From assembly GCF_020614395.1 (NCBI RefSeq), contig NZ_CP085324.1:1183564-1247563 (forward strand): DNA of 64,000 nt. The letters run 5' to 3'. Under the pieces are notes generated by a model that saw only the letters and a list, made by a program, of their open reading frames with translations, was not told where the DNA came from and ran no database searches. Position 1 is the first letter of the stretch. Each line of letters begins with the position of its first letter. Positions 1-64,000 of this stretch are shown one piece after another. A program made the position numbers and the translations under genes. Source of the stretch: Salarchaeum japonicum (GTDB lineage Archaea > Halobacteriota > Halobacteria > Halobacteriales > Halobacteriaceae).

Positions 1-1
1 G

Positions 2-124
2 GACGCCATCCGCGACGGCCGTACCTCCGTGGAGGGGACGCGAACGCCGTGGCGCGTGAGCTTCCGACAGGCCGCCGGGGGCGCGAAACGCCGCGTGAAA
101 AACCGGCTCCGAGAGTTCTTCTGA
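2..124 (+). CDS. C-terminal end of a PHP-domain protein (partial)
   Basis: The open frame runs in from the left edge and stops at TGA 122-124, which overlaps the ATG of the next gene as TGATG. The 40 visible residues are basic (GAKRRVKNRLREFF at the end). A preceding TSVEGTRTPWRVSFRQ stretch resembles what I recall as the tail of haloarchaeal PHP-domain (metal-dependent phosphoesterase-like) proteins. No catalytic residue is in the window, so the family call rests on tail similarity only. The stop/start overlap implies co-transcription with the AsnB-like gene. Confidence 0.55.
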   Translation, partial: DAIRDGRTSVEGTRTPWRVSFRQAAGGAKRRVKNRLREFF

Positions 125-1164
125 TGCTCCCCCAGTCCGTCCTCGACGCCGTCGCGTCCGGCGACCCGCTCCCCGGAACCACGGGGTTCGCGGGCGAACT
201 CCCGGACGGACGGCTCGCGCGCGACGTGCTCGGCCGCGAACTCCTCTACACCGATTCCGGGGACTGGAGCCACACCCCCAGCGACCTCGACCAGCCCACC
301 CCCTTCCCGGCGGGCCACGTCGGCACGCCCGACGACCACGAGCGCGTCTGGCGGCTCCCCGACTCCACCACCGACGGCGGCCTCGACGCCCTCGAATCGG
401 CGCTCGACACCGCCCTCGACGACGCAAGCGCCGGCGACGGGGACGCGGCGGTCGCGTTCTCGGGCGGCGTGGACTCGGCGCTCGTCGCGGACGCGGTGGA
501 CGCGCCCCTGCACGTCGTCGGCTTCCCCGACAGCGCCGACATCGCGGCGGCGCGGGAGTCCGCGAGCCTCCTCGGACGCGACGTGACCGTCCACGAACTC
601 GCCATCGACGACGTGGAGGACGCGGTTCCCGGCGTGGCGCGCGCCATCGGCCGGACGAACGCGATGGACGTCTCCATCGCGCTCCCCCTGTTCTTCGTCG
701 CGGAGCGCGCGAACGCCGACCGCCTCCTGCTCGGACAGGGCGCGGACGAACTGTTCGGCGGGTACGCGAAGGTCGAGAAGGCCGAGACCGACCCCCGCAC
801 CGACGCCGACACCGTCCGCGGCGCGCGCGACGAGGTCGTGAGAACGCTCCCCGACCAGCTCGAACGCGACGTTCGCGCGGTGCGCGCGACCGGGACGGAG
901 CCCGTGACGCCGCTCCTGCACGATGCCGTCGTCCGCGAGGCGCTCCGGCTCTCCGACGACCTGCTCGTCGCGGACGGCACGCGGAAGCGCGCGCTCCGCG
1001 AACTCGCCGCCGACCGCCTCCCCGACCCGGTGGCGTACCGCGAGAAGAAGGCCGTGCAGTACGGCAGTCTCGTCGCGCGCGAACTCGACCGGCTCGCCCG
1101 CCAGGCCGGGTTCAAGCGCCGGATGGACGACCACGTCACGAAGTACGTCGAATCCGTCGTCTAG
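124..1164 (+). CDS. Asparagine synthase-like PP-loop protein without a glutaminase domain
   Basis: 346 aa. The ATG at 124 overlaps the upstream stop (TGATG), which favours it over an in-frame GTG at 49. The ATP-pyrophosphatase loop SGGVDS is at residues 113-118, followed by the GQGADELFGGYAK motif typical of the AsnB synthetase domain. Full AsnB is about 500 aa or more with an N-terminal Cys2 glutaminase domain. Here only a short remnant (TGFAGEL...RDVLGRELLYTD, about residues 20-44) is left and there is no Cys2. It probably adenylates a carboxyl or uses ammonia directly. The substrate cannot be deduced, and calling it asparagine synthetase would overstate the evidence. Confidence 0.8.
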   Translation: MLPQSVLDAVASGDPLPGTTGFAGELPDGRLARDVLGRELLYTDSGDWSHTPSDLDQPTPFPAGHVGTPDDHERVWRLPDSTTDGGLDALESALDTALDDASAGDGDAAVAFSGGVDSALVADAVDAPLHVVGFPDSADIAAARESASLLGRDVTVHELAIDDVEDAVPGVARAIGRTNAMDVSIALPLFFVAERANADRLLLGQGADELFGGYAKVEKAETDPRTDADTVRGARDEVVRTLPDQLERDVRAVRATGTEPVTPLLHDAVVREALRLSDDLLVADGTRKRALRELAADRLPDPVAYREKKAVQYGSLVARELDRLARQAGFKRRMDDHVTKYVESVV

Positions 1165-1257
1165 CCCGCGAGCGAACGATTCGCGGCGTCGGGTGTGAGT
1201 GAGTACCAATCTGTTTTGGCAGAAACGCTATCCCGGAGTAGCGGAAATATTTGCGTG

Positions 1258-2034
1258 ATGTCGGAACCACTACTCGACGGGAAGACGGCGGTCATCACGG
1301 GCGCATCGAGCGGGAACGGCCGCAGCATGGCGCGGACGTTCGCCGAGGAGGGCGCGGACATCGTCGTCGCGGACATCCGCGACGAACCCCGCGAGGGTGG
1401 GACGCCGACGCACGAACTCGTCCCCGACGAGACGGACGCGGACGCCGCGTTCGTCGAGTGCGACGTGACGAACCGGAGCGACCTCGTGGACGCCGTAGAC
1501 GCCGCCGAGGAGTTCGGCGGCATCGACGTGATGGTGAACAACGCCGGTATCTTCCGGAGCGAGGACTTCACCGAGGTGTCCGAGGACGAGTTCGACCAGC
1601 TCATGGACATCAACGTAAAGGGGACGTTCTTCGGCGCGCAGATCGCGGGCGAGCGCATGGCGGCGAACGGCGGCGGGAGCATCATCAACCTCTCCAGCGT
1701 CGCCGGTCTCAGCGGGTCGCCCGACCACGTCACGTACTGCACGTCGAAGGGCGCGGTACGACTCCTCACGTACGCGGTCGCCGCCGCGCTCGGCCCCGAC
1801 GGCGTGCGGACGAACGCCATCCACCCCGGTCTCATCGAGACGGCGATGACGACGGAGGACGTGCCCATCATCGGGACGGACGCCGGCGACCAGTACCTTC
1901 AGGGGATTCCCTCCCGGCGCTGGGGTCAGCCGGACGACGTGGCGGACGCCGCGCTGTTCCTCGCGAGCGACCTCGCGAGTTACGTCAACGGCGAGTCGCT
2001 CGTCGTGGACGGCGGGATGTCGAACAGTCAGTGA
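1258..2034 (+). CDS. SDR-family NAD(P)-dependent oxidoreductase
   Basis: 258 aa, a classical short-chain dehydrogenase. The nucleotide-binding motif TGASSGNG is at residues 14-21, NNAG in the middle, a catalytic Ser in NLSSVAG, and Tyr160/Lys164 in YCTSK. The C-terminus ends SYVNGESLVVDGGMS as in the glucose dehydrogenase / 3-oxoacyl-ACP reductase-like group. ATG 1258 is chosen because it places the Rossmann motif at the usual distance; an in-frame GTG lies upstream at 1195. Acidic residues just after beta-2 (VADIRDEP) suggest NAD(H) preference. Substrate unknown. It runs tail to tail with the Nudix gene with no gap (TGA then TCA). Confidence 0.88.
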   Translation: MSEPLLDGKTAVITGASSGNGRSMARTFAEEGADIVVADIRDEPREGGTPTHELVPDETDADAAFVECDVTNRSDLVDAVDAAEEFGGIDVMVNNAGIFRSEDFTEVSEDEFDQLMDINVKGTFFGAQIAGERMAANGGGSIINLSSVAGLSGSPDHVTYCTSKGAVRLLTYAVAAALGPDGVRTNAIHPGLIETAMTTEDVPIIGTDAGDQYLQGIPSRRWGQPDDVADAALFLASDLASYVNGESLVVDGGMSNSQ

Positions 2035-2499
2035 TCACTCGGCGGCCGCGATAGCTTCGAGCGCGATTTCGCGGGTGTCGGCGTCGATACCGCTCTCGCG
2101 GAGGTCGCGGGCGGTGTACCAGTCCCAGGCCTCCGGGCCTTCCTCGCCGTCCGCGGGGTCGATTTCTCTCCCCTCGACGGTGGCGAAGTAGACGTGGTCG
2201 ACGTGCTGGTGGCCGACCGTACCGTCCGGGTGGACGTTGATGTCGTACAGCATCTGGTAGCGCGGCCGCGGGAGCGCTTCGCCCGCGGGCGCGGGCACGT
2301 CCGGCGCGTCCCCGAGGAGCGTCGGGTCGAGGCCGGTCTCCTCGCGGACTTCGCGCAGACCGGCCTCGTGGGGGAGTTCGTCCCGATCGACGTGGCCGCC
2401 CGGCGGGATGCGGATGCCGAGGCGGGCGTGTTCGTGGAGCGCGGTCGCTCCGTCGTGTACGACGTAGACGGTCGCGGTGAAGTGTCGCGTCGTCTCCAT
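2035..2499 (-). CDS. Nudix hydrolase
   Basis: 154 aa. A complete Nudix box is visible: GHVDRDE, seven residues, then REVREETGL, matching GX5EX7REUXEEXGU with the metal-binding glutamates in place. The family hydrolyses nucleoside diphosphates linked to another moiety; the substrate (oxidised nucleotide, NDP-sugar, ADP-ribose) cannot be read from sequence. The start METTRHFTATVYVV puts beta-strand 1 at the N-terminus as usual. It lies just downstream of the tfb gene on the same strand (22 nt gap), so read-through from tfb is impossible only in the sense of order: tfb ends at 2522 and this gene begins at 2499, making co-transcription feasible. Confidence 0.88.
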   Translation of the reverse strand: METTRHFTATVYVVHDGATALHEHARLGIRIPPGGHVDRDELPHEAGLREVREETGLDPTLLGDAPDVPAPAGEALPRPRYQMLYDINVHPDGTVGHQHVDHVYFATVEGREIDPADGEEGPEAWDWYTARDLRESGIDADTREIALEAIAAAE

Positions 2500-2521
2500 A
2501 CCGCGAGAACGAGGGGGAGTC

Positions 2522-3493
2522 CTATGCGTCCATCGGGATGTCGCTCGCGGCTTCGAGGAGTTCGTGGTAGCGGTTGCGGATGGTGACCTCGCTGATGTTC
2601 GCGACCTCGCTCACCTGGTTCTGGGTGACGCGCTCGTTCACGAGCAGGCTCGCCGCGTACACCGCCGCGGCCGCCAGCCCGACCGGGGATTTCCCGCTCG
2701 TGATGCCCTCGTCCTGGGCGTTCGAGAGGAGTTCGCGCGCCTGTCGCTCCACCTCGTCGGAGAGGTCGAGGTCGCTCACGAACCGGGGGACGTAGCTCGC
2801 GGGGTCGGCGGGCGCGACCTCCAACCCGAGTTCGCGCACGACGTACCGGTAGGTGCGGGCGATTTCATCCTTGTCCACGCGACTGACGTTCGACACCTCG
2901 TCGAGACTCCGGGGCGTGTTCGCCTGTCGCGCCGCCGCGTACAGCGCCGACGTGGCGACGCCCTCGATACTGCGACCGGGAAGCAAGTCCTCGTCGAGCG
3001 CGCGCCGATAGATGACGGACGCCGTCTCCCGAACCGGCTTCGGAAGCCCCAACGCCGAACTCATGCGTTCGATTTCGCCGAGCGCCTGCTTCAGATTGCG
3101 CTCCTTCGAGTCCCTGGTGCGGAAGCGCTCGTTCCACTTACGCAGTCGCTGCATCTTCTGGCGCTGATTCGAACTCAAACTATTTCCGTAGGCGTCCTTG
3201 TCCTGCCAGCCGATGTTCGTGGACAGGCCCTTGTCGTGCATCATGTTCGTCGTCGGGGCACCCACGCGGCTCTTCTCGTCCTTCTCGGCGGCGTCGAACG
3301 CCCGCCACTCCGGCCCGCGGTCGATGCCGTCCTCCTCCACCACCAGCCCGCACTCCGTGCAGACGGTCTCGCCGCGCTCCTCGTCCACGGCGAGGCTCCC
3401 GCCGCACTCCGGACACTGGAGGTCCTCCGAGGACTCTGTCTCCTGCTCGGTGCGTCGCTCGTCGCTCCGTCGTCTGAGGCGTGAATCACTCAT
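2522..3493 (-). CDS. tfb: Transcription initiation factor B (TFB)
   Basis: 323 aa. An N-terminal zinc ribbon is visible (CPECGG...CTECGLVV, about residues 26-48), then the B-finger/linker (RGPEWRAF) and two cyclin-like core repeats. The C-terminus contains the recognition-helix segment VSEVANISEVTIRNRYHELL that reads the BRE upstream of TATA boxes. TFB bridges TBP on the promoter and RNA polymerase. The start MSDSRLRRRSDE was chosen because it directly precedes the ribbon; the same frame stays open far upstream only because of GC-rich antisense sequence. Haloarchaea normally carry several TFB paralogs; which one this is cannot be told here. Confidence 0.95.
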   Translation of the reverse strand: MSDSRLRRRSDERRTEQETESSEDLQCPECGGSLAVDEERGETVCTECGLVVEEDGIDRGPEWRAFDAAEKDEKSRVGAPTTNMMHDKGLSTNIGWQDKDAYGNSLSSNQRQKMQRLRKWNERFRTRDSKERNLKQALGEIERMSSALGLPKPVRETASVIYRRALDEDLLPGRSIEGVATSALYAAARQANTPRSLDEVSNVSRVDKDEIARTYRYVVRELGLEVAPADPASYVPRFVSDLDLSDEVERQARELLSNAQDEGITSGKSPVGLAAAAVYAASLLVNERVTQNQVSEVANISEVTIRNRYHELLEAASDIPMDA

Positions 3494-3622
3494 AGTGAAC
3501 CCGGCGACGCCCCACGCGCGCCGCCCGTGTGTAATCGAGTGCCTAGTGGTGACGCCCGGCCGCTGAATAAGGCTTATGACCGTATCGAAACTCTTACCGA
3601 CGCCACAACCGAGTCTCGGGAT

Positions 3623-3901
3623 ATGAGCGAACCCGCCGTCGACGCGGAGGAAGTCCGGCACGTCGCGGACCTCGCGCGCGTCACCCTCTCCGAGGACGAG
3701 GTGGACGCGTTCGCCGAGCAGTTCTCCGAGGTTCTCGGCTACTTCGAGGCCCTCGAAGACGTGCCCGAGGTCGAGTCCGAACCCGAACTCGTGAACGTGA
3801 TGCGCGAAGACGAAGTCGAGGAGTCGCTCTCCCAGGAGGCGGCGCTCGCGAACGCCGACGAGAGCGAGGACGGCTTCTTCAAGGGGCCGCGGGTGTCGTA
3901 G
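3623..3901 (+). CDS. gatC: Asp-tRNA(Asn)/Glu-tRNA(Gln) amidotransferase subunit GatC
   Basis: 92 aa, the normal GatC length. It has the family pattern EEVRHVADLARVTLSEDE at the N-terminus and a conserved DEVEESLSQEAALANA...GFFKGPRV tail. GatC stabilises GatA on GatB in the GatCAB complex that converts misacylated Glu-tRNA(Gln) and Asp-tRNA(Asn) to Gln- and Asn-tRNA. ATG 3623 is preferred over a GTG at 3527 because the family starts just before the EEVRHVA helix. The stop abuts the gatA ATG directly (TAGATG). gatB is not in the window; separate location is common in haloarchaea. Confidence 0.95.
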   Translation: MSEPAVDAEEVRHVADLARVTLSEDEVDAFAEQFSEVLGYFEALEDVPEVESEPELVNVMREDEVEESLSQEAALANADESEDGFFKGPRVS

Positions 3902-5221
3902 ATGTCGCACAACGCGTTCATCACCGAGACCGACATCGCGGGCGACGAGTCCGGCGTCCTCGACGGCCGCACGGTCGCCGTGAAGGACAACATCTCCACC
4001 GAGGGCGTCCGCACCACCTGCGGCTCGGAGATGCTCTCCGACTACGTCCCGCCCTACGACGCCACGGTCGTCTCCCGGCTCAAGGACGCCGGCGCGACCA
4101 TCGTCGGGAAGGCGAACATGGACGAGTTCGGGATGGGGACCACCACGGAGACGTCCGCGTTCGGCCCCGTCACGAACCCCGTGGACGACGACCGCGTCCC
4201 CGGCGGCTCCTCCGGGGGAAGCGCGGCGGCGGTCGCGGCGGGCGACGCCGACCTCGCGCTCGGCAGCGACACCGGCGGCTCGATTCGCTGTCCCGCCGCC
4301 TACTGCGGCGTCGTCGGCATCAAACCCACGTACGGCCTCGTTTCGAGGTATGGCCTCGTCGCGTACGCGAACAGCCTCGAACAGATCGGCCCCATCGCGA
4401 ACACCGTCGCGGACGCCGCCGAACTCCTCTCCGTCATCGCCGGCCCCGACGAGAACGACGGCACTACCCGGAAAGCGGGTGCTGACGCGGACTACGCGAG
4501 CGCCGCGACCGGCGACGTCGAGGGCCTGACCATCGGCGTGCCGACCCAGTTGGTCGGCGGCCGCGAGCGCGCGGGCGACGACCCCGCGGAGGGCGGTGAG
4601 ACCCGCGCTGGCGCGGACGAGGCCGTGGTCGAGGTGTTCGAGGACGCGCTCGACGAGTACCGGGACGCGGGCGCGGAAATCGTCGAGGTCAGCCTGCCGT
4701 CGGTCGAGTACGCGGTCGCCGCGTACTACGTCATCGCCATGTCCGAGGCGTCCTCGAACCTCGCGCGGTTCGACGGCGTGCGCTACGGCACCTCGGGCGG
4801 CTACGACGGGAACTGGAACGAGGCGTTCTCGGACGCCCGCGAGGAGGGCTTCGGGGACGAAGTGAAACGCCGCGTCCTCCTCGGGACGTACGCGCTCTCC
4901 GCGGGCTACCACGACAAGTACTACAAGCAGGCGCAGGAGGCCCGCGCGTGGGTGAAACAGGACTTCGACGAGGCGTTCGAGACCGTGGACGTGCTCGCGT
5001 CCCCGACGATGCCGATGCTCCCGCCCGAACTCGGCGAAAGCCTCGACGACCCCCTCCAGATGTACCTCGCGGACGCGAACACGGTGCCGGTGAACCTCGC
5101 GAACCTCCCCGCAATCAGCGTGCCCGCGGGCGAGTCCGACGGCCTCCCGGTCGGCCTCCAGCTCGTCGGCCCGGCGTTCGGCGAGGAGACGATTATTCGC
5201 GCGGGCAGCCTGCTGGCCTAG
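3902..5221 (+). CDS. gatA: Asp-tRNA(Asn)/Glu-tRNA(Gln) amidotransferase subunit GatA
   Basis: 439 aa amidase-signature enzyme that hydrolyses glutamine and passes ammonia to GatB. The catalytic triad is visible: Lys28 in VAVKDN, cis-Ser103 in GGSSGGS, and nucleophile Ser127 in GSDTGGSIRC. The 24-residue Ser-Ser spacing is typical of the family. It is slightly shorter than bacterial GatA (about 480 aa), with an acidic halophilic insertion near residues 215-235. It starts one base after the gatC stop, so the two form an operon. Its stop shares the CTAG palindrome with the convergent MscS gene (4 nt overlap). Confidence 0.96.
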   Translation: MSHNAFITETDIAGDESGVLDGRTVAVKDNISTEGVRTTCGSEMLSDYVPPYDATVVSRLKDAGATIVGKANMDEFGMGTTTETSAFGPVTNPVDDDRVPGGSSGGSAAAVAAGDADLALGSDTGGSIRCPAAYCGVVGIKPTYGLVSRYGLVAYANSLEQIGPIANTVADAAELLSVIAGPDENDGTTRKAGADADYASAATGDVEGLTIGVPTQLVGGRERAGDDPAEGGETRAGADEAVVEVFEDALDEYRDAGAEIVEVSLPSVEYAVAAYYVIAMSEASSNLARFDGVRYGTSGGYDGNWNEAFSDAREEGFGDEVKRRVLLGTYALSAGYHDKYYKQAQEARAWVKQDFDEAFETVDVLASPTMPMLPPELGESLDDPLQMYLADANTVPVNLANLPAISVPAGESDGLPVGLQLVGPAFGEETIIRAGSLLA

Positions 5222-6315
5222 GCGGCGTCCCGCCGTTTCTGTTCTCCGGTCGTTCCGTGCGCGTCGAGCGTCGGCGTCGCGTCGGCGTCGCGAACGCGGA
5301 CATCGCGCTGCGGGAACGGTATCTCGACGCCGGCGGCGTCGAGGCGCGCGTAGATATCGCGGTTGAGTTCGTGGGTCGCGCGGCCGTCGTGGAGCGGGCT
5401 CGGCACCCAGACGAGGAGTTCGTAGTCGAGCGCCGAGTCCCCGAACCCGCGGAAGCGCGCCCGCGGACTCGGATTGCTCGCGGCGAGTTCGACGGCGTCC
5501 GCGGCGGCGAGCAGGCACTCCTCGACGGTGTCGAGGTCGCTCCCGTACGCGACGCCGACCGGAACTTTCACGCGGGTCTTCCCGACAGGCGCGGAGTGGT
5601 TCGTGAGCTGGGCGGAGTTCAGGACGGCGTTCGGGACGGTGACGACGACGTTGTCCCGGGTGAGGATGCGCGTGGAGCGAATCGAGATGTCCTGGACGGT
5701 GCCGGCGACGCCGGTGTCGAGTTCGACGTAGTCGCCGACGGCGTACGTGCCGTCCACGTAGAGAGAGATGGAGCCGAAGAAGTTCGCGACCGTGTCCTTC
5801 GCGGCGAACCCGATTGCAATACCGGCGATGCCGGCGGAGGCGAGGAGGGGCGTTATCTCTATCTCCCAGACGGTGAGCACGACGAACGCGGTCGCGACGA
5901 GCACGAGGAACGTCCAGAGGTTCTGGAAGATGGGCGCGAAGTCCGCGCCCTCGTCGGTGTGCGCGTCGTACGCGCGCAACCCCTGGGTTCCGAGGCGGGC
6001 GAGCGTGCGCGCCCAGACGAGCGCGGCGGCGGTGAGCGCGCTCGCGCGCAGGACGAGCGCGGTCGCGTCCGTCACGGGGACGACGCTGGGCGCGAGGAAC
6101 GCGCCCGCGACGGCGACGGTCACGGGTATCGGAACCCGGAGTTCGCGGAGGAGCGCGTCGTCCACGGTCGTGCCGGTGCGGCGGGTGAGTCGGCGGACGG
6201 CGCGCAGGCCGACTTCGTTCACGAGCACGGCCGCGACGAAGGACGCCGTCACGAGGGCGGCGACGCCGAGCCACGGCGGCAGGCCGGCGAGCCAGTCGAG
6301 GAGTCCGGGAAGCAT
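5218..6315 (-). CDS. Small-conductance mechanosensitive channel, MscS family
   Basis: 365 aa membrane protein. Several hydrophobic segments span about residues 12-160. They are followed by the pore helix region rich in Gly and Ala (ASAGIAGIAIGFAAKDTVANFFGSI) and the MscS beta domain (GDYVELDTGVAGTVQDISIRST, VVTVPNAVLNSAQLTNHS). The soluble alpha/beta vestibule domain ends near residue 340. The family opens under membrane tension to release osmolytes during hypo-osmotic shock, a real hazard for halophiles. It is convergent with gatA and shares its CTAG stop. The hydrophilic tail rich in Asp and Arg is lineage-specific. Confidence 0.92.
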   Translation of the reverse strand: MLPGLLDWLAGLPPWLGVAALVTASFVAAVLVNEVGLRAVRRLTRRTGTTVDDALLRELRVPIPVTVAVAGAFLAPSVVPVTDATALVLRASALTAAALVWARTLARLGTQGLRAYDAHTDEGADFAPIFQNLWTFLVLVATAFVVLTVWEIEITPLLASAGIAGIAIGFAAKDTVANFFGSISLYVDGTYAVGDYVELDTGVAGTVQDISIRSTRILTRDNVVVTVPNAVLNSAQLTNHSAPVGKTRVKVPVGVAYGSDLDTVEECLLAAADAVELAASNPSPRARFRGFGDSALDYELLVWVPSPLHDGRATHELNRDIYARLDAAGVEIPFPQRDVRVRDADATPTLDAHGTTGEQKRRDAA

Positions 6316-6392
6316 GCGGTCGGTAGGCGGTCTGCGGGCATAGCGTCTCCGGCGGCCACAGCGTTTTGGTGTGTTCGTTCGAGGAAGCCTGT

Positions 6393-7829
6393 ATGGGAAC
6401 GGAGGAACCGCCGGCTCCGAGCGGTGAGAACCGCGCCGGCGAGGAACCGAGCGCCGCGCCGGTCGGCGAGACGACCGACGAGGCGACGGTCACGGACGAG
6501 GGCGTCGAACTCGAACGAACCATCGGGCTCGTCGGCGGGCTCGCCATCGGCGTCGGGACGATGATAGGCGCGGGAATCTTCGTCTTCCCCGGTTTGGCCG
6601 CGGAGGAGGCGGGGCCGGCGGCGGCCGCGTCGTACGCCATCGGCGGCGTCATCGCGTTGCTCGTCGCGCTCCCGGCGTCGGAGCTCGCGACGGCGATGCC
6701 GCGCTCCGGCGGCGGCTACTACTTCATCTCGCGGTCGCTCGGGTCGCTCGCGGGCGCAATCGTCGGCATCAGCCTCTGGCTCGGATTGGTGTTCGCGTCC
6801 TCGTTCTACCTCGTCGGGTTCGGGAGCTACGCCGTCGAACTCCTCGGGCGCGCGGGCGTCGCGCTCTCCTGGCCCGTCCCGCCGACGACCGCGCTCGGCC
6901 TCGTGTTCGGCGCGCTCCTCACCGCGATGAGCTTCACCGGCACGGAGAACACCGCGAAACTCCAGAACGCGGTCGTCGCGTTGCTCCTCGTGATTCTCTC
7001 GGTCTTCCTCGGATACGGCGGCCTCGACGCGCTCGGCGTGTTCGGCGCGTCCTCGACCCCGGAGGCGTTCGCGCCGTTCGGCCTCGCGCCCGTGTTCACC
7101 ACTGCCGCGCTCGTGTTCACGTCCTACCTCGGGTTCGCGCAGGTCGCGACGGTCGCCGGCGAAATCAAGAAACCCGGCCGCAACCTCCCGCTCGCGATGG
7201 TCGGGTCGGTGATTCTCGTCACCGTCTTCTACGTCGCCACCATCTTCGTCGCGACGAGCGCGTTCGGCAGCAAGACCCTCGGCGGGTTCGGGGAGACGGC
7301 GATGGTCGAGGTCGCGGGCGAGTTCTTCGGCCTGCCCGGCGTCATCGCCATCCTCCTCGCGGGCCTGCTCGCCACCGTGTCGAGCGCGAACGCGTCCATC
7401 ATGAGCTCCTCGCGCGCCGTCTACGCCTTGAGCCGGGACGCGCTCCTCCCGAAGAAGGCGGGCGCGATTAACCTGAAGTACGGGACGCCGCACGTCGCGC
7501 TCGCGATGGCGGGCGTCCCCGTCCTCGTGCTCGTCGCGTCCGGGCAGACCGAGGTGCTCGCGGAGGTCGCGTCCTTCCTCCACCTCGTGATGTACGGCCT
7601 CATCTGCGTCGCGCTGTTCCAGATGCGGCGGAACACGCCCGAGTGGTACGACCCCGACTTCCGCGTCCCCGCCTATCGCGTGGTCGCGGGCGTCGGCGCG
7701 CTCGCGAGTTTCGGCCTCATCGCGTTCATGCAACGGCTCTCACAGGTAATCGGCGTGGCCTTGATGGTCGCGGCGGCCGCGTGGTATTACTACTACGCCC
7801 GCGACGTCTCCCTCAAGGGGGTGCTCTGA
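6393..7829 (+). CDS. APC-family amino-acid permease
   Basis: 478 aa. A hydrophilic acidic N-terminus of about 45 residues precedes some 11-12 membrane spans. TM1 contains the family motif [15 protein letters not shown], the unwound substrate- and sodium-binding region, and SRSLGSLAG follows. ATG 6393 is chosen over an upstream TTG at 6366. A universal stress protein gene follows after one base (TGAgATG). In haloarchaea APC permeases are often paired with, or fused to, UspA domains that probably sense nucleotide or energy status. Substrate specificity cannot be assigned. Confidence 0.9.
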
Positions 7830-7830
7830 G

Positions 7831-8511
7831 ATGAGAACGATACTGCTTCCGCTCCGCGTGCTGGAGGACGAATCGCTCTCGCCCGGCCTCGTCGAACTCC
7901 TCGCGCCGACGGACGTGCTCGTGCTCGGCTACTACCGCGTCCCCGACCAGACGCCGCCCGGCGCGGCGCGCGAGCAGTTCGGCGACCGCGCGCAGAAACG
8001 ACTCGACGACGTGGCGGCCGCGCTCCGGGACGCGGGCGCGACCGTCGAGACCCGGATGGTGTTCACGGGCGAGGTCGAGCAGACCATCGCCCGCACCGCC
8101 GACGAGGCGGACGCGGACGCCGTCGTCCACCCGGGCGCGGCGATGCAGGTCGAGGACGTGCTCGTCCCGCTCGTCGGCCAGCCGGACCTCGCGGAGGTCG
8201 CGGGGTTCGTCGCCGGTCTCGTCGCCGGCCGCGACATCGACGTGACGACGTTCGCGCTGGACGAGAATCTCGCGCCCGAGGACGTGACGGCGGCGCTCCG
8301 CGAGGCGGGCGTGGACGCCGACCACCTCACCGCCGCGGACGCCTCCGGCGGCGGCCCCGTGGACGCCATCGCGTCCGTCGCCGCGGAGTACGACGCCATC
8401 GTGATGGGTGAACCGCAGCCGTCGCTCACGGAGTGGGTGTTCGGAGAGCTCGAAGACAGAGTCGCGACGGAAGCGCTCGGGCCCGTGTTCGTCGTCCGGG
8501 CGCGCGAGTAG
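7831..8511 (+). CDS. Universal stress protein (UspA-like), paired with the permease
   Basis: 226 aa, starting MRTILLPLRVLEDESLS with the Usp beta-1 pattern. A second half (GRDIDVTTFALDE... to VFGELEDRVATEALGPVFVVRARE) ends with the Usp-type terminal strand. The canonical ATP loop GxxGxxxxxxxxGS is not clear, so nucleotide binding is uncertain. It is translated one base after the amino-acid permease stop and is almost certainly co-transcribed. The likely role, inferred from this recurring pairing, is cytoplasmic regulation of the carrier. Its stop abuts that of the convergent HTH gene (TAGTCA). Confidence 0.85.
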   Translation: MRTILLPLRVLEDESLSPGLVELLAPTDVLVLGYYRVPDQTPPGAAREQFGDRAQKRLDDVAAALRDAGATVETRMVFTGEVEQTIARTADEADADAVVHPGAAMQVEDVLVPLVGQPDLAEVAGFVAGLVAGRDIDVTTFALDENLAPEDVTAALREAGVDADHLTAADASGGGPVDAIASVAAEYDAIVMGEPQPSLTEWVFGELEDRVATEALGPVFVVRARE

Positions 8512-8868
8512 TCACTCCTCGTAGACGAGGTTGAGAATCCACTGGCTGAACGCGTCGCTCTGCGGGTCGAGTTCCTCCTCGCCGACGAACGGCGAGAGCA
8601 TGTCGCCCGCCATCAGGAGGGAGAAGTCGAGGTCGGCCTCGTCGATGACCGGTTCGAGGTAGTACGTGGTGTTCCCGTTGTAGACGGTTTCCTCGCGGTC
8701 GACGAGTCCGTACTCCTCCAGTTTGGAGGCGATGCGGCTCCCCTTCCGGGAGGACACGTCGAGTTCCTTCCAGAAGTCGCTCTGGTGGATGCCGCCGGTC
8801 TCGTGGACGAGCTCCACCGCCCGTCGTTCGACCTCCGAGAGTTCCGGCTGGTCGTCGCTGGCGCTCAT
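8512..8868 (-). CDS. Winged helix-turn-helix transcriptional regulator
   Basis: 118 aa. Residues about 9-65 form a MarR/Lrp-like wHTH (SEVERRAVELVHETGGIHQSDFW, then KELDVSSRKGSRIASKLEEYGLVDRE, wing VYNGNTTYYLEP). The C-terminal half (SLLMAGDMLSPFVGEEELDPQS...WILNLVYEE) is acidic and may dimerise or bind a ligand. ATG 8868 is supported by a TTTAAA box centred 28 nt upstream; the frame extends further only as antisense of the neighbour. Target genes unknown. It could belong to one of the haloarchaeal DUF-numbered wHTH families. Confidence 0.8.
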   Translation of the reverse strand: MSASDDQPELSEVERRAVELVHETGGIHQSDFWKELDVSSRKGSRIASKLEEYGLVDREETVYNGNTTYYLEPVIDEADLDFSLLMAGDMLSPFVGEEELDPQSDAFSQWILNLVYEE

Positions 8869-8892
8869 AGTCGAATAGGCGTCCGCGCGCGG

Positions 8893-8898
8893 TTTAAA
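8893..8898 (-). promoter_or_regulatory. TATA box for the wHTH gene, embedded in the upstream gene's stop
   Basis: TTTAAA centred about 28 nt before the ATG at 8868, the spacing for a leaderless haloarchaeal transcript. The box includes the TAA stop (8894-8896) of the TANGO2/NRDE gene, so the promoter lies on the end of the neighbouring gene. Confidence 0.65.
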
Positions 8899-9601
8899 TG
8901 TGGCCGTTGCGGTCGTCCGCGGGGTCGTACTTGGTGCGACACGGCGGGCCGTCAGCGTAGTCGAAGCGCACGTCGCCGGCGCTGTCGATGCGGACGAGCG
9001 AGGACGAGCGCGTGCCGAACCCGCGGTCTTCGTGGTGGACGCACGCGCCGACATCGTGGTCGCGCAGCACCGCCTTGGTCTCGTCCAGCCAGGCGTCGGG
9101 GTCGCCGTCAGTCGGCGGGAGGGCGTCGCGGACGGCGGGCGCGCGTTCGGGCGGCGCGTATCCGGTGTTCACGACGACGTGGACGCCGGGGTCGAGTCGC
9201 TCCTCGGTGAGCGTGCCGTCCCAGGAGAGGCGGACGGCGTCGTCGGCGTCCGCGAGCACGAGGTTGAAGCCGTCGTAGTCGTGCTCGTCGAGTTCCGCGC
9301 GGACGCGGTCGCGGGCCGCGTCAGCGGTGGGTTCTTCGAGCGCGTCCCTGACGAGCAGGCCGCGCGAGCGCTCGCCCTCCACGCCGTCGGCGCGCCGGTT
9401 CGTGATGCCGACGAACAGTCGGGTGTCGGTGACGCCCATCCACGTCCCGCCCGCCCGCTCGTCGGCGGGCGCGAGCGCCGGGCGCTCCCAGTCGCGAACC
9501 CGGGGCGGCGTCGAGGGCCGGTTCACCGATTCGTCGCGGTTCGCGGCGACCACCACGGGCGCGTCCGGGAACGCCCGCCACGCGAGTATCAGGGTGCACA
9601 C
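8894..9601 (-). CDS. NRDE/TANGO2 family protein
   Basis: 235 aa. It starts MCTLILAWRAFPDAPVVVAANRDE, giving the conserved Cys2 and the defining NRDE motif, then TWMGV and FVGITNRR. The GTG at 9601 is chosen over ATG 9613 because family members begin with Met-Cys, and because a TTAAA box lies 27 nt upstream. Cys2 suggests an N-terminal nucleophile-like fold. TANGO2 relatives are implicated in haem or lipid handling in eukaryotes; the archaeal function is unknown. It lies downstream of menE but has its own promoter. Confidence 0.85.
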   Translation of the reverse strand: MCTLILAWRAFPDAPVVVAANRDESVNRPSTPPRVRDWERPALAPADERAGGTWMGVTDTRLFVGITNRRADGVEGERSRGLLVRDALEEPTADAARDRVRAELDEHDYDGFNLVLADADDAVRLSWDGTLTEERLDPGVHVVVNTGYAPPERAPAVRDALPPTDGDPDAWLDETKAVLRDHDVGACVHHEDRGFGTRSSSLVRIDSAGDVRFDYADGPPCRTKYDPADDRNGHI

Positions 9602-9624
9602 GACCGGAGACACGAGCGCCGCGA

Positions 9625-9631
9625 CTTAAAC
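9625..9631 (-). promoter_or_regulatory. TATA box for the TANGO2 gene, overlapping the menE stop
   Basis: On the minus strand GTTTAAG, centred about 27 nt before the GTG at 9601. It contains the menE stop codon (9626-9628). It supports both the GTG start and a separate transcript for the TANGO2 gene. Confidence 0.6.
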
Positions 9632-11104
9632 GTCCGCGGCCGCGGCGAGCGCCTCCCGGACGGCCGCGCGGTCGACCGTCCCCGACGCCGTGCGCGGCAG
9701 GTCGTCCGCGAACGCGACGGTTCGGGGAACCTTGTAGCCCGCGAGGCGCTCCCGGCAGAACGCCCGAATCTCGTCGGCGTCCGTCTCGCCCTCCGGGACG
9801 ACGAGCGCGGCGACGCGTTCGCCCCACTCGGGGTCGTCCAGTCCGACGACGGCCGCCTCCGTGACGGCGGGGTGGTCGCGGAGCACGTCCAGCACTTCGG
9901 CGGGGTGGACGTTCTCGCCGCCGGTGATGATGCGGTCGGACTGCCGGTTCAGGACGTGAAGCCGGCCGCTCGCGTCGATGTAGCCGGCGTCCCCGGTGTC
10001 GAAGCCGTGCCGGGTGAAGGCGTCGGCGTTCGCCTCGGGCGCGTCGTAGTACCCGGGCGTGATGGAGGGGCCGGCGACGTGTATCGCGCCGACTTCGCCC
10101 GCCGGGAGTTCGCCCTCGGGCCCGGCGACGGTCACGTCGTAGCCCATCAGCGGCCGGCCGACGGAGTCGGGCGCGGCCTCGGTCTCGGCGGGCGTGCCGG
10201 TCGCAATCTGCGAGGCCGCTTCGGTCATCCCGTAACTCGGATGGACGGGGACGCCGCGCGACACCGCGTCCTCGCGGAGTTCGACGGGCGTGGGCGCGCC
10301 GCCGACGAGGGCGAAGCGGAGCGAGTCGGGGAACTCGCCGGCGTCGAGCATCCGGCGGAGCATCGTCGGCACGAGACTCACGCCCGTGCAGTCGTGGGCG
10401 TCGAGGTTGTGGAGGGTTCGCGCGGCGTCGAAGCCGCGTTGGACGACTGCCGTCGTCCCGTAGAGGACGCTCCGCAGGACGATGGAGAGGCCGCCCATGT
10501 GGTACATCGAGAGCGGGCAGAGCCAGCGGTCGTCGGGGAGGGCGCCGAGGCGGAAGGCGGACGCGGCGGCGGCGGCGAGGAAGTTCGCGTGCGTCAACCG
10601 CACGGCTTTCGGGTCGCCGGTCGTGCCCGACGTGAACATCAGCGCGAGCGCGTCCGAGACCGACCGGTCGGGTTCGGGAACCGCCGCGTCGTGTGCGTCG
10701 AGCGCGTCCACGCCCTCGTGGTCGGGCGCGTCCACGGACGCGACGGGAACCTCGCCGGCGGCTTCGACCGCGTCGGTCTCGCTCTCGGCTTCGGTGACGA
10801 CGACGTGCACGTCCGCGGTCTCGACCTGCCCCGCGAGTTCGGCGGGCGCGAGGCGGGCGTTCAGGGGGACGAGCGTCGCGCCGACGCGCTGTGCGGCGAA
10901 CACGAGGCGGACGAACGCGGGCCGGGTCTCCATCAGCACGCCGACGTGGTCGCCGGGTTCGACGCCCAGTCCCGCGAGGCGGCGCGAGGTGGTCTCCACC
11001 GCGTCGTCGAGGTCGCGGAACGACCACTCTCGGGAGGAATCCGCGTCCACGAGCGCGAGCGCGTCCGGCGACGCGCGGACGCGGTGGGCGAGCCAGTCCC
11101 TCAC
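9626..11104 (-). CDS. menE: o-Succinylbenzoate-CoA ligase (MenE-like)
   Basis: 492 aa adenylate-forming enzyme. The P-loop MFTSGTTGDPKAVRLTH is near residue 158. SYGMTEAASQIATG and the hinge region TGDAGYIDASGRLHVLNRQSDRIITGGENVHP follow. It would activate o-succinylbenzoate to its CoA ester in menaquinone synthesis. Placement directly after menC (GTGA overlap, so a GTG start) and menA supports MenE over other acyl-CoA ligases. Oddly, the C-terminal A10 motif reads RTASGTVDRAAV, with Thr where most family members have the catalytic Lys of SGKxxR. Confidence 0.88.
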   Translation of the reverse strand: MRDWLAHRVRASPDALALVDADSSREWSFRDLDDAVETTSRRLAGLGVEPGDHVGVLMETRPAFVRLVFAAQRVGATLVPLNARLAPAELAGQVETADVHVVVTEAESETDAVEAAGEVPVASVDAPDHEGVDALDAHDAAVPEPDRSVSDALALMFTSGTTGDPKAVRLTHANFLAAAAASAFRLGALPDDRWLCPLSMYHMGGLSIVLRSVLYGTTAVVQRGFDAARTLHNLDAHDCTGVSLVPTMLRRMLDAGEFPDSLRFALVGGAPTPVELREDAVSRGVPVHPSYGMTEAASQIATGTPAETEAAPDSVGRPLMGYDVTVAGPEGELPAGEVGAIHVAGPSITPGYYDAPEANADAFTRHGFDTGDAGYIDASGRLHVLNRQSDRIITGGENVHPAEVLDVLRDHPAVTEAAVVGLDDPEWGERVAALVVPEGETDADEIRAFCRERLAGYKVPRTVAFADDLPRTASGTVDRAAVREALAAAADV

Positions 11105-12108
11105 GGCTCCACCTCCCCGGGGAGGTTTCCGGGTTCCTGCGGGACGCTGACTTCACCGTCCTCGACGGGCGCGGGGTCGGGCGCGAGGTCGTCGTCGAGC
11201 AGGTGGGCGGTGGCGAGGCCGCACGCGGGCATGCCGGGGAGGCTGGCGGCGAGGTGGACGGCGGCGGTGCGGGCGACCACGGCGTCGATGGTCGTGGTCG
11301 CGACCGCCGCGACCCCGGCTTCGCGCGCGGTCAGCGCGGCCTCGCGGGCGCGGTCGATGCCGCCGAGCGCCATCGGCTTCAGGACGACGGCGTCCGCCGA
11401 CTCGGCCGCGAGCACCTCGCGAATCCCGTGTTCGGTGAGCGTCTCGTCGAGCGCGACGCCCACGTCGTGTTCGCGGAGCGCCGCGTGCCCGTCGAGGTCG
11501 CCCTTCGCGAGCGGCTGTTCGACGTACGAGACGACGCCGGCGAGTTCGTCGAATACATAGTTCGCCTCGTCGGCGCTCCAGGCGGCGTTCGCGTCCGCGC
11601 GGAGTTCCACGTCCGCGCCGACCGCCTCCCGCACCGCGCGGAGGCGTTCCACGTCGTCCGCGACGGGTCGCGCGCCGACCTTCACCTTCACGCAGTCGAA
11701 CCCGGACGCGACGGCCTCCCGGGCGGACTCGACGGTTCCCTCGACCGGGGCGTCGCCGACGGTGGCGTTCGCGGGCACGGATTCGACACGGGCGTCGTCG
11801 TCCGCGAGGAATCGGTACAGGGGTTCCTGTTCGACCCGGCTGGCGGCGTCGAGGTGCGCGAGCGAGACGGCGTGGCGAGCGGCCGGCCGGCCCTCGCAGG
11901 CGTCGAGCGCGGCCTGCCAGTCGGGGAGCGCGGCGTCCGCGGTTTCGAGCGCGTCTCGGCAGTCCTCGTGGGACTCCGTCCAGCCGGGGAGGGGGGTGGC
12001 TTCGCCGAGGCCGTCGCGGGAGCGGAGGAGGAATCCCTCGCGTTCGGTGATGGTTCCGGCGGCGGTGTCGAGCGAGTCGGCGAGCGGGAGGGAGAACGAG
12101 GAAATCAT
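11101..12108 (-). CDS. menC: o-Succinylbenzoate synthase (MenC)
   Basis: 335 aa enolase-superfamily protein. The active-site elements are present in order: FDCVKVKVG (KxK acid/base), RADANAAW (metal Asp), YVEQPL (metal Glu), VALDETL (metal Asp) and VVLKPMALGG (second Lys). It dehydrates SHCHC to o-succinylbenzoate. It overlaps both neighbours by 4 nt (ATGA with menA, GTGA with menE), so menA-menC-menE is one translationally coupled operon. The start at 12108 is set by the overlap and by MISSFSLPLA beginning the capping domain. Confidence 0.93.
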   Translation of the reverse strand: MISSFSLPLADSLDTAAGTITEREGFLLRSRDGLGEATPLPGWTESHEDCRDALETADAALPDWQAALDACEGRPAARHAVSLAHLDAASRVEQEPLYRFLADDDARVESVPANATVGDAPVEGTVESAREAVASGFDCVKVKVGARPVADDVERLRAVREAVGADVELRADANAAWSADEANYVFDELAGVVSYVEQPLAKGDLDGHAALREHDVGVALDETLTEHGIREVLAAESADAVVLKPMALGGIDRAREAALTAREAGVAAVATTTIDAVVARTAAVHLAASLPGMPACGLATAHLLDDDLAPDPAPVEDGEVSVPQEPGNLPGEVEP

Positions 12109-13043
12109 AGCGCGAGTCCGAGCGCGAACAGGACGGTGTAGAGCGCGAGCGTCTGGCCCGTCCGGGTGAGCGCGGGGTTCAGTTCGTCGCCCGCGGTCTC
12201 GGTGAGGACGGTGCGGGTGACGGACGCGGCGAGCGGGAGCGAGAGCAGGGGGAGGAGGACGAGCGGGTCGGCGGTGCGGAGGTAGAACCAGCCCGGGGTG
12301 AGGTAGGCGAGCGCGAACAGCGCGACGTACTGCGCGCGGCTGAACGCGTAGCCGAACCGGACGGCGAGCGTGTTCTTCCCCGTTCGGGCGTCCTCCTCGC
12401 GGTCGCGGACGTTGTTCACGACGAGGACGTTCGTCGCGATCGCGCCGACGGGCAGGCTCGCAACGAAGGCGTCCACGGTGACGGTTCCCGCGGGAATCCA
12501 GGCGGGGAACGCGCCCGCGACCAGGGAGGCGGCCTGCACGTAGTACGTGCCGACGACGGCGACGATACCGAAGAAGACGAAGACGAACAGGTCGCCGAGT
12601 CCGTGGTAGCCCAGGGGGTAGGGGCCGCCGGTGTACGCGATGCCGGACGCGACCGACAGGAGGCCGATGACGAGGATGGGGACGCCGCCGACGTACACGA
12701 GGGAGGTGCCGAGGAGGATGGCGGCGGCGAACGTCCCGTACATCGCGCGCTTCACCTCGCCGGGTTCGATGAGGCCGCTCGCGGTCACCCGGGTGAACCC
12801 CTCGCGGTCGTCGGTGTCCGCGCCCTGCACGGCGTCGTAGTAGTCGTTCGCGAAGTTCGTGCCGATCTGGATGAGGAGCGACCCGACGAGCGCCGCGAGC
12901 GCCGGGAGGGGCGCGAACACGCCGTCCCGGAGCGCGAGTCCGACTCCGACGACGACGGGCGCGGCGGCGGCCGGGAACGTGTGCGGGCGCGCCGCGACCA
13001 CCCACGCGCGCGTCCGCGAGATGTCCGCTTCCGCTTCTGACAT
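12105..13043 (-). CDS. menA: 1,4-Dihydroxy-2-naphthoate polyprenyltransferase (MenA)
   Basis: 312 aa, UbiA superfamily integral membrane enzyme that attaches the isoprenoid chain to dihydroxynaphthoate. The first Asp-rich motif is NDYYDAVQGADTDDREG and the second NNVRDREEDARTGKNTLAV. About eight or nine hydrophobic spans are visible, and ARPHTFPAAAAPVVVG is a typical MenA start region. ATG 13043 fits; the frame upstream is non-homologous antisense of the MFS gene leader. First gene of menA-menC-menE and divergent from the MFS gene (87 nt apart). Confidence 0.93.
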   Translation of the reverse strand: MSEAEADISRTRAWVVAARPHTFPAAAAPVVVGVGLALRDGVFAPLPALAALVGSLLIQIGTNFANDYYDAVQGADTDDREGFTRVTASGLIEPGEVKRAMYGTFAAAILLGTSLVYVGGVPILVIGLLSVASGIAYTGGPYPLGYHGLGDLFVFVFFGIVAVVGTYYVQAASLVAGAFPAWIPAGTVTVDAFVASLPVGAIATNVLVVNNVRDREEDARTGKNTLAVRFGYAFSRAQYVALFALAYLTPGWFYLRTADPLVLLPLLSLPLAASVTRTVLTETAGDELNPALTRTGQTLALYTVLFALGLAL

Positions 13044-13130
13044 ACGCCCGGGTTCGTGGCGGTGGAGGAAAGCGCCTGCGATTGTCCGACCCCGTGCGGT
13101 TTTTCCCGCCGGCGCTCGGACTCCCCGGGC

Positions 13131-14459
13131 GTGTCCGACACCGCGGCCGACATCGAACCGGAGCGCGCACCGCGCGGGGAGGGCTGGCTGTACGCGTGGG
13201 GCGGCGCGAACGTCGCCATCGGCGTCGCGAGCCTCCTCGTCCCGCTCTACGTCGTCCAGCTCGGCGGGGACGCCGTCGCGCTCGGCGTGCTCTGGTTCGC
13301 CACCTCGATGGCGATGGCACCGAGTTCGCTCGCGGTCGGCCCGCTCACCGACCGGTTCGGCCATCAGCGCACGGTCGTCCTCGTCGGGTTCGCGGGTATC
13401 GCCGTCGCGTTCGCCGCGCTCCCGCTCCTCGGGTCGGTCGCCGCGGTCGTCGTCGCGGACGCGGCGCTCTGGCTGTTCGTCGCCGCGGTCACGCCCGTCA
13501 TCACCACGCTCGTGCTCGCGGACGCCCCGCAGTCCCGCTGGAACGGCCGCATCGCCCGCCTCAACAAGTACCAGGGGTACGGCTGGACCGCCGGCCTCGT
13601 GCTCGGGTCTGTGTGGACGCTCGTCGTCGGCTCGCGCCTCCCCGCGATAGACACCCAGCGCGCGCTCCTCTGGCTCTGCGCGGCCATCACCGTCGCCTGC
13701 ACCGCCGCGGCCGCGCGCTCCCTCCCGAGCGAACCCGGCACGCGCGGCCTCCGCGGCCGCCTCCGCTCCCGGCCGTCCCGGCGCGCCGTCCGCGCCGTCT
13801 TCTCCCCACTTCTTCCGGGGCGCGTCGTCTCGCTCGCCCGCACCACCAGCCCCCGCGACCTCCTCACCGGCCTCAGCCGCCCCCTCATCGTCTACTTCGC
13901 CGCCGTCTCCGTCTTCTTCGCGGGGTTCTCCGTGTTCAGCGCGCCGCTCCCGGACTTCCTCACGCAGGCCGGGTTCGGGGACGGTGCCGTGTTCGCGCTG
14001 TACGTCGTCTCCAGTCTCGCGTCCGCCGTGTTCTACGTCGGCGCGGGCGAACTCGCAGACCGCTACGACCTCCGCCGCCTCCAGTCCGGCGCGCTCGGCC
14101 TGCGAGCCGTCGTCTTCCCCGTCGTCGCCGCCGTCGGGTACGCCGTCCAGGCCTCGACGCTCACCGGATTGGCCGCCGTCGCCTGCCTGTTCGCGCTCAC
14201 CGGTCTCTCCTGGGCGGTCATCGCCGTCACCGCGAACTCGCTCGTCGCCCGGTACGCCAGCCCCGGGAACCGCGGGGCCGCGCTCGGCCTCTACACCGCG
14301 CTCTCCTCCGCCGCGGGCGGCGTCGGCGGCCTCCTCGGCGGCTGGCTCGCCGCCGCCTACGACTACGTCCCGACGTTCACGGTCGCCGCCGTGCTCGTCG
14401 TCGCCGGCGCGGCCGTCGTGCTCGCGCTCGACGCCATCGACGCCAATCCCACGAACTGA
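13131..14459 (+). CDS. MFS transporter next to men genes
   Basis: 442 aa with about 12 hydrophobic spans in two six-helix halves and a basic, poorly hydrophobic central loop (about residues 195-240, rich in Arg and Ser). Loop 2-3 carries GPLTDRFGHQR, close to the MFS signature. GTG 13131 (VSDTAADIEPERAP) is preferred because the earlier in-frame ATG at 13056 would prepend a Cys-rich non-conserved stretch; a T-rich element lies about 29 nt before it. The substrate is unknown; drug or metabolite efflux is the usual guess. It is divergent from menA, so a shared control region is possible. Confidence 0.85.
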   Translation: MSDTAADIEPERAPRGEGWLYAWGGANVAIGVASLLVPLYVVQLGGDAVALGVLWFATSMAMAPSSLAVGPLTDRFGHQRTVVLVGFAGIAVAFAALPLLGSVAAVVVADAALWLFVAAVTPVITTLVLADAPQSRWNGRIARLNKYQGYGWTAGLVLGSVWTLVVGSRLPAIDTQRALLWLCAAITVACTAAAARSLPSEPGTRGLRGRLRSRPSRRAVRAVFSPLLPGRVVSLARTTSPRDLLTGLSRPLIVYFAAVSVFFAGFSVFSAPLPDFLTQAGFGDGAVFALYVVSSLASAVFYVGAGELADRYDLRRLQSGALGLRAVVFPVVAAVGYAVQASTLTGLAAVACLFALTGLSWAVIAVTANSLVARYASPGNRGAALGLYTALSSAAGGVGGLLGGWLAAAYDYVPTFTVAAVLVVAGAAVVLALDAIDANPTN

Positions 14460-14503
14460 GAACGCGAGTCGGAGTTAACAACCAGGGGGTGGAAGGAGGA
14501 CGT

Positions 14504-14524
14504 GTGACACGTCCCCCGTGTCAC
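14504..14524. terminator. Perfect 8-bp hairpin between convergent genes
   Basis: GTGACACG (14504-14511), loop TCCCC, CGTGTCAC (14517-14524). It lies 45 nt after the MFS stop, with no T-tract directly behind it. It is symmetric, so it could act on transcripts from either side, or be an RNA processing site. Confidence 0.4.
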
Positions 14525-14540
14525 GCTCGCTACGGGAGTA

Positions 14541-14560
14541 CGAACGACCCCCGTCGTTCG
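14541..14560. terminator. Second perfect 8-bp hairpin in the same gap
   Basis: CGAACGAC (14541-14548), loop CCCC, GTCGTTCG (14553-14560). It is 16 nt after the first hairpin. The rest of the 251-nt gap 14460-14710 holds no gene, tRNA or recognised motif. Two tandem perfect stems are unusual in this otherwise gap-poor window. Confidence 0.4.
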
Positions 14561-14710
14561 CCTGACCATCCCGACATGCACTGACTGGCACCCGCCGTCG
14601 TCGGGCGCTCGCGCGGCTCCGTAGCGGCCGTGCGTGGACGCGCCCGGCGCGCGGCGAATCGGACACACATCCGGGGACGGCTCCCCCTCGTCCCCCTCCT
14701 GCAGTCTGTC

Positions 14711-16285
14711 CTACTCTGCGGTCTCTACGTTTCTGAACTCGAAGCGCGCGCCGCCCGACTCGCTCTCCGTCAACTCGACCCGCCAGCCGTGCGCTTCCGC
14801 GATGGTGCGCGCGATGTTCAACCCGAATCCGGTGCCGTGGTCGCTCGACGAGTACCCGGTCTCGAACACGCGCTCGCGCTCCTCGTCGGGGATGCCGGGG
14901 CCGTCGTCGGCGACGTAGAACCCCGCGCCGTCGGAGAGCCAGCCGACCGTCACGGTCACGCGGCCGTCGTCGCCCGCGCCGTGCTCGACGGCGTTCCGGA
15001 AGAGGTTTTCGAGGAGTTGCCGGACGCGGCTTCCGTCGGCGCGCACCCGCGGGAGGTCGCGGGTTTCGAGCGTGGCCTCTGCGGTGTCCACGGTCTCCCA
15101 CGCGTCCGTCACGACACCCGACAGCGACACGGTCTCGGGGTCGTTCACGGTGTCTCCCTGCCGGGCGAGCGCGAGCACGTCCTCGACGAGTTCGTGCATC
15201 CGGGAGAGCGCGTCGTCCACGCGGTCGAGCGCGTCCGCCGTCTCCGCGTCCGCCGTCTCGCGCGCGATGTCGACGTAGCCCTCCGCGACGTTCAGGGGGT
15301 TGCGGAGGTCGTGGCTGACGACGCTCGCGAACTCCTCCAGGCGGCGGTTCTGCCGGGCGAGTTCCTGTTCGCGTTGCGCGAGTCGCTCCCGGGTTTCGAT
15401 GACGGCGATGGCGTTCCCGAGCGTCTCCCCGAGTTCCGTGAGCACGTCGCGTTCGGTCTCGTCGAACACGTCCGGGCGGTCGGCGTAAATGCTGTAGAAC
15501 CCGTAGACGGTGTCGTCGTGGTGGATAGGGACGACGGCGAGCGACTGGACGCCGTGCTCGCGGAGCATACGCCACCACGGCTCCATCGTCTCGTCCGCGT
15601 ACACGTCCGGAATCGCCTGCGTCTCACGCGTCTTGATGGCGCGCCCGCCAGCCCCCTGTCCCTTCTCGGTGTCGTCCGTGGGGATGGTGAGTGAGTCGAA
15701 GTAGTCGTCGGGCAGGCCCGCCCACGCGGACGGCCGCACCACGTCCGCCTCGGCGTCGTACCGGCCGACCCAGACGGCCTCGTAGGGGTCGGACGTGGCG
15801 AGGCGGTCGCAGACGGCCTGTTCGAGGGTGTCGCGGTCGTTCGCGTGCACGACCTCCTGGGTGGCGACGCGGAGCGCGTTCGTGATGCGGTTCAGGCGGT
15901 CGAGGTCGCGCTGGCGCTTCCGGTTTCGCGCGTCGTACACGCCGACGAGCACGCCCGCGAGCGCGCCGACCGTCGCCGCGTCCACGATAGCCGTCGAGAA
16001 CAGGGACGTGAACACGGGCGCGTCCGCGGTCACCCAGAGCACCGCCGCCGGCAACAGCCCCGCGGCGACCGCCGTCCACGCGAGCACCCGGGTCGTACAC
16101 CACGCCGACACGAGCCCGCCGCGCGCGATGGCCACGCCGACGCCCGCGATGGCGACGGAGAGCGCCGTCGTCACCGCGAACGCCAGCGGCGGCTCCGACC
16201 CCGTCGTTCCCGCGTGCCCGACCGCGAGCGCCGCCCCGAGCGCCACGAGCACCCCGCCACACACCCGCCGGGACACCACGACCAT
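14711..16285 (-). CDS. Sensor histidine kinase, membrane-anchored with a GAF domain
   Basis: 524 aa. Four hydrophobic segments lie in about residues 8-118, followed by a short coiled linker. A GAF-like sensor domain (about 150-295: YEAVWVGRYD, SLAVVPIHHDDTVYGFYSIYADRPD) leads to a HisKA domain with the phospho-acceptor in VVSHDLRNPLN. The HATPase domain has N (LFRNAVEHG), G1 (VADDGPGIP) and G2 (GTGFGLNIA) boxes. No response regulator is adjacent. Position between the two halves of the men genes suggests, but does not show, a link to redox or respiratory control. Confidence 0.92.
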   Translation of the reverse strand: MVVVSRRVCGGVLVALGAALAVGHAGTTGSEPPLAFAVTTALSVAIAGVGVAIARGGLVSAWCTTRVLAWTAVAAGLLPAAVLWVTADAPVFTSLFSTAIVDAATVGALAGVLVGVYDARNRKRQRDLDRLNRITNALRVATQEVVHANDRDTLEQAVCDRLATSDPYEAVWVGRYDAEADVVRPSAWAGLPDDYFDSLTIPTDDTEKGQGAGGRAIKTRETQAIPDVYADETMEPWWRMLREHGVQSLAVVPIHHDDTVYGFYSIYADRPDVFDETERDVLTELGETLGNAIAVIETRERLAQREQELARQNRRLEEFASVVSHDLRNPLNVAEGYVDIARETADAETADALDRVDDALSRMHELVEDVLALARQGDTVNDPETVSLSGVVTDAWETVDTAEATLETRDLPRVRADGSRVRQLLENLFRNAVEHGAGDDGRVTVTVGWLSDGAGFYVADDGPGIPDEERERVFETGYSSSDHGTGFGLNIARTIAEAHGWRVELTESESGGARFEFRNVETAE

Positions 16286-16356
16286 ACTTACACTCGACGT
16301 GACGCACGAAAATAGATTGGGGCGGGATAGCGAGAGCGGTGTACCGACGGACAGTA

Positions 16357-16383
16357 CCGGTCGCCGAAGGCGACCGGGTTTTT
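16357..16383 (+). terminator. Stem-loop with T-tract
   Basis: CCGGTCGCC (16357-16365), loop GAA, GGCGACCGG (16369-16377), then G and TTTTT (16379-16383). A 9-bp perfect GC stem followed by a T-run on the plus strand looks like an intrinsic terminator. Both neighbouring genes read the minus strand, so its natural transcript is not obvious. Confidence 0.45.
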
Positions 16384-16405
16384 CCCTCCAGGTTTTTGTC
16401 GGAGC

Positions 16406-16422
16406 GGGGCGCTTCGCGCCCC
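16406..16422. terminator. GC hairpin just downstream of menB
   Basis: GGGGCGC (16406-16412), loop TTC, GCGCCCC (16416-16422). A run of five A (16431-16435) reads as T5 in the menB transcript just before the stem. It probably marks the menB 3' end. Confidence 0.4.
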
Positions 16423-16441
16423 TCTCGGAGAAAAAGGTGGG

Positions 16442-17335
16442 TTAGTAGTACCAGGGGTAGTCGTCGAAGTCGGGGTCGCGGTTTTCGAGGAAGGCTTCCC
16501 GGCCTTCGCGTGCTTCGTCGGTCATGTAGCCGAGGCGGGTGGCTTCGCCGGCGAAGACCTGCTGGCCGACCATGCCGTCGTCGGCCATGTTGAAGGCGTA
16601 CTTGAGCATGCGGACGGCGGTCGGGCTCTTCCGACTCATCTCGTCCGCCCAGTCGAGCGCCACGTCCTCCAGGTCGTCGTGGGCGACGGCTTCGTTCACC
16701 ATGCCCATGTCGGCGGCTTCCTCGGCCGAGTAGGTCTTCCCGCGGAAGAACACCTCGCGGGCTTTCTTCTGCCCGACCTGTTTGGCGAGGTAGGCGGAGC
16801 CGAATCCGGCGTCGAAGGAGGCGACGTCGGGGTCGGTCTGGAGGAACTTCGCGTGGTCGTCGCTGGCGAGCGTGATGTCGCAGACGACGTGGAGGGAGTG
16901 GCCGCCGCCGACGGCCCAGCCCGGGACGACGGCGACGACGGGCTTGGGCATGAAGCGGATGGCGCGCTGGACTTCGAGAATGTGGAGGCGGCCCGCCTCA
17001 CCGGGGTCGGGGTTCTCGTCTTCGCCCTGGTATTCGTACCCGGAGTCGCCGCGGACGGACTGGTCGCCGCCCGAGCAGAACGCCCAGCCGCCGTCCTTGG
17101 GACTGGGGCCGTTGCCGGTGAGGAGGACGCACCCGATGTCGGTCTGGCGTTTCGCGTGGTCGAGCGCGGTGGCGAGTTCGTCCACGGTTCCGGGACGGAA
17201 CGCGTTGCGTTTCTCGGGGCGGTCGAACGCGATGCGGACGGCGTCCACGTCCGTCCCGCGGTGGTACGTGATGTCGCGGAAGTCGAAGCCCTCGACCTGC
17301 TCCCAGCGGTCGGGGTCGAAGAGTTCAGAGACCAT
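16442..17335 (-). CDS. menB: 1,4-Dihydroxy-2-naphthoyl-CoA synthase (MenB)
   Basis: 297 aa crotonase-fold enzyme that closes the second ring of menaquinone by Dieckmann-type cyclisation of OSB-CoA. Family hallmarks are WAFCSGGDQSVRG, PGWAVGGGHSLHVVCD (oxyanion hole Gly residues), DPDVASFDAGFGSAYL, and the conserved C-terminal tail EGREAFLENRDPDFDDYPWYY minus its last residues' variation. The length equals the MenB norm of 280-300 aa. ATG 17335 gives the standard N-terminus. It lies 35 nt after the PH-domain gene on the same strand. Confidence 0.95.
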   Translation of the reverse strand: MVSELFDPDRWEQVEGFDFRDITYHRGTDVDAVRIAFDRPEKRNAFRPGTVDELATALDHAKRQTDIGCVLLTGNGPSPKDGGWAFCSGGDQSVRGDSGYEYQGEDENPDPGEAGRLHILEVQRAIRFMPKPVVAVVPGWAVGGGHSLHVVCDITLASDDHAKFLQTDPDVASFDAGFGSAYLAKQVGQKKAREVFFRGKTYSAEEAADMGMVNEAVAHDDLEDVALDWADEMSRKSPTAVRMLKYAFNMADDGMVGQQVFAGEATRLGYMTDEAREGREAFLENRDPDFDDYPWYY

Positions 17336-17370
17336 ACTCGCACTCCCGGGCAAGCGCGCAAAAAGCTTCC

Positions 17371-17961
17371 CTACTCGCCGTCTCGGTCGTCGAGGACGCC
17401 GCGAATGCGTTCGAGTTCCGCGAGCACGTCGTCGAGCGTCGCGTCCCCGCCACTCGGTCGCGGTTCGCTTCCGGTGGCGTCGCCCGCGCCGCGTTCGGCG
17501 CGCACGCGCTCGACGAGTCGGTCGCGGACTTCCTCGTAGTCGGTGATGGCGCTCACGGTGACCTCGGGGGTGGTCTGGCCGGAGCGACCGGCGGTCTGGA
17601 CGGCGACCGACCCGACGCCGAAGTACCGGAGCACCGGCCCCTGTTTGGTCTCGACGTTCGTGATGCGGGCGTACGGAACCGTGCTCTTCGAGCGGAAGAA
17701 GACGCCGCCGCGCGCCTCGAACTCGTCGCGTCCGAACCGGTAGCCGACGGTTCGCTCGTACGCGCCCGCCCACCACCAGACGAGCGCGAGGACGACGAAC
17801 GCGACGGCGGCGACGGCGGCGGGGACGTACCAGGGCGCGGCGAACGCGGTTCCGACGACGGGAATCGCGGCGACGAACAGTATCAGCAGGAGGAATTGCA
17901 CGCGGTAGACCGCGGCGACGGCGTCCGACCCGAACCACTCCGATTCGCTGTGCGTGCTCAT
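17371..17961 (-). CDS. PH-domain (DUF304/YdbS-like) membrane protein
   Basis: 196 aa. Two hydrophobic spans (about 18-40 and 45-68) are followed by a bacterial PH-like domain: YRFGRDEFEARGGVFFRSKSTV, then PYARITNVETKQGPVLRYFGVGSVAVQTAGRSG. An acidic C-terminal tail (DDVLAELERIRGVLDDRDGE) could form a short coiled coil. It has its own TTAAA promoter 27 nt upstream. It sits between menD and menB on the same strand; membrane scaffolding of the quinone enzymes is a guess without direct evidence. Confidence 0.82.
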   Translation of the reverse strand: MSTHSESEWFGSDAVAAVYRVQFLLLILFVAAIPVVGTAFAAPWYVPAAVAAVAFVVLALVWWWAGAYERTVGYRFGRDEFEARGGVFFRSKSTVPYARITNVETKQGPVLRYFGVGSVAVQTAGRSGQTTPEVTVSAITDYEEVRDRLVERVRAERGAGDATGSEPRPSGGDATLDDVLAELERIRGVLDDRDGE

Positions 17962-17984
17962 ACCGGAGAGACGCACACGACCGG

Positions 17985-17991
17985 CTTAAAC
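17985..17991 (-). promoter_or_regulatory. TATA box for the PH-domain gene
   Basis: Minus-strand GTTTAAG centred about 27 nt before ATG 17961. It is consistent with a leaderless transcript that may continue into menB, and is separate from the menF-menD promoter. Confidence 0.6.
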
Positions 17992-18016
17992 GGCCAGGGA
18001 GGCGTGCGCGCTCGTG

Positions 18017-19762
18017 TCACGCGAGCTCCTCGACCACGCGCTCGCGGAGTTCCTCGCGGCGTCGGTGGCTCGCTTCGGCGTCGGTCACGACCTCGATGAC
18101 CTGGGTTCCCTCGCTCGTGAGGCTGGCGCGGTAGCGCTCGGGGAAGCCGTCGCAGTCGGTGCGGGCGTAGTCGAAGCCGTAGAGGTCGCCCGTCGGTTCG
18201 AAGTCGAGGCCGTGCGGGGTCTTGAACTGGCCCTGGAACGGCGGGTCGAAGTCCTCGATGGGGAGCATGTGGAAGATGCCGCCGCCGTCGTTGTTCACGA
18301 GGACGACGGTCGCGGACTGGTCGCAGCGCGCGAGCGCGAGCAGGCCGTTCATGTCGTGGTAGTACGCGAGGTCGCCCGTGAGGAGGACGAGCGGGTCGTC
18401 CGTCGCGCTCCCCGCGCCGAGCGCGGTGGAGGTGACGCCGTCGATGCCGGACGCGCCGCGGTTCGCGAGCACGGACACGTCGGCGTCCCGGGGCCGAGCG
18501 AACCGGTCGATGTCCCGGACGGGCATCGAGTTCGAGACGAACACCGTCGCGGGGTCGGGCGCGGACCCGACGACCTCCCGGGCTATCGCGCCCTCCAGTC
18601 GGTCGGCGTCCGCGACGGCGTCCCAGTGCGCGCGCTCGGCGGCGCGGAGTTCCGGCCAGTCCGCGCCCCGCTCGTCGGCGCGCGCGGCGAGACTGCGGGC
18701 GAGCGGCGCGGGGTCGCTGACGACGAGGTCGCTCGCGGTGAACGAGGCCTCCCGCCAGCCGGCGGCGGGATCGACGAGCGCCTGGCGGGCGTCAGTGCGC
18801 GCGAGGTAGTTCCGGAGCGGCTTCGAAGTGGGGGACGCGCCGAACCGCAGGACGAGGTCGGGACTCGGCCAGTCGGCGGTGACGCGGTCGTCGAGGTAGC
18901 CGTCGTACCCGCCGAGCGTCGGTACCTCGACCGTGTGCCCGCCGAACCGGAGGCCGGAGAGCGGGTCGGCGAGCACGGGATAGCCGAGGGCGTCCGCGAG
19001 TCGGCCGATTGCGGGGGCGTGCGTCGGATGGTCGGTCGGGCCGGCGACGACGAGCCCGCGCTCGGCGTCCGCGACGAGCGTTTCGAGCCGGTCGAGCGAC
19101 TCCTCGCTGGGCTGCGTTTCGCCCGCGTGGTGGGTGACGAACGGGGCGTCCCGGCCGTTCGCGGCGAGCGGGTACTCGGTATCGAAGTCGTCGGAAACGG
19201 CGTGGGGCGGCTTCGATTCTGTCGGTTCGAGCGGCTTCTGGAACGGGCAGTTCAGGTGTACCGGGCCGGGGTTCGCGCCCCGGGATTCCGCGAGCGCGCG
19301 GTGAACCGTCGTGCGGACGGCGCGCAGGCGGCGCGGTTCCGCGTTCGGCTCGGGGAGGTCTTTGTAGAACCGGACGGAACTCCCGTAGAGTTTCTCCTGG
19401 TCGACGGTCTGGTTCGCGCCGCTGTCGCGGAGTTCGGCGGGGCGGTCGGCGGTGAGCAGGAGGAGCGGGACGCGCGATTGCGAGGCCTCCATCACGGCCG
19501 GGTGGAGGTTCGCGGTCGCGGTGCCGGAGGTGGTGACGACGGGCGTCGGGCGGCCGGTGCGTTTCGCGCGGCCGAGCGCGAAGAACGCCGCGGCGCGCTC
19601 GTCGAGGTGGCTGAACACGCGAATATCGTCGTGGGCGTCGAACGCGACGGTCAGCGGCGTGGAGCGACTGCCGGGCGCGACGCAGACGGAGTCGATTCCG
19701 GCCTTCGCGAGTTCGTCGACGATCGCGCGCGCGAACAGCGTGCTCCGGTTGGGTGCGGTCAT
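18017..19762 (-). CDS. menD: SEPHCHC synthase (MenD), ThDP-dependent
   Basis: 581 aa. The N-terminal Pyr domain begins TLFARAIVDELAKAGIDSVCVAPGSRSTPL, the MenD hallmark. The ThDP-binding motif is GDLAYYHDMNGLL...VVLVNNDGGGIFHMLP near residues 470-505. It catalyses decarboxylative addition of 2-oxoglutarate to isochorismate, the first committed menaquinone step. MTAPNRSTLF at 19762 is chosen because this ATG overlaps the menF stop by 4 nt (ATGA). Length is within the family's 550-590 range. Confidence 0.95.
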   Translation of the reverse strand: MTAPNRSTLFARAIVDELAKAGIDSVCVAPGSRSTPLTVAFDAHDDIRVFSHLDERAAAFFALGRAKRTGRPTPVVTTSGTATANLHPAVMEASQSRVPLLLLTADRPAELRDSGANQTVDQEKLYGSSVRFYKDLPEPNAEPRRLRAVRTTVHRALAESRGANPGPVHLNCPFQKPLEPTESKPPHAVSDDFDTEYPLAANGRDAPFVTHHAGETQPSEESLDRLETLVADAERGLVVAGPTDHPTHAPAIGRLADALGYPVLADPLSGLRFGGHTVEVPTLGGYDGYLDDRVTADWPSPDLVLRFGASPTSKPLRNYLARTDARQALVDPAAGWREASFTASDLVVSDPAPLARSLAARADERGADWPELRAAERAHWDAVADADRLEGAIAREVVGSAPDPATVFVSNSMPVRDIDRFARPRDADVSVLANRGASGIDGVTSTALGAGSATDDPLVLLTGDLAYYHDMNGLLALARCDQSATVVLVNNDGGGIFHMLPIEDFDPPFQGQFKTPHGLDFEPTGDLYGFDYARTDCDGFPERYRASLTSEGTQVIEVVTDAEASHRRREELRERVVEELA

Positions 19763-21093
19763 TCGAGCGCGTCCAGTATCGGCCGGTACTTGAGGAGGAC
19801 TTCCTCCCACTCGGTGTCGGGGTCGGAGTCCGCGACGATGCCGTTACCCGCGAACAGCGTGGCCGCGCCGTCGTCCGCGACGGCCGACCGGAGGGCGACC
19901 GCGAACGTGCCGTCGCCGTCCGCGTCGAACCAGCCGACGGGCGCGGCGTACCAGCCGCGGTCGAACGTCTCTATCTCTCGAATCGCGTCCAGCGCGGCGG
20001 CCGGCGGGAGGCCGCCGACGGCGGGCGTGGGGTGGAGGGCGTCGGCGAGCGCGAGGACGTGGTCGTCGGTGTCGGCGCTGATGGGCGTGAAGAGATGCTG
20101 GACGTTGGTGAGCTTCCGCACCTGTTGGTCGCCGGTCGCGACGTTCCGCGCGTGGCCGTCGAGCTGGTCGCGGATGCTGTCCGCCACGAGCTGGTGTTCG
20201 TGCTGGTACTTCTCCGAGTTGCGGAGGTCGGCTTCGAGCGCGTCGTCCTCCGCGGGCGTGTCGCCGCGGGGCGCGGTGGACGCGAGCGCGCCGGTTTCGA
20301 GGCGGCCGCCGTGGCGGGTGACGAGGCGTTCGGGGGTCGCGCCGAAGAACGTCCGGCCGCCGTTCGCGCGGAACGCGAACCGGAAGCAGTCCGGGTAGGC
20401 GTCCGCGAGGCGGTCGAAGGCGTCCGGGAGGGAGAACGCGCCGTCGAGTTCCGCGCGGAGCGACTGCGCGAGCACGGCCTTCTCCAGCGTTCCGGACTCG
20501 ATGCGCTCGACGACCTGTTCGACCTGGTCGCGCCAGGTCTCGCGGTCGGTGGTTCGCTCCGTCCGCCGGACGCCGGGCGGGGCGGCGAGGTCGCCGTGGG
20601 TGGTGTCGCGGGCGGCGGCGGCGACTTTGTCGAGCGTCCGTTCGACGGACGCGGGCGTGGCGTCCGCGCCGTACTCGTTCACCGTGAGGTAGGTGGCGTC
20701 GTCGGTGACGGTGAACTGGACGTGCGGCAGGACGAACCCCGCGCCGGGAAAGCCGTCCCAGACGCCGGTGGCGTCGTGTCTGTCGTGGAAGGAGAAACCG
20801 CCGACGAACCGGGGGCGCGCGACGTGCGGGGCGGCGTCGGGGCGGTCGATTGACGAGAAGACGGTCGCGGCCTGCTCGCGCACGGACGCGAAGCGGTCGG
20901 TGCCGCTCGCGGTGACGAACGCGGCCGCGCCGCGCGCGAGGACGGCGGGTTCGTTTGGCGCAGTCCAGATGGCGTGCGGTCGTTCCGCGGCCCGCACGAG
21001 CGCCGAGAGCGGCGCGTCGTCGAGGCGGCGGGTTCGGCTGACGAGCCGTCCGCCCGCCGGCACGGACTCCTGCGCGTTGCGCCGAGTTCCCAT
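19759..21093 (-). CDS. menF: Isochorismate synthase (MenF)
   Basis: 444 aa chorismate-utilising enzyme. The C-terminal catalytic half shows FFGATPERLVTRHGGRLETGALASTAPRG, SEKYQHEHQLVADSI (Mg-binding Glu region), LHPTPAVGG, the ETFDRGWYAAPVGW signature and LFAGNGIVADSDPDTEWEE. It converts chorismate to isochorismate, the entry to menaquinone. MGTRRNAQ at 21093 is supported by a TATAAA box 27 nt upstream. First gene of the menF-menD pair, coupled by a 4-nt overlap. Confidence 0.94.
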   Translation of the reverse strand: MGTRRNAQESVPAGGRLVSRTRRLDDAPLSALVRAAERPHAIWTAPNEPAVLARGAAAFVTASGTDRFASVREQAATVFSSIDRPDAAPHVARPRFVGGFSFHDRHDATGVWDGFPGAGFVLPHVQFTVTDDATYLTVNEYGADATPASVERTLDKVAAAARDTTHGDLAAPPGVRRTERTTDRETWRDQVEQVVERIESGTLEKAVLAQSLRAELDGAFSLPDAFDRLADAYPDCFRFAFRANGGRTFFGATPERLVTRHGGRLETGALASTAPRGDTPAEDDALEADLRNSEKYQHEHQLVADSIRDQLDGHARNVATGDQQVRKLTNVQHLFTPISADTDDHVLALADALHPTPAVGGLPPAAALDAIREIETFDRGWYAAPVGWFDADGDGTFAVALRSAVADDGAATLFAGNGIVADSDPDTEWEEVLLKYRPILDALE

Positions 21094-21117
21094 TACCCGA
21101 TTTTCGGACGGCGGTCG

Positions 21118-21123
21118 TTTATA
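21118..21123 (-). promoter_or_regulatory. TATA box of menF-menD
   Basis: Minus-strand TATAAA (21123-21118), 24-29 nt before ATG 21093. It is close to the archaeal consensus and implies a leaderless menF mRNA. Confidence 0.7.
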
Positions 21124-21158
21124 CTTTCCAGTACGCGACCACGCCCGAATACCGTGAG

Positions 21159-21166
21159 TTATATTA
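21159..21166 (+). promoter_or_regulatory. TATA-like element for the MetE-like gene
   Basis: TTATATTA lies about 31 nt before ATG 21193 in an unusually AT-rich stretch (21155-21192). It is divergent from the menF promoter, about 40 nt away. Confidence 0.55.
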
Positions 21167-21192
21167 GAACTAGAAAATATTATTCGAATACG

Positions 21193-22341
21193 ATGGTAGA
21201 CGACCGGATTCCGACGACGCACATCGGCAGCCTCCCCCGACCGCCCGAACTCCTCGACCTCCTCAAACAGCGCGAAGAGGGCGAGGACGTCGACCCCGAC
21301 GAGTGGGAAGCCGCGACCACCGACGCGACCCACGAGGTCGTCCGCCGGCAGGCCGACGTGGGCATCGACAGCGCGAACAACGGCGAACAGTCCCGCGTCT
21401 CCTTCAACTGGTACGTGAAGAACCGCCTCAGCGGCATCGAAGGCACCGAAGAACAGGAACTCTGGGCCGACCTCCAGGACTACCCCGAGTACGCCGAGGA
21501 GACGTTCAAGACCGACGTCATCAACCTCGCGGAACACCCGGTCGTCACCGGCCCCATCGAGTACACCGGCGTCGAGGAAGCAGAAGCCGAAATCGCCGAG
21601 TTCGAGGCCGCGCTCGATGACGTCGACGCCGACTTCTCGGACACATTCCTCACGTCCGCGTCCCCGAGCGTCGTCACCGCCACGCACGTGAACGACCATT
21701 ACGACGACTACGAGGAGTACCTGTTCGCCGCCGCCGACGCGATGCAGACGGAGTACGAACTCGTCGCGGACGCCGGGTTCACGCTCCAGATCGACGCGCC
21801 CGAACTCCTCACCGTCGGCCAGACCGCCGCGTACGCCGACGCCTCCTTGGAGGAAATCAAGGACGCAACCCGCCTCCACGTCCAAGCGCTGAACGAGGCG
21901 CTCGAAAACGTCCCCGCAGAACAAGTGCGCCTGCACACCTGTTGGGGGAGCTACGAGGGCCCCGGCCACCTCGACACGCCGCTCGCCGAGATGCTGCCCG
22001 TGCTCTACGAAGCCGACATCACCGGCCTGAGCGTCGAGCAGGCGAACCCCCGCCACCAGCACGAGTACCGCGCGTTCGCCGAACACCCACTGCCCGACGG
22101 CTGGACGCTCATCCCCGGCGTCGTGGACGTGAAGACGAACATCATCGACCACCCCGAAACCATCGCGGACAGGATAGAGCGCGTCGCCGACGCCGTCCCC
22201 GACGACACCCAGTTGGTCGCCGCGCCCGACTGCGGGTTCGGCACGCAAGCCGGCATCGGCATGGTCGACCCCGAAATCGCGTGGGCGAAACTCGAAGCGC
22301 TCGACGACGGCGCACAGATAGCCGCAGACCGCATCTACTAG
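21193..22341 (+). CDS. Cobalamin-independent methionine synthase (MetE C-terminal) family protein
   Basis: 382 aa TIM-barrel protein. It starts [23 protein letters not shown] as in MetE-type barrels. Zinc ligands are visible as His and Cys in RLHTCWG and a distal Cys in [12 protein letters not shown], with an intervening acidic stretch ([12 protein letters not shown]). The family includes archaeal methyl-corrinoid-dependent methionine synthases and epoxyalkane:coenzyme M transferase, all activating a thiol on zinc. Length fits the single-domain forms, not full MetE (about 750 aa). An SDR follows after 38 nt. The true thiol substrate is open. Confidence 0.85.
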
Positions 22342-22379
22342 GAAGAAGACCTATTCTCCCGCGCGTCCTCTCTCGGCGT

Positions 22380-23198
22380 ATGAAGGGACTCTCCGGAAAG
22401 ACCGCGGTCGTCACGGGCGCGGGGTCGGGAATCGGCCGCGCGAGCGCACACCGGTTCGCCGAGGAAGGCGCGAACGTCGTCGTCGCCGACATCACCGAGG
22501 ACGGCGGCCGCGAAACCGTCGCCCAAATCGAAGCCGCCGGCGGCGAAGCGACGTTCGCCCAGGTGGACGTCTCCGACCTCGACTCCGTCCAGCGAATGGT
22601 GGACGTCGCCGTCGAAACCTACGGCGGATTGGACTTCGCGCACAACAACGCCGGCATCCTCACCGACTTCGCGGGCGTGGACGACATCACCGAAGCCGAC
22701 TGGGAGCGCATCATCGACGTGAACCTCAAGGGCGTCTGGACGTGCATGAAAGCCGAACTCCCCGCCATGACCGAAGGGAACGCGATCGTCAACACCGCCT
22801 CCGAAGCCGGTCTGGTGGGGATGGGCGGCCTCAGCAGTTACGCCGCGAGCAAACACGGCGTCGTCGGCCTCACCAAATCCGCCGCGCTCGAATACGCCGA
22901 GAAGGACATCCGCATCAACGCCATCGCCCCCGGCCCAACCAAGACCAACATCCAATCCAGCATCACCGGCACCGGCGACTCACTCCTCGCCCGCGCCAAA
23001 TCCGCGCTCGAACTCGTCCGCCTCGCCGTCCGCACCCTCCGCGCCGACTTCGACACCAGCGCCATGCGCGACGTCCCCATGAACCGCATCGCAGACCCCG
23101 AAGAAATGGCTGGAGCCGTCGCCTTCCTCTGCTCCGACGACGCCTCCTACATCACCGGCCACACCCTCCCCATCGACGGCGGCCAAGCCGCCGACTAA
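22380..23198 (+). CDS. SDR-family oxidoreductase downstream of the MetE-like gene
   Basis: 272 aa. [10 protein letters not shown] at residues 12-21, NNAG in mid-protein, and the YAASK active site (Tyr-x3-Lys) are present, with a C-terminal [17 protein letters not shown]. The insertion between the active site and the C-terminus ([20 protein letters not shown]...) is longer than usual, giving a larger substrate lid. VVADITEDG after beta-2 points to NAD(H). Separated by only 38 nt from the MetE-like gene on the same strand, so the two are probably one transcript. Substrate unknown. Confidence 0.88.
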
Positions 23199-23237
23199 CC
23201 CCCTGTCGTCACCAGAACGCTTCGCGTCCTGGTTGGC

Positions 23238-23262
23238 TCACGAGACCAAGCGCGTCTCGTGA
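23238..23262. terminator. Hairpin between convergent genes
   Basis: TCACGAGAC (23238-23246), 7-nt loop, GTCTCGTGA (23254-23262): a perfect 9-bp stem 40 nt after the SDR stop and 38 nt after the end of the opposing oxidoreductase gene. A bidirectional terminator is the simplest reading. Confidence 0.45.
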
Positions 23263-23299
23263 ACGTTCGCGCATTCGTCCAGCTTCGTCGCTTCGCTCC

Positions 23300-23896
23300 T
23301 CAGCTGTACCGTTCTTCGTTCCACGGATTCGCGGTGTTCGAGTAGCCGCGTTTCTCCCAGTAGCCGCGCTCGGGTTCAGTGAGGAATTCGACGCCGTCCA
23401 CCCACTTCGCGCCCTTGTAGGCGTAGCGGTGGGGGGTGACGACGCGGAGCGGGCCGCCGTGTTCGCGGGGGAGGTCGTCGCCGTCGTACCCCCAGGCGAA
23501 CATGACTTCCTCGCGCGCGCACTGGTCGAGCGGGAGGTTGGTGGTGTAGCCGTCGAGGGCGTGGAACATGACGTGGACGGCGTCGGACTGGACGCCCGCG
23601 GCGTCCATCAGGGCGGGGAAGGTGACGCCCGTGAACTCACAGTCGAACTTCGACCAGCCGGTGACGCAGTGGAAGTCCTGGCGCTGGGTCTCGCTCGGGA
23701 GGTCGCGGAACTCGTCCATGGAGAGCGAGAGCTCGTTCTCGACTGCGCCGGTGACGGTGAACGTCCAGTCGTCGGGGTCGTAGGTCGGCGTGCTTCCCTT
23801 CGAGAGCACGGGGAACTTGCTCGTCTCCCGCTGTCCGGGCGGGAGTCGCTCCCCGTCGAACTCCTCGTGGAGGTCCGTGACGTCCTTCACGCTCAT
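23300..23896 (-). CDS. Molybdopterin-dependent oxidoreductase (sulfite oxidase / YedY-like fold)
   Basis: 198 aa Moco-binding domain. FHCVTGWSKFDCEFTGV carries the molybdenum-ligating Cys and the following conserved Trp-Ser. Other family motifs are DGYTTNLPLDQ, HGGPLRVVTPHRYAYKGAKWVDGVEF, and the C-terminal YWEKRGYSNTANPW. No Tat signal or dimerisation domain is present, so it is probably a cytoplasmic or peripheral single-domain member (YuiH-like). A role in repair of oxidised Met/Cys or in sulfite or nitrate chemistry is possible; none is shown. MSVKDVTDLHEEF at 23896 is the likely start. Confidence 0.88.
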   Translation of the reverse strand: MSVKDVTDLHEEFDGERLPPGQRETSKFPVLSKGSTPTYDPDDWTFTVTGAVENELSLSMDEFRDLPSETQRQDFHCVTGWSKFDCEFTGVTFPALMDAAGVQSDAVHVMFHALDGYTTNLPLDQCAREEVMFAWGYDGDDLPREHGGPLRVVTPHRYAYKGAKWVDGVEFLTEPERGYWEKRGYSNTANPWNEERYS

Positions 23897-24063
23897 ACTT
23901 CGGGTTCGGACGGGCCGCACGTATGCGTACCGATACCAGGAACGGCTAACTCTCGATACTTCTCACCGGGATTCGTTTTCCACGAGGAAAAGAATCCTTT
24001 TCTCAGGCGGAATTCGGCCCGCCAAGTTTATCAACGGGTGGGGCAAACGCCCATCTAGAACCC

Positions 24064-24273
24064 ATGCCGACAGTGGAGCTAAACATCCCCGACCACATCG
24101 AGATGCAGATCGCCCAGCTCGTCGAACAGGGCGAGTTCATGAGCCGCGAGGAGGCCATCGAAGACCTCCTCTCCGCGGGAATCCGCGCGTACAAGACCAG
24201 CGGCCCGATGGACGACGACGCCGGCCTCGAAGACGAGGGCATGATGGGCCACGAGGACGAGTACGTCTTCTAG
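24064..24273 (+). CDS. Ribbon-helix-helix protein (CopG-like), small
   Basis: 69 aa. It begins MPTVELNIPDHIEMQIAQLV, a beta-strand plus helix pattern, then GEFMSREEAIEDLLSAGIRAY, the second helix of an RHH DNA-binding dimer. The tail is very acidic (DDDAGLEDEG...HEDEYVF). A TTTATC element sits about 35 nt upstream, so a short leader is possible. It may regulate its own region; the partner is unknown and no toxin gene is adjacent. Confidence 0.75.
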   Translation: MPTVELNIPDHIEMQIAQLVEQGEFMSREEAIEDLLSAGIRAYKTSGPMDDDAGLEDEGMMGHEDEYVF

Positions 24274-24299
24274 GGCGTGTGAGCGCGTAGCGAGCAAGG

Positions 24300-24305
24300 T
24301 TTTTA
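24300..24305 (+). promoter_or_regulatory. TATA-like box for the UPF0058 gene
   Basis: TTTTTA centred about 26 nt before ATG 24329. The spacing fits a leaderless transcript. Confidence 0.5.
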
Positions 24306-24328
24306 CCGTCAAATCGCATAGCGCGATT

Positions 24329-24607
24329 ATGCACAAAGACGAACTGCTCGACCTCCACGAACAGCTGGTCGAAATCAAGGACGACATCCGCGATTACGAC
24401 CAGATCAACGAGGAAGCGTTCGACGCGTACGAACAACTCGACGTCGACCCGAGTCACGTCCACAAGTCCAAGAGCGAGCACAAGCACGCCGTGTTCGTCC
24501 TGGGGAACGCGCTCGCGAACGCGATGAGCGAGGACGAGTTCTCGAACGCCGGCCGCCTCTCCAAGCGCATGGAGGAACTCGCGGACGACGCCGGCTCAAA
24601 ACTCTAG
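24329..24607 (+). CDS. UPF0058 family protein
   Basis: 92 aa, matching what I recall of archaeal UPF0058: MHKDELLDLHEQLVEIKDDI at the N-terminus, HVHKSKSEHKHAVFVLGNALA in the middle. It is all-helical in appearance and contains a His/Lys-rich central stretch. Function is unknown; the family is confined to archaea and highly conserved. The stop is directly followed by the stop of rpoL on the other strand (TAGTTA). Confidence 0.85.
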   Translation: MHKDELLDLHEQLVEIKDDIRDYDQINEEAFDAYEQLDVDPSHVHKSKSEHKHAVFVLGNALANAMSEDEFSNAGRLSKRMEELADDAGSKL

Positions 24608-24895
24608 TTACTGCGCCGCGGATTCGTACGCCGTCTGGAAGTCGCTGAGCTGTTCGTTCACGCGCGCCGCGCCCGCTTCGAGCGCGTCCAGGGGGTCTTC
24701 GCCGTCCTCCGTCTTGAGGGAGAGGAGGGGTTCGGTCTGGCCGCCGGACTGCTCGGGGTTCTGGTCGTAGGTCGCCGCGGCGACGCTGTCCAGTTCGAGG
24801 AGCGCGCCCTTCAGGACGTTCATGAAGGTGTGGTCTTCGCCCCCGATTTCTATCACCAGTTCGGACTCCGATTGCTCGACAACCCGCAAATCCAT
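24608..24895 (-). CDS. rpoL: DNA-directed RNA polymerase subunit L
   Basis: 95 aa, homologous to eukaryotic Rpb11/AC19. [26 protein letters not shown] is the conserved opening and [17 protein letters not shown] the dimer-forming helix that pairs with subunit D to nucleate polymerase assembly. The C-terminal helix ([15 protein letters not shown]) completes the fold. Length is normal for archaeal RpoL. Convergent with the UPF0058 gene with no intergenic base. Confidence 0.95.
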
Positions 24896-24996
24896 ACACG
24901 AACGCAGGGGTAGCGCGCGTTTCAATCTTCCGCACCGGCCTCCCCGACCGGTGGGACGCGCGCCGGGCGACGGGACGCGCGGCGTCGGGCGGCGCG

Positions 24997-25003
24997 TTTT
25001 ATT
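24997..25003 (+). promoter_or_regulatory. TATA-like box for the rhomboid gene
   Basis: TTTTATT centred about 28 nt before ATG 25028, consistent with leaderless transcription. Confidence 0.55.
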
Positions 25004-25027
25004 GGTGGGGCGTGACTTGACTCGGGT

Positions 25028-26842
25028 ATGGTGTCGCTTCCCGTCGTCCTCGCGCTCTCCTGCCTGCTCGGCGCGGCCGCCGCGGGCGTTCTCTCCCGGG
25101 TCGCGGGCGTCCGTCTCTCCGACGGCCTGCTGGTGGTCGCGCTGCTCGTCGGCGTCCTCGGCGTCGGCGTCGCGGCCGCGCTGGGCGTCGTCCCCGTCGC
25201 CCCGGCGCTCGCCGCCGCCCTCGCGCTCGCGCTCGTCGCGTCGTTCGGCGTGGTGCGCGCGCTCGACCGACCCCGCGGCCGGTGGTTCCGCCGCCTCCGT
25301 TCCCGGCTCCTGTTCGGGGTGCCTTGGGGGTCGCTCGTGTCGATTCTCGGCGTGCTCGCGTTCTACCTGTTCGTGCAGGGCGGCGCGGACGGCCTCTACT
25401 CCCCACTCACGCTTCCATTCACGTCGTGGTCGTACACGTACCCGCTGGGCGTGCTCACCGCGCCGTTCGCGCACTCGGGCTACGGCCACCTCTACGGCAA
25501 CCTCGTGGGAACGGTCGTGCTCGCGCCGCTCGCGGAGTACGCGTTCAGCCACTTCCCCACCGAGCGCGGCGACGGCAGTTTCTCGTCGCTCCGCGCGAAC
25601 CCCTACGTGCGCGCGTTCGTCCTGTTCCCGCTCGGCGTCCTCCTCGTCGGCCTCGCGACGAGCGTGTTCGCGTGGGGGCCGGTCATCGGGTTCTCGGGCG
25701 TCGTGTTCGCGTTCGCGGCGTTCGCGCTCGTGCGCTACCCGCTCGCCGTCGTCGTCGCGCTCACCGTTCGGAGCGCCGTCTCCACGCTCTACAGCGCGCT
25801 CACCGACCCCGTCGTCGTCGCGTCCGCCGGCTCCTCCTACGGCGGGCCGTGGTGGGCGGGCGTCGCCGTCCAGGGCCACTTCCTCGGGCTGACGCTCGGC
25901 GTCCTCCTCGGGGTGGTCGTGCTCGCCAAACGCGACCGCGGGCCGTCCGCCCTCCGCCTGTTCGCCGGCACCGTCCTGTTCGCGGCGTCGCTCTCGCTGT
26001 GGGCGTGGTGGTGGTACCGCGGCCCCGCGACCTACGTCCTCTACCGCGCCGTCGGCGTGCTGTTCGTGCTCGCCGTCGGCTGGGTCGTCGCCGCCGCCGT
26101 CCGCGCCGGCCGGTCGCGCGACCCGCTCGGCTGGGGAACCGACATCTCGCGGCGGCAGGCCGGCGTTCTCCTCGTCCTCGTCCCGCTCGCCGTGATGGCG
26201 GGCGTCGCCGCGCCGATCAACTACACGACGACCGACGGGAGCGGCCTGCCCGCCGACGCCGTGGAGGTCGGGGACTACCAGGTCGCGTACGCGGAGAACG
26301 TCCCGAACCAGCGCGTGAGCGGCATCGACGTGTCGCTGTTCGGGGAGTCCACGAGCGTGAACGCGAGCGGCGTCATCGTCTACAGTTCCGAGCGCGCGCT
26401 GTGGACGGAAGCCGTCTCCGCGGGCCGCCTCGCGTTCACGGGGACGAGCACGGTTCGCGTCGGCGGTCTCGGGTGGGAGTCCGAGGTGCGGGCGGAGCGC
26501 CGGGGCTGGGTCGCGGCGGGCGGTGGCGCGGCCTACGTCGTCTCCCTCACGCCCGACGGTGGCGACCGGCGGTACGTCTACGGCTCCGACCCCGCGACCG
26601 CCGACCTGACGCTCGCCGGGCGGAACGTCAGCATCGTCACCCGGGAGGGCGCGTTCTACCTCGCGCTCACCCGCGACGGCGCGGTTCTCGACGCCGCACC
26701 GGTTCCCGCGGCGGGGAACGCGACGACCGTCGAGGGCATCCGGTTCGTCCACCGGAACGACGAACTCGTCGCGGTCTACGACGGCACGCGCGTGACGGTC
26801 GCGAGCGAGGAGACGTACAGCTATTCCCAGGAAATCCGGTAG
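25028..26842 (+). CDS. Rhomboid-family intramembrane serine protease with C-terminal extracellular domain
   Basis: 604 aa. The rhomboid core has GHLYGNLVG, the nucleophile Ser223 in GFSG and His284 in QGHFLG, giving the Ser-His dyad. Six or more spans surround it, with two extra N-terminal hydrophobic segments and three after the core. From about residue 395 the chain is soluble with several Asn-x-Thr/Ser sites (NYTT, NASG, NATT) and beta-rich sequence to the end, probably outside the cell. Most rhomboids lack this roughly 200-residue appendix. Its last 22 bp overlap the convergent methyltransferase gene. Confidence 0.92.
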
Positions 26843-27432
26843 ACTTCGGCGTCGAGCGTTTTCGAGTCCGCGTCGTGAAACGCGAACTGGCGGGAGAGGG
26901 CGAACTCCGCGCGGAAGGCGTGCGTGACTTCGCCGCCCGCGTCGCCGGCGAACGACTCGACGAACGACTTGCTCCCGGCGTTGTGCACGGAGTAGGAGAC
27001 CCTGGAGAGCCGGCTCGCGGCGTCGAGGAATCGGCGGTCGGCGTGTTCGTTCCCGCGCTGCGCGCCGAACGGCGGGTTCATCAGCACGGTCGCCTCCGTA
27101 CTCTGGAGCGGCGGACGGGTCGCGTCCCCGCGCACCCAGTCCACGGGCGTCGCGGGCGCGAGTCGTGCTTCGTTCTCGCGGGCGACGGTGAGCGCGCCCG
27201 CGTCGATGTCGAGGCCGACGACGCGGGGGGCGTCCGCGAGCGCCGCGCCGAGCGCGAACATGCCCGTTCCCGTCCCTAAATCGAGGACGGTGCGGTCGAG
27301 GTCGTCGTGGAGGCCGGCGAGGTGGACGACGTGCGCCGCCAGCTCGGCGGGCGTCGGGTACTGTTCGAGTTCCACCCGCGGCTCCCGGAACCCCTCGACG
27401 TCCTGGAGTCGCTGTTCGAGCGCGCGTTTCAC
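26821..27432 (-). CDS. SAM-dependent N6-type methyltransferase (METTL5-like)
   Basis: 203 aa. Motif I is [16 protein letters not shown], motif II GLDID, and the catalytic motif [18 protein letters not shown] is the (N/D)PP(F/Y) signature of N6-adenine and related methyltransferases. [15 protein letters not shown] upstream is typical of the METTL5 group, which in eukaryotes modifies small-subunit rRNA A1832 with TRMT112. An RNA target is likely but unproven. The GTG start at 27432 is chosen because no ATG occurs in frame and VKRALEQRL fits. Overlaps the rhomboid 3' end by 22 bp. Confidence 0.88.
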
Positions 27433-27464
27433 AGGACGAGGGAGGCGGGGGAGGAAGAAACGGT

Positions 27465-27860
27465 TTACGAGAGGGAGAGCGGGCCGTCGAGTTCGAGGGT
27501 GACGCCCTCGCGGCGGGCGCGTTCGGCGGACGCGGCGAGCGCGGGTTCGACCTTCGACGCCTCGGCGACGCCGTCGAAGGAGACGGTGAGGGTGTCCGCG
27601 CCGAGGTAGGCGGCGGCGTCGATGTGGTCGCGAACGCGGTCGATTTCGTCCTGCGTGGCGAACGAGCAGTCCTCGTCGAAGCACGCCGAGAGTTCGAGGA
27701 CGTCCGCGGTGTAGTCTTCCGCGCGGAGTTCGTCCTTCACGTCGCGGAGGTAGGACGTGGAGAGGGAGGCGAGCGATTCCGCGTCGATGGTGACGGGGGT
27801 GGCGTTCGTCGGGCGACAGCTCGCGACCGCGCTTCGGACACCGGACTGCGTCGTGCTCAT
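27465..27860 (-). CDS. Haloarchaeal conserved protein of unknown function
   Basis: 131 aa. I do not recognise a named family. The N-terminal third is Ser/Thr-rich with one Cys ([10 protein letters not shown]). A central segment has two Cys ([12 protein letters not shown]). The C-terminal half ([34 protein letters not shown]) resembles the last strands and helices of sugar-phosphate isomerase/epimerase TIM barrels, but a whole barrel would need about 250 aa. [10 protein letters not shown] at 27860 is chosen; the frame extends upstream without support. It is transcribed toward the methyltransferase gene (32 nt away) and may be co-transcribed with it. Confidence 0.65.
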
Positions 27861-27952
27861 ACACACCCATACATACTGAGAATACAAAAGCCTTTGTCTA
27901 TGTCCAGTAGTAATTACTCGGGGGGTGGGAACGGTAGTTACACCGACTTCAC

Positions 27953-27969
27953 CGATAACGTTCTTATCG
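27953..27969. promoter_or_regulatory. Operator-like inverted repeat overlapping the TATA region
   Basis: CGATAA (27953-27958), 5-nt spacer, TTATCG (27964-27969). The right arm sits about 24 nt before ATG 27991, where the TATA box of the wHTH gene should be (TCTTATC). A second perfect palindrome, AGTAATTACT, lies at 27909-27918. These are candidate sites for autoregulation by the adjacent wHTH protein. Confidence 0.5.
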
Positions 27970-27990
27970 CTGGTCGGCCTATTCGAGGGT

Positions 27991-28356
27991 ATGTCCATCG
28001 ACCGCGAGACGTTCGACGCCGCGAGCGAGGGCGAACTCGCAGACCTCTCGACACCCGAGCGCGTCCTCGGATTCCTCGCCGCGCACGCCGACCGCGCGTT
28101 CGAGGCGAGCGAAATCGCGTCCCGCACGGACCTCGACCCGGGCGCAGTGAGCACGGCGCTCTCACGGCTGAAGGAGCGCGGGCTGGTCGAACACAAGGCG
28201 ACCTACTGGGCGGTGATCGACGACCCAGACCGACTCGAATCCTACAGCGGGTACGAACACGCCACCGCGCTGTTCGACGACCAGCTCGGCGAGGAAGACT
28301 CGGACGCGTGGCGCGAACACGCGCCTGACGAATCCCACCCGACCGAGAACGCGTGA
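27991..28356 (+). CDS. Winged-helix (MarR-like) regulator, candidate antitoxin partner
   Basis: 121 aa. A wHTH spans about residues 17-75 (STPERVLGFLAAHADRAFEAS, EIASRTDLDPGAVSTALSRLKERGLVEHKATYWAV). An acidic C-terminal tail (EEDSDAWREHAPDESHPTENA) could clamp a partner protein. The stop overlaps a GTG that opens the PemK/MazF-like frame (GTGA), the arrangement of a toxin-antitoxin operon. ATG 27991 is supported by the promoter repeat just upstream. The antitoxin role is inferred from context; a plain repressor is the alternative. Confidence 0.78.
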   Translation: MSIDRETFDAASEGELADLSTPERVLGFLAAHADRAFEASEIASRTDLDPGAVSTALSRLKERGLVEHKATYWAVIDDPDRLESYSGYEHATALFDDQLGEEDSDAWREHAPDESHPTENA

Positions 28357-28699
28357 CCGACGACAGAATCTACGACCGCGGCGAGTGGTGTACGGAGCCG
28401 ACCCGTTCAAACGAGGGGCGTCAGGGCGACCGTGGCTCGTTCTCTCCAACCACGCGGATCGGCCGTTTCACGGCGAACAGTACATCGCCGTCACGCTGAC
28501 CACTCGCTCGTGGCTGGACGGATTGATCGGGATACCGGCGTCGAGTTGGGTTCGCGGCGGCACTCCCGAACCGAGCCGCGTCGTCCCGTGGGGCGTGCAG
28601 TCGCTCGCCGCGGGCGACATCGCGCGCTGGCAGGGGACGCTCACGGAGTCGATAGTCGAGAAAACGATAGCTGCGCTCGTAGAAGAACTCGACGCCTAG
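28353..28699 (+). pseudogene. PemK/MazF-like toxin gene with an apparent -1 frameshift
   Basis: The main frame (28385-28699, up to 104 aa) reads VVYGADPFKRG, PWLVLSNHADRPFHGEQYIAVTL, then SWVRGGTPEPSRVVPWGVQSL, matching the SH3-like PemK/MazF endoribonuclease fold. The expected N-terminus VTDDRIYDRGE lies in another frame from GTG 28353, which overlaps the wHTH stop. One missing G near 28385 separates the two: restoring it gives RGEVVYGADPFK in one frame. So the gene is either disrupted, restarted at GTG 28385 without its first strand, or the result of a sequencing error. The rest of the domain is intact. Confidence 0.7.
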
Positions 28700-28700
28700 T

Positions 28701-29735
28701 CTACCAGGTGCCGTGGAAGGTGTCGAACTCCAGTTCGTCGAGCGGCTTGTTCCCGACCGCAATCTCGTACTCGCCGGGCGTGAGCATCGGCTTGTGGAAC
28801 CGCGGCCCGTCGTCGGTCGTGATGCGGGGACAGCCCGTGTTCACGAACGCGTCCATGTCGAAGTTCCGAAGCCTGTCCGGCGTGACCTCGTCCATCGTGA
28901 TGAGGTAGGCGTTGTCGTTGTTCTCCACGATTTCGTTCGCCTGTTCCCAGCGGCCCTGGCCGATCTTCGTGCAGAAGATGACGCCCCACTTCTCGGCGTC
29001 CATCGCCTTGTGCACGCTCGCGTACCGCTGTTTCATGAACTGCTCCTGGTCGGCGATGGAGATGGAGTTGTTCACGGGGTCGGCGATGACGACGTTCTTC
29101 TCGGGGTGTTCCATCGCGAGGCCGAGCGGGTGGAACTTCCCGCCGCCGACGTACAAGACCTGGTCGGCGTCGATGTCCGCGGACGCGTAGTTACAGCCGA
29201 GCACCTGGCCCTCGTGGGTGAGGCGGTCGTCGCCCCGACGGGTGTGGACGGTGTACCCGCGCTCTTCGAGCCACGTCCGCATCTCCTCGAACTTGTTCAT
29301 GTGCTGGGCGGTCGTGACGAGACCCACGTCGTCGCCGTCGAGCTCGTCGAGGGCTTCCTGCATGATGGGCGTCACGTCCACGTTCGAGAAGAGCGGGACG
29401 TAGATGATTTTCTCGGACTCCTTCATCGGGCTGTGGCCGAAGTGGACGAACACGTCGGTGCGCCGCATGAGGTAGGTGTCGAGGTCGCACGCGCCGTAGC
29501 ACGGCTTCCCGGACATCATCACGCGCACGTCGTCCGGCAGGGCCTCGCGGAGGTCGTCGGTGACGGCGGGGCCGCGGCGCTTCAGTCCCTCGGGGAACTG
29601 GAGGCCGACTTTCTCCGCGCCGCGCTCCTCGACGGCGTCGACGATGCGGTCGAGTTCGTAGTCCCACGTTCGGTCGTGCTTCAGGGAGAGTCCGGTGTTC
29701 CGGAGGTCGCCCTCGGTCCGCTCCTGCTGGCTCAT
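28701..29735 (-). CDS. dph2: Diphthamide biosynthesis enzyme Dph2 (3-amino-3-carboxypropyl transferase)
   Basis: 344 aa radical-type SAM enzyme that starts diphthamide formation on a His of elongation factor aEF-2. The three widely spaced Cys that hold the [4Fe-4S] cluster are visible in GKPCYGACD, LGCNYASAD and NTGCPRI. EKVGLQFPEGLKR and the FVHFGHSP motif are conserved. Archaeal Dph2 is a homodimer that replaces the eukaryotic Dph1-Dph2 pair. MSQQERTEGD at 29735 is favoured by a TTTAAC box 28 nt upstream over the longer frame. Confidence 0.94.
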   Translation of the reverse strand: MSQQERTEGDLRNTGLSLKHDRTWDYELDRIVDAVEERGAEKVGLQFPEGLKRRGPAVTDDLREALPDDVRVMMSGKPCYGACDLDTYLMRRTDVFVHFGHSPMKESEKIIYVPLFSNVDVTPIMQEALDELDGDDVGLVTTAQHMNKFEEMRTWLEERGYTVHTRRGDDRLTHEGQVLGCNYASADIDADQVLYVGGGKFHPLGLAMEHPEKNVVIADPVNNSISIADQEQFMKQRYASVHKAMDAEKWGVIFCTKIGQGRWEQANEIVENNDNAYLITMDEVTPDRLRNFDMDAFVNTGCPRITTDDGPRFHKPMLTPGEYEIAVGNKPLDELEFDTFHGTW

Positions 29736-29759
29736 TACAGTCGCGTATTCGCCCACGCC

Positions 29760-29766
29760 GTTTAAC
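29760..29766 (-). promoter_or_regulatory. TATA box of dph2
   Basis: Minus-strand GTTAAAC centred about 28 nt before ATG 29735, supporting this start and a leaderless mRNA. Confidence 0.6.
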
Positions 29767-29884
29767 CCCGGCGTTTGGGGCGACGAACCGCAATCACCGA
29801 GACCCGCGAAATCCTTGGTGTCGCGTCCCATACGGGGTTCCGAAGCCACCACTCTTTTCCGTCGCCCGGCGTTTGCCACCGGGT

Positions 29885-31015
29885 ATGTCTGGCAGTGACG
29901 AGAGACAGCGAGAAGCGATGCCTCGGGACACGAACCACAGCTCTGCGAGTCGCCGGGCGTTCCTCGGCGCGGCCGGCGCGGCCGCGACGACCGGCCTCGC
30001 CGGTTGCACGGGAATGCTCGGTGGCGGCGGCGACAGCACCACCACGCTCCGCGTGACGGCGTGGAGCGGGAACTACGGCGAGCGCTTCCGGCAGGCCATC
30101 AAGCCCATCTTCGAGTCGCGGTTCGACGCGGAACTCGAAGTGAACACGGGCTGGAACAGCCTCCTCTCGAAGATTCAGGCCGCGCCCGCGGACGACCCGC
30201 CGTTCGACGTGACGGTCACCTGCGAACCCATCTACTACAACGGCCGGAACGCCGGCCTGTTCGAGGAGCTCCGCTACGAGGAGAACATCCCGAACATCGA
30301 CAACGTCATGCAGCACTACAAGGACGTGCGCCCCATCTCGCACGGCGCGCCCGCTGACGGCGCGCCGCTCACCATCCTCTACCGGGACAGCCTCGACGAG
30401 CCGGTGGAGACGTGGAGCGACTTCACGAGCGAGACGGTGACGAACTCCGCGGGCGTCGGCGTGGACGGCGGCTTCTGGATTTATCCCCTGCTCGGCGCGG
30501 GCGTCGGGACGGACGCCGCGCCCGCCGCGAACGAACTCTACCAGGAGCAGCACCACGAAACCCTCATCGACACTCTGGAGGAGTGGCCCATCACGGGCTG
30601 GGCGAACTCCGGGACGGACATCTGGCGGCAGTTCCAGGGCGGCACCATCGACGCCGCGCAGTGGTACTTCGGCCAGGTCTACTACGACATGGAGAACCAC
30701 GAGGACGTGTCGTTCTCGATGCCGGACGCGAACGCCGGCTACATGGACAACTGGGCGGTCGTGCGCGGCACGGACAAGCGCACGCTCGGCGAGGAGTTCA
30801 TCAACATGCTCCTCGACCCCGAAGTGCAGAGCAAGTGGTCGGAAGACCACCCGCTGTTCTTCACGACCGAGGGCATGTCGTACGCGGGCGACCTCGGCGA
30901 GTACCTCCCCAGCACCGCGGAGGAAGCGCAGAACATGGCGCTCCCGCGCTGGGGCGAACTCGCCGACTACTCGGACAAGTTCTCGAACACGGTCAAGGAG
31001 ATGAAGACGAACTAA
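29885..31015 (+). CDS. ABC transporter substrate-binding lipoprotein (polyamine/PotD-type)
   Basis: 376 aa. The N-terminus has a twin-arginine motif SRRAFLG, a hydrophobic Ala-rich stretch and a lipobox TGLAGC, then a Gly/Ser linker: a Tat-exported lipoprotein. The mature part begins TTLRVTAWSGNYGERFRQAI, like PotD and other bacterial solute-binding family 1/6 proteins. The fold has ILYRDSLDEPVETWSDFT and YMDNWAVVRGTDK as binding-cleft segments. The stop abuts the ATPase ATG (TAAATG). Spermidine/putrescine or a related cation or organic acid is likely, but the ligand is not deducible. Confidence 0.9.
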   Translation: MSGSDERQREAMPRDTNHSSASRRAFLGAAGAAATTGLAGCTGMLGGGGDSTTTLRVTAWSGNYGERFRQAIKPIFESRFDAELEVNTGWNSLLSKIQAAPADDPPFDVTVTCEPIYYNGRNAGLFEELRYEENIPNIDNVMQHYKDVRPISHGAPADGAPLTILYRDSLDEPVETWSDFTSETVTNSAGVGVDGGFWIYPLLGAGVGTDAAPAANELYQEQHHETLIDTLEEWPITGWANSGTDIWRQFQGGTIDAAQWYFGQVYYDMENHEDVSFSMPDANAGYMDNWAVVRGTDKRTLGEEFINMLLDPEVQSKWSEDHPLFFTTEGMSYAGDLGEYLPSTAEEAQNMALPRWGELADYSDKFSNTVKEMKTN

Positions 31016-32143
31016 ATGGCGTCCGTTACCCTCTCCGACCTCCGCAAGGAGTACGGCGACCTCACGGCCGTGGACGGCCTCAGCCTCGACGTGGACGACG
31101 GCGAACTCCTCTGCCTGCTCGGCCCGTCGGGCTGCGGGAAGTCCACGACGCTCCGGATGCTCGGCGGCCTCGAAACGCCGACAGACGGCGACGTGCACAT
31201 CGGCGGCGAGCCGGTGACCGACCAGCCGCCCTACGAGCGGAACACGTCGATGGTGTTCCAGTCGTGGGCGCTGTTCCCGCACAAGAGCGTCCTCGAAAAC
31301 GTCGCGTTCGGCCTGAAGATGGACGGCGTCGGGAGCGAGGAGCGCGAGGAGCGCGCCCGCGAGATGCTGGACGTCGTGGAGATGGAGTCGTTCGCCGACC
31401 ACGACCCGACCGACCTCTCCGGCGGCCAGAAACAGCGCGTCGCGCTCGCGCGCTCGCTCGCCATCGAACCCGACGTGCTCCTGCTCGACGAACCGCTCTC
31501 GAACCTCGACAAGCGGCTGCGCGAGCAGATGCAGCTCGAACTCCGGAACATCCACGACGCGGTGGAGACGACGTTCGTCCACGTCACGCACGACCAGAAC
31601 GAGGCGTTCACGCTCGCGGACAGCATCGCCATCATGAACGACGGCGAAATCGAGCAGGTCGGCGCGCCCCGCGAGGTGTACGACGACCCCGTGAGCCTGT
31701 TCATCGAGGAGTTCCTCGGGGACACGAACCTCGTGGACGCGACGGTCGCGTCCGTCACGGACGACGGCGTGGTCGCTGACACCGCGTTCGACGCCGACAT
31801 TGACGTTCGGACGGGCGACGCCGCCGTCTCCGAGGGCGACGCGCTCACCATCTCCTTCCGCCCGGAGGAACTGGACGTGTCGCCCGCGAGCGCCGCGGAC
31901 GGCGGCGCGGCCGTGGCGTCCGAACCCGCGACCGCGCTCACCGGCGACATCACGGACGTGCTCTACCGCGGCTCCTCGGTGCGGTTCTACGTGGACATCG
32001 CGGGCGAGAGCCTGTTCTTCGAGCAGAGCGTCGGCGCGGACACCGGCTTCGAGGTCGGGGACACGGTCGAGGTGTCGTGGAACCCGAGCGACCTCCTCGC
32101 GTTCGCGGGCGACGGCGAGCGCGTCGGCCGAGGTGGTGAGTAG
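31016..32143 (+). CDS. ABC transporter ATPase (PotA-type)
   Basis: 375 aa. Walker A GPSGCGKST is near residue 38, Q-loop VFQSWALFPHKSV, signature LSGGQKQRVALARSLA, Walker B LLLDEPLSNLD, and the H-loop HVTHD. The last 110 residues form a TOBE-type regulatory domain as in PotA/UgpC ATPases. It starts directly after the binding-protein stop and its own stop overlaps the next GTG by one base (TAGTG). It powers the importer encoded by its neighbours. Confidence 0.95.
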   Translation: MASVTLSDLRKEYGDLTAVDGLSLDVDDGELLCLLGPSGCGKSTTLRMLGGLETPTDGDVHIGGEPVTDQPPYERNTSMVFQSWALFPHKSVLENVAFGLKMDGVGSEEREERAREMLDVVEMESFADHDPTDLSGGQKQRVALARSLAIEPDVLLLDEPLSNLDKRLREQMQLELRNIHDAVETTFVHVTHDQNEAFTLADSIAIMNDGEIEQVGAPREVYDDPVSLFIEEFLGDTNLVDATVASVTDDGVVADTAFDADIDVRTGDAAVSEGDALTISFRPEELDVSPASAADGGAAVASEPATALTGDITDVLYRGSSVRFYVDIAGESLFFEQSVGADTGFEVGDTVEVSWNPSDLLAFAGDGERVGRGGE

Positions 32144-33042
32144 TGGCGACGGAGTCGATGTTCGCGTGGCTCGGCCGCCGCATCAAGAGTCAGAACACGG
32201 GGAGCGTCATGCTCATCGCGCCGCTCGCCGCGTTCGAACTCGTGTTCTTCGTCGTTCCCTTCCTCATCCTCGTGCGGATGAGCCTGAACGAGAGCGCGCA
32301 GGCCGGCCCCTACCAGTCGGGATTCACGCTCGACGCCTACCGGTCGGTGCTCGACTCCACGCTCTACCACGACCTCGTGTTCTTCTCGTTCAAACTCGGC
32401 GTCATCGCGACCGTCGTCGCCGTCCTGCTCGCGCTGTTCTACGCGTACGCCGCCTACCGCGCGACGGGCGTCCGGAAGTCCCTCCTGTTGTTCTCCATCA
32501 TCCTCCCGCTCCTCACGACGCTCGTCGTGAAGACGTACGCGTGGCGGCCGCTCCTCGCGCCGAACGGCGTCCTGAACGACCTCCTGATGGCTGTCGGACT
32601 GACGAGTTCGCCGATACAGTTCGCGCCCGGGATGTTCGGCACCGTCGTCGGCCAGGTGTACATCGTCTTCCCGTACGCCGTGCTCGCCATCTACAGCGTG
32701 CTCTCCACGATGGACTGGGACACCGTCGAGGCGGCGCGCGACCTCGGGGCGTCCCGGCCGCGGTCGTTCCTCGAAGTCGTCGTCCCCGAAGCGCTCCCCG
32801 GAATCGCCGTCGCGACCGTCGTGTCGTTCGCGTGGAGCGTCGGCGCGTACGCCGCGCCCAGCCAGCTCGGCTCCGGCGAGCAGACGACGTTCGCGATGGA
32901 GATAGAGAGCCTGATGCTCACGGCGTTCGACTGGCCGACCGGCGCGGCGTTCAGCCTCCTGATGCTCGCCAGCATGCTCGTCGTCTCGCTCGCCGTGATG
33001 CGCCTCCTCACCGGCTCCGTCGGAGGTGTGCAGGATGTCTAG
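32143..33042 (+). CDS. ABC transporter permease (PotB-type)
   Basis: 299 aa with about six hydrophobic spans. The EAA loop reads VEAARDLGASRPRSFLEVVVPEALPG, the contact point for the ATPase. A GTG start at 32143 shares one base with the previous stop and is preceded by GAGGTG seven bases upstream. The preceding hydrophilic stretch (MFAWLGRRIKSQN) is short. It is the first of two membrane subunits of the importer and overlaps the next permease by 8 nt. Confidence 0.93.
   Translation: MATESMFAWLGRRIKSQNTGSVMLIAPLAAFELVFFVVPFLILVRMSLNESAQAGPYQSGFTLDAYRSVLDSTLYHDLVFFSFKLGVIATVVAVLLALFYAYAAYRATGVRKSLLLFSIILPLLTTLVVKTYAWRPLLAPNGVLNDLLMAVGLTSSPIQFAPGMFGTVVGQVYIVFPYAVLAIYSVLSTMDWDTVEAARDLGASRPRSFLEVVVPEALPGIAVATVVSFAWSVGAYAAPSQLGSGEQTTFAMEIESLMLTAFDWPTGAAFSLLMLASMLVVSLAVMRLLTGSVGGVQDV
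33022..33028 (+). promoter_or_regulatory. Shine-Dalgarno site of the second permease
   Basis: GGAGGTG, 6 nt before ATG 33035, inside the preceding permease gene. It is a strong site in a lineage where most operon-leading genes are leaderless, and it fixes the start at 33035 rather than 33026. Confidence 0.65.
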
Positions 33043-33844
33043 AGTGAGCCGGGAGCGCGTCGAGGACGCGCTGTTCCGCGCGGGCTACTGGCTGCTGTTC
33101 GCGGTCATCATGCTCCCCATCCTCGTCGTGTTCGTCACGTCCTTCCAGCAGGGCGAGTACCTCACGTTCCCGCCGAGCGAGTACAGCCTCCGCTGGTACG
33201 GCGAGTTCTTCGCGAGCGAGGAGTGGCTGAGCGCCGTCGTGGACAGCGCCGCCATCGGCATCGGCGCGTCCGTGCTCGCGACCGTGCTCGGCGTCACCGG
33301 GTCGCTCGCCGTCCAGCGCTCCGACTCCGCGCTCTCCCGCGTCCTCCCGCCCGTCATCCTCCTGCCGCTCCTCCTGCCGCCGGTGGTCATCGGGCTGACG
33401 CTCCTCATCTACGTCAACCGCATCGGGTTCACGAGCGCCTACCTCAACATCGTCGTCGCGCACACGCTGTGGGCGACGCCGCTCGTGTTCTTCGTGATGC
33501 AGTCCGTGTTCGCGCGCTTCGACTGGAGCCTCCGCGACGCCGGCATGGATCTGGGCGCGCGCCCGTCCCGGGTGTTCTACCACGTCGTCCTGCCGAACGT
33601 CCGGAGCGGCGTCGTCATCTCCGCCGTCATCGCGTTCATCGTCAGCCTCCAGGAGTTCATCATGGCGCTGTTCCTGAAGAGCTACTACGTGAAGACGGTG
33701 CCCGTGCTCGCGTGGACGTCGCTCGAATCCTCGCTCACGCCGATGGTGAGCGTCGTCTCCGCCTTCCTCGTGCTCACGTCCATCGTCGGCGTGCTCGTCG
33801 CCGCCGCGGTGATGAACATGGAGTGGCTCGCGGAACAGCTCTAG
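33035..33844 (+). CDS. ABC transporter permease (PotC-type)
   Basis: 269 aa, six hydrophobic spans. The EAA loop is LRDAGMDLGARPSRVFYHVVLPNVRSG. The segment FVTSFQQGEYLTFPPSEYSLRWY is typical of PotC-like subunits. It is translated from an ATG inside the end of the first permease gene, with a strong Shine-Dalgarno site. It completes the four-gene importer. The stop shares CTAG with the convergent HTH-10 gene. Confidence 0.93.
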   Translation: MSRVSRERVEDALFRAGYWLLFAVIMLPILVVFVTSFQQGEYLTFPPSEYSLRWYGEFFASEEWLSAVVDSAAIGIGASVLATVLGVTGSLAVQRSDSALSRVLPPVILLPLLLPPVVIGLTLLIYVNRIGFTSAYLNIVVAHTLWATPLVFFVMQSVFARFDWSLRDAGMDLGARPSRVFYHVVLPNVRSGVVISAVIAFIVSLQEFIMALFLKSYYVKTVPVLAWTSLESSLTPMVSVVSAFLVLTSIVGVLVAAAVMNMEWLAEQL

Positions 33845-34497
33845 ACCGCGCTCTCCGCGAGCGCCGCTATCGCGCGCCGCACTCGTTCTGACGCCGCCTG
33901 CGTCGAGACGCCGAGTTCGTCAGCCACGTCCGCGAGCGTCGCGTCCCGCGGCACGCCGAAGTAGCCGAGCGAGAGCGCGACGGACAGGGCCTCGCGCTGG
34001 GCGTCCGTGAGACCCTCGGGGTCGTCGTCGGAGTCCACGCCCTCGTAGAGCCGTCGGAGGGAGAACGTGACGCCGCCGTTCCCGCAGACCTCGCGGAAGT
34101 CCGCGAGCGCGTCCCGGTCGGGGAACCGCATCTCCACCCGCCAGCCCGAGGGCGCGCTGTAGAGGCCGACGAGCGCCGCGCCGAGTTCGACGTACGTCGG
34201 GTAGAGCACGGTGTCGTGGTCGGCGCTGATTTGGACGCGGTAGAGCCGGCGGTCGTCCAGGTCGTCGAGGAGGACGGCGTTCGTCACGGAGTCGTCGCCG
34301 GCGAGCGCGTCGTCGAAGTCGTCGAGCGCGCCGGCGTCGGCGTCGTTCCCGGGGGTCGCCCAGAAGAAGATGAGCGGGCGCTGGGGGTCGGTCGCGACCT
34401 CGTGCTGGACGTTCACGTCGATTTCGGGGACGGCGTTGCGGGCGTGGTGGAGGACGAGGTCTGGACCGGTGAGGCGGAACTCGGCGATGAGGCTCAT
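33841..34497 (-). CDS. HTH-10 (bacterio-opsin activator-like) regulator
   Basis: 218 aa. The C-terminal HTH-10 domain is clear: GLTDAQREALSVALSLGYFGVPR, then DATLADVADELGVSTQAASERVRRAI. The N-terminal 150 residues (LIAEFRLTGPDLVLHHARNAVPEIDV...) form the usual haloarchaeal BAT-associated ligand-sensing part. MSLIAEFRL at 34497 is the natural start. It is convergent with the ABC importer, sharing its CTAG stop, so it may control that operon, but position alone does not prove this. Confidence 0.9.
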   Translation of the reverse strand: MSLIAEFRLTGPDLVLHHARNAVPEIDVNVQHEVATDPQRPLIFFWATPGNDADAGALDDFDDALAGDDSVTNAVLLDDLDDRRLYRVQISADHDTVLYPTYVELGAALVGLYSAPSGWRVEMRFPDRDALADFREVCGNGGVTFSLRRLYEGVDSDDDPEGLTDAQREALSVALSLGYFGVPRDATLADVADELGVSTQAASERVRRAIAALAESAV

Positions 34498-34579
34498 CGT
34501 CCGGCTCAAGGGGTCGGTCGTGTGATAGTTCCTCCGGGTTTCCCGAACGCTTAGGGCGGTTCCGCGACACCGCCGGGGT

Positions 34580-35407
34580 ATGGAGAGCGACTGGGGCGAC
34601 TGGCTGCCGACGGCGGTCGCGGCCGCCGACCCGGACACCGTCGCCGTCTGGTATCTCGGCTGTAACGGCTTCGTGCTCAAGGGACGCGAGGGAACCACCG
34701 TCTACGTAGACCCCTACGTCGGGACGGGCGACCCGCCGCGGACGGTGCGGATGATTCCCGTTCCGTTCGACCCCGCGGACGTGGCGCACGCGGACGCGGT
34801 GCTGGCGACCCACGAGCACACCGACCACGTGCACGGGGAGACTCAGGGGCCGATTCTGTCGAACAGCGAGGCGACGTTCTACGGGCCGCAGGCGAGCGTC
34901 GCGGTCACGCAGGAGGAGAACTGGCAGGCCGCCTACGACCTCGGAACCGACCAGTTCCAGACCGTCGCGGAGGGCGAGTCGTTCGACCTCGGGGAGTTCA
35001 CGGTGCACGTCGAGTACGCGCACGACCCCGACGCCACCGACCCCGTCTCGTACGTGTTCGAACACGAGACGGGGACGTTCTTCCACGGCGGCGACACCAA
35101 GCCCGACGACGGTCTCGCGCGCGTCGGCGACGAGTACGACATCGACCTGGGTGCGCTCGCGTTCGGGTCGCCCGGCACGATTCCGGACAAGGAGACGCGG
35201 GAACCCAAGTACACGAAGTGGTACAGCGACGAGGCCGAGGTCGTGGAGGCCGCACGCCTGCTCGACCTCGACCGACTGCTGCCGACGCACTGGGACATGT
35301 GGAAGGGCCTCACCGCGAACCCCGAGGCGTTGCGGCCGCACGCCCGGAGTTTCGACGCGCCGAACCGGCTCGAACTGGTCGAAATCGGCGACCGGATAGA
35401 GCTGTGA
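34580..35407 (+). CDS. MBL-fold metal-dependent hydrolase (UlaG-like)
   Basis: 275 aa metallo-beta-lactamase fold. THEHTDHVHG gives the HxHxDH metal motif, YAHDPDATDPVSYV and FFHGGDTKPDD supply further ligands, and LLPTHWDMWKG the late His. VWYLGCNGFVLKGREGTTVYVDPY is the typical strand opening of the UlaG / L-ascorbate-6-phosphate lactonase subgroup. A CTTAGG element lies about 27 nt upstream. Its TGA overlaps a GTG that starts the GNAT gene (GTGA). Substrate unknown; a sugar lactone is the family precedent. Confidence 0.88.
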   Translation: MESDWGDWLPTAVAAADPDTVAVWYLGCNGFVLKGREGTTVYVDPYVGTGDPPRTVRMIPVPFDPADVAHADAVLATHEHTDHVHGETQGPILSNSEATFYGPQASVAVTQEENWQAAYDLGTDQFQTVAEGESFDLGEFTVHVEYAHDPDATDPVSYVFEHETGTFFHGGDTKPDDGLARVGDEYDIDLGALAFGSPGTIPDKETREPKYTKWYSDEAEVVEAARLLDLDRLLPTHWDMWKGLTANPEALRPHARSFDAPNRLELVEIGDRIEL

Positions 35408-35847
35408 GAGTCGTCGAAGCCACCTCGGAGGCGGCGCGCGCGGACGCGTTCAGCGTTCGCCGCGAGGTGTTCGTTGAGGAACAGGGCGTCCCCGAAGACC
35501 TGGAGTGGGACGACCACGACGAGGCCGCGAACACCCAGCACTTCGTCGCGTACGACGACACGGAGACGCCCGTCGGGGCGGCGCGCCTCCGCCCGAAGGA
35601 CGACGACACGGGGAAGGTAGAGCGCGTCGCGACGCTGAAGGAACGCCGCGAGGAGGGTATCGGGCGCGCGCTCATGGACGAACTGGAGGACGCGGCGCGC
35701 GAGGAGTACGACCGCCTCGTCCTGCACGCGCAGACGCACGCGGAGTCGTTCTACCTCCACCTGGGGTACGAGACGACGAGCGACGTGTTCGACGAGGCGG
35801 GCATCCCGCACGTCGAGATGGCGAAGCGCCTGAACCGCAATCAGTAA
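35404..35847 (+). CDS. GNAT N-acetyltransferase (ElaA-like)
   Basis: 147 aa. VRREVFVEEQGVPEDLEWDDHD is the ElaA-type N-terminal pattern. The acetyl-CoA loop is VATLKERREEGIGRALMDELE (R/Q-x-x-G-x-G/A form), and the C-terminal strand SFYLHLGYETTSDVFDEAGIPHVEM closes the fold. The GTG start at 35404 comes from the 4-nt overlap with the MBL gene; a longer upstream frame is only antisense of it. Acyl acceptor unknown. Confidence 0.88.
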   Translation: MRVVEATSEAARADAFSVRREVFVEEQGVPEDLEWDDHDEAANTQHFVAYDDTETPVGAARLRPKDDDTGKVERVATLKERREEGIGRALMDELEDAAREEYDRLVLHAQTHAESFYLHLGYETTSDVFDEAGIPHVEMAKRLNRNQ

Positions 35848-35873
35848 ACCGACGCGGCCGCTTCCTTCGGGTG

Positions 35874-36794
35874 ATGAGTGAGACCGTCCACGTCGCCGTG
35901 CCGCGGAAGGGCCGCCCGCTGGAAGCCGTTCTCGACCGGCTGGCGGGCCATCCCGACGCGACCGGGGACGCCGCGGCGGTCGCGGACGACGTGTCGAACG
36001 TCCTCCGCTACGAGAAATCGATAACGAAGGACAAGCAGGACGCGGAGGCGGGCGTGTACGACCGGCTCGCGGACTACTCGTCGCCCGGCGACGACCGCGC
36101 GCCCGACTTCACGCTCCTCCGCGACGACCGCGCGGGCTTCCCGCGCCGGGTCGTCTTCGACAGCGTCACCATCGACCTCGGGGACGTGGACGTCCACCTG
36201 GTCGGTCGGGAGGAGCCGTTTCGCGCGCTCCGCACGCACGAGTTCGCGCTCGGGTTCGACAGCGCCGACCTCGTCCTCGAAGAGGTGGTCGGGCTCGAAC
36301 CCGACCCCCTCACGTCGCTCGCGGACGTGAACGACCGCATCGACCCGCACGACACGGACGTGCGCGTCGTCACCGGCCTCGGCGACACGGTCTACCACAC
36401 CCTCCTCGCGACGCACGAGGCCGTGGACGCCGGGCCGACCGGCGCGCTCGACCGCGAGTTCGTCGCGGACTACGAGGGGCCGTTCTGCATCAGTCCGCGC
36501 TACGAGCGCCTCGTGGAGGCCGTGCTCGGCACGCGCGCGGCCGAGGGACTCGACTTCGTCTACCCCGAACCGGGCGTCGAGGAGGAGGCCGCCATCGCGG
36601 ACGCGGGCGTCGGCGCGTACCTCACCGTGACGGGGTCGACGGCGCGCGAACACGGCCTCGAACTCGGCGAACGCCTGTTCCCGAGCGAGACCGTCCTCAT
36701 GGAGAACACGTGCGAGGCCGACAGTGCGGCCATCGAGCGCGTGCGGGAGGCGCTCGGGCACGCCGTCGAGGAGACCGCGCTCGCGATGAACTAG
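35874..36794 (+). CDS. HisG-like two-lobe protein of unknown function
   Basis: 306 aa. The N-terminus VHVAVPRKGRPLEAVLDRLAG copies the ATP phosphoribosyltransferase (HisG) opening, and the middle and end (RYERLVEAVLG, GVGAYLTVTGSTAREHGLELGERLF) resemble HisG lobe II. Between them lie long acidic insertions (VADDVSNVLRYEKSITKDKQDAE and DLGDVDVHLVGREEPFRALRT) unlike HisG. The phosphate-binding loop of HisG is not clear. It is not beside his genes. A periplasmic-binding-like small-molecule fold is likely; enzymatic activity cannot be claimed. Confidence 0.65.
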   Translation: MSETVHVAVPRKGRPLEAVLDRLAGHPDATGDAAAVADDVSNVLRYEKSITKDKQDAEAGVYDRLADYSSPGDDRAPDFTLLRDDRAGFPRRVVFDSVTIDLGDVDVHLVGREEPFRALRTHEFALGFDSADLVLEEVVGLEPDPLTSLADVNDRIDPHDTDVRVVTGLGDTVYHTLLATHEAVDAGPTGALDREFVADYEGPFCISPRYERLVEAVLGTRAAEGLDFVYPEPGVEEEAAIADAGVGAYLTVTGSTAREHGLELGERLFPSETVLMENTCEADSAAIERVREALGHAVEETALAMN

Positions 36795-36824
36795 CTTTTC
36801 ACGCTCGCCGCCCGACGCCGGGGT

Positions 36825-37202
36825 ATGTTCGAGTACACGCGCACCGTGGACGTGCGCTACCAGGACTTCGACACCGTGGGCGTCGCGAACAACGCGACGT
36901 TCGCCACGCTCGTCGAGGAGGGCCGCCGCTACTACCTCGAAGACCACGTGGGAATCAGTCTGGACGACTCGCGGGTGGTGCTCGCGCACCTGGAGTTCGA
37001 CTTCGAGCGCCCCGTCACGGAACCGTCGAGCGTGGACGTGTCCGTCCGCACGGAGGACGTGGGATCGTCGAGTTTCACGCTCGCGTACGAGGTCACGCAG
37101 AACGGGGAGCGAATCGCGACCGCGGAATCGACCCAGGTCACGATAGACGACGCGGGGCGGCCGCGCGACCTCCCCGCGTCGTGGCGGGCGGCGCTCGACT
37201 AG
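36825..37202 (+). CDS. Hot-dog fold acyl-CoA thioesterase (4HBT family)
   Basis: 125 aa. VDVRYQDFDTVGVANNATFATLVEEGRRYYL is the 4HBT pattern, with the catalytic Asp in the first DFDTVG turn, followed by LAHLEFDFERPV. The C-terminal strands FTLAYEVTQNGERIATAESTQVTID complete the hot-dog. A CTTTTC element about 26 nt before the ATG may be the promoter. The acyl-CoA substrate is unknown. Ends directly against the stop of the next, opposite gene (TAGTTA). Confidence 0.9.
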   Translation: MFEYTRTVDVRYQDFDTVGVANNATFATLVEEGRRYYLEDHVGISLDDSRVVLAHLEFDFERPVTEPSSVDVSVRTEDVGSSSFTLAYEVTQNGERIATAESTQVTIDDAGRPRDLPASWRAALD

Positions 37203-37475
37203 TTACTGGACGGCGAGTTCGTCCGCGCGCTCGGCGGCGAGTTCCGCGAGTTCGTCCGTGGTGAGGTCGGAGCGGTCGGCGAGCACGCGCGTCAGCATGC
37301 CGAGCTGGTCGATGGCCGCGCCGTGGAGTTCGCGTCCCTCGACGGTGCTTCCGAAGTAGAACTCGGGCGCGCCGTCCGCGTGGAGCAGGCCGAGGTAGAG
37401 TGAATCGAGGTTCTCCGCGTCGAGTGCCGACACCGCCTGCGCGCGCACTTCCTCGAATTCGGGGTCGTCGCTCAT
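37203..37475 (-). CDS. Small acidic haloarchaeal protein, function unknown
   Basis: 90 aa, rich in Glu, Asp and Leu, predicted mixed helix with a short beta hairpin (DSLYLGLLHADGAPEFYFGS). MSDDPEFEEVRAQAVSALDAE at 37475 is chosen; the open frame beyond it is probably antisense. The C-terminal helix DLTTDELAELAAERADELAVQ is typical of small cytosolic haloarchaeal proteins. I do not recognise a named family with confidence. It faces both neighbours and has no visible operon partner. Confidence 0.7.
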   Translation of the reverse strand: MSDDPEFEEVRAQAVSALDAENLDSLYLGLLHADGAPEFYFGSTVEGRELHGAAIDQLGMLTRVLADRSDLTTDELAELAAERADELAVQ

Positions 37476-37582
37476 ACCGCCCGCTCGGGGTTCCGCGGTG
37501 AAAAACCCCGTCGTCCCGGCGAACGACAGACCCGGTCTGCACGACCGACACGGGGAGGGACGTGGGGGTAGTCGATGCGTGT

Positions 37583-38104
37583 ATGACGACACTCCGGTAC
37601 GCGACATCGGCCGACGCGTCCGCGGTCGCCGCCCTCCGCACGGCGGCGGCGCGGGCGTTCGGCCCCGCACACTACACGGGCGACGAACTCGACCACTGGA
37701 CGCGCGAACGCGACCCCGACGCGCAGTCGTTCGACGACGGCGTGCACGTCGTCGCGGAGCGGGACGGCGCGGTGGTCGGCTGGGGGTGGGTGCGGCCCGA
37801 GCGCTGTGAGTTGAGCGGCGTCGCCGTCCACCCCGAGCACGCGCGGGAGGGCGTCGGGACGCGCCTGTTGGAACGACTGGAGAGCGAGGCGGCGGACGCG
37901 GGCTGTACGGCGCTCTCCCTGTGGGCGGCGCTCCCGAGCGTCGGGTTCTACGACGCGAACGGCTACGAGCGCGTGCGCCGCGTCACGCTCGATTCGGGGT
38001 CGGCAGGGCTCCCGCACGTGGTGATGCGCAAGCACGGCGTTCCCCTCGGGAGCGTGGACGCCGGCGCGGGCCGGGCGGCCCGCGCGGAGTGCGTCGAGGA
38101 GTAG
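37583..38104 (+). CDS. GNAT N-acetyltransferase
   Basis: 173 aa. The fold is readable: LRYATSADASAVAALRTAAARAF at the start, AERDGAVVGWGWV as the central strands, and the acetyl-CoA loop SGVAVHPEHAREGVGTRLLERLE with the Q/R-x-x-G-x-G/A pattern. ALPSVGFYDANGYERVRRV follows. A GNAT variant with a longer C-terminus (VMRKHGVPLGSVDAGAGRA). ATG 37583 is better than GTG 37562 because of the MTTLRYATSAD strand. Substrate unknown. Confidence 0.88.
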   Translation: MTTLRYATSADASAVAALRTAAARAFGPAHYTGDELDHWTRERDPDAQSFDDGVHVVAERDGAVVGWGWVRPERCELSGVAVHPEHAREGVGTRLLERLESEAADAGCTALSLWAALPSVGFYDANGYERVRRVTLDSGSAGLPHVVMRKHGVPLGSVDAGAGRAARAECVEE

Positions 38105-38208
38105 GGTACCGAAGCCGTCACCTACTTCCCACCGACTGAGCAAGCAGTCAGCATGTCAGTTTCGCCTGCTGAGTCCTTACTGTCGCACGCCGACGGAGGG
38201 GTCGCCTG

Positions 38209-39474
38209 ATGGGCGTGTTCGACACCGACCGCCGCATCATCGTCCTCGCGCTCGCGCGGATGGCCGATGCCATCGGGAACTCCTTCCTCATCGTCGTCCT
38301 CCCGCTCTACATCGAACACCTCGTCGGGGGCGGCGAGTCCGGCGTGTTCGTCGAACTGTTCGGGCTGTCCGCGACGCTCTCGCTCGGCCTGGCGACCGGT
38401 ATCGTGCTCTCGCTGTTCGGGTTCCTCAACAGTTTCGCCCAGCCCTTTACGGGCCGGTGGAGCGACCGCGTCGGGAAGCGCAAGCGCTTCATCATCGCCG
38501 GTCTCGCCATCCTCACGGTCACGAACCTCGCGTACGTCCTCGCGGGCAGTTACTTCAGCCTGTTCGGCATCCGCGCCCTGCAGGGCCTCGGCGTCGCGTT
38601 CACCGTCCCGGCGACCATCGCGCTCGTGAACGAACTCTCGTCGGACGCGAGCAGGGGAGAGAGCATGGGCGTGTTCAACACGTTCCGCCTGCTCGGGTTC
38701 GGGATGGGACCCATCGCGGCCGGGACGTTCGTCCACCTCTACGGCTACAACGCCGCGTTCGCGTTCGCCGCGGGCGCGGCGTTCGTCGCCACCCTCCTCG
38801 TGTACCTGCTCGTGGAGGACGCGGAGGACACGGAGGCGAGCGCGGGCGAAGACCTCTCCATCGAGGTCCTGAACTCCGCGAACCGCGGCGTGCTCGACCC
38901 CGTGTTCACGCTCGGCCTCGCCTCGCTGTTCATGGCCATCGGCATCGCGCTCCTCGCCGCCATCGAGACGAAGGTGAACGCCCGCCTCGACCAGGGGAGC
39001 TTCCTGTTCGGCGTGGAGTTCGCGGCGTTCGTGCTCGCGCAAGTGCTCGTGCAGGTGCCCGTCGGACGGCTGAGCGACCGGTACGGCCGCCGCCCCTTCA
39101 TCCTGCTCGGCCTCGCCATCCTCGCGCCCGCGACGCTCGCCCAGGGGTTCGTCACGACGCCCGCCCAGATGATTACCGCGCGGTTCGTGCAGGGCGTCGC
39201 CGGCGCGATGGTGTTCGCGCCCGGGTTCGCGCTCGCCGGCGACCTCGCCCGCCACGGCGACTCCGGGACGAAACTGAGCGTGCTCACGATGAGCTTCGGC
39301 CTCGGCACCGCAATCGGCCCGCTCGCGGCGGGCGTGCTCTACAGCATCGACTACGCCGCGCCGTTCGTGTTCGGCGGCGTGCTCGCGCTCGTCGGACTCG
39401 TGCTGGTGTACACGCAGGTGGCGGAGACGGTTGACCCCGACGCGGAACCCGCAGGGGCCGCGCCGCAGGATTAG
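38209..39474 (+). CDS. MFS transporter
   Basis: 421 aa, 12 predicted spans. The loop 2-3 motif PFTGRWSDRVGKRKRF and its repeat in the second half VGRLSDRYGRRPFI are clear MFS signatures. The central loop (VEDAEDTEASAGEDLSIEVL) is acidic. An imperfect inverted repeat (GACTGAGCAAGCAG ... CTGCTGAGTC, 38132-38178) precedes it and could be an operator. The substrate is unknown; drug efflux type MFS. Its stop overlaps that of the ABC-2 permease gene on the other strand. Confidence 0.92.
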   Translation: MGVFDTDRRIIVLALARMADAIGNSFLIVVLPLYIEHLVGGGESGVFVELFGLSATLSLGLATGIVLSLFGFLNSFAQPFTGRWSDRVGKRKRFIIAGLAILTVTNLAYVLAGSYFSLFGIRALQGLGVAFTVPATIALVNELSSDASRGESMGVFNTFRLLGFGMGPIAAGTFVHLYGYNAAFAFAAGAAFVATLLVYLLVEDAEDTEASAGEDLSIEVLNSANRGVLDPVFTLGLASLFMAIGIALLAAIETKVNARLDQGSFLFGVEFAAFVLAQVLVQVPVGRLSDRYGRRPFILLGLAILAPATLAQGFVTTPAQMITARFVQGVAGAMVFAPGFALAGDLARHGDSGTKLSVLTMSFGLGTAIGPLAAGVLYSIDYAAPFVFGGVLALVGLVLVYTQVAETVDPDAEPAGAAPQD

Positions 39475-41081
39475 AGCCGGTAGTCGTCTATTTTCGCGCC
39501 GGCGACGCGGTAGCTCGCGTAGCCGCAGATACCGACGAGAACGGCGGTGAGGAGCGTTCCGAGCGCCTGCACGAGGCTCGCGGCGAGGCCGAGGCGGTCG
39601 GCGAACGCGTCCGCGACCGCGGGCACCTGGGTGGCGAGGCCGGGCGCGGCGACGACGAGCAGGACGAGCGAGTAAATCCCGAACGCGATGAGGCTCGGCG
39701 CGACGACGCGGCGGCTCCGGGAGATGCGGACGCCCTCGAAGCGCGGGAACAGCGCGCCGACGCCGGTGGCGAGCATGCCCGCGCCGACGAGCAGGGCGAC
39801 GGTGGACGCGACGAGCAGGGCGACCTGGACGGGGTCGAAGGGGACGAGGACGGCGGCGGCGACGGCGAGCGGGAGGACGACGAGCGCGCCGCCGAGCGCC
39901 GCGGCGGTGACGAGGCCGCGCGCGAGCGACCGGCCGGGCACGCCGCTGGTGAGGGTGACTGGGAGCATCGCGCCCTCGTCGCCGAGGGGGTTGAGCGCGA
40001 ACCCCGCGCCGGCGGCCCACGCGCCGTAGACGGCGAAGATGGCGGGGAGGGTCGCGGGGACTTCACCGGTCTGCACGGCCTGCGTGACGGGCGTGAGCAG
40101 GACGAACGCGGGGTAGATGACGAACACGAGTTTGATGGGGGCGCGGCGGGCGCGCGTCCACGCGGTGCGGGCGACCCACGCGGACGGCCGGCCGACGACG
40201 CGCTCCAGGGGGCCGGCGGAGACGGAGGTTTCGCCGTGCTCGACCCGGGCTTCGGTGTGGGCTTCGTCCACGTACCAGGCGGCTCCCGCGCCGCGGATGG
40301 CGGCGGCGAGCAGGACGGGGATGGCGGCGAGCGCGACGGCGAGGCCGACGCCGGCGTCCGTCGGGGAGGCGGAGTCGATGACGGCGAACGGGAGCAGGCC
40401 GACCCAGCCGAGCGGGGTCGCGCCGACGGCGTCGAGGATGGGCATGAAGAACGAGGCGTCCTGGGAGACGCCGACGACGTAGATGTAGGCGACGAAGACC
40501 GCGACGCCGAGCGGCGTCTTGTACTTCGAGAGGCGTTCGCTCGCGGTGAACCCGTACCGGAGCGCGTAGCCGAGCGCGTGCCCGGCGGCGGTGCCGAGCA
40601 CGCCGAGGGTCGTCGCGGCGACGAGGACGGACGCGCCGAGCGCGGGCGACCCGGAGCCGGCGGCGAGCGCGACGGACACGCAGACGACGGGGAGCGCGGC
40701 GTACGCGGCGACGCCGACGAGTTCCGCGAGCAGGAGGCCGAGCACGGCGTCTCGGTAGGGAATCGTGGTGAGCATCCCGGCTTCGTGGTCGAGTTCTCCC
40801 TGCTCGCCGACGATGCGGATGCCGGTGAGGCCGGCGGCGGCGAGGAAGAGCGCGGCGGCCGCGAGCCGTCCGTACCGGACTATCTCGGCGTCCACGGTGC
40901 CGGAGATGGATTCGCCGACGTTGAACGCGCCGAACGCGGCCGCGACGCTGAACACGACGAGGAAGACGCCGGCGACGGCGAGCGCGCCGCCCTGGAGGCG
41001 ACTCCGGAAGAGCACGCGGATGCGGCGTTTCGTCTCGACGCGCGCGAACAGGAGGGCGTGCCCGACGTTCGGGGTCTTCAC
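39471..41081 (-). CDS. ABC-2 type transporter permease
   Basis: 536 aa with about ten or more hydrophobic spans and a polar stretch in the middle (EAHTEARVEHGETSVSAGPLERVVGRPS). It follows the ATPase gene with a 4-nt ATGA overlap, so the pair forms an exporter. Similar haloarchaeal proteins are annotated as ABC-2 permeases of unknown cargo. The C-terminus (KIDDYRL) is basic/acidic. A separate short coding frame in the middle is only antisense. Confidence 0.82.
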   Translation of the reverse strand: MKTPNVGHALLFARVETKRRIRVLFRSRLQGGALAVAGVFLVVFSVAAAFGAFNVGESISGTVDAEIVRYGRLAAAALFLAAAGLTGIRIVGEQGELDHEAGMLTTIPYRDAVLGLLLAELVGVAAYAALPVVCVSVALAAGSGSPALGASVLVAATTLGVLGTAAGHALGYALRYGFTASERLSKYKTPLGVAVFVAYIYVVGVSQDASFFMPILDAVGATPLGWVGLLPFAVIDSASPTDAGVGLAVALAAIPVLLAAAIRGAGAAWYVDEAHTEARVEHGETSVSAGPLERVVGRPSAWVARTAWTRARRAPIKLVFVIYPAFVLLTPVTQAVQTGEVPATLPAIFAVYGAWAAGAGFALNPLGDEGAMLPVTLTSGVPGRSLARGLVTAAALGGALVVLPLAVAAAVLVPFDPVQVALLVASTVALLVGAGMLATGVGALFPRFEGVRISRSRRVVAPSLIAFGIYSLVLLVVAAPGLATQVPAVADAFADRLGLAASLVQALGTLLTAVLVGICGYASYRVAGAKIDDYRL

Positions 41082-41824
41082 GTGCCGTCCACCTCCGTGG
41101 TGACTTCGAGGAAGACGTCTTCGAGGCTCTGCTGTTCGCCCGTCTCGGCGCGCTTCTTGAGGGCTTCCGTCCCGCCCTCCGCGACCAGGTCGCCCTTGAA
41201 CAGGACGCCGACGGTGTCCGCGAGTTCGTCCACGACGGAGAGGATGTGACTGGAGAGGAACACCGTGGTCTCGTCCTCGGCGAGGTCTGCGATGGTGTCG
41301 CGGACGGTGCGGGCGGCCCGCGGGTCGAGACCGGACGTGGGTTCATCGAGGAAGACGACCTCGGGGTCGTGGAGGAGCGCCTGCACGATGCCGGCCTTCT
41401 GCTTCATTCCCTTCGAGTACGCGCTAATGCGCTTGTCGGCGTCGTCCGCGAGGCCGAAGCGGTCGAGGAGGCTGTCGATGCGTTCGGTGGCGTCGGCGGG
41501 CGGGAGGTCGCGGAGGCCCGCGATGTACTCCAGTTGCTCGCGGCCGGTGAGTTCGTCGAACAGCGGCGGTTCCTCGGGGAGGTAGCCGATTCGCTCCACG
41601 AGCGCGTCCCGGTCGTCGATGGGTGCGCCGGCGACGGACGCGGTGCCGTGCGTCGGTTTCGTGAGCGTCGTCAGCATCCGCATCGTCGTCGTCTTCCCGG
41701 CTCCGTTCGGGCCGAGGAAGCCGTACACGGTGCCCTGGGGGATGGAGAGGTCGAGGCCGTCGACGGCGGTTTCGTCGCCGTACCGCTTGGTGAGGCCGGT
41801 CGCTTCGATAGCGGGGGATGGCAT
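41078..41824 (-). CDS. ABC exporter ATPase (ABC-2 partner, NatA/CcmA-like)
   Basis: 248 aa. Walker A GPNGAGKTT, Q-loop region GYLPEEPPLFDELTG, signature SKGMKQKAG (LSGGQ variant), Walker B VVFLDEPTSGLDP, H-loop SSHIL. This composition matches ATPases of ABC-2 exporters such as NatA. MPSPAIEATGLTKRYG at 41824 is the natural start; the upstream frame encodes unrelated residues. Overlaps the permease by 4 nt and reads in the same direction from the TrmB/MMPL locus. Confidence 0.93.
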   Translation of the reverse strand: MPSPAIEATGLTKRYGDETAVDGLDLSIPQGTVYGFLGPNGAGKTTTMRMLTTLTKPTHGTASVAGAPIDDRDALVERIGYLPEEPPLFDELTGREQLEYIAGLRDLPPADATERIDSLLDRFGLADDADKRISAYSKGMKQKAGIVQALLHDPEVVFLDEPTSGLDPRAARTVRDTIADLAEDETTVFLSSHILSVVDELADTVGVLFKGDLVAEGGTEALKKRAETGEQQSLEDVFLEVTTEVDGT

Positions 41825-41865
41825 AGCCGGGTGTCGATGGCGCGGCGAGGAATAAGTTCCGGGAG

Positions 41866-42615
41866 TTAGATGTCGAGTTCGTTCGCGAACCAGGTCTCCA
41901 GGGACTCCGTGAGCACGGACGCGAACCGCGAGTTCGCGCTCCACATCGCGGTCTCCGTCGAGCCGTCGTACACGCCGAGCACGATGGCGTTCCCGTCCAC
42001 GAGCGCGATACGGCTCGTCGGCGGTTCCGGATGCACGGGTTCCGTGATGTGACTGGTCGCGACACCGCGGTCGGCCGCGGCGGCGATGACGTCCTCGGAC
42101 TCGCTCACGACCTGCACGGCGACGCCGCGATCGGCCGCGGCGGCGATGACGTCCTGGACGACGTCGGGGAAGAACGCCATGCGCGCCGTGCCGAACAGCA
42201 CGCGGTCGTCGGCGTCCGTGACGGCTTCGACGATGCGGTCTGCGACGGCGTCCGTCCCCGTGACGGTCCAGACGGCCTCCCGGCTCTCGTCGGTGTCCGC
42301 GAGCTCGCTCTGAACGGACTCGATGTAGTCGAACGCGCGGTCGCGGTCGGCCTCGAAGCGCTCCCGGAGGTGGTCGCGCGCCGCGTCCAGCGACACCGGC
42401 CGGTACCGCCGCGGCGTGGTCTGCTGGACTTCGAGCAGGCCGGCGTGTTCGAGGTCTTCGGCCGCGCCGTACACCTGCGAACGCGGGACGTCCGCGACCT
42501 CGGCGATGTCGCTCGCCGTGCCGGTGCCGAGGCGCTGGAGCGCCACGAACACGCGGGCTTCGTACGTCGAGAGGCCGAGCCGGGTGAGGGCGTCGACCGC
42601 GTCCGATTCGTTCAT
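41866..42615 (-). CDS. TrmB-family transcriptional regulator
   Basis: 249 aa. An N-terminal wHTH (LTRLGLSTYEARVFVALQRLG, SDIAEVADVPRSQVYGAAEDLEHAGLLEV) is followed by a coiled linker (RFEADRDRAFDYIESVQSELADT) and the TrmB C-terminal domain (SREAVWTVTGTDAVADRIVEAVTDADDRVLFG). It holds a 20-residue internal duplication (see repeat). ATG 42615 overlaps the MMPL stop by 4 nt (ATGA), so it is co-transcribed downstream of the exporter and may regulate it. Confidence 0.9.
   Translation of the reverse strand: MNESDAVDALTRLGLSTYEARVFVALQRLGTGTASDIAEVADVPRSQVYGAAEDLEHAGLLEVQQTTPRRYRPVSLDAARDHLRERFEADRDRAFDYIESVQSELADTDESREAVWTVTGTDAVADRIVEAVTDADDRVLFGTARMAFFPDVVQDVIAAAADRGVAVQVVSESEDVIAAAADRGVATSHITEPVHPEPPTSRIALVDGNAIVLGVYDGSTETAMWSANSRFASVLTESLETWFANELDI
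42059..42155 (-). repeat. Two near-identical 35-bp copies 60 bp apart within the TrmB gene
   Basis: Sequences at about 42061-42095 and 42121-42155 match at 33 of 35 positions at an exact 60-bp offset, giving repeated DVIAAAADRGVA in the protein. The 20-codon spacing keeps the frame. It looks like a recent tandem duplication inside the effector domain. Confidence 0.75.
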
Positions 42616-45600
42616 TCGTCCTGATTCAGCCACTGCTCGTGGATGCGTTCGTACTGCTCGGGCGACAGCGCGCCCGCTTCGAGCTGCTGGGCGGCGAGCG
42701 CGAGATCCTGCCGGCTGACCTCGCCCTCGCTGACGATGCGTTCGAACACGTCGCTCACGACGGTGACGAACCCGTCGCCCTCGACGCTCGTCGCGCCGCG
42801 GGCGGTGCGGAGTTCGCCGTCGAAGCGCACGGTCTCGTTGTCCTGGGCGTCCCCGGGCACCGAGACGGTGTACTCGACGCGCGCCGGCGTCGCCGCCTCG
42901 GTCTCCCAGACGGCGTACAGCGTGCCGTCGGTGACCGTGGTGCTGAGCGCGTCGGGGTCGACGTGGTCGAGTGAGTCCACGGGCGCGTCCTCGCGGAGCA
43001 CCGCGCGCCCCGCGACTTCGGGGAGGTGGACGACGACCGTCGCCTCGCCGCCGGGCTGGACGAACCGCGGCGACGCCTCGCGGGTCGGCGCGTCGGTCGC
43101 GCCCTCGCCCACGTCGACCGCTCCGGTGCCGTCGGAGCCGGAACCGGAGCCGCCGTTCCCGTCGTCGAACTCGCCGCCGCCGAGCGGGTTCGTGTACCGC
43201 GTCCAGACGACGAGGAGGCTCGGGAGCACGAGCACGGCCGCGAGGAACGCGTAGATGATGGTCATGCCCGTGATGATGCCGAACTGCTGGAGCGGCGGGA
43301 GCACGGCGAACACGAGCACGCCGAACCCGCCGACCGTGGTGGCGGCGCTCCCGAGGAGCGCGCCGCCGGTGCCCTTGAGCGCGACGGCGAGGGCGTCGAA
43401 CGCGTCACCGCGGCGTTCGAGTTCCTGGTTGTACCGCTCGCTCAAGTGGATGCTGTACGCCACCCCGAGTCCGACCGTGAGGCTCGTGATCATCCCCGTG
43501 AGGACGTTGAACGGGATTCCCGCGAGGTACATCGTCCCGAGAATCCACGCGACGCTGAACACGACCGGGAGGAGGGTGACGAGGCCGAGCGTCGCGCTCC
43601 CCTCGGTGAGCCGGTAGGCCGCCATCAGGAAGACGACGATGGCGATGAGGGTCACGATGAGGCTCTCGATGACGGTGTCGAGGAGCTGGTCTTGAATGAT
43701 CTTGAACAGGATGCTCTGGCCGGTCGCGGTGGCGGTGAGGCCGCCGCCGTCGGCGACCGCCGCGACGGCGCGCATCTGTTCGGTGACATCGTTCCCGGAC
43801 GCGCCGCCCTGGATGGAGACGACCATCCGGAGCGCCTCGTAGTCGTCGCCCTCGTGGGCGATGACGCCGCCGGCCTGGTCGGGCGCGACGGCGAACAGCG
43901 CGTCGTACACGCCGCTCACGTTCTCGTCGGGAACGCCGTTCCCGTCCGTGTCGGCGGCGGTGTACGTCTCGTTGAACGTCTCGTTCTGCGCCGCGACTTC
44001 CTCCATCACCGTGAGCGGACTGGTGATGGCGGCCTCGCCGCCGGAGAGCGTGACGGTCACGCCCTTCTCGCCGGCGGCTTCCTGCGCGTCGTGGAGGCGT
44101 TCGAGCGCGTTATCGCTCGATACCTCTCCTTCTATCAGTATCTGTGCTTGCGAGTCCTGCCGGAGGAAGTTGTCGTTGACGTACTGGAGGTTCTCCTTCG
44201 CCGTGTAGTCGTGGGGCGCGAACGGCTCCGGGAGGTCTTCCATCCACGCCGGCGGGTCCTCCGCGATGAAGTCCGTCTGGCTGAACGAGGTGTCCACCTG
44301 GGTCGCGCCGTACGCGCCGCCGGCGCTGAGGAGGACGGCGAACAGGATGACGAGCCACGGCGACTTCTTCGCCGCCGTGCTGCCGACGGTGAGCGCTTTT
44401 CCGAGGCGGCCGCCGCCCGTGCCGAACGCGCGCTTCTTCCGGTCGAACCCGCGGGATTCGAGGAACTCGTCGAGTTCGACCTTCAGCGCGGGAATCAGCA
44501 CGCCGAACACGAGGAGCGCGGCGGTGATGCCGACGGAGCTGACGATGCCGAAGTCCTGGATCGGCGGGAGGGGGCTGACGAGGTTCGAGAGGAACCCGAT
44601 GACCGTCGTCGCCGTCACCCAGACGAGGGCGATGCCGACGCCGGCGAGCGCGACCCGCATCGACCCGCGCGGGCCCTCTTCGACGGCTTCGCGCTCCTCG
44701 CGGTGCCGCATGAAGATGTGTATCGCGTAGTCGATACTCAGTCCGATGAGCAGGACGGGCACCGCGATGAAGATCTGGTTGAACGAGATGTCCGCCCAGC
44801 CCATGAAGCCGAACGTCCACACGAGCACCGCGAGGATGCCGAGGAGGCCGAGCGCGATGTCGAGGAGGTCTCGGTACGCGATGATGAGCGTGATGAGGAC
44901 GAAGATGAGGGCGAGCGGGCCGACGATGAGCACGCTGTCCGTCATGGACTGCGTGATTTCGTCCGCGATGATACCGCCGCCGAACACCATGTAGGTGTTC
45001 CCGTTACTCCGGGAGGTCGCGATGTCCTGCATCGCGGTCTGCGTCTCGACGAGCCGGTCGCTCGCCGACCCCATCTCGGTGTCGGAGTCGGTGGTCTGCG
45101 TGACGATGATCATCGTCGCCTCGGCAGGCCCCGACTCGTAGCCGGTCGGCATCAGCGCGAGCACGCCGCCGCCGCTCCCGCCGTTCCCGTTCTGGAGCAC
45201 GCTGGTGACGAGGGATTCGACCTCGCTCGCCTCCATCGACTCTAGCTGGTCTCTCTGCTCGGCGAGCGTGGGCGTCCCGGCGTTCTGGAGGGCGTCAGCG
45301 TCCTCCTGGAGTGCCGCGTAGTCGGCGGCGAGCACGCCCTGCGTGCCGAGCGTGTACGCCTCCTGGACGGCCTGCTCGCCGGAGGCGTTCCGGAGTTGCT
45401 GGGCCGCCGTCTCGAACGTGGCGTAGTCCGTGTCGTTCAGGTCAACGGTCGTGCTCGCGCGCACGTCGGAGAACGCGGCCTCGATGGACGCGTTCGGGTT
45501 CTGGCGGAGGTCGGTGAGCGCGCCGCGGAGCGTCGCCGCCGTCTCGTTCAGGGTCTGGCGGCGCTGTTCGAGTTCGGCCGCCTCTTCCTGGCGAATCGCC

Positions 45601-45968
45601 GTTATCGCGACGACGTTCGCCACGCCCGACGTGGGCGACTCGTTCACCAGCGAGGGAGCGATGGTCTCGTTCTCCCTGAGCGTCTGCTGGAGGTCGATGC
45701 TCTCGACGAGTTGGTCTTTCGCGAGGACGTCGTCCCCGCGCATGATAATCTGGACTGTGGTCGTGTTCTGGTCGCCGGTCTGGAAGTTGTTCTGGATGTA
45801 GTCGAGCTTCTGGGATTCGGTCGTGTCGCTCTGGAACTGGCTGAGCGACGACGACTGCTCGACCATCGGCGCGCCAGCGCCGACGACGACCGTCAACAGC
45901 ACCATGATAGCTATCGCTGCTTTGCTGTGGTCGGTGACGGCGGTGACGAGGCGGTCGAACGCGCTCAC
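42612..45968 (-). CDS. RND/MMPL-family exporter
   Basis: 1118 aa with twelve predicted spans in two homologous halves (SSD/MMPL type). Each half has a large external loop: about residues 40-320 (Gln/Ala-rich, probably coiled) and 560-740. ILIGLSIDYAIHIFMRHRE and LTVGLGVAYSIHLSERYNQ are the paired TM4-like motifs, the first carrying the proton-relay Asp. The final 160 residues after the last span form a beta-rich domain ending in a helical SRQDLALAAQQLEAGALSPEQYERI segment. GTG start at 45968. Cargo unknown; lipids or drugs are precedents. Confidence 0.9.
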   Translation of the reverse strand: MSAFDRLVTAVTDHSKAAIAIMVLLTVVVGAGAPMVEQSSSLSQFQSDTTESQKLDYIQNNFQTGDQNTTTVQIIMRGDDVLAKDQLVESIDLQQTLRENETIAPSLVNESPTSGVANVVAITAIRQEEAAELEQRRQTLNETAATLRGALTDLRQNPNASIEAAFSDVRASTTVDLNDTDYATFETAAQQLRNASGEQAVQEAYTLGTQGVLAADYAALQEDADALQNAGTPTLAEQRDQLESMEASEVESLVTSVLQNGNGGSGGGVLALMPTGYESGPAEATMIIVTQTTDSDTEMGSASDRLVETQTAMQDIATSRSNGNTYMVFGGGIIADEITQSMTDSVLIVGPLALIFVLITLIIAYRDLLDIALGLLGILAVLVWTFGFMGWADISFNQIFIAVPVLLIGLSIDYAIHIFMRHREEREAVEEGPRGSMRVALAGVGIALVWVTATTVIGFLSNLVSPLPPIQDFGIVSSVGITAALLVFGVLIPALKVELDEFLESRGFDRKKRAFGTGGGRLGKALTVGSTAAKKSPWLVILFAVLLSAGGAYGATQVDTSFSQTDFIAEDPPAWMEDLPEPFAPHDYTAKENLQYVNDNFLRQDSQAQILIEGEVSSDNALERLHDAQEAAGEKGVTVTLSGGEAAITSPLTVMEEVAAQNETFNETYTAADTDGNGVPDENVSGVYDALFAVAPDQAGGVIAHEGDDYEALRMVVSIQGGASGNDVTEQMRAVAAVADGGGLTATATGQSILFKIIQDQLLDTVIESLIVTLIAIVVFLMAAYRLTEGSATLGLVTLLPVVFSVAWILGTMYLAGIPFNVLTGMITSLTVGLGVAYSIHLSERYNQELERRGDAFDALAVALKGTGGALLGSAATTVGGFGVLVFAVLPPLQQFGIITGMTIIYAFLAAVLVLPSLLVVWTRYTNPLGGGEFDDGNGGSGSGSDGTGAVDVGEGATDAPTREASPRFVQPGGEATVVVHLPEVAGRAVLREDAPVDSLDHVDPDALSTTVTDGTLYAVWETEAATPARVEYTVSVPGDAQDNETVRFDGELRTARGATSVEGDGFVTVVSDVFERIVSEGEVSRQDLALAAQQLEAGALSPEQYERIHEQWLNQDE

Positions 45969-46111
45969 CCAACCACCACCGTTGTCAGTAGGAAGGTACT
46001 CACAGGTCTATCTCGTCCGTATCGAGTAGCGTTCGGTACATATCCTTTCTGGAACCGACACGACTCCCAGCGAGACGCGCACCTATGTGGGATGCGACCG
46101 AACCCCACTGT

Positions 46112-47050
46112 ATGTCGGACTGGACGCCCGCCGAGATGGCCTCGCAGACCGGGAAGACCGTCGTCGTCACCGGCGCGAACAGCGGCATCGGGTTCGAGGC
46201 GACGAAAGAACTCGCCGCGCGGGGCGCGCACGTGGTGATGGCGTGCCGGAGCACCGACCGCGGCCGAACCGCGAAACGCGAGATAGAAACCGAGTACTCG
46301 GGCGCGTCCCTCACGGTGCGCGAACTCGACCTCGCCGACCTCGACTCGATACGGGCGTTCGCGGAGTGGTTCACGAGCGAGTTCGACGCGCTCGACGTGT
46401 TGGCGAACAACGCGGGCGTGATGGCGATACCGCGCTCCGAGACCGAACAGGGGTTCGAGACGCAGTTCGGCGTGAACCACCTCGGCCACTTCGCGCTCAC
46501 CGCCCGCCTCCTCCCCGTGCTCCGCCGGACGAACGGCGCGTCCCGGGTGGTGACGCAGTCGAGCGGCGTGCACGAGCGCGGCCGCATCGACTTCGACGAC
46601 CTCCAGGGCGAGGACGACTACGACAAGTGGGACGCGTACGCGCAGTCGAAGCTCGCGAACGTGCTGTTCGCGTACGAACTCGACCGTCGCCTCCGCACGG
46701 CGGGCGCGAGCGTCACCAGCGTCGCCTGCCATCCCGGGTACGCGGCGACGAACCTCCAGCTACGCGGCCCCGAAGCCGAGGGGAGCCGGCTCCGCCTGCT
46801 CGCGATGAAGGCCGCGAACGTCGTGCTCGCGCAGAGCGCCGAACGGGGCGCGTGGCCGCTCCTCTACGCCGCCACGAACCCCGACATCGACGGCGGCGAG
46901 TACGTTGGCCCCACCGGATTGTTCGACATGCGCGGCCACCCCGGCCCCCAGGAGTCGAGCGAACGCAGTCGCGACGAGGACACCGCGCGACGGCTCTGGA
47001 CGGTCTCCGAAGACCTCACGGGGGCCGCGTTCGGCCTTCCCGCGCCTTGA
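46112..47050 (+). CDS. SDR oxidoreductase (retinol dehydrogenase-like)
   Basis: 312 aa extended SDR. TGANSGIGFEATKELAARGAHVVMACRS (NADP-binding form with Arg after beta-2), NNAGVMAIP, NHLGHFALTARLL, and YAQSKLANVLFAYEL with the catalytic Tyr and Lys. These features match the retinol/WW-domain oxidoreductase-like group in prokaryotes. MSDWTPAEM at 46112 is the likely start. It is divergent from the MMPL gene. Substrate unknown. Confidence 0.9.
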   Translation: MSDWTPAEMASQTGKTVVVTGANSGIGFEATKELAARGAHVVMACRSTDRGRTAKREIETEYSGASLTVRELDLADLDSIRAFAEWFTSEFDALDVLANNAGVMAIPRSETEQGFETQFGVNHLGHFALTARLLPVLRRTNGASRVVTQSSGVHERGRIDFDDLQGEDDYDKWDAYAQSKLANVLFAYELDRRLRTAGASVTSVACHPGYAATNLQLRGPEAEGSRLRLLAMKAANVVLAQSAERGAWPLLYAATNPDIDGGEYVGPTGLFDMRGHPGPQESSERSRDEDTARRLWTVSEDLTGAAFGLPAP

Positions 47051-47063
47051 GTGACGGCGAGAA

Positions 47064-47069
47064 TTTATA
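47064..47069 (+). promoter_or_regulatory. TATA box of the small Cys-rich gene
   Basis: TTTATA centred 27 nt before ATG 47093, almost consensus. It lies 14 nt after the SDR stop and supports the 77-aa start. Confidence 0.65.
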
Positions 47070-47092
47070 CCGTATCGGGTCCCTGGGTCGGT

Positions 47093-47326
47093 ATGGACGA
47101 CGTCGAACTCGACGAACTCGTCTCCGCGCTGACGCCGCGCGAGGAGAACCGCGCGCTGAAGACGTACCAGAACACGGTCTCGGTCGCCTGTCCCGCCTGC
47201 GGCGACCCGTTCGACGACCTCGTCGTCTGCAAGGAGAACCCGACGAGCCTCAACCTCTCCCAGCAACTCGACTTCTGCGTCGGCGTGGACGACGACCGCG
47301 CGCTCATCTTCACGCACAAGCGGTAG
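47093..47326 (+). CDS. Small zinc-ribbon-like protein (DUF7385-type)
   Basis: 77 aa. CPACGDPFDDLVVCKENP has a CxxC plus third Cys, and a fourth Cys occurs in LDFCVGVDDDRALIFTHKR, so a zinc site is plausible. An N-terminal acidic helix (MDDVELDELVSALTP) precedes it. I recall related haloarchaeal proteins labelled as flagella-cluster proteins, but the name is not firm and no motility gene lies nearby. The start is fixed by a near-consensus TATA box. Confidence 0.72.
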   Translation: MDDVELDELVSALTPREENRALKTYQNTVSVACPACGDPFDDLVVCKENPTSLNLSQQLDFCVGVDDDRALIFTHKR

Positions 47327-47393
47327 GCCGTCGCGGACTGACAGCGCGCGCGGAGATGCAAAGAATCATACGCGATACTGTGCGAGAGCGTGT

Positions 47394-47513
47394 ATGAGCG
47401 TTGACGACTGGGACGCGACGGCGGGGCGGCCGCGCGCGCCCGGTGTCACCGCGGGAGCGCCAGCGAACCGACGCGTAGCGTGGTCGGCGTCGCCGGTGAC
47501 GCGCGATGTGTGA
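47394..47513 (+). CDS. Candidate 39-aa leader peptide or mini-protein
   Basis: ATG 47394 opens 39 codons (MSVDDWDATAG... ending SPVTRDV) to TGA 47511. It overlaps the start of the wHTH gene (47506) in another frame. A weak AT-rich element (AGAATCATA) lies about 27 nt upstream. No similarity is recognised; the composition (Arg, Ala, Pro rich) is not clearly protein-like, so this may be chance. Confidence 0.25.
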   Translation: MSVDDWDATAGRPRAPGVTAGAPANRRVAWSASPVTRDV

Positions 47514-47844
47514 GGATGAACGCGTCGTCTTGTCCCTCCTGGACGACGAGTACGCCCGGGAGATTCTCAAGGAGACGAGCGTCGAGCCGCTGTCCGCGAA
47601 GGCGCTGACGGAGCGCTGTGACGCCTCCCCGCCCACGATTTATCGGCGGCTCGACCGCCTCCAGGAGCAAGACCTCGTGGTCGAACGCCAGCGGCTGTCG
47701 GCGGACGGCAACCACCACGCGGTGTACTCGGCGACGTTCGAGCGCGCGGTCGTGGAACTCGAATCCGGCGACCTCGCGGTGGAGGTGTTCGTTCGGGACG
47801 ACCCCGCAGACCAGTTCACGCAGTTGTTCGAGGGGCTCCGATGA
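47506..47844 (+). CDS. Winged helix-turn-helix regulator (ArsR-like) of the twin-membrane-protein module
   Basis: 112 aa. VVLSLLDDEYAREILKETSVEPLS begins the wHTH, and AKALTERCDASPPTIYRRLDRLQEQDLVVERQ is the recognition helix and following turn, with a wing GNHHAVYSATFER. A C-terminal acidic part follows. No in-frame start exists between a TGA at 47497 and ATG 47506. Its stop overlaps the start of the first small membrane protein (ATGA), so the regulator is translationally linked to it. Confidence 0.82.
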   Translation: MCEDERVVLSLLDDEYAREILKETSVEPLSAKALTERCDASPPTIYRRLDRLQEQDLVVERQRLSADGNHHAVYSATFERAVVELESGDLAVEVFVRDDPADQFTQLFEGLR

Positions 47845-48158
47845 ACGTCGGCGGCGTCTCCGTCACGACCAGCGGCGGCACGCCCCTGCTCGTCGTCGGG
47901 CTGTTCTTCAGCGTCGCCCTCGCGACGGTTCTCGGCGGCGTGCTCGTCGTCCGCATCGGCCGCGGCTACCGCAGAACGGGGAGCCGGCACTTGCTCGCGC
48001 TCGGCGTCGGTTTCCTGTTCGTGGTGCCCGTCCCGAAGCTCCTGAACCTCTCGCTCTCGACGGGCACCGCGCTCTCCTACGACGCCATCGCGCTCGGCGC
48101 GTCGGTCGCACAACTCCTCGGGTTCGCCGTCATCCTGTACGCAATCTATGACACGTAA
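47841..48158 (+). CDS. Small membrane protein (DUF7521-like), copy 1
   Basis: 105 aa with three predicted spans: about 17-37 (LLVVGLFFSVALATVLGGVLV), 48-70 and 83-102. The loop between them holds a basic GRGYRRTGSR motif. It overlaps the wHTH gene by 4 nt. Its fold and size match the next protein, suggesting duplication. I believe this is the haloarchaeal DUF7521 group, recurrent next to wHTH genes; no function is known. Confidence 0.72.
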   Translation: MNVGGVSVTTSGGTPLLVVGLFFSVALATVLGGVLVVRIGRGYRRTGSRHLLALGVGFLFVVPVPKLLNLSLSTGTALSYDAIALGASVAQLLGFAVILYAIYDT

Positions 48159-48185
48159 CGAGACCGCACGCCGGGGTGGGACGCG

Positions 48186-48470
48186 GTGAGTTCGCTCGCA
48201 ACCGTCGCGACGTGGCAGGTCGTCCTCGACGCCTTCCTCGTCTGCGTCGGCGGTCTCGTGAGCGTGCACGCCTACCGGGGGTATCGGCGCAACGACAGCA
48301 CGGCGATGCTCGCCGTCTCGGTGGGGACGCTGGTGCTCGTGCTCGCGCCGTTCCTCCTCGAATACGTGTTCGAGGCCGCCACGGTTGTCACGCCCCTCCA
48401 GAGCGCGGTGCTCCGGCAGGCCGCGGACAGCGTCGCCGTGCTCGTCATCCTGTACGCGCTCCTGCGTTAG
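48186..48470 (+). CDS. Small membrane protein (DUF7521-like), copy 2
   Basis: 94 aa, GTG start, three predicted spans. HAYRGYRRNDSTAMLAVSVGTLVL matches the basic loop plus second span of copy 1, and QAADSVAVLVILYALLR aligns with LLGFAVILYAIYDT at the end. Both thus form a paralogous pair with the same order loop-TM-TM. The stop overlaps the end of the convergent GT87-like gene by 4 nt. Possibly a sensor or anti-regulator of the wHTH protein; this is only inference. Confidence 0.68.
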   Translation: MSSLATVATWQVVLDAFLVCVGGLVSVHAYRGYRRNDSTAMLAVSVGTLVLVLAPFLLEYVFEAATVVTPLQSAVLRQAADSVAVLVILYALLR

Positions 48471-49747
48471 TCCTGCTCGGCGACGCGGCGGTCGTCCGGC
48501 GTCGTCGCGGGTTCCTCGACGGGCGCGGCGCGGGCAGCGTGGACGACGCAGCCGGCGAGAATCACGAGGAGGCCGTAGAGCGCGAGCGACCCGACAGAGA
48601 GGACGGCGCGACTCGCCGCGACGACGGAGATAGTGAGTGACGCGGGCGCGCCGAGCGCCCCGAGCACGTCCGCGACCATCGCGGGCTGCACCGGCGCGAG
48701 CACGAGCGCCGTCCCCGTCAGGAAGCACGCGCGGACGACGGGGTCGCGAACCGTGTAGAGGAGCGCGACGAGCGGGACGTACGCGTAGAGGACGTGGTGG
48801 ACGTTGGACGCGGGGGAGACGAGTAGCATCACGACGAGCGTGCCGAGGTAGGCGACGGCCCGGTTCTGTTGGGTTTCGACGCGCGTGTAGAGCGCGGCGA
48901 GCGCGGGGAGCAGGAGGAGGCAGGCGAGCGCGGTGTACGCGAGCGGGTGGGCGTCCGGGAAGAGCGCGGCGAGCGGGCGCTGGAGCGTCAACGCGGAGAC
49001 GTTCGGGCTCATCCCGGCGGCGAGGTCGTGGACGCGGCTCCGCTCGAAGACGATGAAGCGGACGTACTCGGCGTGGAGCGGCCAGCCGAACGCGGCCACG
49101 CCGGCCGTCCACAGCGCCGCCGTCGCGCCGACGCACCACGCGATGGCCCGCCACGCGCGCCGTCGGGCGAACCAGACGAGGAGGAACAGCGGGAAGAGTT
49201 TGAACGCGGACGCCAGCGCGAGCACGCCGCCCGCCGTCCGCTCCCGGCCCGCCGCGAGCGCGCGGTGGACGGTGAGGAGGGCGAGGAGGACGAACAGGCC
49301 GAGTTGGCCCTGGCCGAGCACGACGACGGGGTACGTGCTGAGCGTGAAGAACGCCGCGACGAGCGCGGCGTCGGTTCGGGTGAGTCGAACGTCGCGGTCG
49401 CGGAGGCCGGCGATGACGAGGGCGGCGCAGGCGAGGCCGGCGATGACGCTCACTGCGGCGTGCGCGAGGTACGCGGCGCTCCACGAGACGAGCGTGTACG
49501 CGTAGAACGCGACGACCGTGACGGGCGGGTACACCCACTCACCGCCGCCGACGGCCGGGGAGACGCCGACGAACGGCCGGCCGTCGCGCGCGAGCGTCGC
49601 GGCGTGGTGGTACGCGCGGAAGTCCCACGCGAACGGCGCGGTGTCCGCGAGCAGGAAGAAGTAGGCGGGGACGAGCGTGCCGACGAGCACGCCGAACGCG
49701 AGGACGGCGCGGACGCGGCGACGGGACGCGGCGCGCACTACGACCAC
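48467..49747 (-). CDS. Glycosyltransferase family 87-like membrane protein (DUF2029)
   Basis: 426 aa with about ten predicted spans. FRAYHHAATLARDGRPF (GT-C type Asp/His loop after TM1) and LFPDAHPLAYTA, plus FGWPLHAEYVRF, match the GT87/DUF2029 polyprenol-mannose transferase-like pattern. Such enzymes use lipid-linked sugars at the outer face. The start GTG 49747 gives VVVVRAASRRRVRAV; a GTG three codons later is equally possible. Its last bases overlap the small membrane protein gene. Sugar and acceptor unknown. Confidence 0.82.
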   Translation of the reverse strand: MVVVRAASRRRVRAVLAFGVLVGTLVPAYFFLLADTAPFAWDFRAYHHAATLARDGRPFVGVSPAVGGGEWVYPPVTVVAFYAYTLVSWSAAYLAHAAVSVIAGLACAALVIAGLRDRDVRLTRTDAALVAAFFTLSTYPVVVLGQGQLGLFVLLALLTVHRALAAGRERTAGGVLALASAFKLFPLFLLVWFARRRAWRAIAWCVGATAALWTAGVAAFGWPLHAEYVRFIVFERSRVHDLAAGMSPNVSALTLQRPLAALFPDAHPLAYTALACLLLLPALAALYTRVETQQNRAVAYLGTLVVMLLVSPASNVHHVLYAYVPLVALLYTVRDPVVRACFLTGTALVLAPVQPAMVADVLGALGAPASLTISVVAASRAVLSVGSLALYGLLVILAGCVVHAARAAPVEEPATTPDDRRVAEQD

Positions 49748-49930
49748 CGCGGAGGGACGTGGGTCGCGCGTCGAATCGCGGCGTCGCTGTCGGGGGAGGG
49801 GGGCGTGGACGGGGCCATCGTCGGAGTCGATGGCGTCGGCGGGCTTAACGGGTCGCGGGCAGTTTCTCGCTCTGAAACCGGAGGCGACACCGAGGGGTTT
49901 ACGGGCGCGCCCGCGGACGTTCCGGGCGTC

Positions 49931-51082
49931 ATGCGTCCTCGCTCACGCGCCCTCCTCGTGCTCGCGGTGCTCGTCGCGGGCGCGGGCTGTGCGGCCCTCC
50001 CCGGTGACAGCCAGCCGAACCCGGCGGACGTCCGGCAGAACGCGGTGTCGAAGGTTGATGCGCTCGACGCGTACGCGGCGACCGTGCACGTGCGGTTGAA
50101 CGGGTCGCTGAACCAGACCGTGACGTACCGGGTCGCCTACCAGGACGGGCGGACGAACGTCACGTACCGCTCCCCGGAGCGGGTCGCGGGGACGCGGCTG
50201 GTGTCGAACGGGACGGCGACGGTGCAGTACGACCCGCGGACGAACCGGGCGACGGTGACGTACGGGACGACGCCGACGCACCCGTTGGCGTCGCTCGCGG
50301 GGATGCTCGACGGGAACGCGACGTACGAGGGGGAGACGGAGGCACGCGACGGGTTCGCGGTCGAGTACGCCGTGGAGGGCGGTGACGCGTCCCTCCAGGT
50401 GGGCGCGGGCGGCGGCCCCTACCAGTTCGTCTCGAAGGGCGCGGACGTGAACCGGACGACGCGCGTCTGGGTCGACCGCGACCGCGGGATTCCCGTGAAA
50501 GCCCGGACGGTGTCGGCGTTCGAGAACACCACCCAGCGGCTCACGGTGGAACTGACGAACGTCACGCTCAGCCCGACGTTCGCGGACGACCGGTTCGACC
50601 CGAACGTCCCGGCGTCCGCGACGGTCACGACGAACCGCGTCGTCACGAGCGACGACATCGCGGCCATCCGGGCGAACGCGTCCGTGTCGGTGCCGACGCC
50701 GGACGTGCCCGCGCCCTACGAGTTCGAGGACGGAATGGTCGTCTCGTACGGGAATCAGACGACGGTGACGCTCACGTACGCGACGCCGAACGACACGACG
50801 CTCCTCGTGACGAAGCGCGTGCCGGCGAGTGAGCGCGCGGGTTCGGGCGAGCGAATCGACGTGTCGGGCACGACGGTTCGGTACGTCGAGGACGGCGACC
50901 GGACGCAGGTGCGGTGGACGGCCGACGGCGCGACGTACACCGTGACGGGCGACGGTCGCGACCTTCTCGTCGCCGTCGCCGAGTCGCTCGTCGCGGGAGA
51001 AGCGTCAGCGGGGACGGGGGCGACGGCGTCCGGGACTACCCGCCCGGGTACCGTGTCGGTTGCGACGTGTTTCTCTGACTGA
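49931..51082 (+). CDS. LolA-like lipoprotein (DUF4367-type outer-lipoprotein-sorting homolog)
   Basis: 383 aa. A Sec-type lipoprotein signal is visible: RALLVLAVLVAGAGC with the lipobox Cys at about residue 20. The mature part has LDAYAATVHVRLNGSLNQTVTYRVAYQDGRTNVTYRSPERV, a LolA-fold half barrel, and a second repeat-like half from about residue 250. Asn-x-Ser/Thr sites are frequent (NGSL, NQTV, NATY, NRTT), as in exported haloarchaeal glycoproteins. MRPRSRALL at 49931 follows a TTTAC element. Role in lipoprotein or lipid handling is by analogy. Confidence 0.75.
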   Translation: MRPRSRALLVLAVLVAGAGCAALPGDSQPNPADVRQNAVSKVDALDAYAATVHVRLNGSLNQTVTYRVAYQDGRTNVTYRSPERVAGTRLVSNGTATVQYDPRTNRATVTYGTTPTHPLASLAGMLDGNATYEGETEARDGFAVEYAVEGGDASLQVGAGGGPYQFVSKGADVNRTTRVWVDRDRGIPVKARTVSAFENTTQRLTVELTNVTLSPTFADDRFDPNVPASATVTTNRVVTSDDIAAIRANASVSVPTPDVPAPYEFEDGMVVSYGNQTTVTLTYATPNDTTLLVTKRVPASERAGSGERIDVSGTTVRYVEDGDRTQVRWTADGATYTVTGDGRDLLVAVAESLVAGEASAGTGATASGTTRPGTVSVATCFSD

Positions 51083-51125
51083 AACTCCCCGATAGCTATA
51101 CGCCGCGCGGGCCGCGACCTCCGGC

Positions 51126-51878
51126 ATGGACTTCGCGCCAGCGGTCTCGTTCTCCGATGTCGCCGGCGGCGCGCTCGTGCTCGTCGGCCTGGTCGTGCTC
51201 GCGGTCAGCGCCCGGTACGTCTGGCGGGCGTCCGTCGTCGTTCGCGCGCCGGCGGTCGCGGCGCTCGACGACGCCGCGGAGGGAGCGGTCGTTCGGCTCA
51301 CGGGAACCGTCGAGGAACCCGTGAATGACGCGGTCGTCGCGCCGTTCAGCGGCCGGGAGTGCGTCGCGCTCCGCGTCGAAATCGAGGAGCGCCGACTCAG
51401 CGTGCTGTACGTCCTCCCGTGGTACGTGACGGTGTACGAGGCGACCGCGGCGGTTCCGTTCACGCTCGCGGCGGGCCGCGCGTCGGTTCGGGTCGCGGAG
51501 CCGACGCGGACGGTGCAGGCCGACACGACCATCGTCGCGCGCGCCGGCCCCGGAGAGTCGCCCTCGGACGATATCTCGGCGTTCGAGCGGGACGCGGACG
51601 GCGTGTCGGCGTCGTCGTGGTGGCGGTCGCCGCCGCGCGTCCTCCGCCCGGTGTTCCGCGCGGTCTCCATCGGGACGCGGCGCTACACCGAACAGCGCAT
51701 CGCGCCCGGCGACGAGGCGACCGTGGTCGGCCGCGTTCGGGACGGCACGCTCGACTCGCTCGTCCTCTCCGACCGCGGGCCGCGCGCGACCGTGGTTCGG
51801 ATGGCGCGAACGGCCGTCGGCGGCGTCTGCGTCGGTCTCGCCGGGCTCGCAGTGGGGGGATTCCTCCTGCTCGGGTAG
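51126..51878 (+). CDS. GIDE-like membrane protein of unknown function
   Basis: 250 aa. An N-terminal hydrophobic span (VAGGALVLVGLVVLAVSARYVW) and a C-terminal one (TAVGGVCVGLAGLAVGGFLLLG) flank a soluble region. EGAVVRLTGTVEEPVNDAVVAPFSGRECVALRVEIEE resembles the GIDE domain of eukaryotic mitochondrial E3 ligases (MULAN), a beta-rich module found in several prokaryotic membrane proteins. No RING domain is present. The distant similarity is the basis of the name; function unknown. It follows the lipoprotein gene after 43 nt and may share its transcript. Confidence 0.7.
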   Translation: MDFAPAVSFSDVAGGALVLVGLVVLAVSARYVWRASVVVRAPAVAALDDAAEGAVVRLTGTVEEPVNDAVVAPFSGRECVALRVEIEERRLSVLYVLPWYVTVYEATAAVPFTLAAGRASVRVAEPTRTVQADTTIVARAGPGESPSDDISAFERDADGVSASSWWRSPPRVLRPVFRAVSIGTRRYTEQRIAPGDEATVVGRVRDGTLDSLVLSDRGPRATVVRMARTAVGGVCVGLAGLAVGGFLLLG

Positions 51879-52087
51879 GCAATTCATCGACACTGCGCGT
51901 GTGTGGAGTGCGTTTCGAGGCGGAGAGCTAGCTACTGGGCGTACTGTAGAGGGAGAGGGGGAGGCTGTGCTCTAGACTGACGCGGGTCGGGGACCGGAGT
52001 GGAAAACGAACGCTGTTGTATCCGGCAACAGATAAAGCGTTAGCTTTCCAGTTACAAATAACGGAAGGAATAGTATAAGTCTAGGGG
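51879..52087. other. AT-rich intergenic boundary region
   Basis: 209 nt without a gene. The last 80 nt (52008-52087) are much richer in A and T than the surroundings and contain a small inverted repeat CTGTTG-N7-CAACAG near 52013. Three CTAG sites occur (51930, 51972, 52081), a tetramer otherwise mostly confined to stop codons here. It may mark the edge of the peptide-utilisation block. Confidence 0.4.
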
Positions 52088-52810
52088 TCAGCGCAGCGCG
52101 TCGATGTCGGACGCGTCCACTGGTGGGTACGACCGGTCGCTTTGCGTGATGCCGTGGCGCGCCCACGTTGTTGCCTGTTCGAGCGCGATGGTCGCCGGGT
52201 CCAGGAACGGCACGTCGAGGCGCTCCGCGACGACCTCGTGTTGCTGTGCGAACGAGAGGGTCATACACCCGGGGAACAGCGCATCCGCGCCGTCCTCCCG
52301 CACCGCGCGCGCACCGGTGTCCACCATCCGCTCCGCGAGCGCCGTGGACTCGTGGTCGATGTCCTCGACGGGCGCGTCGACCGACCGAACGCCTGCGCAC
52401 CGATCCGCAAGCCCGAGCGCGTGCAGTTGCTCGCGGCACATCGGGACGGTGCGGTCGAGGACGGTGAGCCAGCCGAACCGGTCGGCGACCTGCGCGGCGG
52501 TGTGAACCGTCGCTTCCGCCGGGCCAACGACCGGAATCGGCACCAGCTCGCGGAGCGGTCGCAGGCCGGTGTCGCCGAAGCAGCCGACGACGATGGCGTC
52601 GTACTCGGACTCGATAGCGCGCGCCCGACTGAGGGTTCCGGGGACGCTCAGGGCGTCGTCGACCGTGGACTCGATGCTCGACGGGCCGTCCGGGGAGGCG
52701 TTGACGACCGTGACCGAAGCGCGCGTCAGATCGTTTGCGATGCGCTCGCGGCGCGCTCGCTCGTCCGCCGCGAACCCGCTCCCGGGGACGAGATACGCGA
52801 TATCCACCAT
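52088..52810 (-). CDS. Asp/Glu/hydantoin racemase family protein
   Basis: 240 aa. Two catalytic-type Cys are visible, in AIVVGCFGDTGL and in LFPGCMTLSFAQQ, the cofactor-independent racemase pair. VPGSGFAADERARRERIANDLTRASV and GFAADE opening match hydantoin racemase-like proteins (Asp_Glu_race). VPIPVVGPAEATVHTAAQ is the conserved loop. It shares one base with the M28 peptidase stop (TAATG), so it is co-expressed. It would racemise or epimerise an amino acid or hydantoin derived from peptides; the substrate is inferred from context only. Confidence 0.88.
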   Translation of the reverse strand: MVDIAYLVPGSGFAADERARRERIANDLTRASVTVVNASPDGPSSIESTVDDALSVPGTLSRARAIESEYDAIVVGCFGDTGLRPLRELVPIPVVGPAEATVHTAAQVADRFGWLTVLDRTVPMCREQLHALGLADRCAGVRSVDAPVEDIDHESTALAERMVDTGARAVREDGADALFPGCMTLSFAQQHEVVAERLDVPFLDPATIALEQATTWARHGITQSDRSYPPVDASDIDALR

Positions 52811-54576
52811 TAGAGGAGTCGGCGGGCGCGGCGCACCTCGGCGACGACCGCGTTCTGTTCGCGCTTCAACTGGGTCTGTAGGAACTTCACGTCGTCGCCC
52901 TCCAGCGCTTCGAACTTCGCGGCGGGCGCGAGCCGCGGCACGGGCTGGCGGCCGACCGCGGGATCCTGCTCGAACTGGCCCTCGGAGACGAGGTTCACGC
53001 GCGTCAGGATGCGCGACAGCTGTTTGATCGTCTCGTTCGCCTTCGCGGCGGACACGTCGCCGGTCTCGACAGCGTCGTAGAACGCGTCGAGGTCGGTTTC
53101 GAGCGACTCGAGCGATTCGATAGCGGGCGAGAAATCGAAGTGGTCGCCGGCGTCCTCGTCGTAGCCCTCCACGGCGTCACGGATGGCGGCGGCGTTACGC
53201 GTGTGGTCGAACGGCAGCACGTCCGCGTTCAGGACGCGCGCGACGCTCACCGCGTACAGCCGGATGTCGCGGACGAGTTCGTCCTCTCCGGCCTTGTCGA
53301 GCGTGTCAGTGGAGACGTGCCAGGCGTCCGAGTTCCCGCCACAGCCCCCGACTTCGTGGAACCCGCGCTCCTCGCGTTCCGCGGTCGGGATGTTCGAGGA
53401 CAGCATGAAAAATCCCGTGATGCCGAGGTTGTCGAACGAGTAGTCGCCCGCGCGGTGCGGGAAGTGCTCCTCGTACGGCGCGCCCGTCACGTCGTCGATG
53501 GCGTCCCCGACGAGCCCGTGCGCCTCGGGCGTCCAGCACGACATGTCCGTGTAGTCGGTCGCGTCCTTCGCGCCCGGACTGTCCATGTTCACCTGCGCGA
53601 CGCAGTTCTCGTCGAGTTCGTGCGCGAACTCGTCCGCGTACCACGTTGACCCCGCGTACCGGCCCGTCGAGTGTGCGGGCCACCACGCGATGCGGATGTC
53701 TCGGTCGAGGTCGTCGCTGTGCTCCTCGAAGACGCGCGCGAGTTCGAGGAGTCCCGCATCACCTGTCGCGTTGTCCGTGATTCCGACGTACCACGAGTCG
53801 TAGTGTCCGTGCAGGAGGACGAAATCGTCGCTCTCGCTGTTCCCGCCCTCGATGCGCGCCTCGACGAGCGGGCACTCCATCCAGTCCGTCGTGAGGTCGG
53901 TCTCGATTTCGAGTTCGAGCCCCTCCTCTGCGAGCGCCCAGTCCTTCAGCGTCTCGCCGTCCGGGTTGTTCACGTTGACCACGGGAATACCGGGAATCTT
54001 CTCCTTCTCGTCGAGCCGCGGCGCGCCACCCCAGACGGGCGTTGCGATGCCGTTGTGCGGTTCGCGGTCGTGTTCGTGGATTGCGACGACGCCGATGGCG
54101 CCCTTGTCTTCGAGGATGCTGGTCGCGCGAATCGAGAGGCTTCCCGCGGCGGTGAGCGCTATCTTCCCGGAGAGGTCGCCCACGTCCGCGAACGCGCCCT
54201 CGCCCGCCGCGCCCTCGGAGAGCAGTCCGCTCTCGACCTCGCCGACGTACTCGACCTCGCCCTGCACGGTCGTGGACTCGGAGAAGGAGACGGTCTTCAC
54301 CGGCCCGGGTTCGAACTCCTTGTTCAGCGTACGAATATCCGCGTCGTGTGGTTGGCTGATGTAGAGTTCGGGGTCGTAGCGGCTCGCGTCCACGTCGAAC
54401 GCATCGAGCCGGTCGAGGATGTACTCGGCGGCCTCGACCTCCTCCGCGGTACCGGAGAGGCGGTTGAGGTCGGCGAACTCTTCGAGGAGGGCCCACGATT
54501 CGTCGACGGAGATGTCGTCCACGAGCGACCGTTCGAAGTCGCTAAGCGCTTCACTATCCGCGATAGTCTGACTCAT
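52810..54576 (-). CDS. M28-family metallopeptidase
   Basis: 588 aa. A PA-domain-like insert lies near residues 100-210 (LSGKIALTAAGSLSIRATSI). The zinc-binding region has LHGHYDSWYVGITDNATGDAG (His and bridging Asp), IRIAWWPAHSTGRYAGSTWY and a late FHEVGGCGGNSDAWHVSTDTLDK. MSQTIADSEALSDFER at 54576 is the start; upstream frame is unrelated. A helical tail (residues 490-588) is unusual. No signal peptide, so probably cytoplasmic. Acts with the ABC importer of the same block. Confidence 0.9.
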   Translation of the reverse strand: MSQTIADSEALSDFERSLVDDISVDESWALLEEFADLNRLSGTAEEVEAAEYILDRLDAFDVDASRYDPELYISQPHDADIRTLNKEFEPGPVKTVSFSESTTVQGEVEYVGEVESGLLSEGAAGEGAFADVGDLSGKIALTAAGSLSIRATSILEDKGAIGVVAIHEHDREPHNGIATPVWGGAPRLDEKEKIPGIPVVNVNNPDGETLKDWALAEEGLELEIETDLTTDWMECPLVEARIEGGNSESDDFVLLHGHYDSWYVGITDNATGDAGLLELARVFEEHSDDLDRDIRIAWWPAHSTGRYAGSTWYADEFAHELDENCVAQVNMDSPGAKDATDYTDMSCWTPEAHGLVGDAIDDVTGAPYEEHFPHRAGDYSFDNLGITGFFMLSSNIPTAEREERGFHEVGGCGGNSDAWHVSTDTLDKAGEDELVRDIRLYAVSVARVLNADVLPFDHTRNAAAIRDAVEGYDEDAGDHFDFSPAIESLESLETDLDAFYDAVETGDVSAAKANETIKQLSRILTRVNLVSEGQFEQDPAVGRQPVPRLAPAAKFEALEGDDVKFLQTQLKREQNAVVAEVRRARRLL

Positions 54577-54695
54577 CCGCTTGAGACTCTCACACCCACC
54601 CGCAAAAGCGTTCGCCTTGCGGTAGCCCACCACGCGCGCCGGGGTCGCCGCTGCGCCGAAACCGGCGGCGAGACCGGGTTGTGACAGAACCAACG

Positions 54696-54703
54696 CTTAT
54701 ACT
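54696..54703 (+). promoter_or_regulatory. TATA-like box for the small membrane gene
   Basis: CTTATACT centred about 29 nt before ATG 54728. It lies in the divergent gap with the M28 gene. Confidence 0.6.
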
Positions 54704-54727
54704 GCCGGGGGAGAAACCCAGTCTCGT

Positions 54728-54952
54728 ATGCCTGCGACAGAGTCACAGAACCGTATCACGGACACCGGACAGGCGGGCTTCTTGCTCCTCCTCTCCGTGA
54801 GTTGCGTCGTGTTCGCCGTCGGCATCTCGATAACCCTCCTCGGGCTGACGACGCCCTACCTCATCTCGCTCACCGACAAAATTGCCGTCGTCGCCGTCGG
54901 CATCGCGGCGATACTCGGCGGTGCGACCGGCGCCTACACCGCGCTGTCGTAG
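54728..54952 (+). CDS. Small two-span membrane protein
   Basis: 74 aa. Two hydrophobic segments: FLLLLSVSCVVFAVGISITLLGL and IAVVAVGIAAILGGATGAYTAL, joined by a short polar turn. It is the only plus-strand gene in the peptide block, with a good TATA box. Its end overlaps the fused ATPase gene by 19 nt. No family recognised; the first 17 residues are polar (MPATESQNRITDTGQAG). Confidence 0.75.
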   Translation: MPATESQNRITDTGQAGFLLLLSVSCVVFAVGISITLLGLTTPYLISLTDKIAVVAVGIAAILGGATGAYTALS

Positions 54953-57255
54953 AGGTGACAGGCGACGTAGACACCATCTACTTCTCGATACTCGGGTGAC
55001 GCGATCTCGCACTCGCTCGTGAACGTCTCCGCGAGCGTCGCCGCCGCTGCCTCCCGGTCGTCGTTCGACAGGGCCGCGAGCGCCGACTCGACCGCCGACT
55101 CCGCCGCCGCGTCCGCGAACCCACCCGAGAAGTACGCGTCCCGAAGCGCCGCGGCGTCGCTCTCGCCGTCCGCGGAGATGACGCTCCGAACGCTGTCGGA
55201 CTCGACGTCCTGCCGGAGATCCATGACCTCGCGGAACCGCTCCTGCGCGATATCAAGATTCTCGGGCGGAATCACGTCGGGACAGCGCGTGTGGAACCGA
55301 CAGCCCGACGGCGGGTCGCGGGCGGACGGCGTCTCGCCCGAGATGTCAGCGCCCGTGCGCTCGACCGTCGGATCCGGAACGGGCACGGAGTTGACGAGCG
55401 CGCGCGTGTAGGGATGCTTGGGGTCGTCGACGAGATCCGCGGTGTCGCCGAGTTCGACGAACTCCCCGAGGTACATCACTCCGGTGCGGTCGCAGATGTT
55501 CCGCACGAGACTGATGTCGTGACTGATGACGCCGTACGTCAGGTCGTGCTCCGCGCCGAGGCGTTCCATCAGGTCGAGGACGTTCGCGCGAATGCTCACG
55601 TCGAGCATCGACACCGGCTCGTCCGCGAGCACGAACTCGGGGTCGATGACGAGCGCGCGAGCGATGGCGACGCGCTGCCGCTCACCGCCCGAGAGCTGGT
55701 CGGGGAACCGCTGGAGGTACTCTTCAGCGGGCGACAGCCCGACTTCCTCCAGCGTCTCCCGGGCGCGATCGACGCGCGCCGAGTACGACGACTCGTCCCC
55801 GAGCAGACTGATGGGTTCGAGGAGCGTCTGCTGAATCGTCAACCGAGGGTTCAGACTCTCGAACGGATCCTGGAAGATGACCTGGGCGTCCCGCCGGAAT
55901 TCGGACTCGTTCCGCCGGCTCAGCGACCCGAGGTCGCGGCCGTCGAACGATATCGTCCCGTCGGTCGGTTCGAGGAGCTTCAACAGGAGGCGGCCGAGCG
56001 TGCTTTTCCCGCTCCCGGATTCCCCGACGATGCCGAACATCTCCCCGCGGTTGATGGTGAACTCGACGTCGTCCACCGCCCGGACGGGGGTGGGTTCGCG
56101 GCCGAGCAGCGTGTCCACGAGCCCCTGGTCGTTGTCGAAGTACTTCCGCAGGCCGTCAACTTCAACCAGCGGTTCGTCCGTCGGCGTGCGCGTCGCCTCC
56201 GCGGACGTTCCGCCCCACGTCTCGGGTTTCGCCGCCTCTTCGCGGATGCGGTCGATGTCGTCGACGTAGTGACACCGCGAGACGTGGCCGGCGTCACCCG
56301 GCGCGTCGTGCGCCTCGGGGTGCGCGCTCGCGCAGTCTTCGGTTGCGAACGGACAGCGCTCGCGGAACACACACCCCGACGGCGGGTTCGTGAGGTCGGG
56401 CGCGGATCCGGGGATAGCGACGAGGTCGCGGTCCGGGTCGTCCACGCTCGGGAACGAGTTCTTCAACCCGAGCGTGTACGGGTTCGCCGGGTTCGTGAAC
56501 ACGTCTTCCGCGGTGCCGCGTTCCATCAGTTCGCCCGCGTACATCACGGCCACATCATCGCAGATTTCGGCCATCACGCCGATGTCGTGACTGATGACGA
56601 CGATGCTCAGGTCGAACTCGTCCTGGATGGACGCGAGCTCTTCGAGGATTTCGTCCTGGACGACAACGTCGAGCGCGGTCGTCGGTTCGTCCGCGATGAT
56701 GACGTCGGGGTCGCAGGAGATAGCCATCGCGATGACCGCGCGCTGCAGCATTCCACCCGAAAACTCGTGCGGGTAGTCGTCGAGCCGCCCCGGATCGAGT
56801 CCGAGCCGGTCGAAGAGGTCGCGCGCGTGCGCCATCGCTTCCTCGGCCGTGCGGTCAGTGTGGAGCTGCACGACGTCCACGATCTGTTTTCCGACCGTCG
56901 TCACCGGGTTCAGGGAGTTCATCACGTTCTGGGGGATGGTTGCGACCTCCGACCACCGCACGCCCCGGAGTTCCGCCTCCGGGAGGCTGGTGAGGTCGCG
57001 GCCGTTCAGGCGAACGCTCCCGCTCGTGATCTCTCCGTTGTCGTCCAGCAGGCCGACGAGCGACCGGACGGCCGTCGTCTTCCCGCAGCCGGACTCGCCG
57101 ACGACGCCGAACGTCTCGCCGCGCTCGACGGTGAAACTCACGTCGCGCACGGCCTGCACGTCCGGGCCGTCGTCCATCCGGTACGTCACCGAGAGGTCTT
57201 CGACTTCGAGGAGGTGTTCCGATTCTGGTTCGCGTGCGTCGACTGTCGTGCTCAT
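54934..57255 (-). CDS. Dpp/Opp importer ATPase, two ATPase domains fused
   Basis: 773 aa. Domain 1 (about 15-330): Walker A GESGCGKTT, signature FSGGMLQRAV, Walker B VIIADEPTTALD, and an oligopeptide-type C-terminal Cys motif (GCVFRERCPFATEDC...CHYVDD). Domain 2 (about 365-770): GESGSGKST, LSGGERQRV, FVLADEPVSMLD, and again GCRFHTRCP...VACHLYD, here with a roughly 100-residue helical insert before the last Cys. It is the DppD-DppF pair in one chain. Stop overlaps the small membrane gene; 4-nt overlap with the permease upstream. Powers peptide import. Confidence 0.94.
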   Translation of the reverse strand: MSTTVDAREPESEHLLEVEDLSVTYRMDDGPDVQAVRDVSFTVERGETFGVVGESGCGKTTAVRSLVGLLDDNGEITSGSVRLNGRDLTSLPEAELRGVRWSEVATIPQNVMNSLNPVTTVGKQIVDVVQLHTDRTAEEAMAHARDLFDRLGLDPGRLDDYPHEFSGGMLQRAVIAMAISCDPDVIIADEPTTALDVVVQDEILEELASIQDEFDLSIVVISHDIGVMAEICDDVAVMYAGELMERGTAEDVFTNPANPYTLGLKNSFPSVDDPDRDLVAIPGSAPDLTNPPSGCVFRERCPFATEDCASAHPEAHDAPGDAGHVSRCHYVDDIDRIREEAAKPETWGGTSAEATRTPTDEPLVEVDGLRKYFDNDQGLVDTLLGREPTPVRAVDDVEFTINRGEMFGIVGESGSGKSTLGRLLLKLLEPTDGTISFDGRDLGSLSRRNESEFRRDAQVIFQDPFESLNPRLTIQQTLLEPISLLGDESSYSARVDRARETLEEVGLSPAEEYLQRFPDQLSGGERQRVAIARALVIDPEFVLADEPVSMLDVSIRANVLDLMERLGAEHDLTYGVISHDISLVRNICDRTGVMYLGEFVELGDTADLVDDPKHPYTRALVNSVPVPDPTVERTGADISGETPSARDPPSGCRFHTRCPDVIPPENLDIAQERFREVMDLRQDVESDSVRSVISADGESDAAALRDAYFSGGFADAAAESAVESALAALSNDDREAAAATLAETFTSECEIASPEYREVDGVYVACHLYDSAV

Positions 57256-58193
57256 GACTGACTACCCGGATTCATGACGTCTTCGAGACTGTACCCGACG
57301 AAGTAGAACGACGCGGCGAGCAACGCGATCATCAGGCCGGGCGGAATCAACCACCACCACGCCGTGTAGACGTAGCCCTCGACCTGAATCCACTGCAGCA
57401 TCACGCCCCACGAGATGTTCGTGAAGTCGCTGAACCCGAGGAACGCGAGGCTCGCCTGCGTCAGAATCGCGAACGCAGCGTCCTGTGCGAGGTAGACGAA
57501 CGACAGCGGCAGCACGTTCGGGATGATGTGCCGGAACATGATGCGGAAGTCGCTCGCCCCGCTCGCGCGCGCCGCCTCCACGAACGGCCGCTCGGAGAGC
57601 GACAACACCTGGCCGCGGATGACGATGGCGTTGTTCAGCCAGGACTTCACGACGATGGCGAGGATGATGTTCGTCGTCGACATCCCGCGAACGAACACGA
57701 GGACGATGACGAGCGGCAGGAACGGGAGCGCGTACAGGATGTCCACGACGCGCTGGATGCCCTCGTCAATCCACGTGTTCGCGTAGTAGCCGCTGATGAT
57801 ACCGAGCGGCACGCCGACGAGCGAGGATAGCAGGCCGGCCGCGAGCCCGATGAAGAGCGCGGTCCGACTCCCGTACACGAGCTGCGTGAAGATGCCGTGT
57901 CCGAGGCTGTCCGTGCCGAGCGGCGCGAAGAACGGATCGCCGAACGCGGGCGGGTGGGGAAGCGACGCCATCTGTTCGAACGTCGCTCCGTCGCCGTACG
58001 CCCGCCATTCGAGGCTGTGCGGCGCGATATACGGCGCGAACACCGACATCAGGATGATGACGGTGAGGATGACGAGTCCGATGAGGCCAACGGGGGACTC
58101 CGTGAACTGCCCCCACGTTCGCTTGAACCCGATCTTCCACGGTTTCAGGCGGTCGCGGAGCTGGTCCATCCGGGAGTAGTCCTTCGCCGCCAT
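57252..58193 (-). CDS. Dipeptide/oligopeptide ABC permease (DppC-type)
   Basis: 313 aa. An N-terminal polar stretch (LRDRLKPWKIGFKRTWGQF) is followed by six spans. PPAFGDPFFAPLGTDSLGHGIFTQLVYGSRTALFIGL is the DppC hallmark and VEAARASGASDFRIMFRHIIPNVLP the EAA loop. MAAKDYSRMDQ at 58193 overlaps the previous stop by one base (TGATG on the minus strand). Second membrane subunit of the peptide importer. Confidence 0.94.
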   Translation of the reverse strand: MAAKDYSRMDQLRDRLKPWKIGFKRTWGQFTESPVGLIGLVILTVIILMSVFAPYIAPHSLEWRAYGDGATFEQMASLPHPPAFGDPFFAPLGTDSLGHGIFTQLVYGSRTALFIGLAAGLLSSLVGVPLGIISGYYANTWIDEGIQRVVDILYALPFLPLVIVLVFVRGMSTTNIILAIVVKSWLNNAIVIRGQVLSLSERPFVEAARASGASDFRIMFRHIIPNVLPLSFVYLAQDAAFAILTQASLAFLGFSDFTNISWGVMLQWIQVEGYVYTAWWWLIPPGLMIALLAASFYFVGYSLEDVMNPGSQS

Positions 58194-59179
58194 CAGTCGC
58201 TGCCTCCGAATTCGATGCGTGGGTCGATCATTGTATAGACGATATCAGTGAGGAACCGCAGGACGACGATGAGCACGCCGAGAACGTAGAACGCGGCGAG
58301 CGCCGTCGGCAGGTCCTTCGCGAGCACGGAGTCCACGAGGAGTTTCCCGAGACCGGGCCACGAGAACACCGTCTCGACGATGACGCTCCCGTCTATCATA
58401 AACGCGATACCGATTATCGCCTGCGTGACGACGGGAATGAGGGCGTTCCGTGCGCCGAACCGCGTCATCACGGTCGACTCGGGGTAGCCCTGTGCGCGCG
58501 CGAAGTCGATGTAGTCCGCGTTCACCACGTCCTGCATCGTCGTCCGCATCACGAGCATCGGCCCCGCCCAGCCGATGAGCGCGAGCGCGAGCACCGGGAG
58601 CGTGAGGTGGAGGACGAGGTTGACGACCGCGTCCACCCAGCCGAACTGTGACGCGAACGGCGGGAGCATGTGTCCGGACGGCAAGAGGTTGAGCTGGTAC
58701 GAGAACACCCAGAGCAGTATCCAGCCGAGCCAGAAGAACGGGATGCTGTACAGCGTCAAGCCCGCCATGAACCCGCCGAGGTCGGTCTTGCTCCCGCGCT
58801 TCCACCCGAAGTACGTCCCGAGAATCGTCCCCAGGCTGTACTGGAGGACGAACGCGGGGACGAACAGGATGAGCGTCGGGAACAACCGATCCAGGATGCG
58901 TTCGCTCACGGGTTCGAGGCTGGTGACCGAGTACCCGAAGTCGAACACGAGGTAGTTCGTGATGAACTGCACGTACTGCTCCCAGAGCGGCGCGTTCAGG
59001 CCGAAGCGTTGTTCGAGGTTCTGAATCTGTTCCGCCGTCATACTCGGCCCGACCAACTGATCCACGGGACTGCCCGGCATCGCGTGGAGGAGGACGAACA
59101 GGAGCGTCGCGATCGCGTAGAGAGTGACGGCACTAATCCCGAGACGCCGGAGGATGTACCGTCCAGTTATCCGTGCCAT
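58193..59179 (-). CDS. Dipeptide/oligopeptide ABC permease (DppB-type)
   Basis: 328 aa, six spans. The DppB opening YILRRLGISAVTLYAIATLLFVLLHAMPGSPVDQL and the EAA loop FARAQGYPESTVMTRFGARNALIPVV are clear. It follows the binding-protein gene by 27 nt on the same strand. First membrane subunit of the importer. MARITGRYILRR at 59179 is the natural start. Confidence 0.94.
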   Translation of the reverse strand: MARITGRYILRRLGISAVTLYAIATLLFVLLHAMPGSPVDQLVGPSMTAEQIQNLEQRFGLNAPLWEQYVQFITNYLVFDFGYSVTSLEPVSERILDRLFPTLILFVPAFVLQYSLGTILGTYFGWKRGSKTDLGGFMAGLTLYSIPFFWLGWILLWVFSYQLNLLPSGHMLPPFASQFGWVDAVVNLVLHLTLPVLALALIGWAGPMLVMRTTMQDVVNADYIDFARAQGYPESTVMTRFGARNALIPVVTQAIIGIAFMIDGSVIVETVFSWPGLGKLLVDSVLAKDLPTALAAFYVLGVLIVVLRFLTDIVYTMIDPRIEFGGSD

Positions 59180-59206
59180 ATCGTGTGTCGCGTGAGAGTG
59201 GGTGTG

Positions 59207-61006
59207 TTATTGAGACTGATGGACATTGAAGTACGACCACGGGTTCTGGGAGATGCCGCCCGGCATCTGCACCCAGCCGTCGAACGCGTTCGTGGTGGCG
59301 TGCAGCCGGTTCGGATACTCCGTGATGAGCGCGGGCATGTCCTCGTAGATGGCGGACAGCGCCTCCTTCGACGCCTGCCGCTGCGCGTCTTGGTCGTACG
59401 TGCTATGAACCGTCTCAATGAGGTCGTCCGCGCCGCCGTACCCCATCGGGTTGAGGTGCAGGGCTTCCTCGTTCGACTCCATGTCGGCACGGCGACTGTG
59501 CAGCCAGTAATTCAGGTAGAAGTGCGGTTTCGGCATGTACACCCAGCCGGACGCCCACATGTCGAAGTTCTCCTGCCCCCAGACGCGCGGCGACTGGCTG
59601 TTCTCCGCGATGGGCTGTTTCTCGGTGGGAATCCCGACCTCGTTGAGGTTCTCGACGAACCGGCCGCAGGCGCGGGCGACGATGGGGCTCGCGGACGGCG
59701 GCGTCATCATCATCTGGAGGGGGCCCTGTCCGCCCTCGCCGTCGTTGTTCGTGTGGGCGTCGGTCAGGAGTTCCCCGTCGATCCGGATCTCCGCGTCGCC
59801 GGTGACCTGACTGGACTCGACGGATCCCCACGTGTAGTCGTGTTCGCCGTCGGCGTTCTCGAGGAACGACCGCATCTGTTCGACATCGAGCTCCCCGCTC
59901 TCGGTGCGGTACGGGCCGCTCTGGAACGAGTCCGGCCGCCACGGTTCGTACGTGTTCGCGGCGGGGTAGTCGCCGGCCGTGGAGAGACCGCGGCGGAGCG
60001 TGTTCACGAGGTAATCGAACGGGTATGCGAACCCGAGGCTCTGCCGGAACTTCTTGTCGTCGAACGGAACACGACGCATGTTGTACGCGATGTACTCGTA
60101 GCCGCGCGTCGGCGAGTTCCAGACCGTCGTGTCGTCGCGGTCCTGTAACTGGAACGCGCGGTTCGGCGTGACGGAGGAGTACGTCAGGTCGACCTCGCCG
60201 TTCTTCATGCCGTTGATGAGCGCAGTCATACTCCCAAACACGAGGAACCGAATGCTGTCCACGTACGGACCCTCGTGGAGGTCGTCCGGAATCGCGTCGG
60301 GGCGCGCTTCGAGTTCGTACCAGTTCCCCTCGCTCTTATCCCGCCACTGGAACCCGCCGGCGCCGATGGGTTGCTCGGGCGAGTACGTCGTGTAGTCGTC
60401 CACGTCGGACCAGACGTGTTCGGGGAGAATCGGCACGGCGAACGTTCCGGTGTCCGGCGTGAAGACGGCGGGCGTCTCGCTCCCGAGCGTGAACTCGATC
60501 TCGTACTGTCCGGTCTTCTCGAAGGAGTCGATGTTTCCGACGTTTCCCTCGTAGCGGTGGCCGCTCTCCTCCATGAGGTAGTTGAACGTGAACGCCACGT
60601 CGTCGGCGTCGAACGTTTCGCCGTCCGTCCACGTCATTCCCTCCCGGATGCTCGCGCTGCCTTCAAGCGTCTCCGGGTCGAACTCCCAGTCGGAGAACGC
60701 GTATCCGGCCGTCTCGTTCGGGTTCTCGGGGTCGCGCGCGGTCGGGTAGACGAACAACTGATCCATGATGGCGAACGCCGCGGAGTCGGAGATGACGAGC
60801 GGGTTGAAGCCCCGCGGTTCGTTCGTCAAGCCGATGACCGGCTTTCCGCCCTGCTGGATTTCTCCGGAGGTGGTCGTTCCGCCGGTCGTCGTGTCGTCGT
60901 CGGAGGAGTCCCCACCGCCGCTCGAACAGCCCGCGAGGCCGGCGACCCCGCCGACGCCGAGGTACTTCAGAACGTTACGGCGAGTCCCTTGACTATCGTT
61001 ACTCAT
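59207..61006 (-). CDS. Peptide-binding lipoprotein of the Dpp/Opp importer
   Basis: 599 aa, SBP family 5. The N-terminus has a twin-arginine motif TRRNVLKYLG and a lipobox GLAGC, then an Asp/Thr-rich linker: a Tat lipoprotein. The binding domain includes PRGFNPLVISDSAAFAIMDQLFVYPTA and a typical REGMTWTDGETFDADDVAFTFNYL. Extracellular; delivers oligopeptides to the permeases. MSNDSQGTRRN at 61006 is preferred over an in-frame ATG 21 nt upstream because a TATA box sits about 39 nt before it. Confidence 0.93.
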   Translation of the reverse strand: MSNDSQGTRRNVLKYLGVGGVAGLAGCSSGGGDSSDDDTTTGGTTTSGEIQQGGKPVIGLTNEPRGFNPLVISDSAAFAIMDQLFVYPTARDPENPNETAGYAFSDWEFDPETLEGSASIREGMTWTDGETFDADDVAFTFNYLMEESGHRYEGNVGNIDSFEKTGQYEIEFTLGSETPAVFTPDTGTFAVPILPEHVWSDVDDYTTYSPEQPIGAGGFQWRDKSEGNWYELEARPDAIPDDLHEGPYVDSIRFLVFGSMTALINGMKNGEVDLTYSSVTPNRAFQLQDRDDTTVWNSPTRGYEYIAYNMRRVPFDDKKFRQSLGFAYPFDYLVNTLRRGLSTAGDYPAANTYEPWRPDSFQSGPYRTESGELDVEQMRSFLENADGEHDYTWGSVESSQVTGDAEIRIDGELLTDAHTNNDGEGGQGPLQMMMTPPSASPIVARACGRFVENLNEVGIPTEKQPIAENSQSPRVWGQENFDMWASGWVYMPKPHFYLNYWLHSRRADMESNEEALHLNPMGYGGADDLIETVHSTYDQDAQRQASKEALSAIYEDMPALITEYPNRLHATTNAFDGWVQMPGGISQNPWSYFNVHQSQ

Positions 61007-61041
61007 AGGTTTGCTACCGAGACTCACTTTTTCACGCCGCG

Positions 61042-61048
61042 TTATAAA
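61042..61048 (-). promoter_or_regulatory. TATA box of the peptide importer operon
   Basis: Minus-strand TTTATAA centred about 39 nt before ATG 61006, so a leader of about 12 nt is expected. It lies between the importer and the S9 peptidase gene, so the importer has its own promoter. Confidence 0.6.
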
Positions 61049-61075
61049 TTTTGGCTATGGGTCAATCGACGGGGG

Positions 61076-62908
61076 TTAGCGGAGGTGTTCGTCGAACCAG
61101 TCCGCCGTCCGTCGAACCGCGTCCCGCCGGTTCTCCGCGTCTCGGAAGCCGTGGCCCTCGTCCTCGTAGATGGTCGATTCGAACGGTACGTCCGAGCCCT
61201 CGAAGAAGTCGATGAGTTCCTCCGCCTGATTCACGGGCACTCTGAGGTCGTCCGCACCGTGCAGTACGGAGAGCGGGGTCGTCACGTCGTCCAGCCGCCA
61301 GTGGCTCGACGCCGCGTGGTAGCGCTCCTCTTGCTCGTCCGGCGTTCCACCGAGGTCGCGTTCGGTGAGCAGGCGGCCGACCCGGTCGACCTCCTCGTAG
61401 TCCGTGAACTGGTTCACGACGCCATACCACTCCACCGCCGCGTCCCACACGTCGGGGTACTGCGTGATGGACTGGAGCGTCATGAACCCGCCCCACGACC
61501 CGCCGTAGATACCTACCTCGTCGGTCGTGTACGGGAGGTCGCGCGCGAACCGCGCGGCCTCGCGGGCGTCCGCGACCTCACCGCCCTCCCAGTCCCCCAT
61601 GGAGAGTTCCTGGAACGGCCGGCCGTACCCGCCGCTCCCGCGGAAGTCGATGCCGACGACGACGAACCCGCGCGCCGCGAGGTACTGCTCCATCGGATGC
61701 CAGCCGTTACCGAACTGGAAGTGCGCGCCGCCGTGCACCTGCACGAGCGTCGGCGCGGGGTCGTCCGGCGTCACGTCCGCCGGTTTGTAGACGTACGCGT
61801 TGACGTACATCCCGTCGAAGGACTGGTACGTGACGTTCTCGGGGACGACGACGCCCTCGGGCGTGTCGGGGTCTCGGAGCTGGGTCTCGCTCCCGCCGGA
61901 CACGTCGAGCGTCCGCGGGTGGTTCGGCGCGTCCTGCGCGGCGTACACGAACCCGAATCGTTCGCCGTCCGCGGATCGGTGGACGGGGCCCGCACCGAAC
62001 ACACCGTCGTGGACGGTGATCCGGGACGTGACACCCTTCGCGTCGCTGTCGTCGTGCAGGAGCACGGTCTCCAACTGCTGGGTGCCGCGCTCGCGGACTG
62101 GATAGTAGAGCTGGTCGCCGTCCGGCGCCCAGAGCGGACTCTGGACGTTGTACTGATGGCTCGCCTCTACCTCGTACACCTCGCGGTTGCCGGTGTCGAG
62201 GTCGACGACATGGATGTCCTCGGAGTGCCGGTACCAGGGTTCCGCGACGCGCTTCGCGAAGAACGCGACGCGGTCGCCGTCCGGGCCGAACGACGGGACG
62301 CTCGTGACGGAGAGGCCCGTGGTGAGTTTCTCGTCGGTGCCGTCCGTGAGGTTCACCACGTGCGCTTCGTCCGCCCAGTCGCGACCGTCCCAGTCGTCCG
62401 CGGAGACGTACGCGATGCGTTCGCCCTCCGGCCCCCAGGTCGGCGACCAGCGCTTGTCGTCGTGGGGGTTCATGCCCGTGGTGACGCGTTCGATGTTCGC
62501 GCCGTCGGCGTCCACCGTCCAGATGTCGTTGTACGCGCCGCGTCCGGAGATGAACGCGAGGCGGTCGGTGTCGGGCGCGAACCGCGGTTCGGCGTCGAAC
62601 GCGTCGCTCGGCGCGGGCGCGGACTCCTCGCCGGTCTCGGTGTCGTAGACGCGAACCTCGCCGTCGCGGGTGTACGTGAGTTTCGTGCCGTCAGCGTTCC
62701 AGTCAATGCGGCCCCAGCGTCCCGAGATTCGGTCGTCGAACGCGACGACACGTTCGGAGGCGTCGATGTCGTCGCGGTACTCCCAGACGGTGTCGGAGCC
62801 GGTCTCGCGCTCCACGTAGGTCAGGCGCTCGCCGTCCGGAGCGGGTCGCCACGAGACGCTGACGGCGTCCGCGATGTTCATCACGTCAGGGTCGGCTGTG
62901 TCCGTCAT
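61076..62908 (-). CDS. S9-family (prolyl oligopeptidase-type) peptidase
   Basis: 610 aa. A beta-propeller domain (about 1-360) precedes an alpha/beta-hydrolase domain. Nucleophile in GIYGGSWGGFMTLQ, Asp in LHGADDLRVP, His in DEGHGFRDAENR. GTHPGRVPA-like loops are absent, closer to acylaminoacyl/dipeptidyl aminopeptidases. No signal peptide, so cytosolic. The start at 62908 shares one base with the upstream hydrolase stop (TGATG), giving a coupled pair. It would release small fragments from imported oligopeptides. Confidence 0.93.
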   Translation of the reverse strand: MTDTADPDVMNIADAVSVSWRPAPDGERLTYVERETGSDTVWEYRDDIDASERVVAFDDRISGRWGRIDWNADGTKLTYTRDGEVRVYDTETGEESAPAPSDAFDAEPRFAPDTDRLAFISGRGAYNDIWTVDADGANIERVTTGMNPHDDKRWSPTWGPEGERIAYVSADDWDGRDWADEAHVVNLTDGTDEKLTTGLSVTSVPSFGPDGDRVAFFAKRVAEPWYRHSEDIHVVDLDTGNREVYEVEASHQYNVQSPLWAPDGDQLYYPVRERGTQQLETVLLHDDSDAKGVTSRITVHDGVFGAGPVHRSADGERFGFVYAAQDAPNHPRTLDVSGGSETQLRDPDTPEGVVVPENVTYQSFDGMYVNAYVYKPADVTPDDPAPTLVQVHGGAHFQFGNGWHPMEQYLAARGFVVVGIDFRGSGGYGRPFQELSMGDWEGGEVADAREAARFARDLPYTTDEVGIYGGSWGGFMTLQSITQYPDVWDAAVEWYGVVNQFTDYEEVDRVGRLLTERDLGGTPDEQEERYHAASSHWRLDDVTTPLSVLHGADDLRVPVNQAEELIDFFEGSDVPFESTIYEDEGHGFRDAENRRDAVRRTADWFDEHLR

Positions 62909-63807
62909 CAGTTTTCACCTCCGTCGGCCGCGGGCCCGAACCCGATTTCGGCGAAGAACTCGCGGACGCGAGCGATGTACTGGTCGTGCTGGTCGAGGTT
63001 CGGGGAGTGCCCCGAGTTCTCGAAGACGACGAGACGGGAGTCCGGGAAGAGGTCGGCTATCTCGACGCTCGCTTCGGGCGGCGTGATCCAGTCGTGGCGG
63101 CCGACGGTGACGAGCGCCGGCGTCTCGACGTCGGGCAGACCGTCCGTGTAGTCCATGGTGGGGTACTCTTCGGTGAACATGACGTTGTGCGTCTCGTGGT
63201 GGAAGTCGAGGGAGTCGACACCCTCGCGGGCGGCGTCCGCGTCGAACTGACTCATATCGGGTTCGTAGAGCGGGAGCATCCCGAGCCAGACGCGCTCGAA
63301 CTCCTCGTCGGATCGGACGTCCCCGTCCATCACGCGAGAGAACTCGTCCCACGTGATGTCGGGGATGTCGAAGGCGTGTGCTTTGAGTTCATCCCAGGAT
63401 TCGCGGGCGTTCTCCCAGGCGTTCTCCTCGTATTCGCCGGTCGGGGCGGTGTCGCGGAGGACAAACCCGGCGAGGTCGTCGCCGTACGTGGTCGCGTACT
63501 CCTGAGTGATGAATCCGCCGTAGGATCCGCCGATAATGGCGATTTCGCCGAGGTCGAGTTCCTCGCGCAGTCCCTCTACGTCGGCGGCGTACTGTTCGTT
63601 TGAGTAGGGTTTCGTGAGGCTGGACTGACCGCAGCCGCGGTGATCATACACGACGACTTCGTAGTCGTCGGCGAGCGCTTCGTAGGCCTGTTTTCCTTTC
63701 TGGTGGTCGCTGATTCCGGGGCCGCCATGGAGGATGACAATGGCGTCGTCGTTCTCCTCACCGAGGACCTCGTAGTACAGCTCCGCGCCGTTGACATCTG
63801 CATACAT
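62908..63807 (-). CDS. Proline iminopeptidase-type alpha/beta hydrolase (S33)
   Basis: 299 aa. HGGPGISDHQKGKQAYEALADDYEVVVYDHRGCGQS is the HGGPG oxyanion and loop, the nucleophile elbow is GGSYGGFITQEYA, Asp in VTVGRHDWITPP and His in FENSGHSPNLDQ. These match proline iminopeptidase, which removes N-terminal Pro. A cap domain covers about residues 135-215. Cytosolic. MYADVNGAELYY at 63807 starts the strand, and the 193-nt region upstream has a 16-bp palindrome. First gene of the pair with the S9 peptidase. Confidence 0.9.
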   Translation of the reverse strand: MYADVNGAELYYEVLGEENDDAIVILHGGPGISDHQKGKQAYEALADDYEVVVYDHRGCGQSSLTKPYSNEQYAADVEGLREELDLGEIAIIGGSYGGFITQEYATTYGDDLAGFVLRDTAPTGEYEENAWENARESWDELKAHAFDIPDITWDEFSRVMDGDVRSDEEFERVWLGMLPLYEPDMSQFDADAAREGVDSLDFHHETHNVMFTEEYPTMDYTDGLPDVETPALVTVGRHDWITPPEASVEIADLFPDSRLVVFENSGHSPNLDQHDQYIARVREFFAEIGFGPAADGGEN

Positions 63808-63902
63808 GAGCTATCTATCGCGTCCGTGAGTGCGTGAATCACTGGCAAAATAGTTGCGGACGCGGACGTCTGGGAGTGGAGGAGGTTTGTCGGTCGGTGG
63901 GG

Positions 63903-63918
63903 ACAGAACGCGTTCTGT
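63903..63918. promoter_or_regulatory. 16-bp perfect palindrome upstream of the hydrolase pair
   Basis: ACAGAACGCGTTCTGT, fully self-complementary, about 96 nt before the start at 63807. A homodimeric regulator could bind here. The rest of 63808-64000 is AT-richer than average and shows no gene. Confidence 0.5.
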
Positions 63919-63952
63919 GATTTGCGGGGTGAGCGCAGAATTTTCCACATAG

Positions 63953-63975
63953 AATAACACCCTTAGTGCGTTATT
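63953..63975. promoter_or_regulatory. Inverted repeat near the right edge
   Basis: AATAAC (63953-63958), 11-nt spacer, GTTATT (63970-63975). It may be part of the control region of the hydrolase operon or of a gene beyond the window. Confidence 0.35.
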
Positions 63976-64000
63976 ATCTCGGTGAGTGTGCGTGGATTTC

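Follow-up and report, generated by a model that had tools for sequence, protein, structure and literature searches.

Does a small regulator encoded next to small membrane proteins work together with them, or do the genes simply share an operon? The window analysed here, a 64,000-nucleotide stretch of the Salarchaeum japonicum genome (2.34 Mb, two contigs), raises this question through a gene for a winged-helix (wHTH) regulator that runs directly into a gene for a membrane protein, itself followed by a second gene of the same family. Two described systems offer points of comparison. In Bacillus subtilis, the gene for the small wHTH autorepressor SdpR precedes that of a small polytopic membrane protein, SdpI, and membrane sequestration of the regulator has been proposed (PMC1626106). 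In Sulfolobus acidocaldarius, the small GntR regulator YtrASa is encoded by the first gene of an operon shared with Saci_1850, a membrane protein of unknown function; its binding site lies over the start site, its regulon is very small, and it has neither a known ligand nor a known contact (PMC6746942).

The locus in the window resembles the first system in its gene order, a small wHTH gene and then a small membrane protein gene. However, neither protein matches the corresponding family: the wHTH scores 22.6 bits against the NCBIfam SdpR model NF033789 (cut-off 100), twins A and B give no SdpI-family match in Pfam or NCBIfam up to E = 1, and a linked toxin operon was not recognised. The likeness to the second system is that of an archaeal two-gene operon combining a small regulator with a membrane protein, but YtrASa belongs to the GntR/YtrA family, for which the wHTH reaches just 12.3 bits (cut-off 27). 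In what follows we argue that the wHTH and its DUF7521 partners may constitute an autoregulated split one-component switch, in which the membrane protein would hold or release the regulator, a reading that we judge to have an even chance of being right.

Organization of the locus

The features of the locus are listed in Table 1. The ATG of twin A and the stop codon of the wHTH gene share the sequence ATGA (47841-47844), and twin B starts 27 bases past the end of twin A. The module of the window thus consists of a wHTH of the same family as its relatives elsewhere, directly upstream of DUF7521 on the same strand and with overlapping gene ends. The ORF positions bear out the original prediction of a wHTH gene coupled through ATGA to a three-span membrane protein gene, as well as that of a 39-codon frame lying across the wHTH start: the mini-ORF encodes 39 amino acids and its TGA coincides with bases 6-8 of the wHTH gene. 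The second membrane gene had been described as a paralog of the same size; it is a paralogue, both proteins belonging to DUF7521, but a diverged one (36% identity over 72 residues), and the sizes differ (94 versus 105 residues).

Table 1. Features of the wHTH-DUF7521 locus (positions within the window)
Feature	Positions	Strand	Description
Dyad, candidate operator	47366-47397	.	32 bp, TCATACGCG-N14-CGTGTATGA; overlaps the probable promoter and the mini-ORF start
Mini-ORF (39-codon leader ORF)	47394-47513	+	stop overlaps the wHTH start (ATGTGTGA)
wHTH gene	47506-47844	+	winged-helix regulator, 112 aa; HTH_20 39.0 bits (cut-off 27)
Codons 100-111 of wHTH gene	47803-47838	+	C-terminal amphipathic helix, motif DQFTQLF; proposed partner contact
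Twin A	47841-48158	+	DUF7521 (PF24365) 37.9 bits (cut-off 27); 105 aa
Twin B	48186-48470	+	DUF7521 (PF24365) 38.1 bits (cut-off 27); 94 aa, GTG start

The module is flanked upstream by a DUF7385 gene and a short-chain dehydrogenase gene and downstream, on the opposite strand, by a gene for a GT87 glycosyltransferase. A cysteine motif, CPACGDPFDDLVVC, is visible inside the DUF7385 gene (47051-47326; 120 bits).

Pairing of wHTH and DUF7521 genes in Halobacteria

Of 242 Halobacteria genomes, 240 contain DUF7521, with 1 to 12 matches in each and mostly in several copies. One high-scoring match per genome was analysed at 90 loci (L011-L040 and L105-L164), a sample drawn from the top of the ranking and biased to typical members. 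At these loci, 90 of 93 DUF7521 ORFs are preceded on their own strand by a wHTH of the same family, with an exact four-base overlap in 69 of the 90 pairs; in the reverse direction, 87 of 90 wHTH ORFs adjoin a DUF7521 ORF. The three exceptions comprise a wHTH frame that runs past the DUF7521 start (L127) and, as classified by eye, a different regulator (L143) and an ORF resembling that of a TnpB-type transposon (L162). In the window's own family, for which all matches in 26 genomes were crossed without selection for top scores, 106 of 127 DUF7521 matches follow a wHTH (104 of the 111 above the Pfam threshold), the other 21 having no such gene alongside, and 103 of 136 wHTH matches have a DUF7521 partner. 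Inspection of 20 of the 33 partnerless wHTH matches revealed three whose partner falls below the sensitivity of the Pfam search (L178-L180), one fragment (L184) and 16 that stand alone. Seventeen of the 21 DUF7521 matches lacking a wHTH were likewise inspected, and 11 of these loci represent one recognisable solo subfamily.

In the S. japonicum genome, all five DUF7521 matches and all four wHTH matches belong to the same four modules. Altogether, the four-base overlap occurs in 108 of 148 unique modules. These adjacency counts are ORF-based, gene-caller neighbourhoods having dropped many small DUF7521 genes. The pairing is near-obligate in Halobacteria, far beyond chance, so that its recurrence, which a synteny search had been proposed to check, holds both in the 90 loci (90/93) and in the window's own family (104/111). 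The other haloarchaeal pairs, with an HTH_20 wHTH upstream of DUF7521, show the same order and overlap as the window, whose twins are members of that family; what sets the window apart is a second, diverged DUF7521 gene and the leader ORF of its genus.

Neighbouring genes were considered as a guide to function, and this approach was abandoned: 73 clustered neighbourhoods revealed no common target, and the commonest cluster besides the two families comprises 17 loci, about 15 of which represent one shared locus. That the modules have different neighbours from locus to locus counts in favour of the switch proposed above. The distribution also bears on the idea of an immunity module, in which the membrane proteins would protect the cell from extracellular peptides (halocins or SDP-like toxins) and the regulator would induce them on arrival of the peptide. 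SdpI provides the model, being described as both the immunity protein and the receptor that sequesters SdpR (PMC1626106). Yet a family carried by 240 of 242 genomes, usually more than once, does not look like immunity to a specific toxin. The clusters of the 73 neighbourhoods, named by eye, included no recognisable genes for toxins or export that recur, and neither membrane protein has a PADLOC match. We consider this explanation scarcely credible. A defence system was rejected as well, the PADLOC matches of the wHTH being weak (the DNA-binding part of Csa3/CARF regulators, 9.4e-7 at best) and those of the twins nil.

A C-terminal helix of the regulator is tied to the partner

The AlphaFold model of the wHTH protein (pLDDT 90, pTM 0.79) shows the wHTH followed by two more strands and by a C-terminal helix (residues 100-111) that is loosely placed against the core and has a pLDDT of about 54-55. 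In Foldseek the fold is ArsR-like, with Phr of Pyrococcus furiosus (2p4w) as the best match (E 1.7e-5, TM 0.71 for the query length). The sequence scores below the ArsR/SmtB cut-offs, with 23.1 bits for NF033788 (cut-off 55) and 14.9 bits for HTH_5 (cut-off 22). Phr, the closest solved fold, has about 198 residues against 112 in the wHTH; it is not known to need a partner and has a role in heat shock. In the wHTH, a ligand domain is not evident beyond the short tail.

The helix motif, DQFTQLF in the window (residues 102-108), reads DRFxxLW or ERLxxLW elsewhere. It was scored within the last 30 residues as [RQKNH][FLIVM]xx[LIMF][WFVL], a pattern composed after inspecting the linked sequences. 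By this measure 146 of 148 partner-linked wHTHs carry the motif, against 1 of 16 unlinked relatives, counts that refer to related sequences and not to independent events, the unlinked ones spanning several visibly different types. The two linked proteins that miss the pattern (L159 and L104) still terminate in VSLWSELR and VDVWSDLR, while the single unlinked wHTH that keeps it is that of L185. All three proteins first scored as unlinked but found to have a partner (L178-L180) carry the motif. In the unlinked wHTHs of L182, L187, L189, L194, L196 and L197, a different tail, of the ..PFAD or ..ALD type, replaces it.

The main rival of sequestration is a plain local repressor of the YtrA kind: the wHTH would repress the operon and would itself sense a small molecule or a stress, while the DUF7521 proteins would be effectors, for example in envelope or ion homeostasis, making no contact with it. 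The nearness of the fold to Phr, an archaeal heat-shock regulator, would suit such a function. So would the example of YtrASa, which represses its own operon and one other membrane-protein locus (PMC6746942). A plain repressor does not explain, however, why regulators with a partner have the C-terminal helix motif and those without one generally lack it; it equally fails to account for two results described below, the conservation of the cytoplasmic side of DUF7521 and the occurrence of one membrane family behind two families of regulators. On balance we regard it as unlikely.

Conservation of DUF7521 is one-sided

Three spans are apparent in the twins from hydropathy and from the model of twin A, which is of modest quality (pLDDT 73, pTM 0.48), places helices at residues 15-46, 49-75 (broken) and 80-103, and gave no match in the PDB with E <= 0.001. 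Lysine and arginine are frequent in the loop that joins spans 1 and 2 (92, 81 and 78% at positions 41, 44 and 45). By the positive-inside rule, K/R-rich loops face the cytoplasm, so that the loop and the C-terminus are probably cytoplasmic. Entropy averages 1.71 bits over the 38 positions of this presumptive cytoplasmic side and 2.52 bits over the 52 outer positions (p 2e-6). The conserved motifs on the cytoplasmic side are RGYRR in the loop and Y-A/S-L/I-Y at the C-terminal end.

Taken together, the partner-linked helix, the cytoplasm-side conservation, the tight gene overlap and the retention of an adjacent regulator across families (see below) point to contact between the wHTH and DUF7521. 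In the mechanism that we infer from these sequences, the wHTH would bind its own promoter at the candidate operator and keep the operon low. The DUF7521 proteins would sit in the membrane, where a membrane-borne signal would change their state; the RGYRR loop and the C-terminal end would then capture the wHTH by way of its C-terminal helix, and capture would release the operon and any other target. In the branch to which the window belongs, a single regulator would serve two diverged membrane subunits, which perhaps form a hetero-oligomer. By analogy, sequestration of the SdpR/SdpI type would be the most economical version of a two-part switch, and its chances appear to us roughly even.

The same anatomical facts would also fit a membrane-docked active regulator, with DUF7521 recruiting the wHTH into a complex that acts on DNA from the membrane, in effect a transmembrane transcription regulator made from two genes. 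Regulators of this transmembrane type occur widely among both bacteria and archaea (PMC10269533), but they have the DNA-binding and the transmembrane segments in one polypeptide, whereas the window has two separate ORFs. Fusion would be the simplest form of such a device, yet no wHTH-DUF7521 fusion ORF exists among 177 loci, a result that also removed fusion proteins from consideration as proof of contact. We therefore hold docking to be rather improbable, though nothing in the present data separates recruiting from sequestering.

Coevolution of the two proteins was analysed as well. The wHTH and DUF7521 trees agree (rho 0.80, the highest of 300 shuffles being 0.117), an agreement that simple linkage alone would also give. 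Inter-protein covariation was calculated from 150 pairs (effective number 44). The top covarying pair joins the two proposed motifs, F108 of the wHTH and A101 of twin A, and largely separates two clades. Among the top 20 pairs, five involve the C-terminal helix (2.9 expected) and two link the helix to the cytoplasmic side (0.9 expected), neither excess being significant. Given this lack of enrichment and the clade split underlying the top pair, covariation was discarded as support for contact.

A separate feature of the family concerns the interior of the membrane. In 30 non-redundant pairs, the acid at position 87 in span 3 accompanies K or R at position 25 in span 1 (typically lysine) in 11 of 18 cases, and is found in 0 of 12 without K or R (twin A numbering). 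Positions 25 and 87 may form a charge pair inside the membrane; since twin A has V25 and A87, this possible sensing pair is absent from the A protein of the window.

A candidate operator and a probable leader ORF precede the regulator

The arms of the dyad are complementary at 8 of 9 positions. In G010, the only congener that the family search yielded, the arms are identical (18/18) and the 14-base spacer is identical at 10 of 14 positions, while the stretch just upstream is poorly alignable. Searched with a spacer of 12-16 bases, the dyad pattern occurs once in the S. japonicum genome, where it is thus unique to this promoter, and once in G010; it is absent from 25 other genomes, and a backward control pattern gave no matches. 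The dyad is a candidate for the operator of the wHTH operon. It spans an AT-richer stretch some 27 bases upstream of 47394; if a leaderless transcript begins at 47394, this stretch could serve as its TATA box. Inspection by eye of relatives from other genera showed a TATA-like box about 25-30 nt before the wHTH start.

The mini-ORF starts within the right arm of the dyad and ends within the wHTH start, a placement suggesting that its predicted translation could feed that of the wHTH. In G010 it also opens with MSVDDW and closes with PVTRDV before the stop, the frame being kept despite indels that sum to 21 nt. Mismatches between the two species fall 10/7/18 by codon position (binomial p 0.02), in an alignment whose protein guidance is itself a bias toward coding; they mildly favour a coding mini-ORF, and the operator alone could explain why the first codons are kept at the DNA level. 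No leader ORF was seen when upstream regions of relatives from other genera were compared by eye, making the leader, as far as seen, a feature of the window's genus. Judging from the two species compared, that genus probably translates the mini-ORF as a leader.

The twin form is old

The 13 named loci nearest to the window's wHTH belong to Natrinema, Halosimplex, Halopiger, Haloarchaeobius, Natribaculum and Haloterrigena. Twelve have twins, and in the remaining one (L177) no DUF7521 was found. Nineteen two-gene modules were found automatically, 16 of the window's kind and three (L016, L117 and L122) with a different arrangement. In 16/16 twin modules the A protein has its nearest relatives among the A proteins of other genera (L171, one such neighbour, had been filed as single but carries twins), and in 12/16 the B protein has its nearest relatives among B proteins of other genera. 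In the window and G010, and likewise in two Haloarchaeobius loci, the closest relatives of the B proteins after each other are single DUF7521 proteins. Tandem duplication was rejected as the origin of the twins, as the grouping of A proteins across genera indicates an old pair, that of B being weaker. The three-gene form therefore predates the genus of the window, a conclusion firmer for A than for B.

DUF7521 outside Halobacteria and relation to described systems

In a sample of the phylum, 95 of 294 genomes match DUF7521, 43 of them outside the order. Seventeen of these 43, picked among the better scores, were examined. Three of them (L219-L221) all have the same wHTH immediately upstream of DUF7521, with a tail that reads ADRLASMW or AERLASLW. 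The other 14 genomes gave 15 matches, and 11 of these 15 DUF7521-like ORFs (L223 and L227-L236) come immediately after an Lrp/AsnC-like gene, which most of them touch or overlap. An Lrp/AsnC-like gene comes after the DUF7521-like ORF in L225, and none adjoins upstream in L224, L226 and L237. Six of the 11 regulators were scanned, all with an AsnC HTH and an AsnC ligand-binding domain; the single membrane protein scanned from these loci passes the DUF7521 cut-off with 28.8 bits. It follows that the membrane protein retains a regulator while the kind of regulator changes. A further ORF is located after the DUF7521-like gene in L226, L234 and L235, and those of L234 and L235, when scanned, had no Pfam match.

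It seems conceivable, although we rate the idea at somewhat under even, that DUF7521 is an ancient archaeal membrane switch family whose members are each wired by gene order to their own regulator, exchanged in the course of evolution: haloarchaea and one other lineage would use a Phr-like wHTH, other classes an Lrp/AsnC-type protein. A typical haloarchaeon would then possess several insulated membrane-to-promoter circuits of a previously undescribed kind, and the window would hold a two-subunit version with a leader-ORF-coupled regulator. With DUF7521 in nearly every sampled haloarchaeon and most examined copies joined to a regulator, the pairs, if they are switches, would represent a common archaeal membrane-to-promoter route using two genes of about 100 codons. 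Haloferax volcanii has DUF7521, which makes the switch idea readily testable.

No paper was found under the name or accession of DUF7521 in the literature covered, which excludes most subscription journals, and none describing the wHTH-DUF7521 pairing, as judged by titles, abstract openings and passages. The "dark matter" islands paper contains no such regulator-membrane pair in the portion covered. From the parts of the sources available, CsmR of H. volcanii was rejected as a member of the same family, being an Lrp-like protein near archaellins, and MM2440-MM2441 of M. mazei was rejected as a comparable pair, the regulator being the second gene. What is new here is the wHTH-DUF7521 family with its partner-linked helix, its two types of regulator and its twin form; a regulator with a membrane partner was known as a kind, as was the Pfam name.

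Solo and mobile members of the family

The solo DUF7521 subfamily (ANAYLxTERREML...AAAIATTVSAF), which has no adjacent wHTH, is found at L202-L209, L211, L213 and L214. Proteins resembling it are also present in L224 and L237, from other classes.

On the second contig of S. japonicum, another wHTH-DUF7521 module (L041:2416-4525) is directly followed by an arylsulfotransferase-like gene. DUF7521 proteins identical to that of this module are encoded, next to the same neighbour, on plasmids of Haloarcula marismortui and Halobaculum; the module therefore moves between plasmids. The named plasmid records annotate the pair merely as a helix-turn-helix protein and a hypothetical protein.
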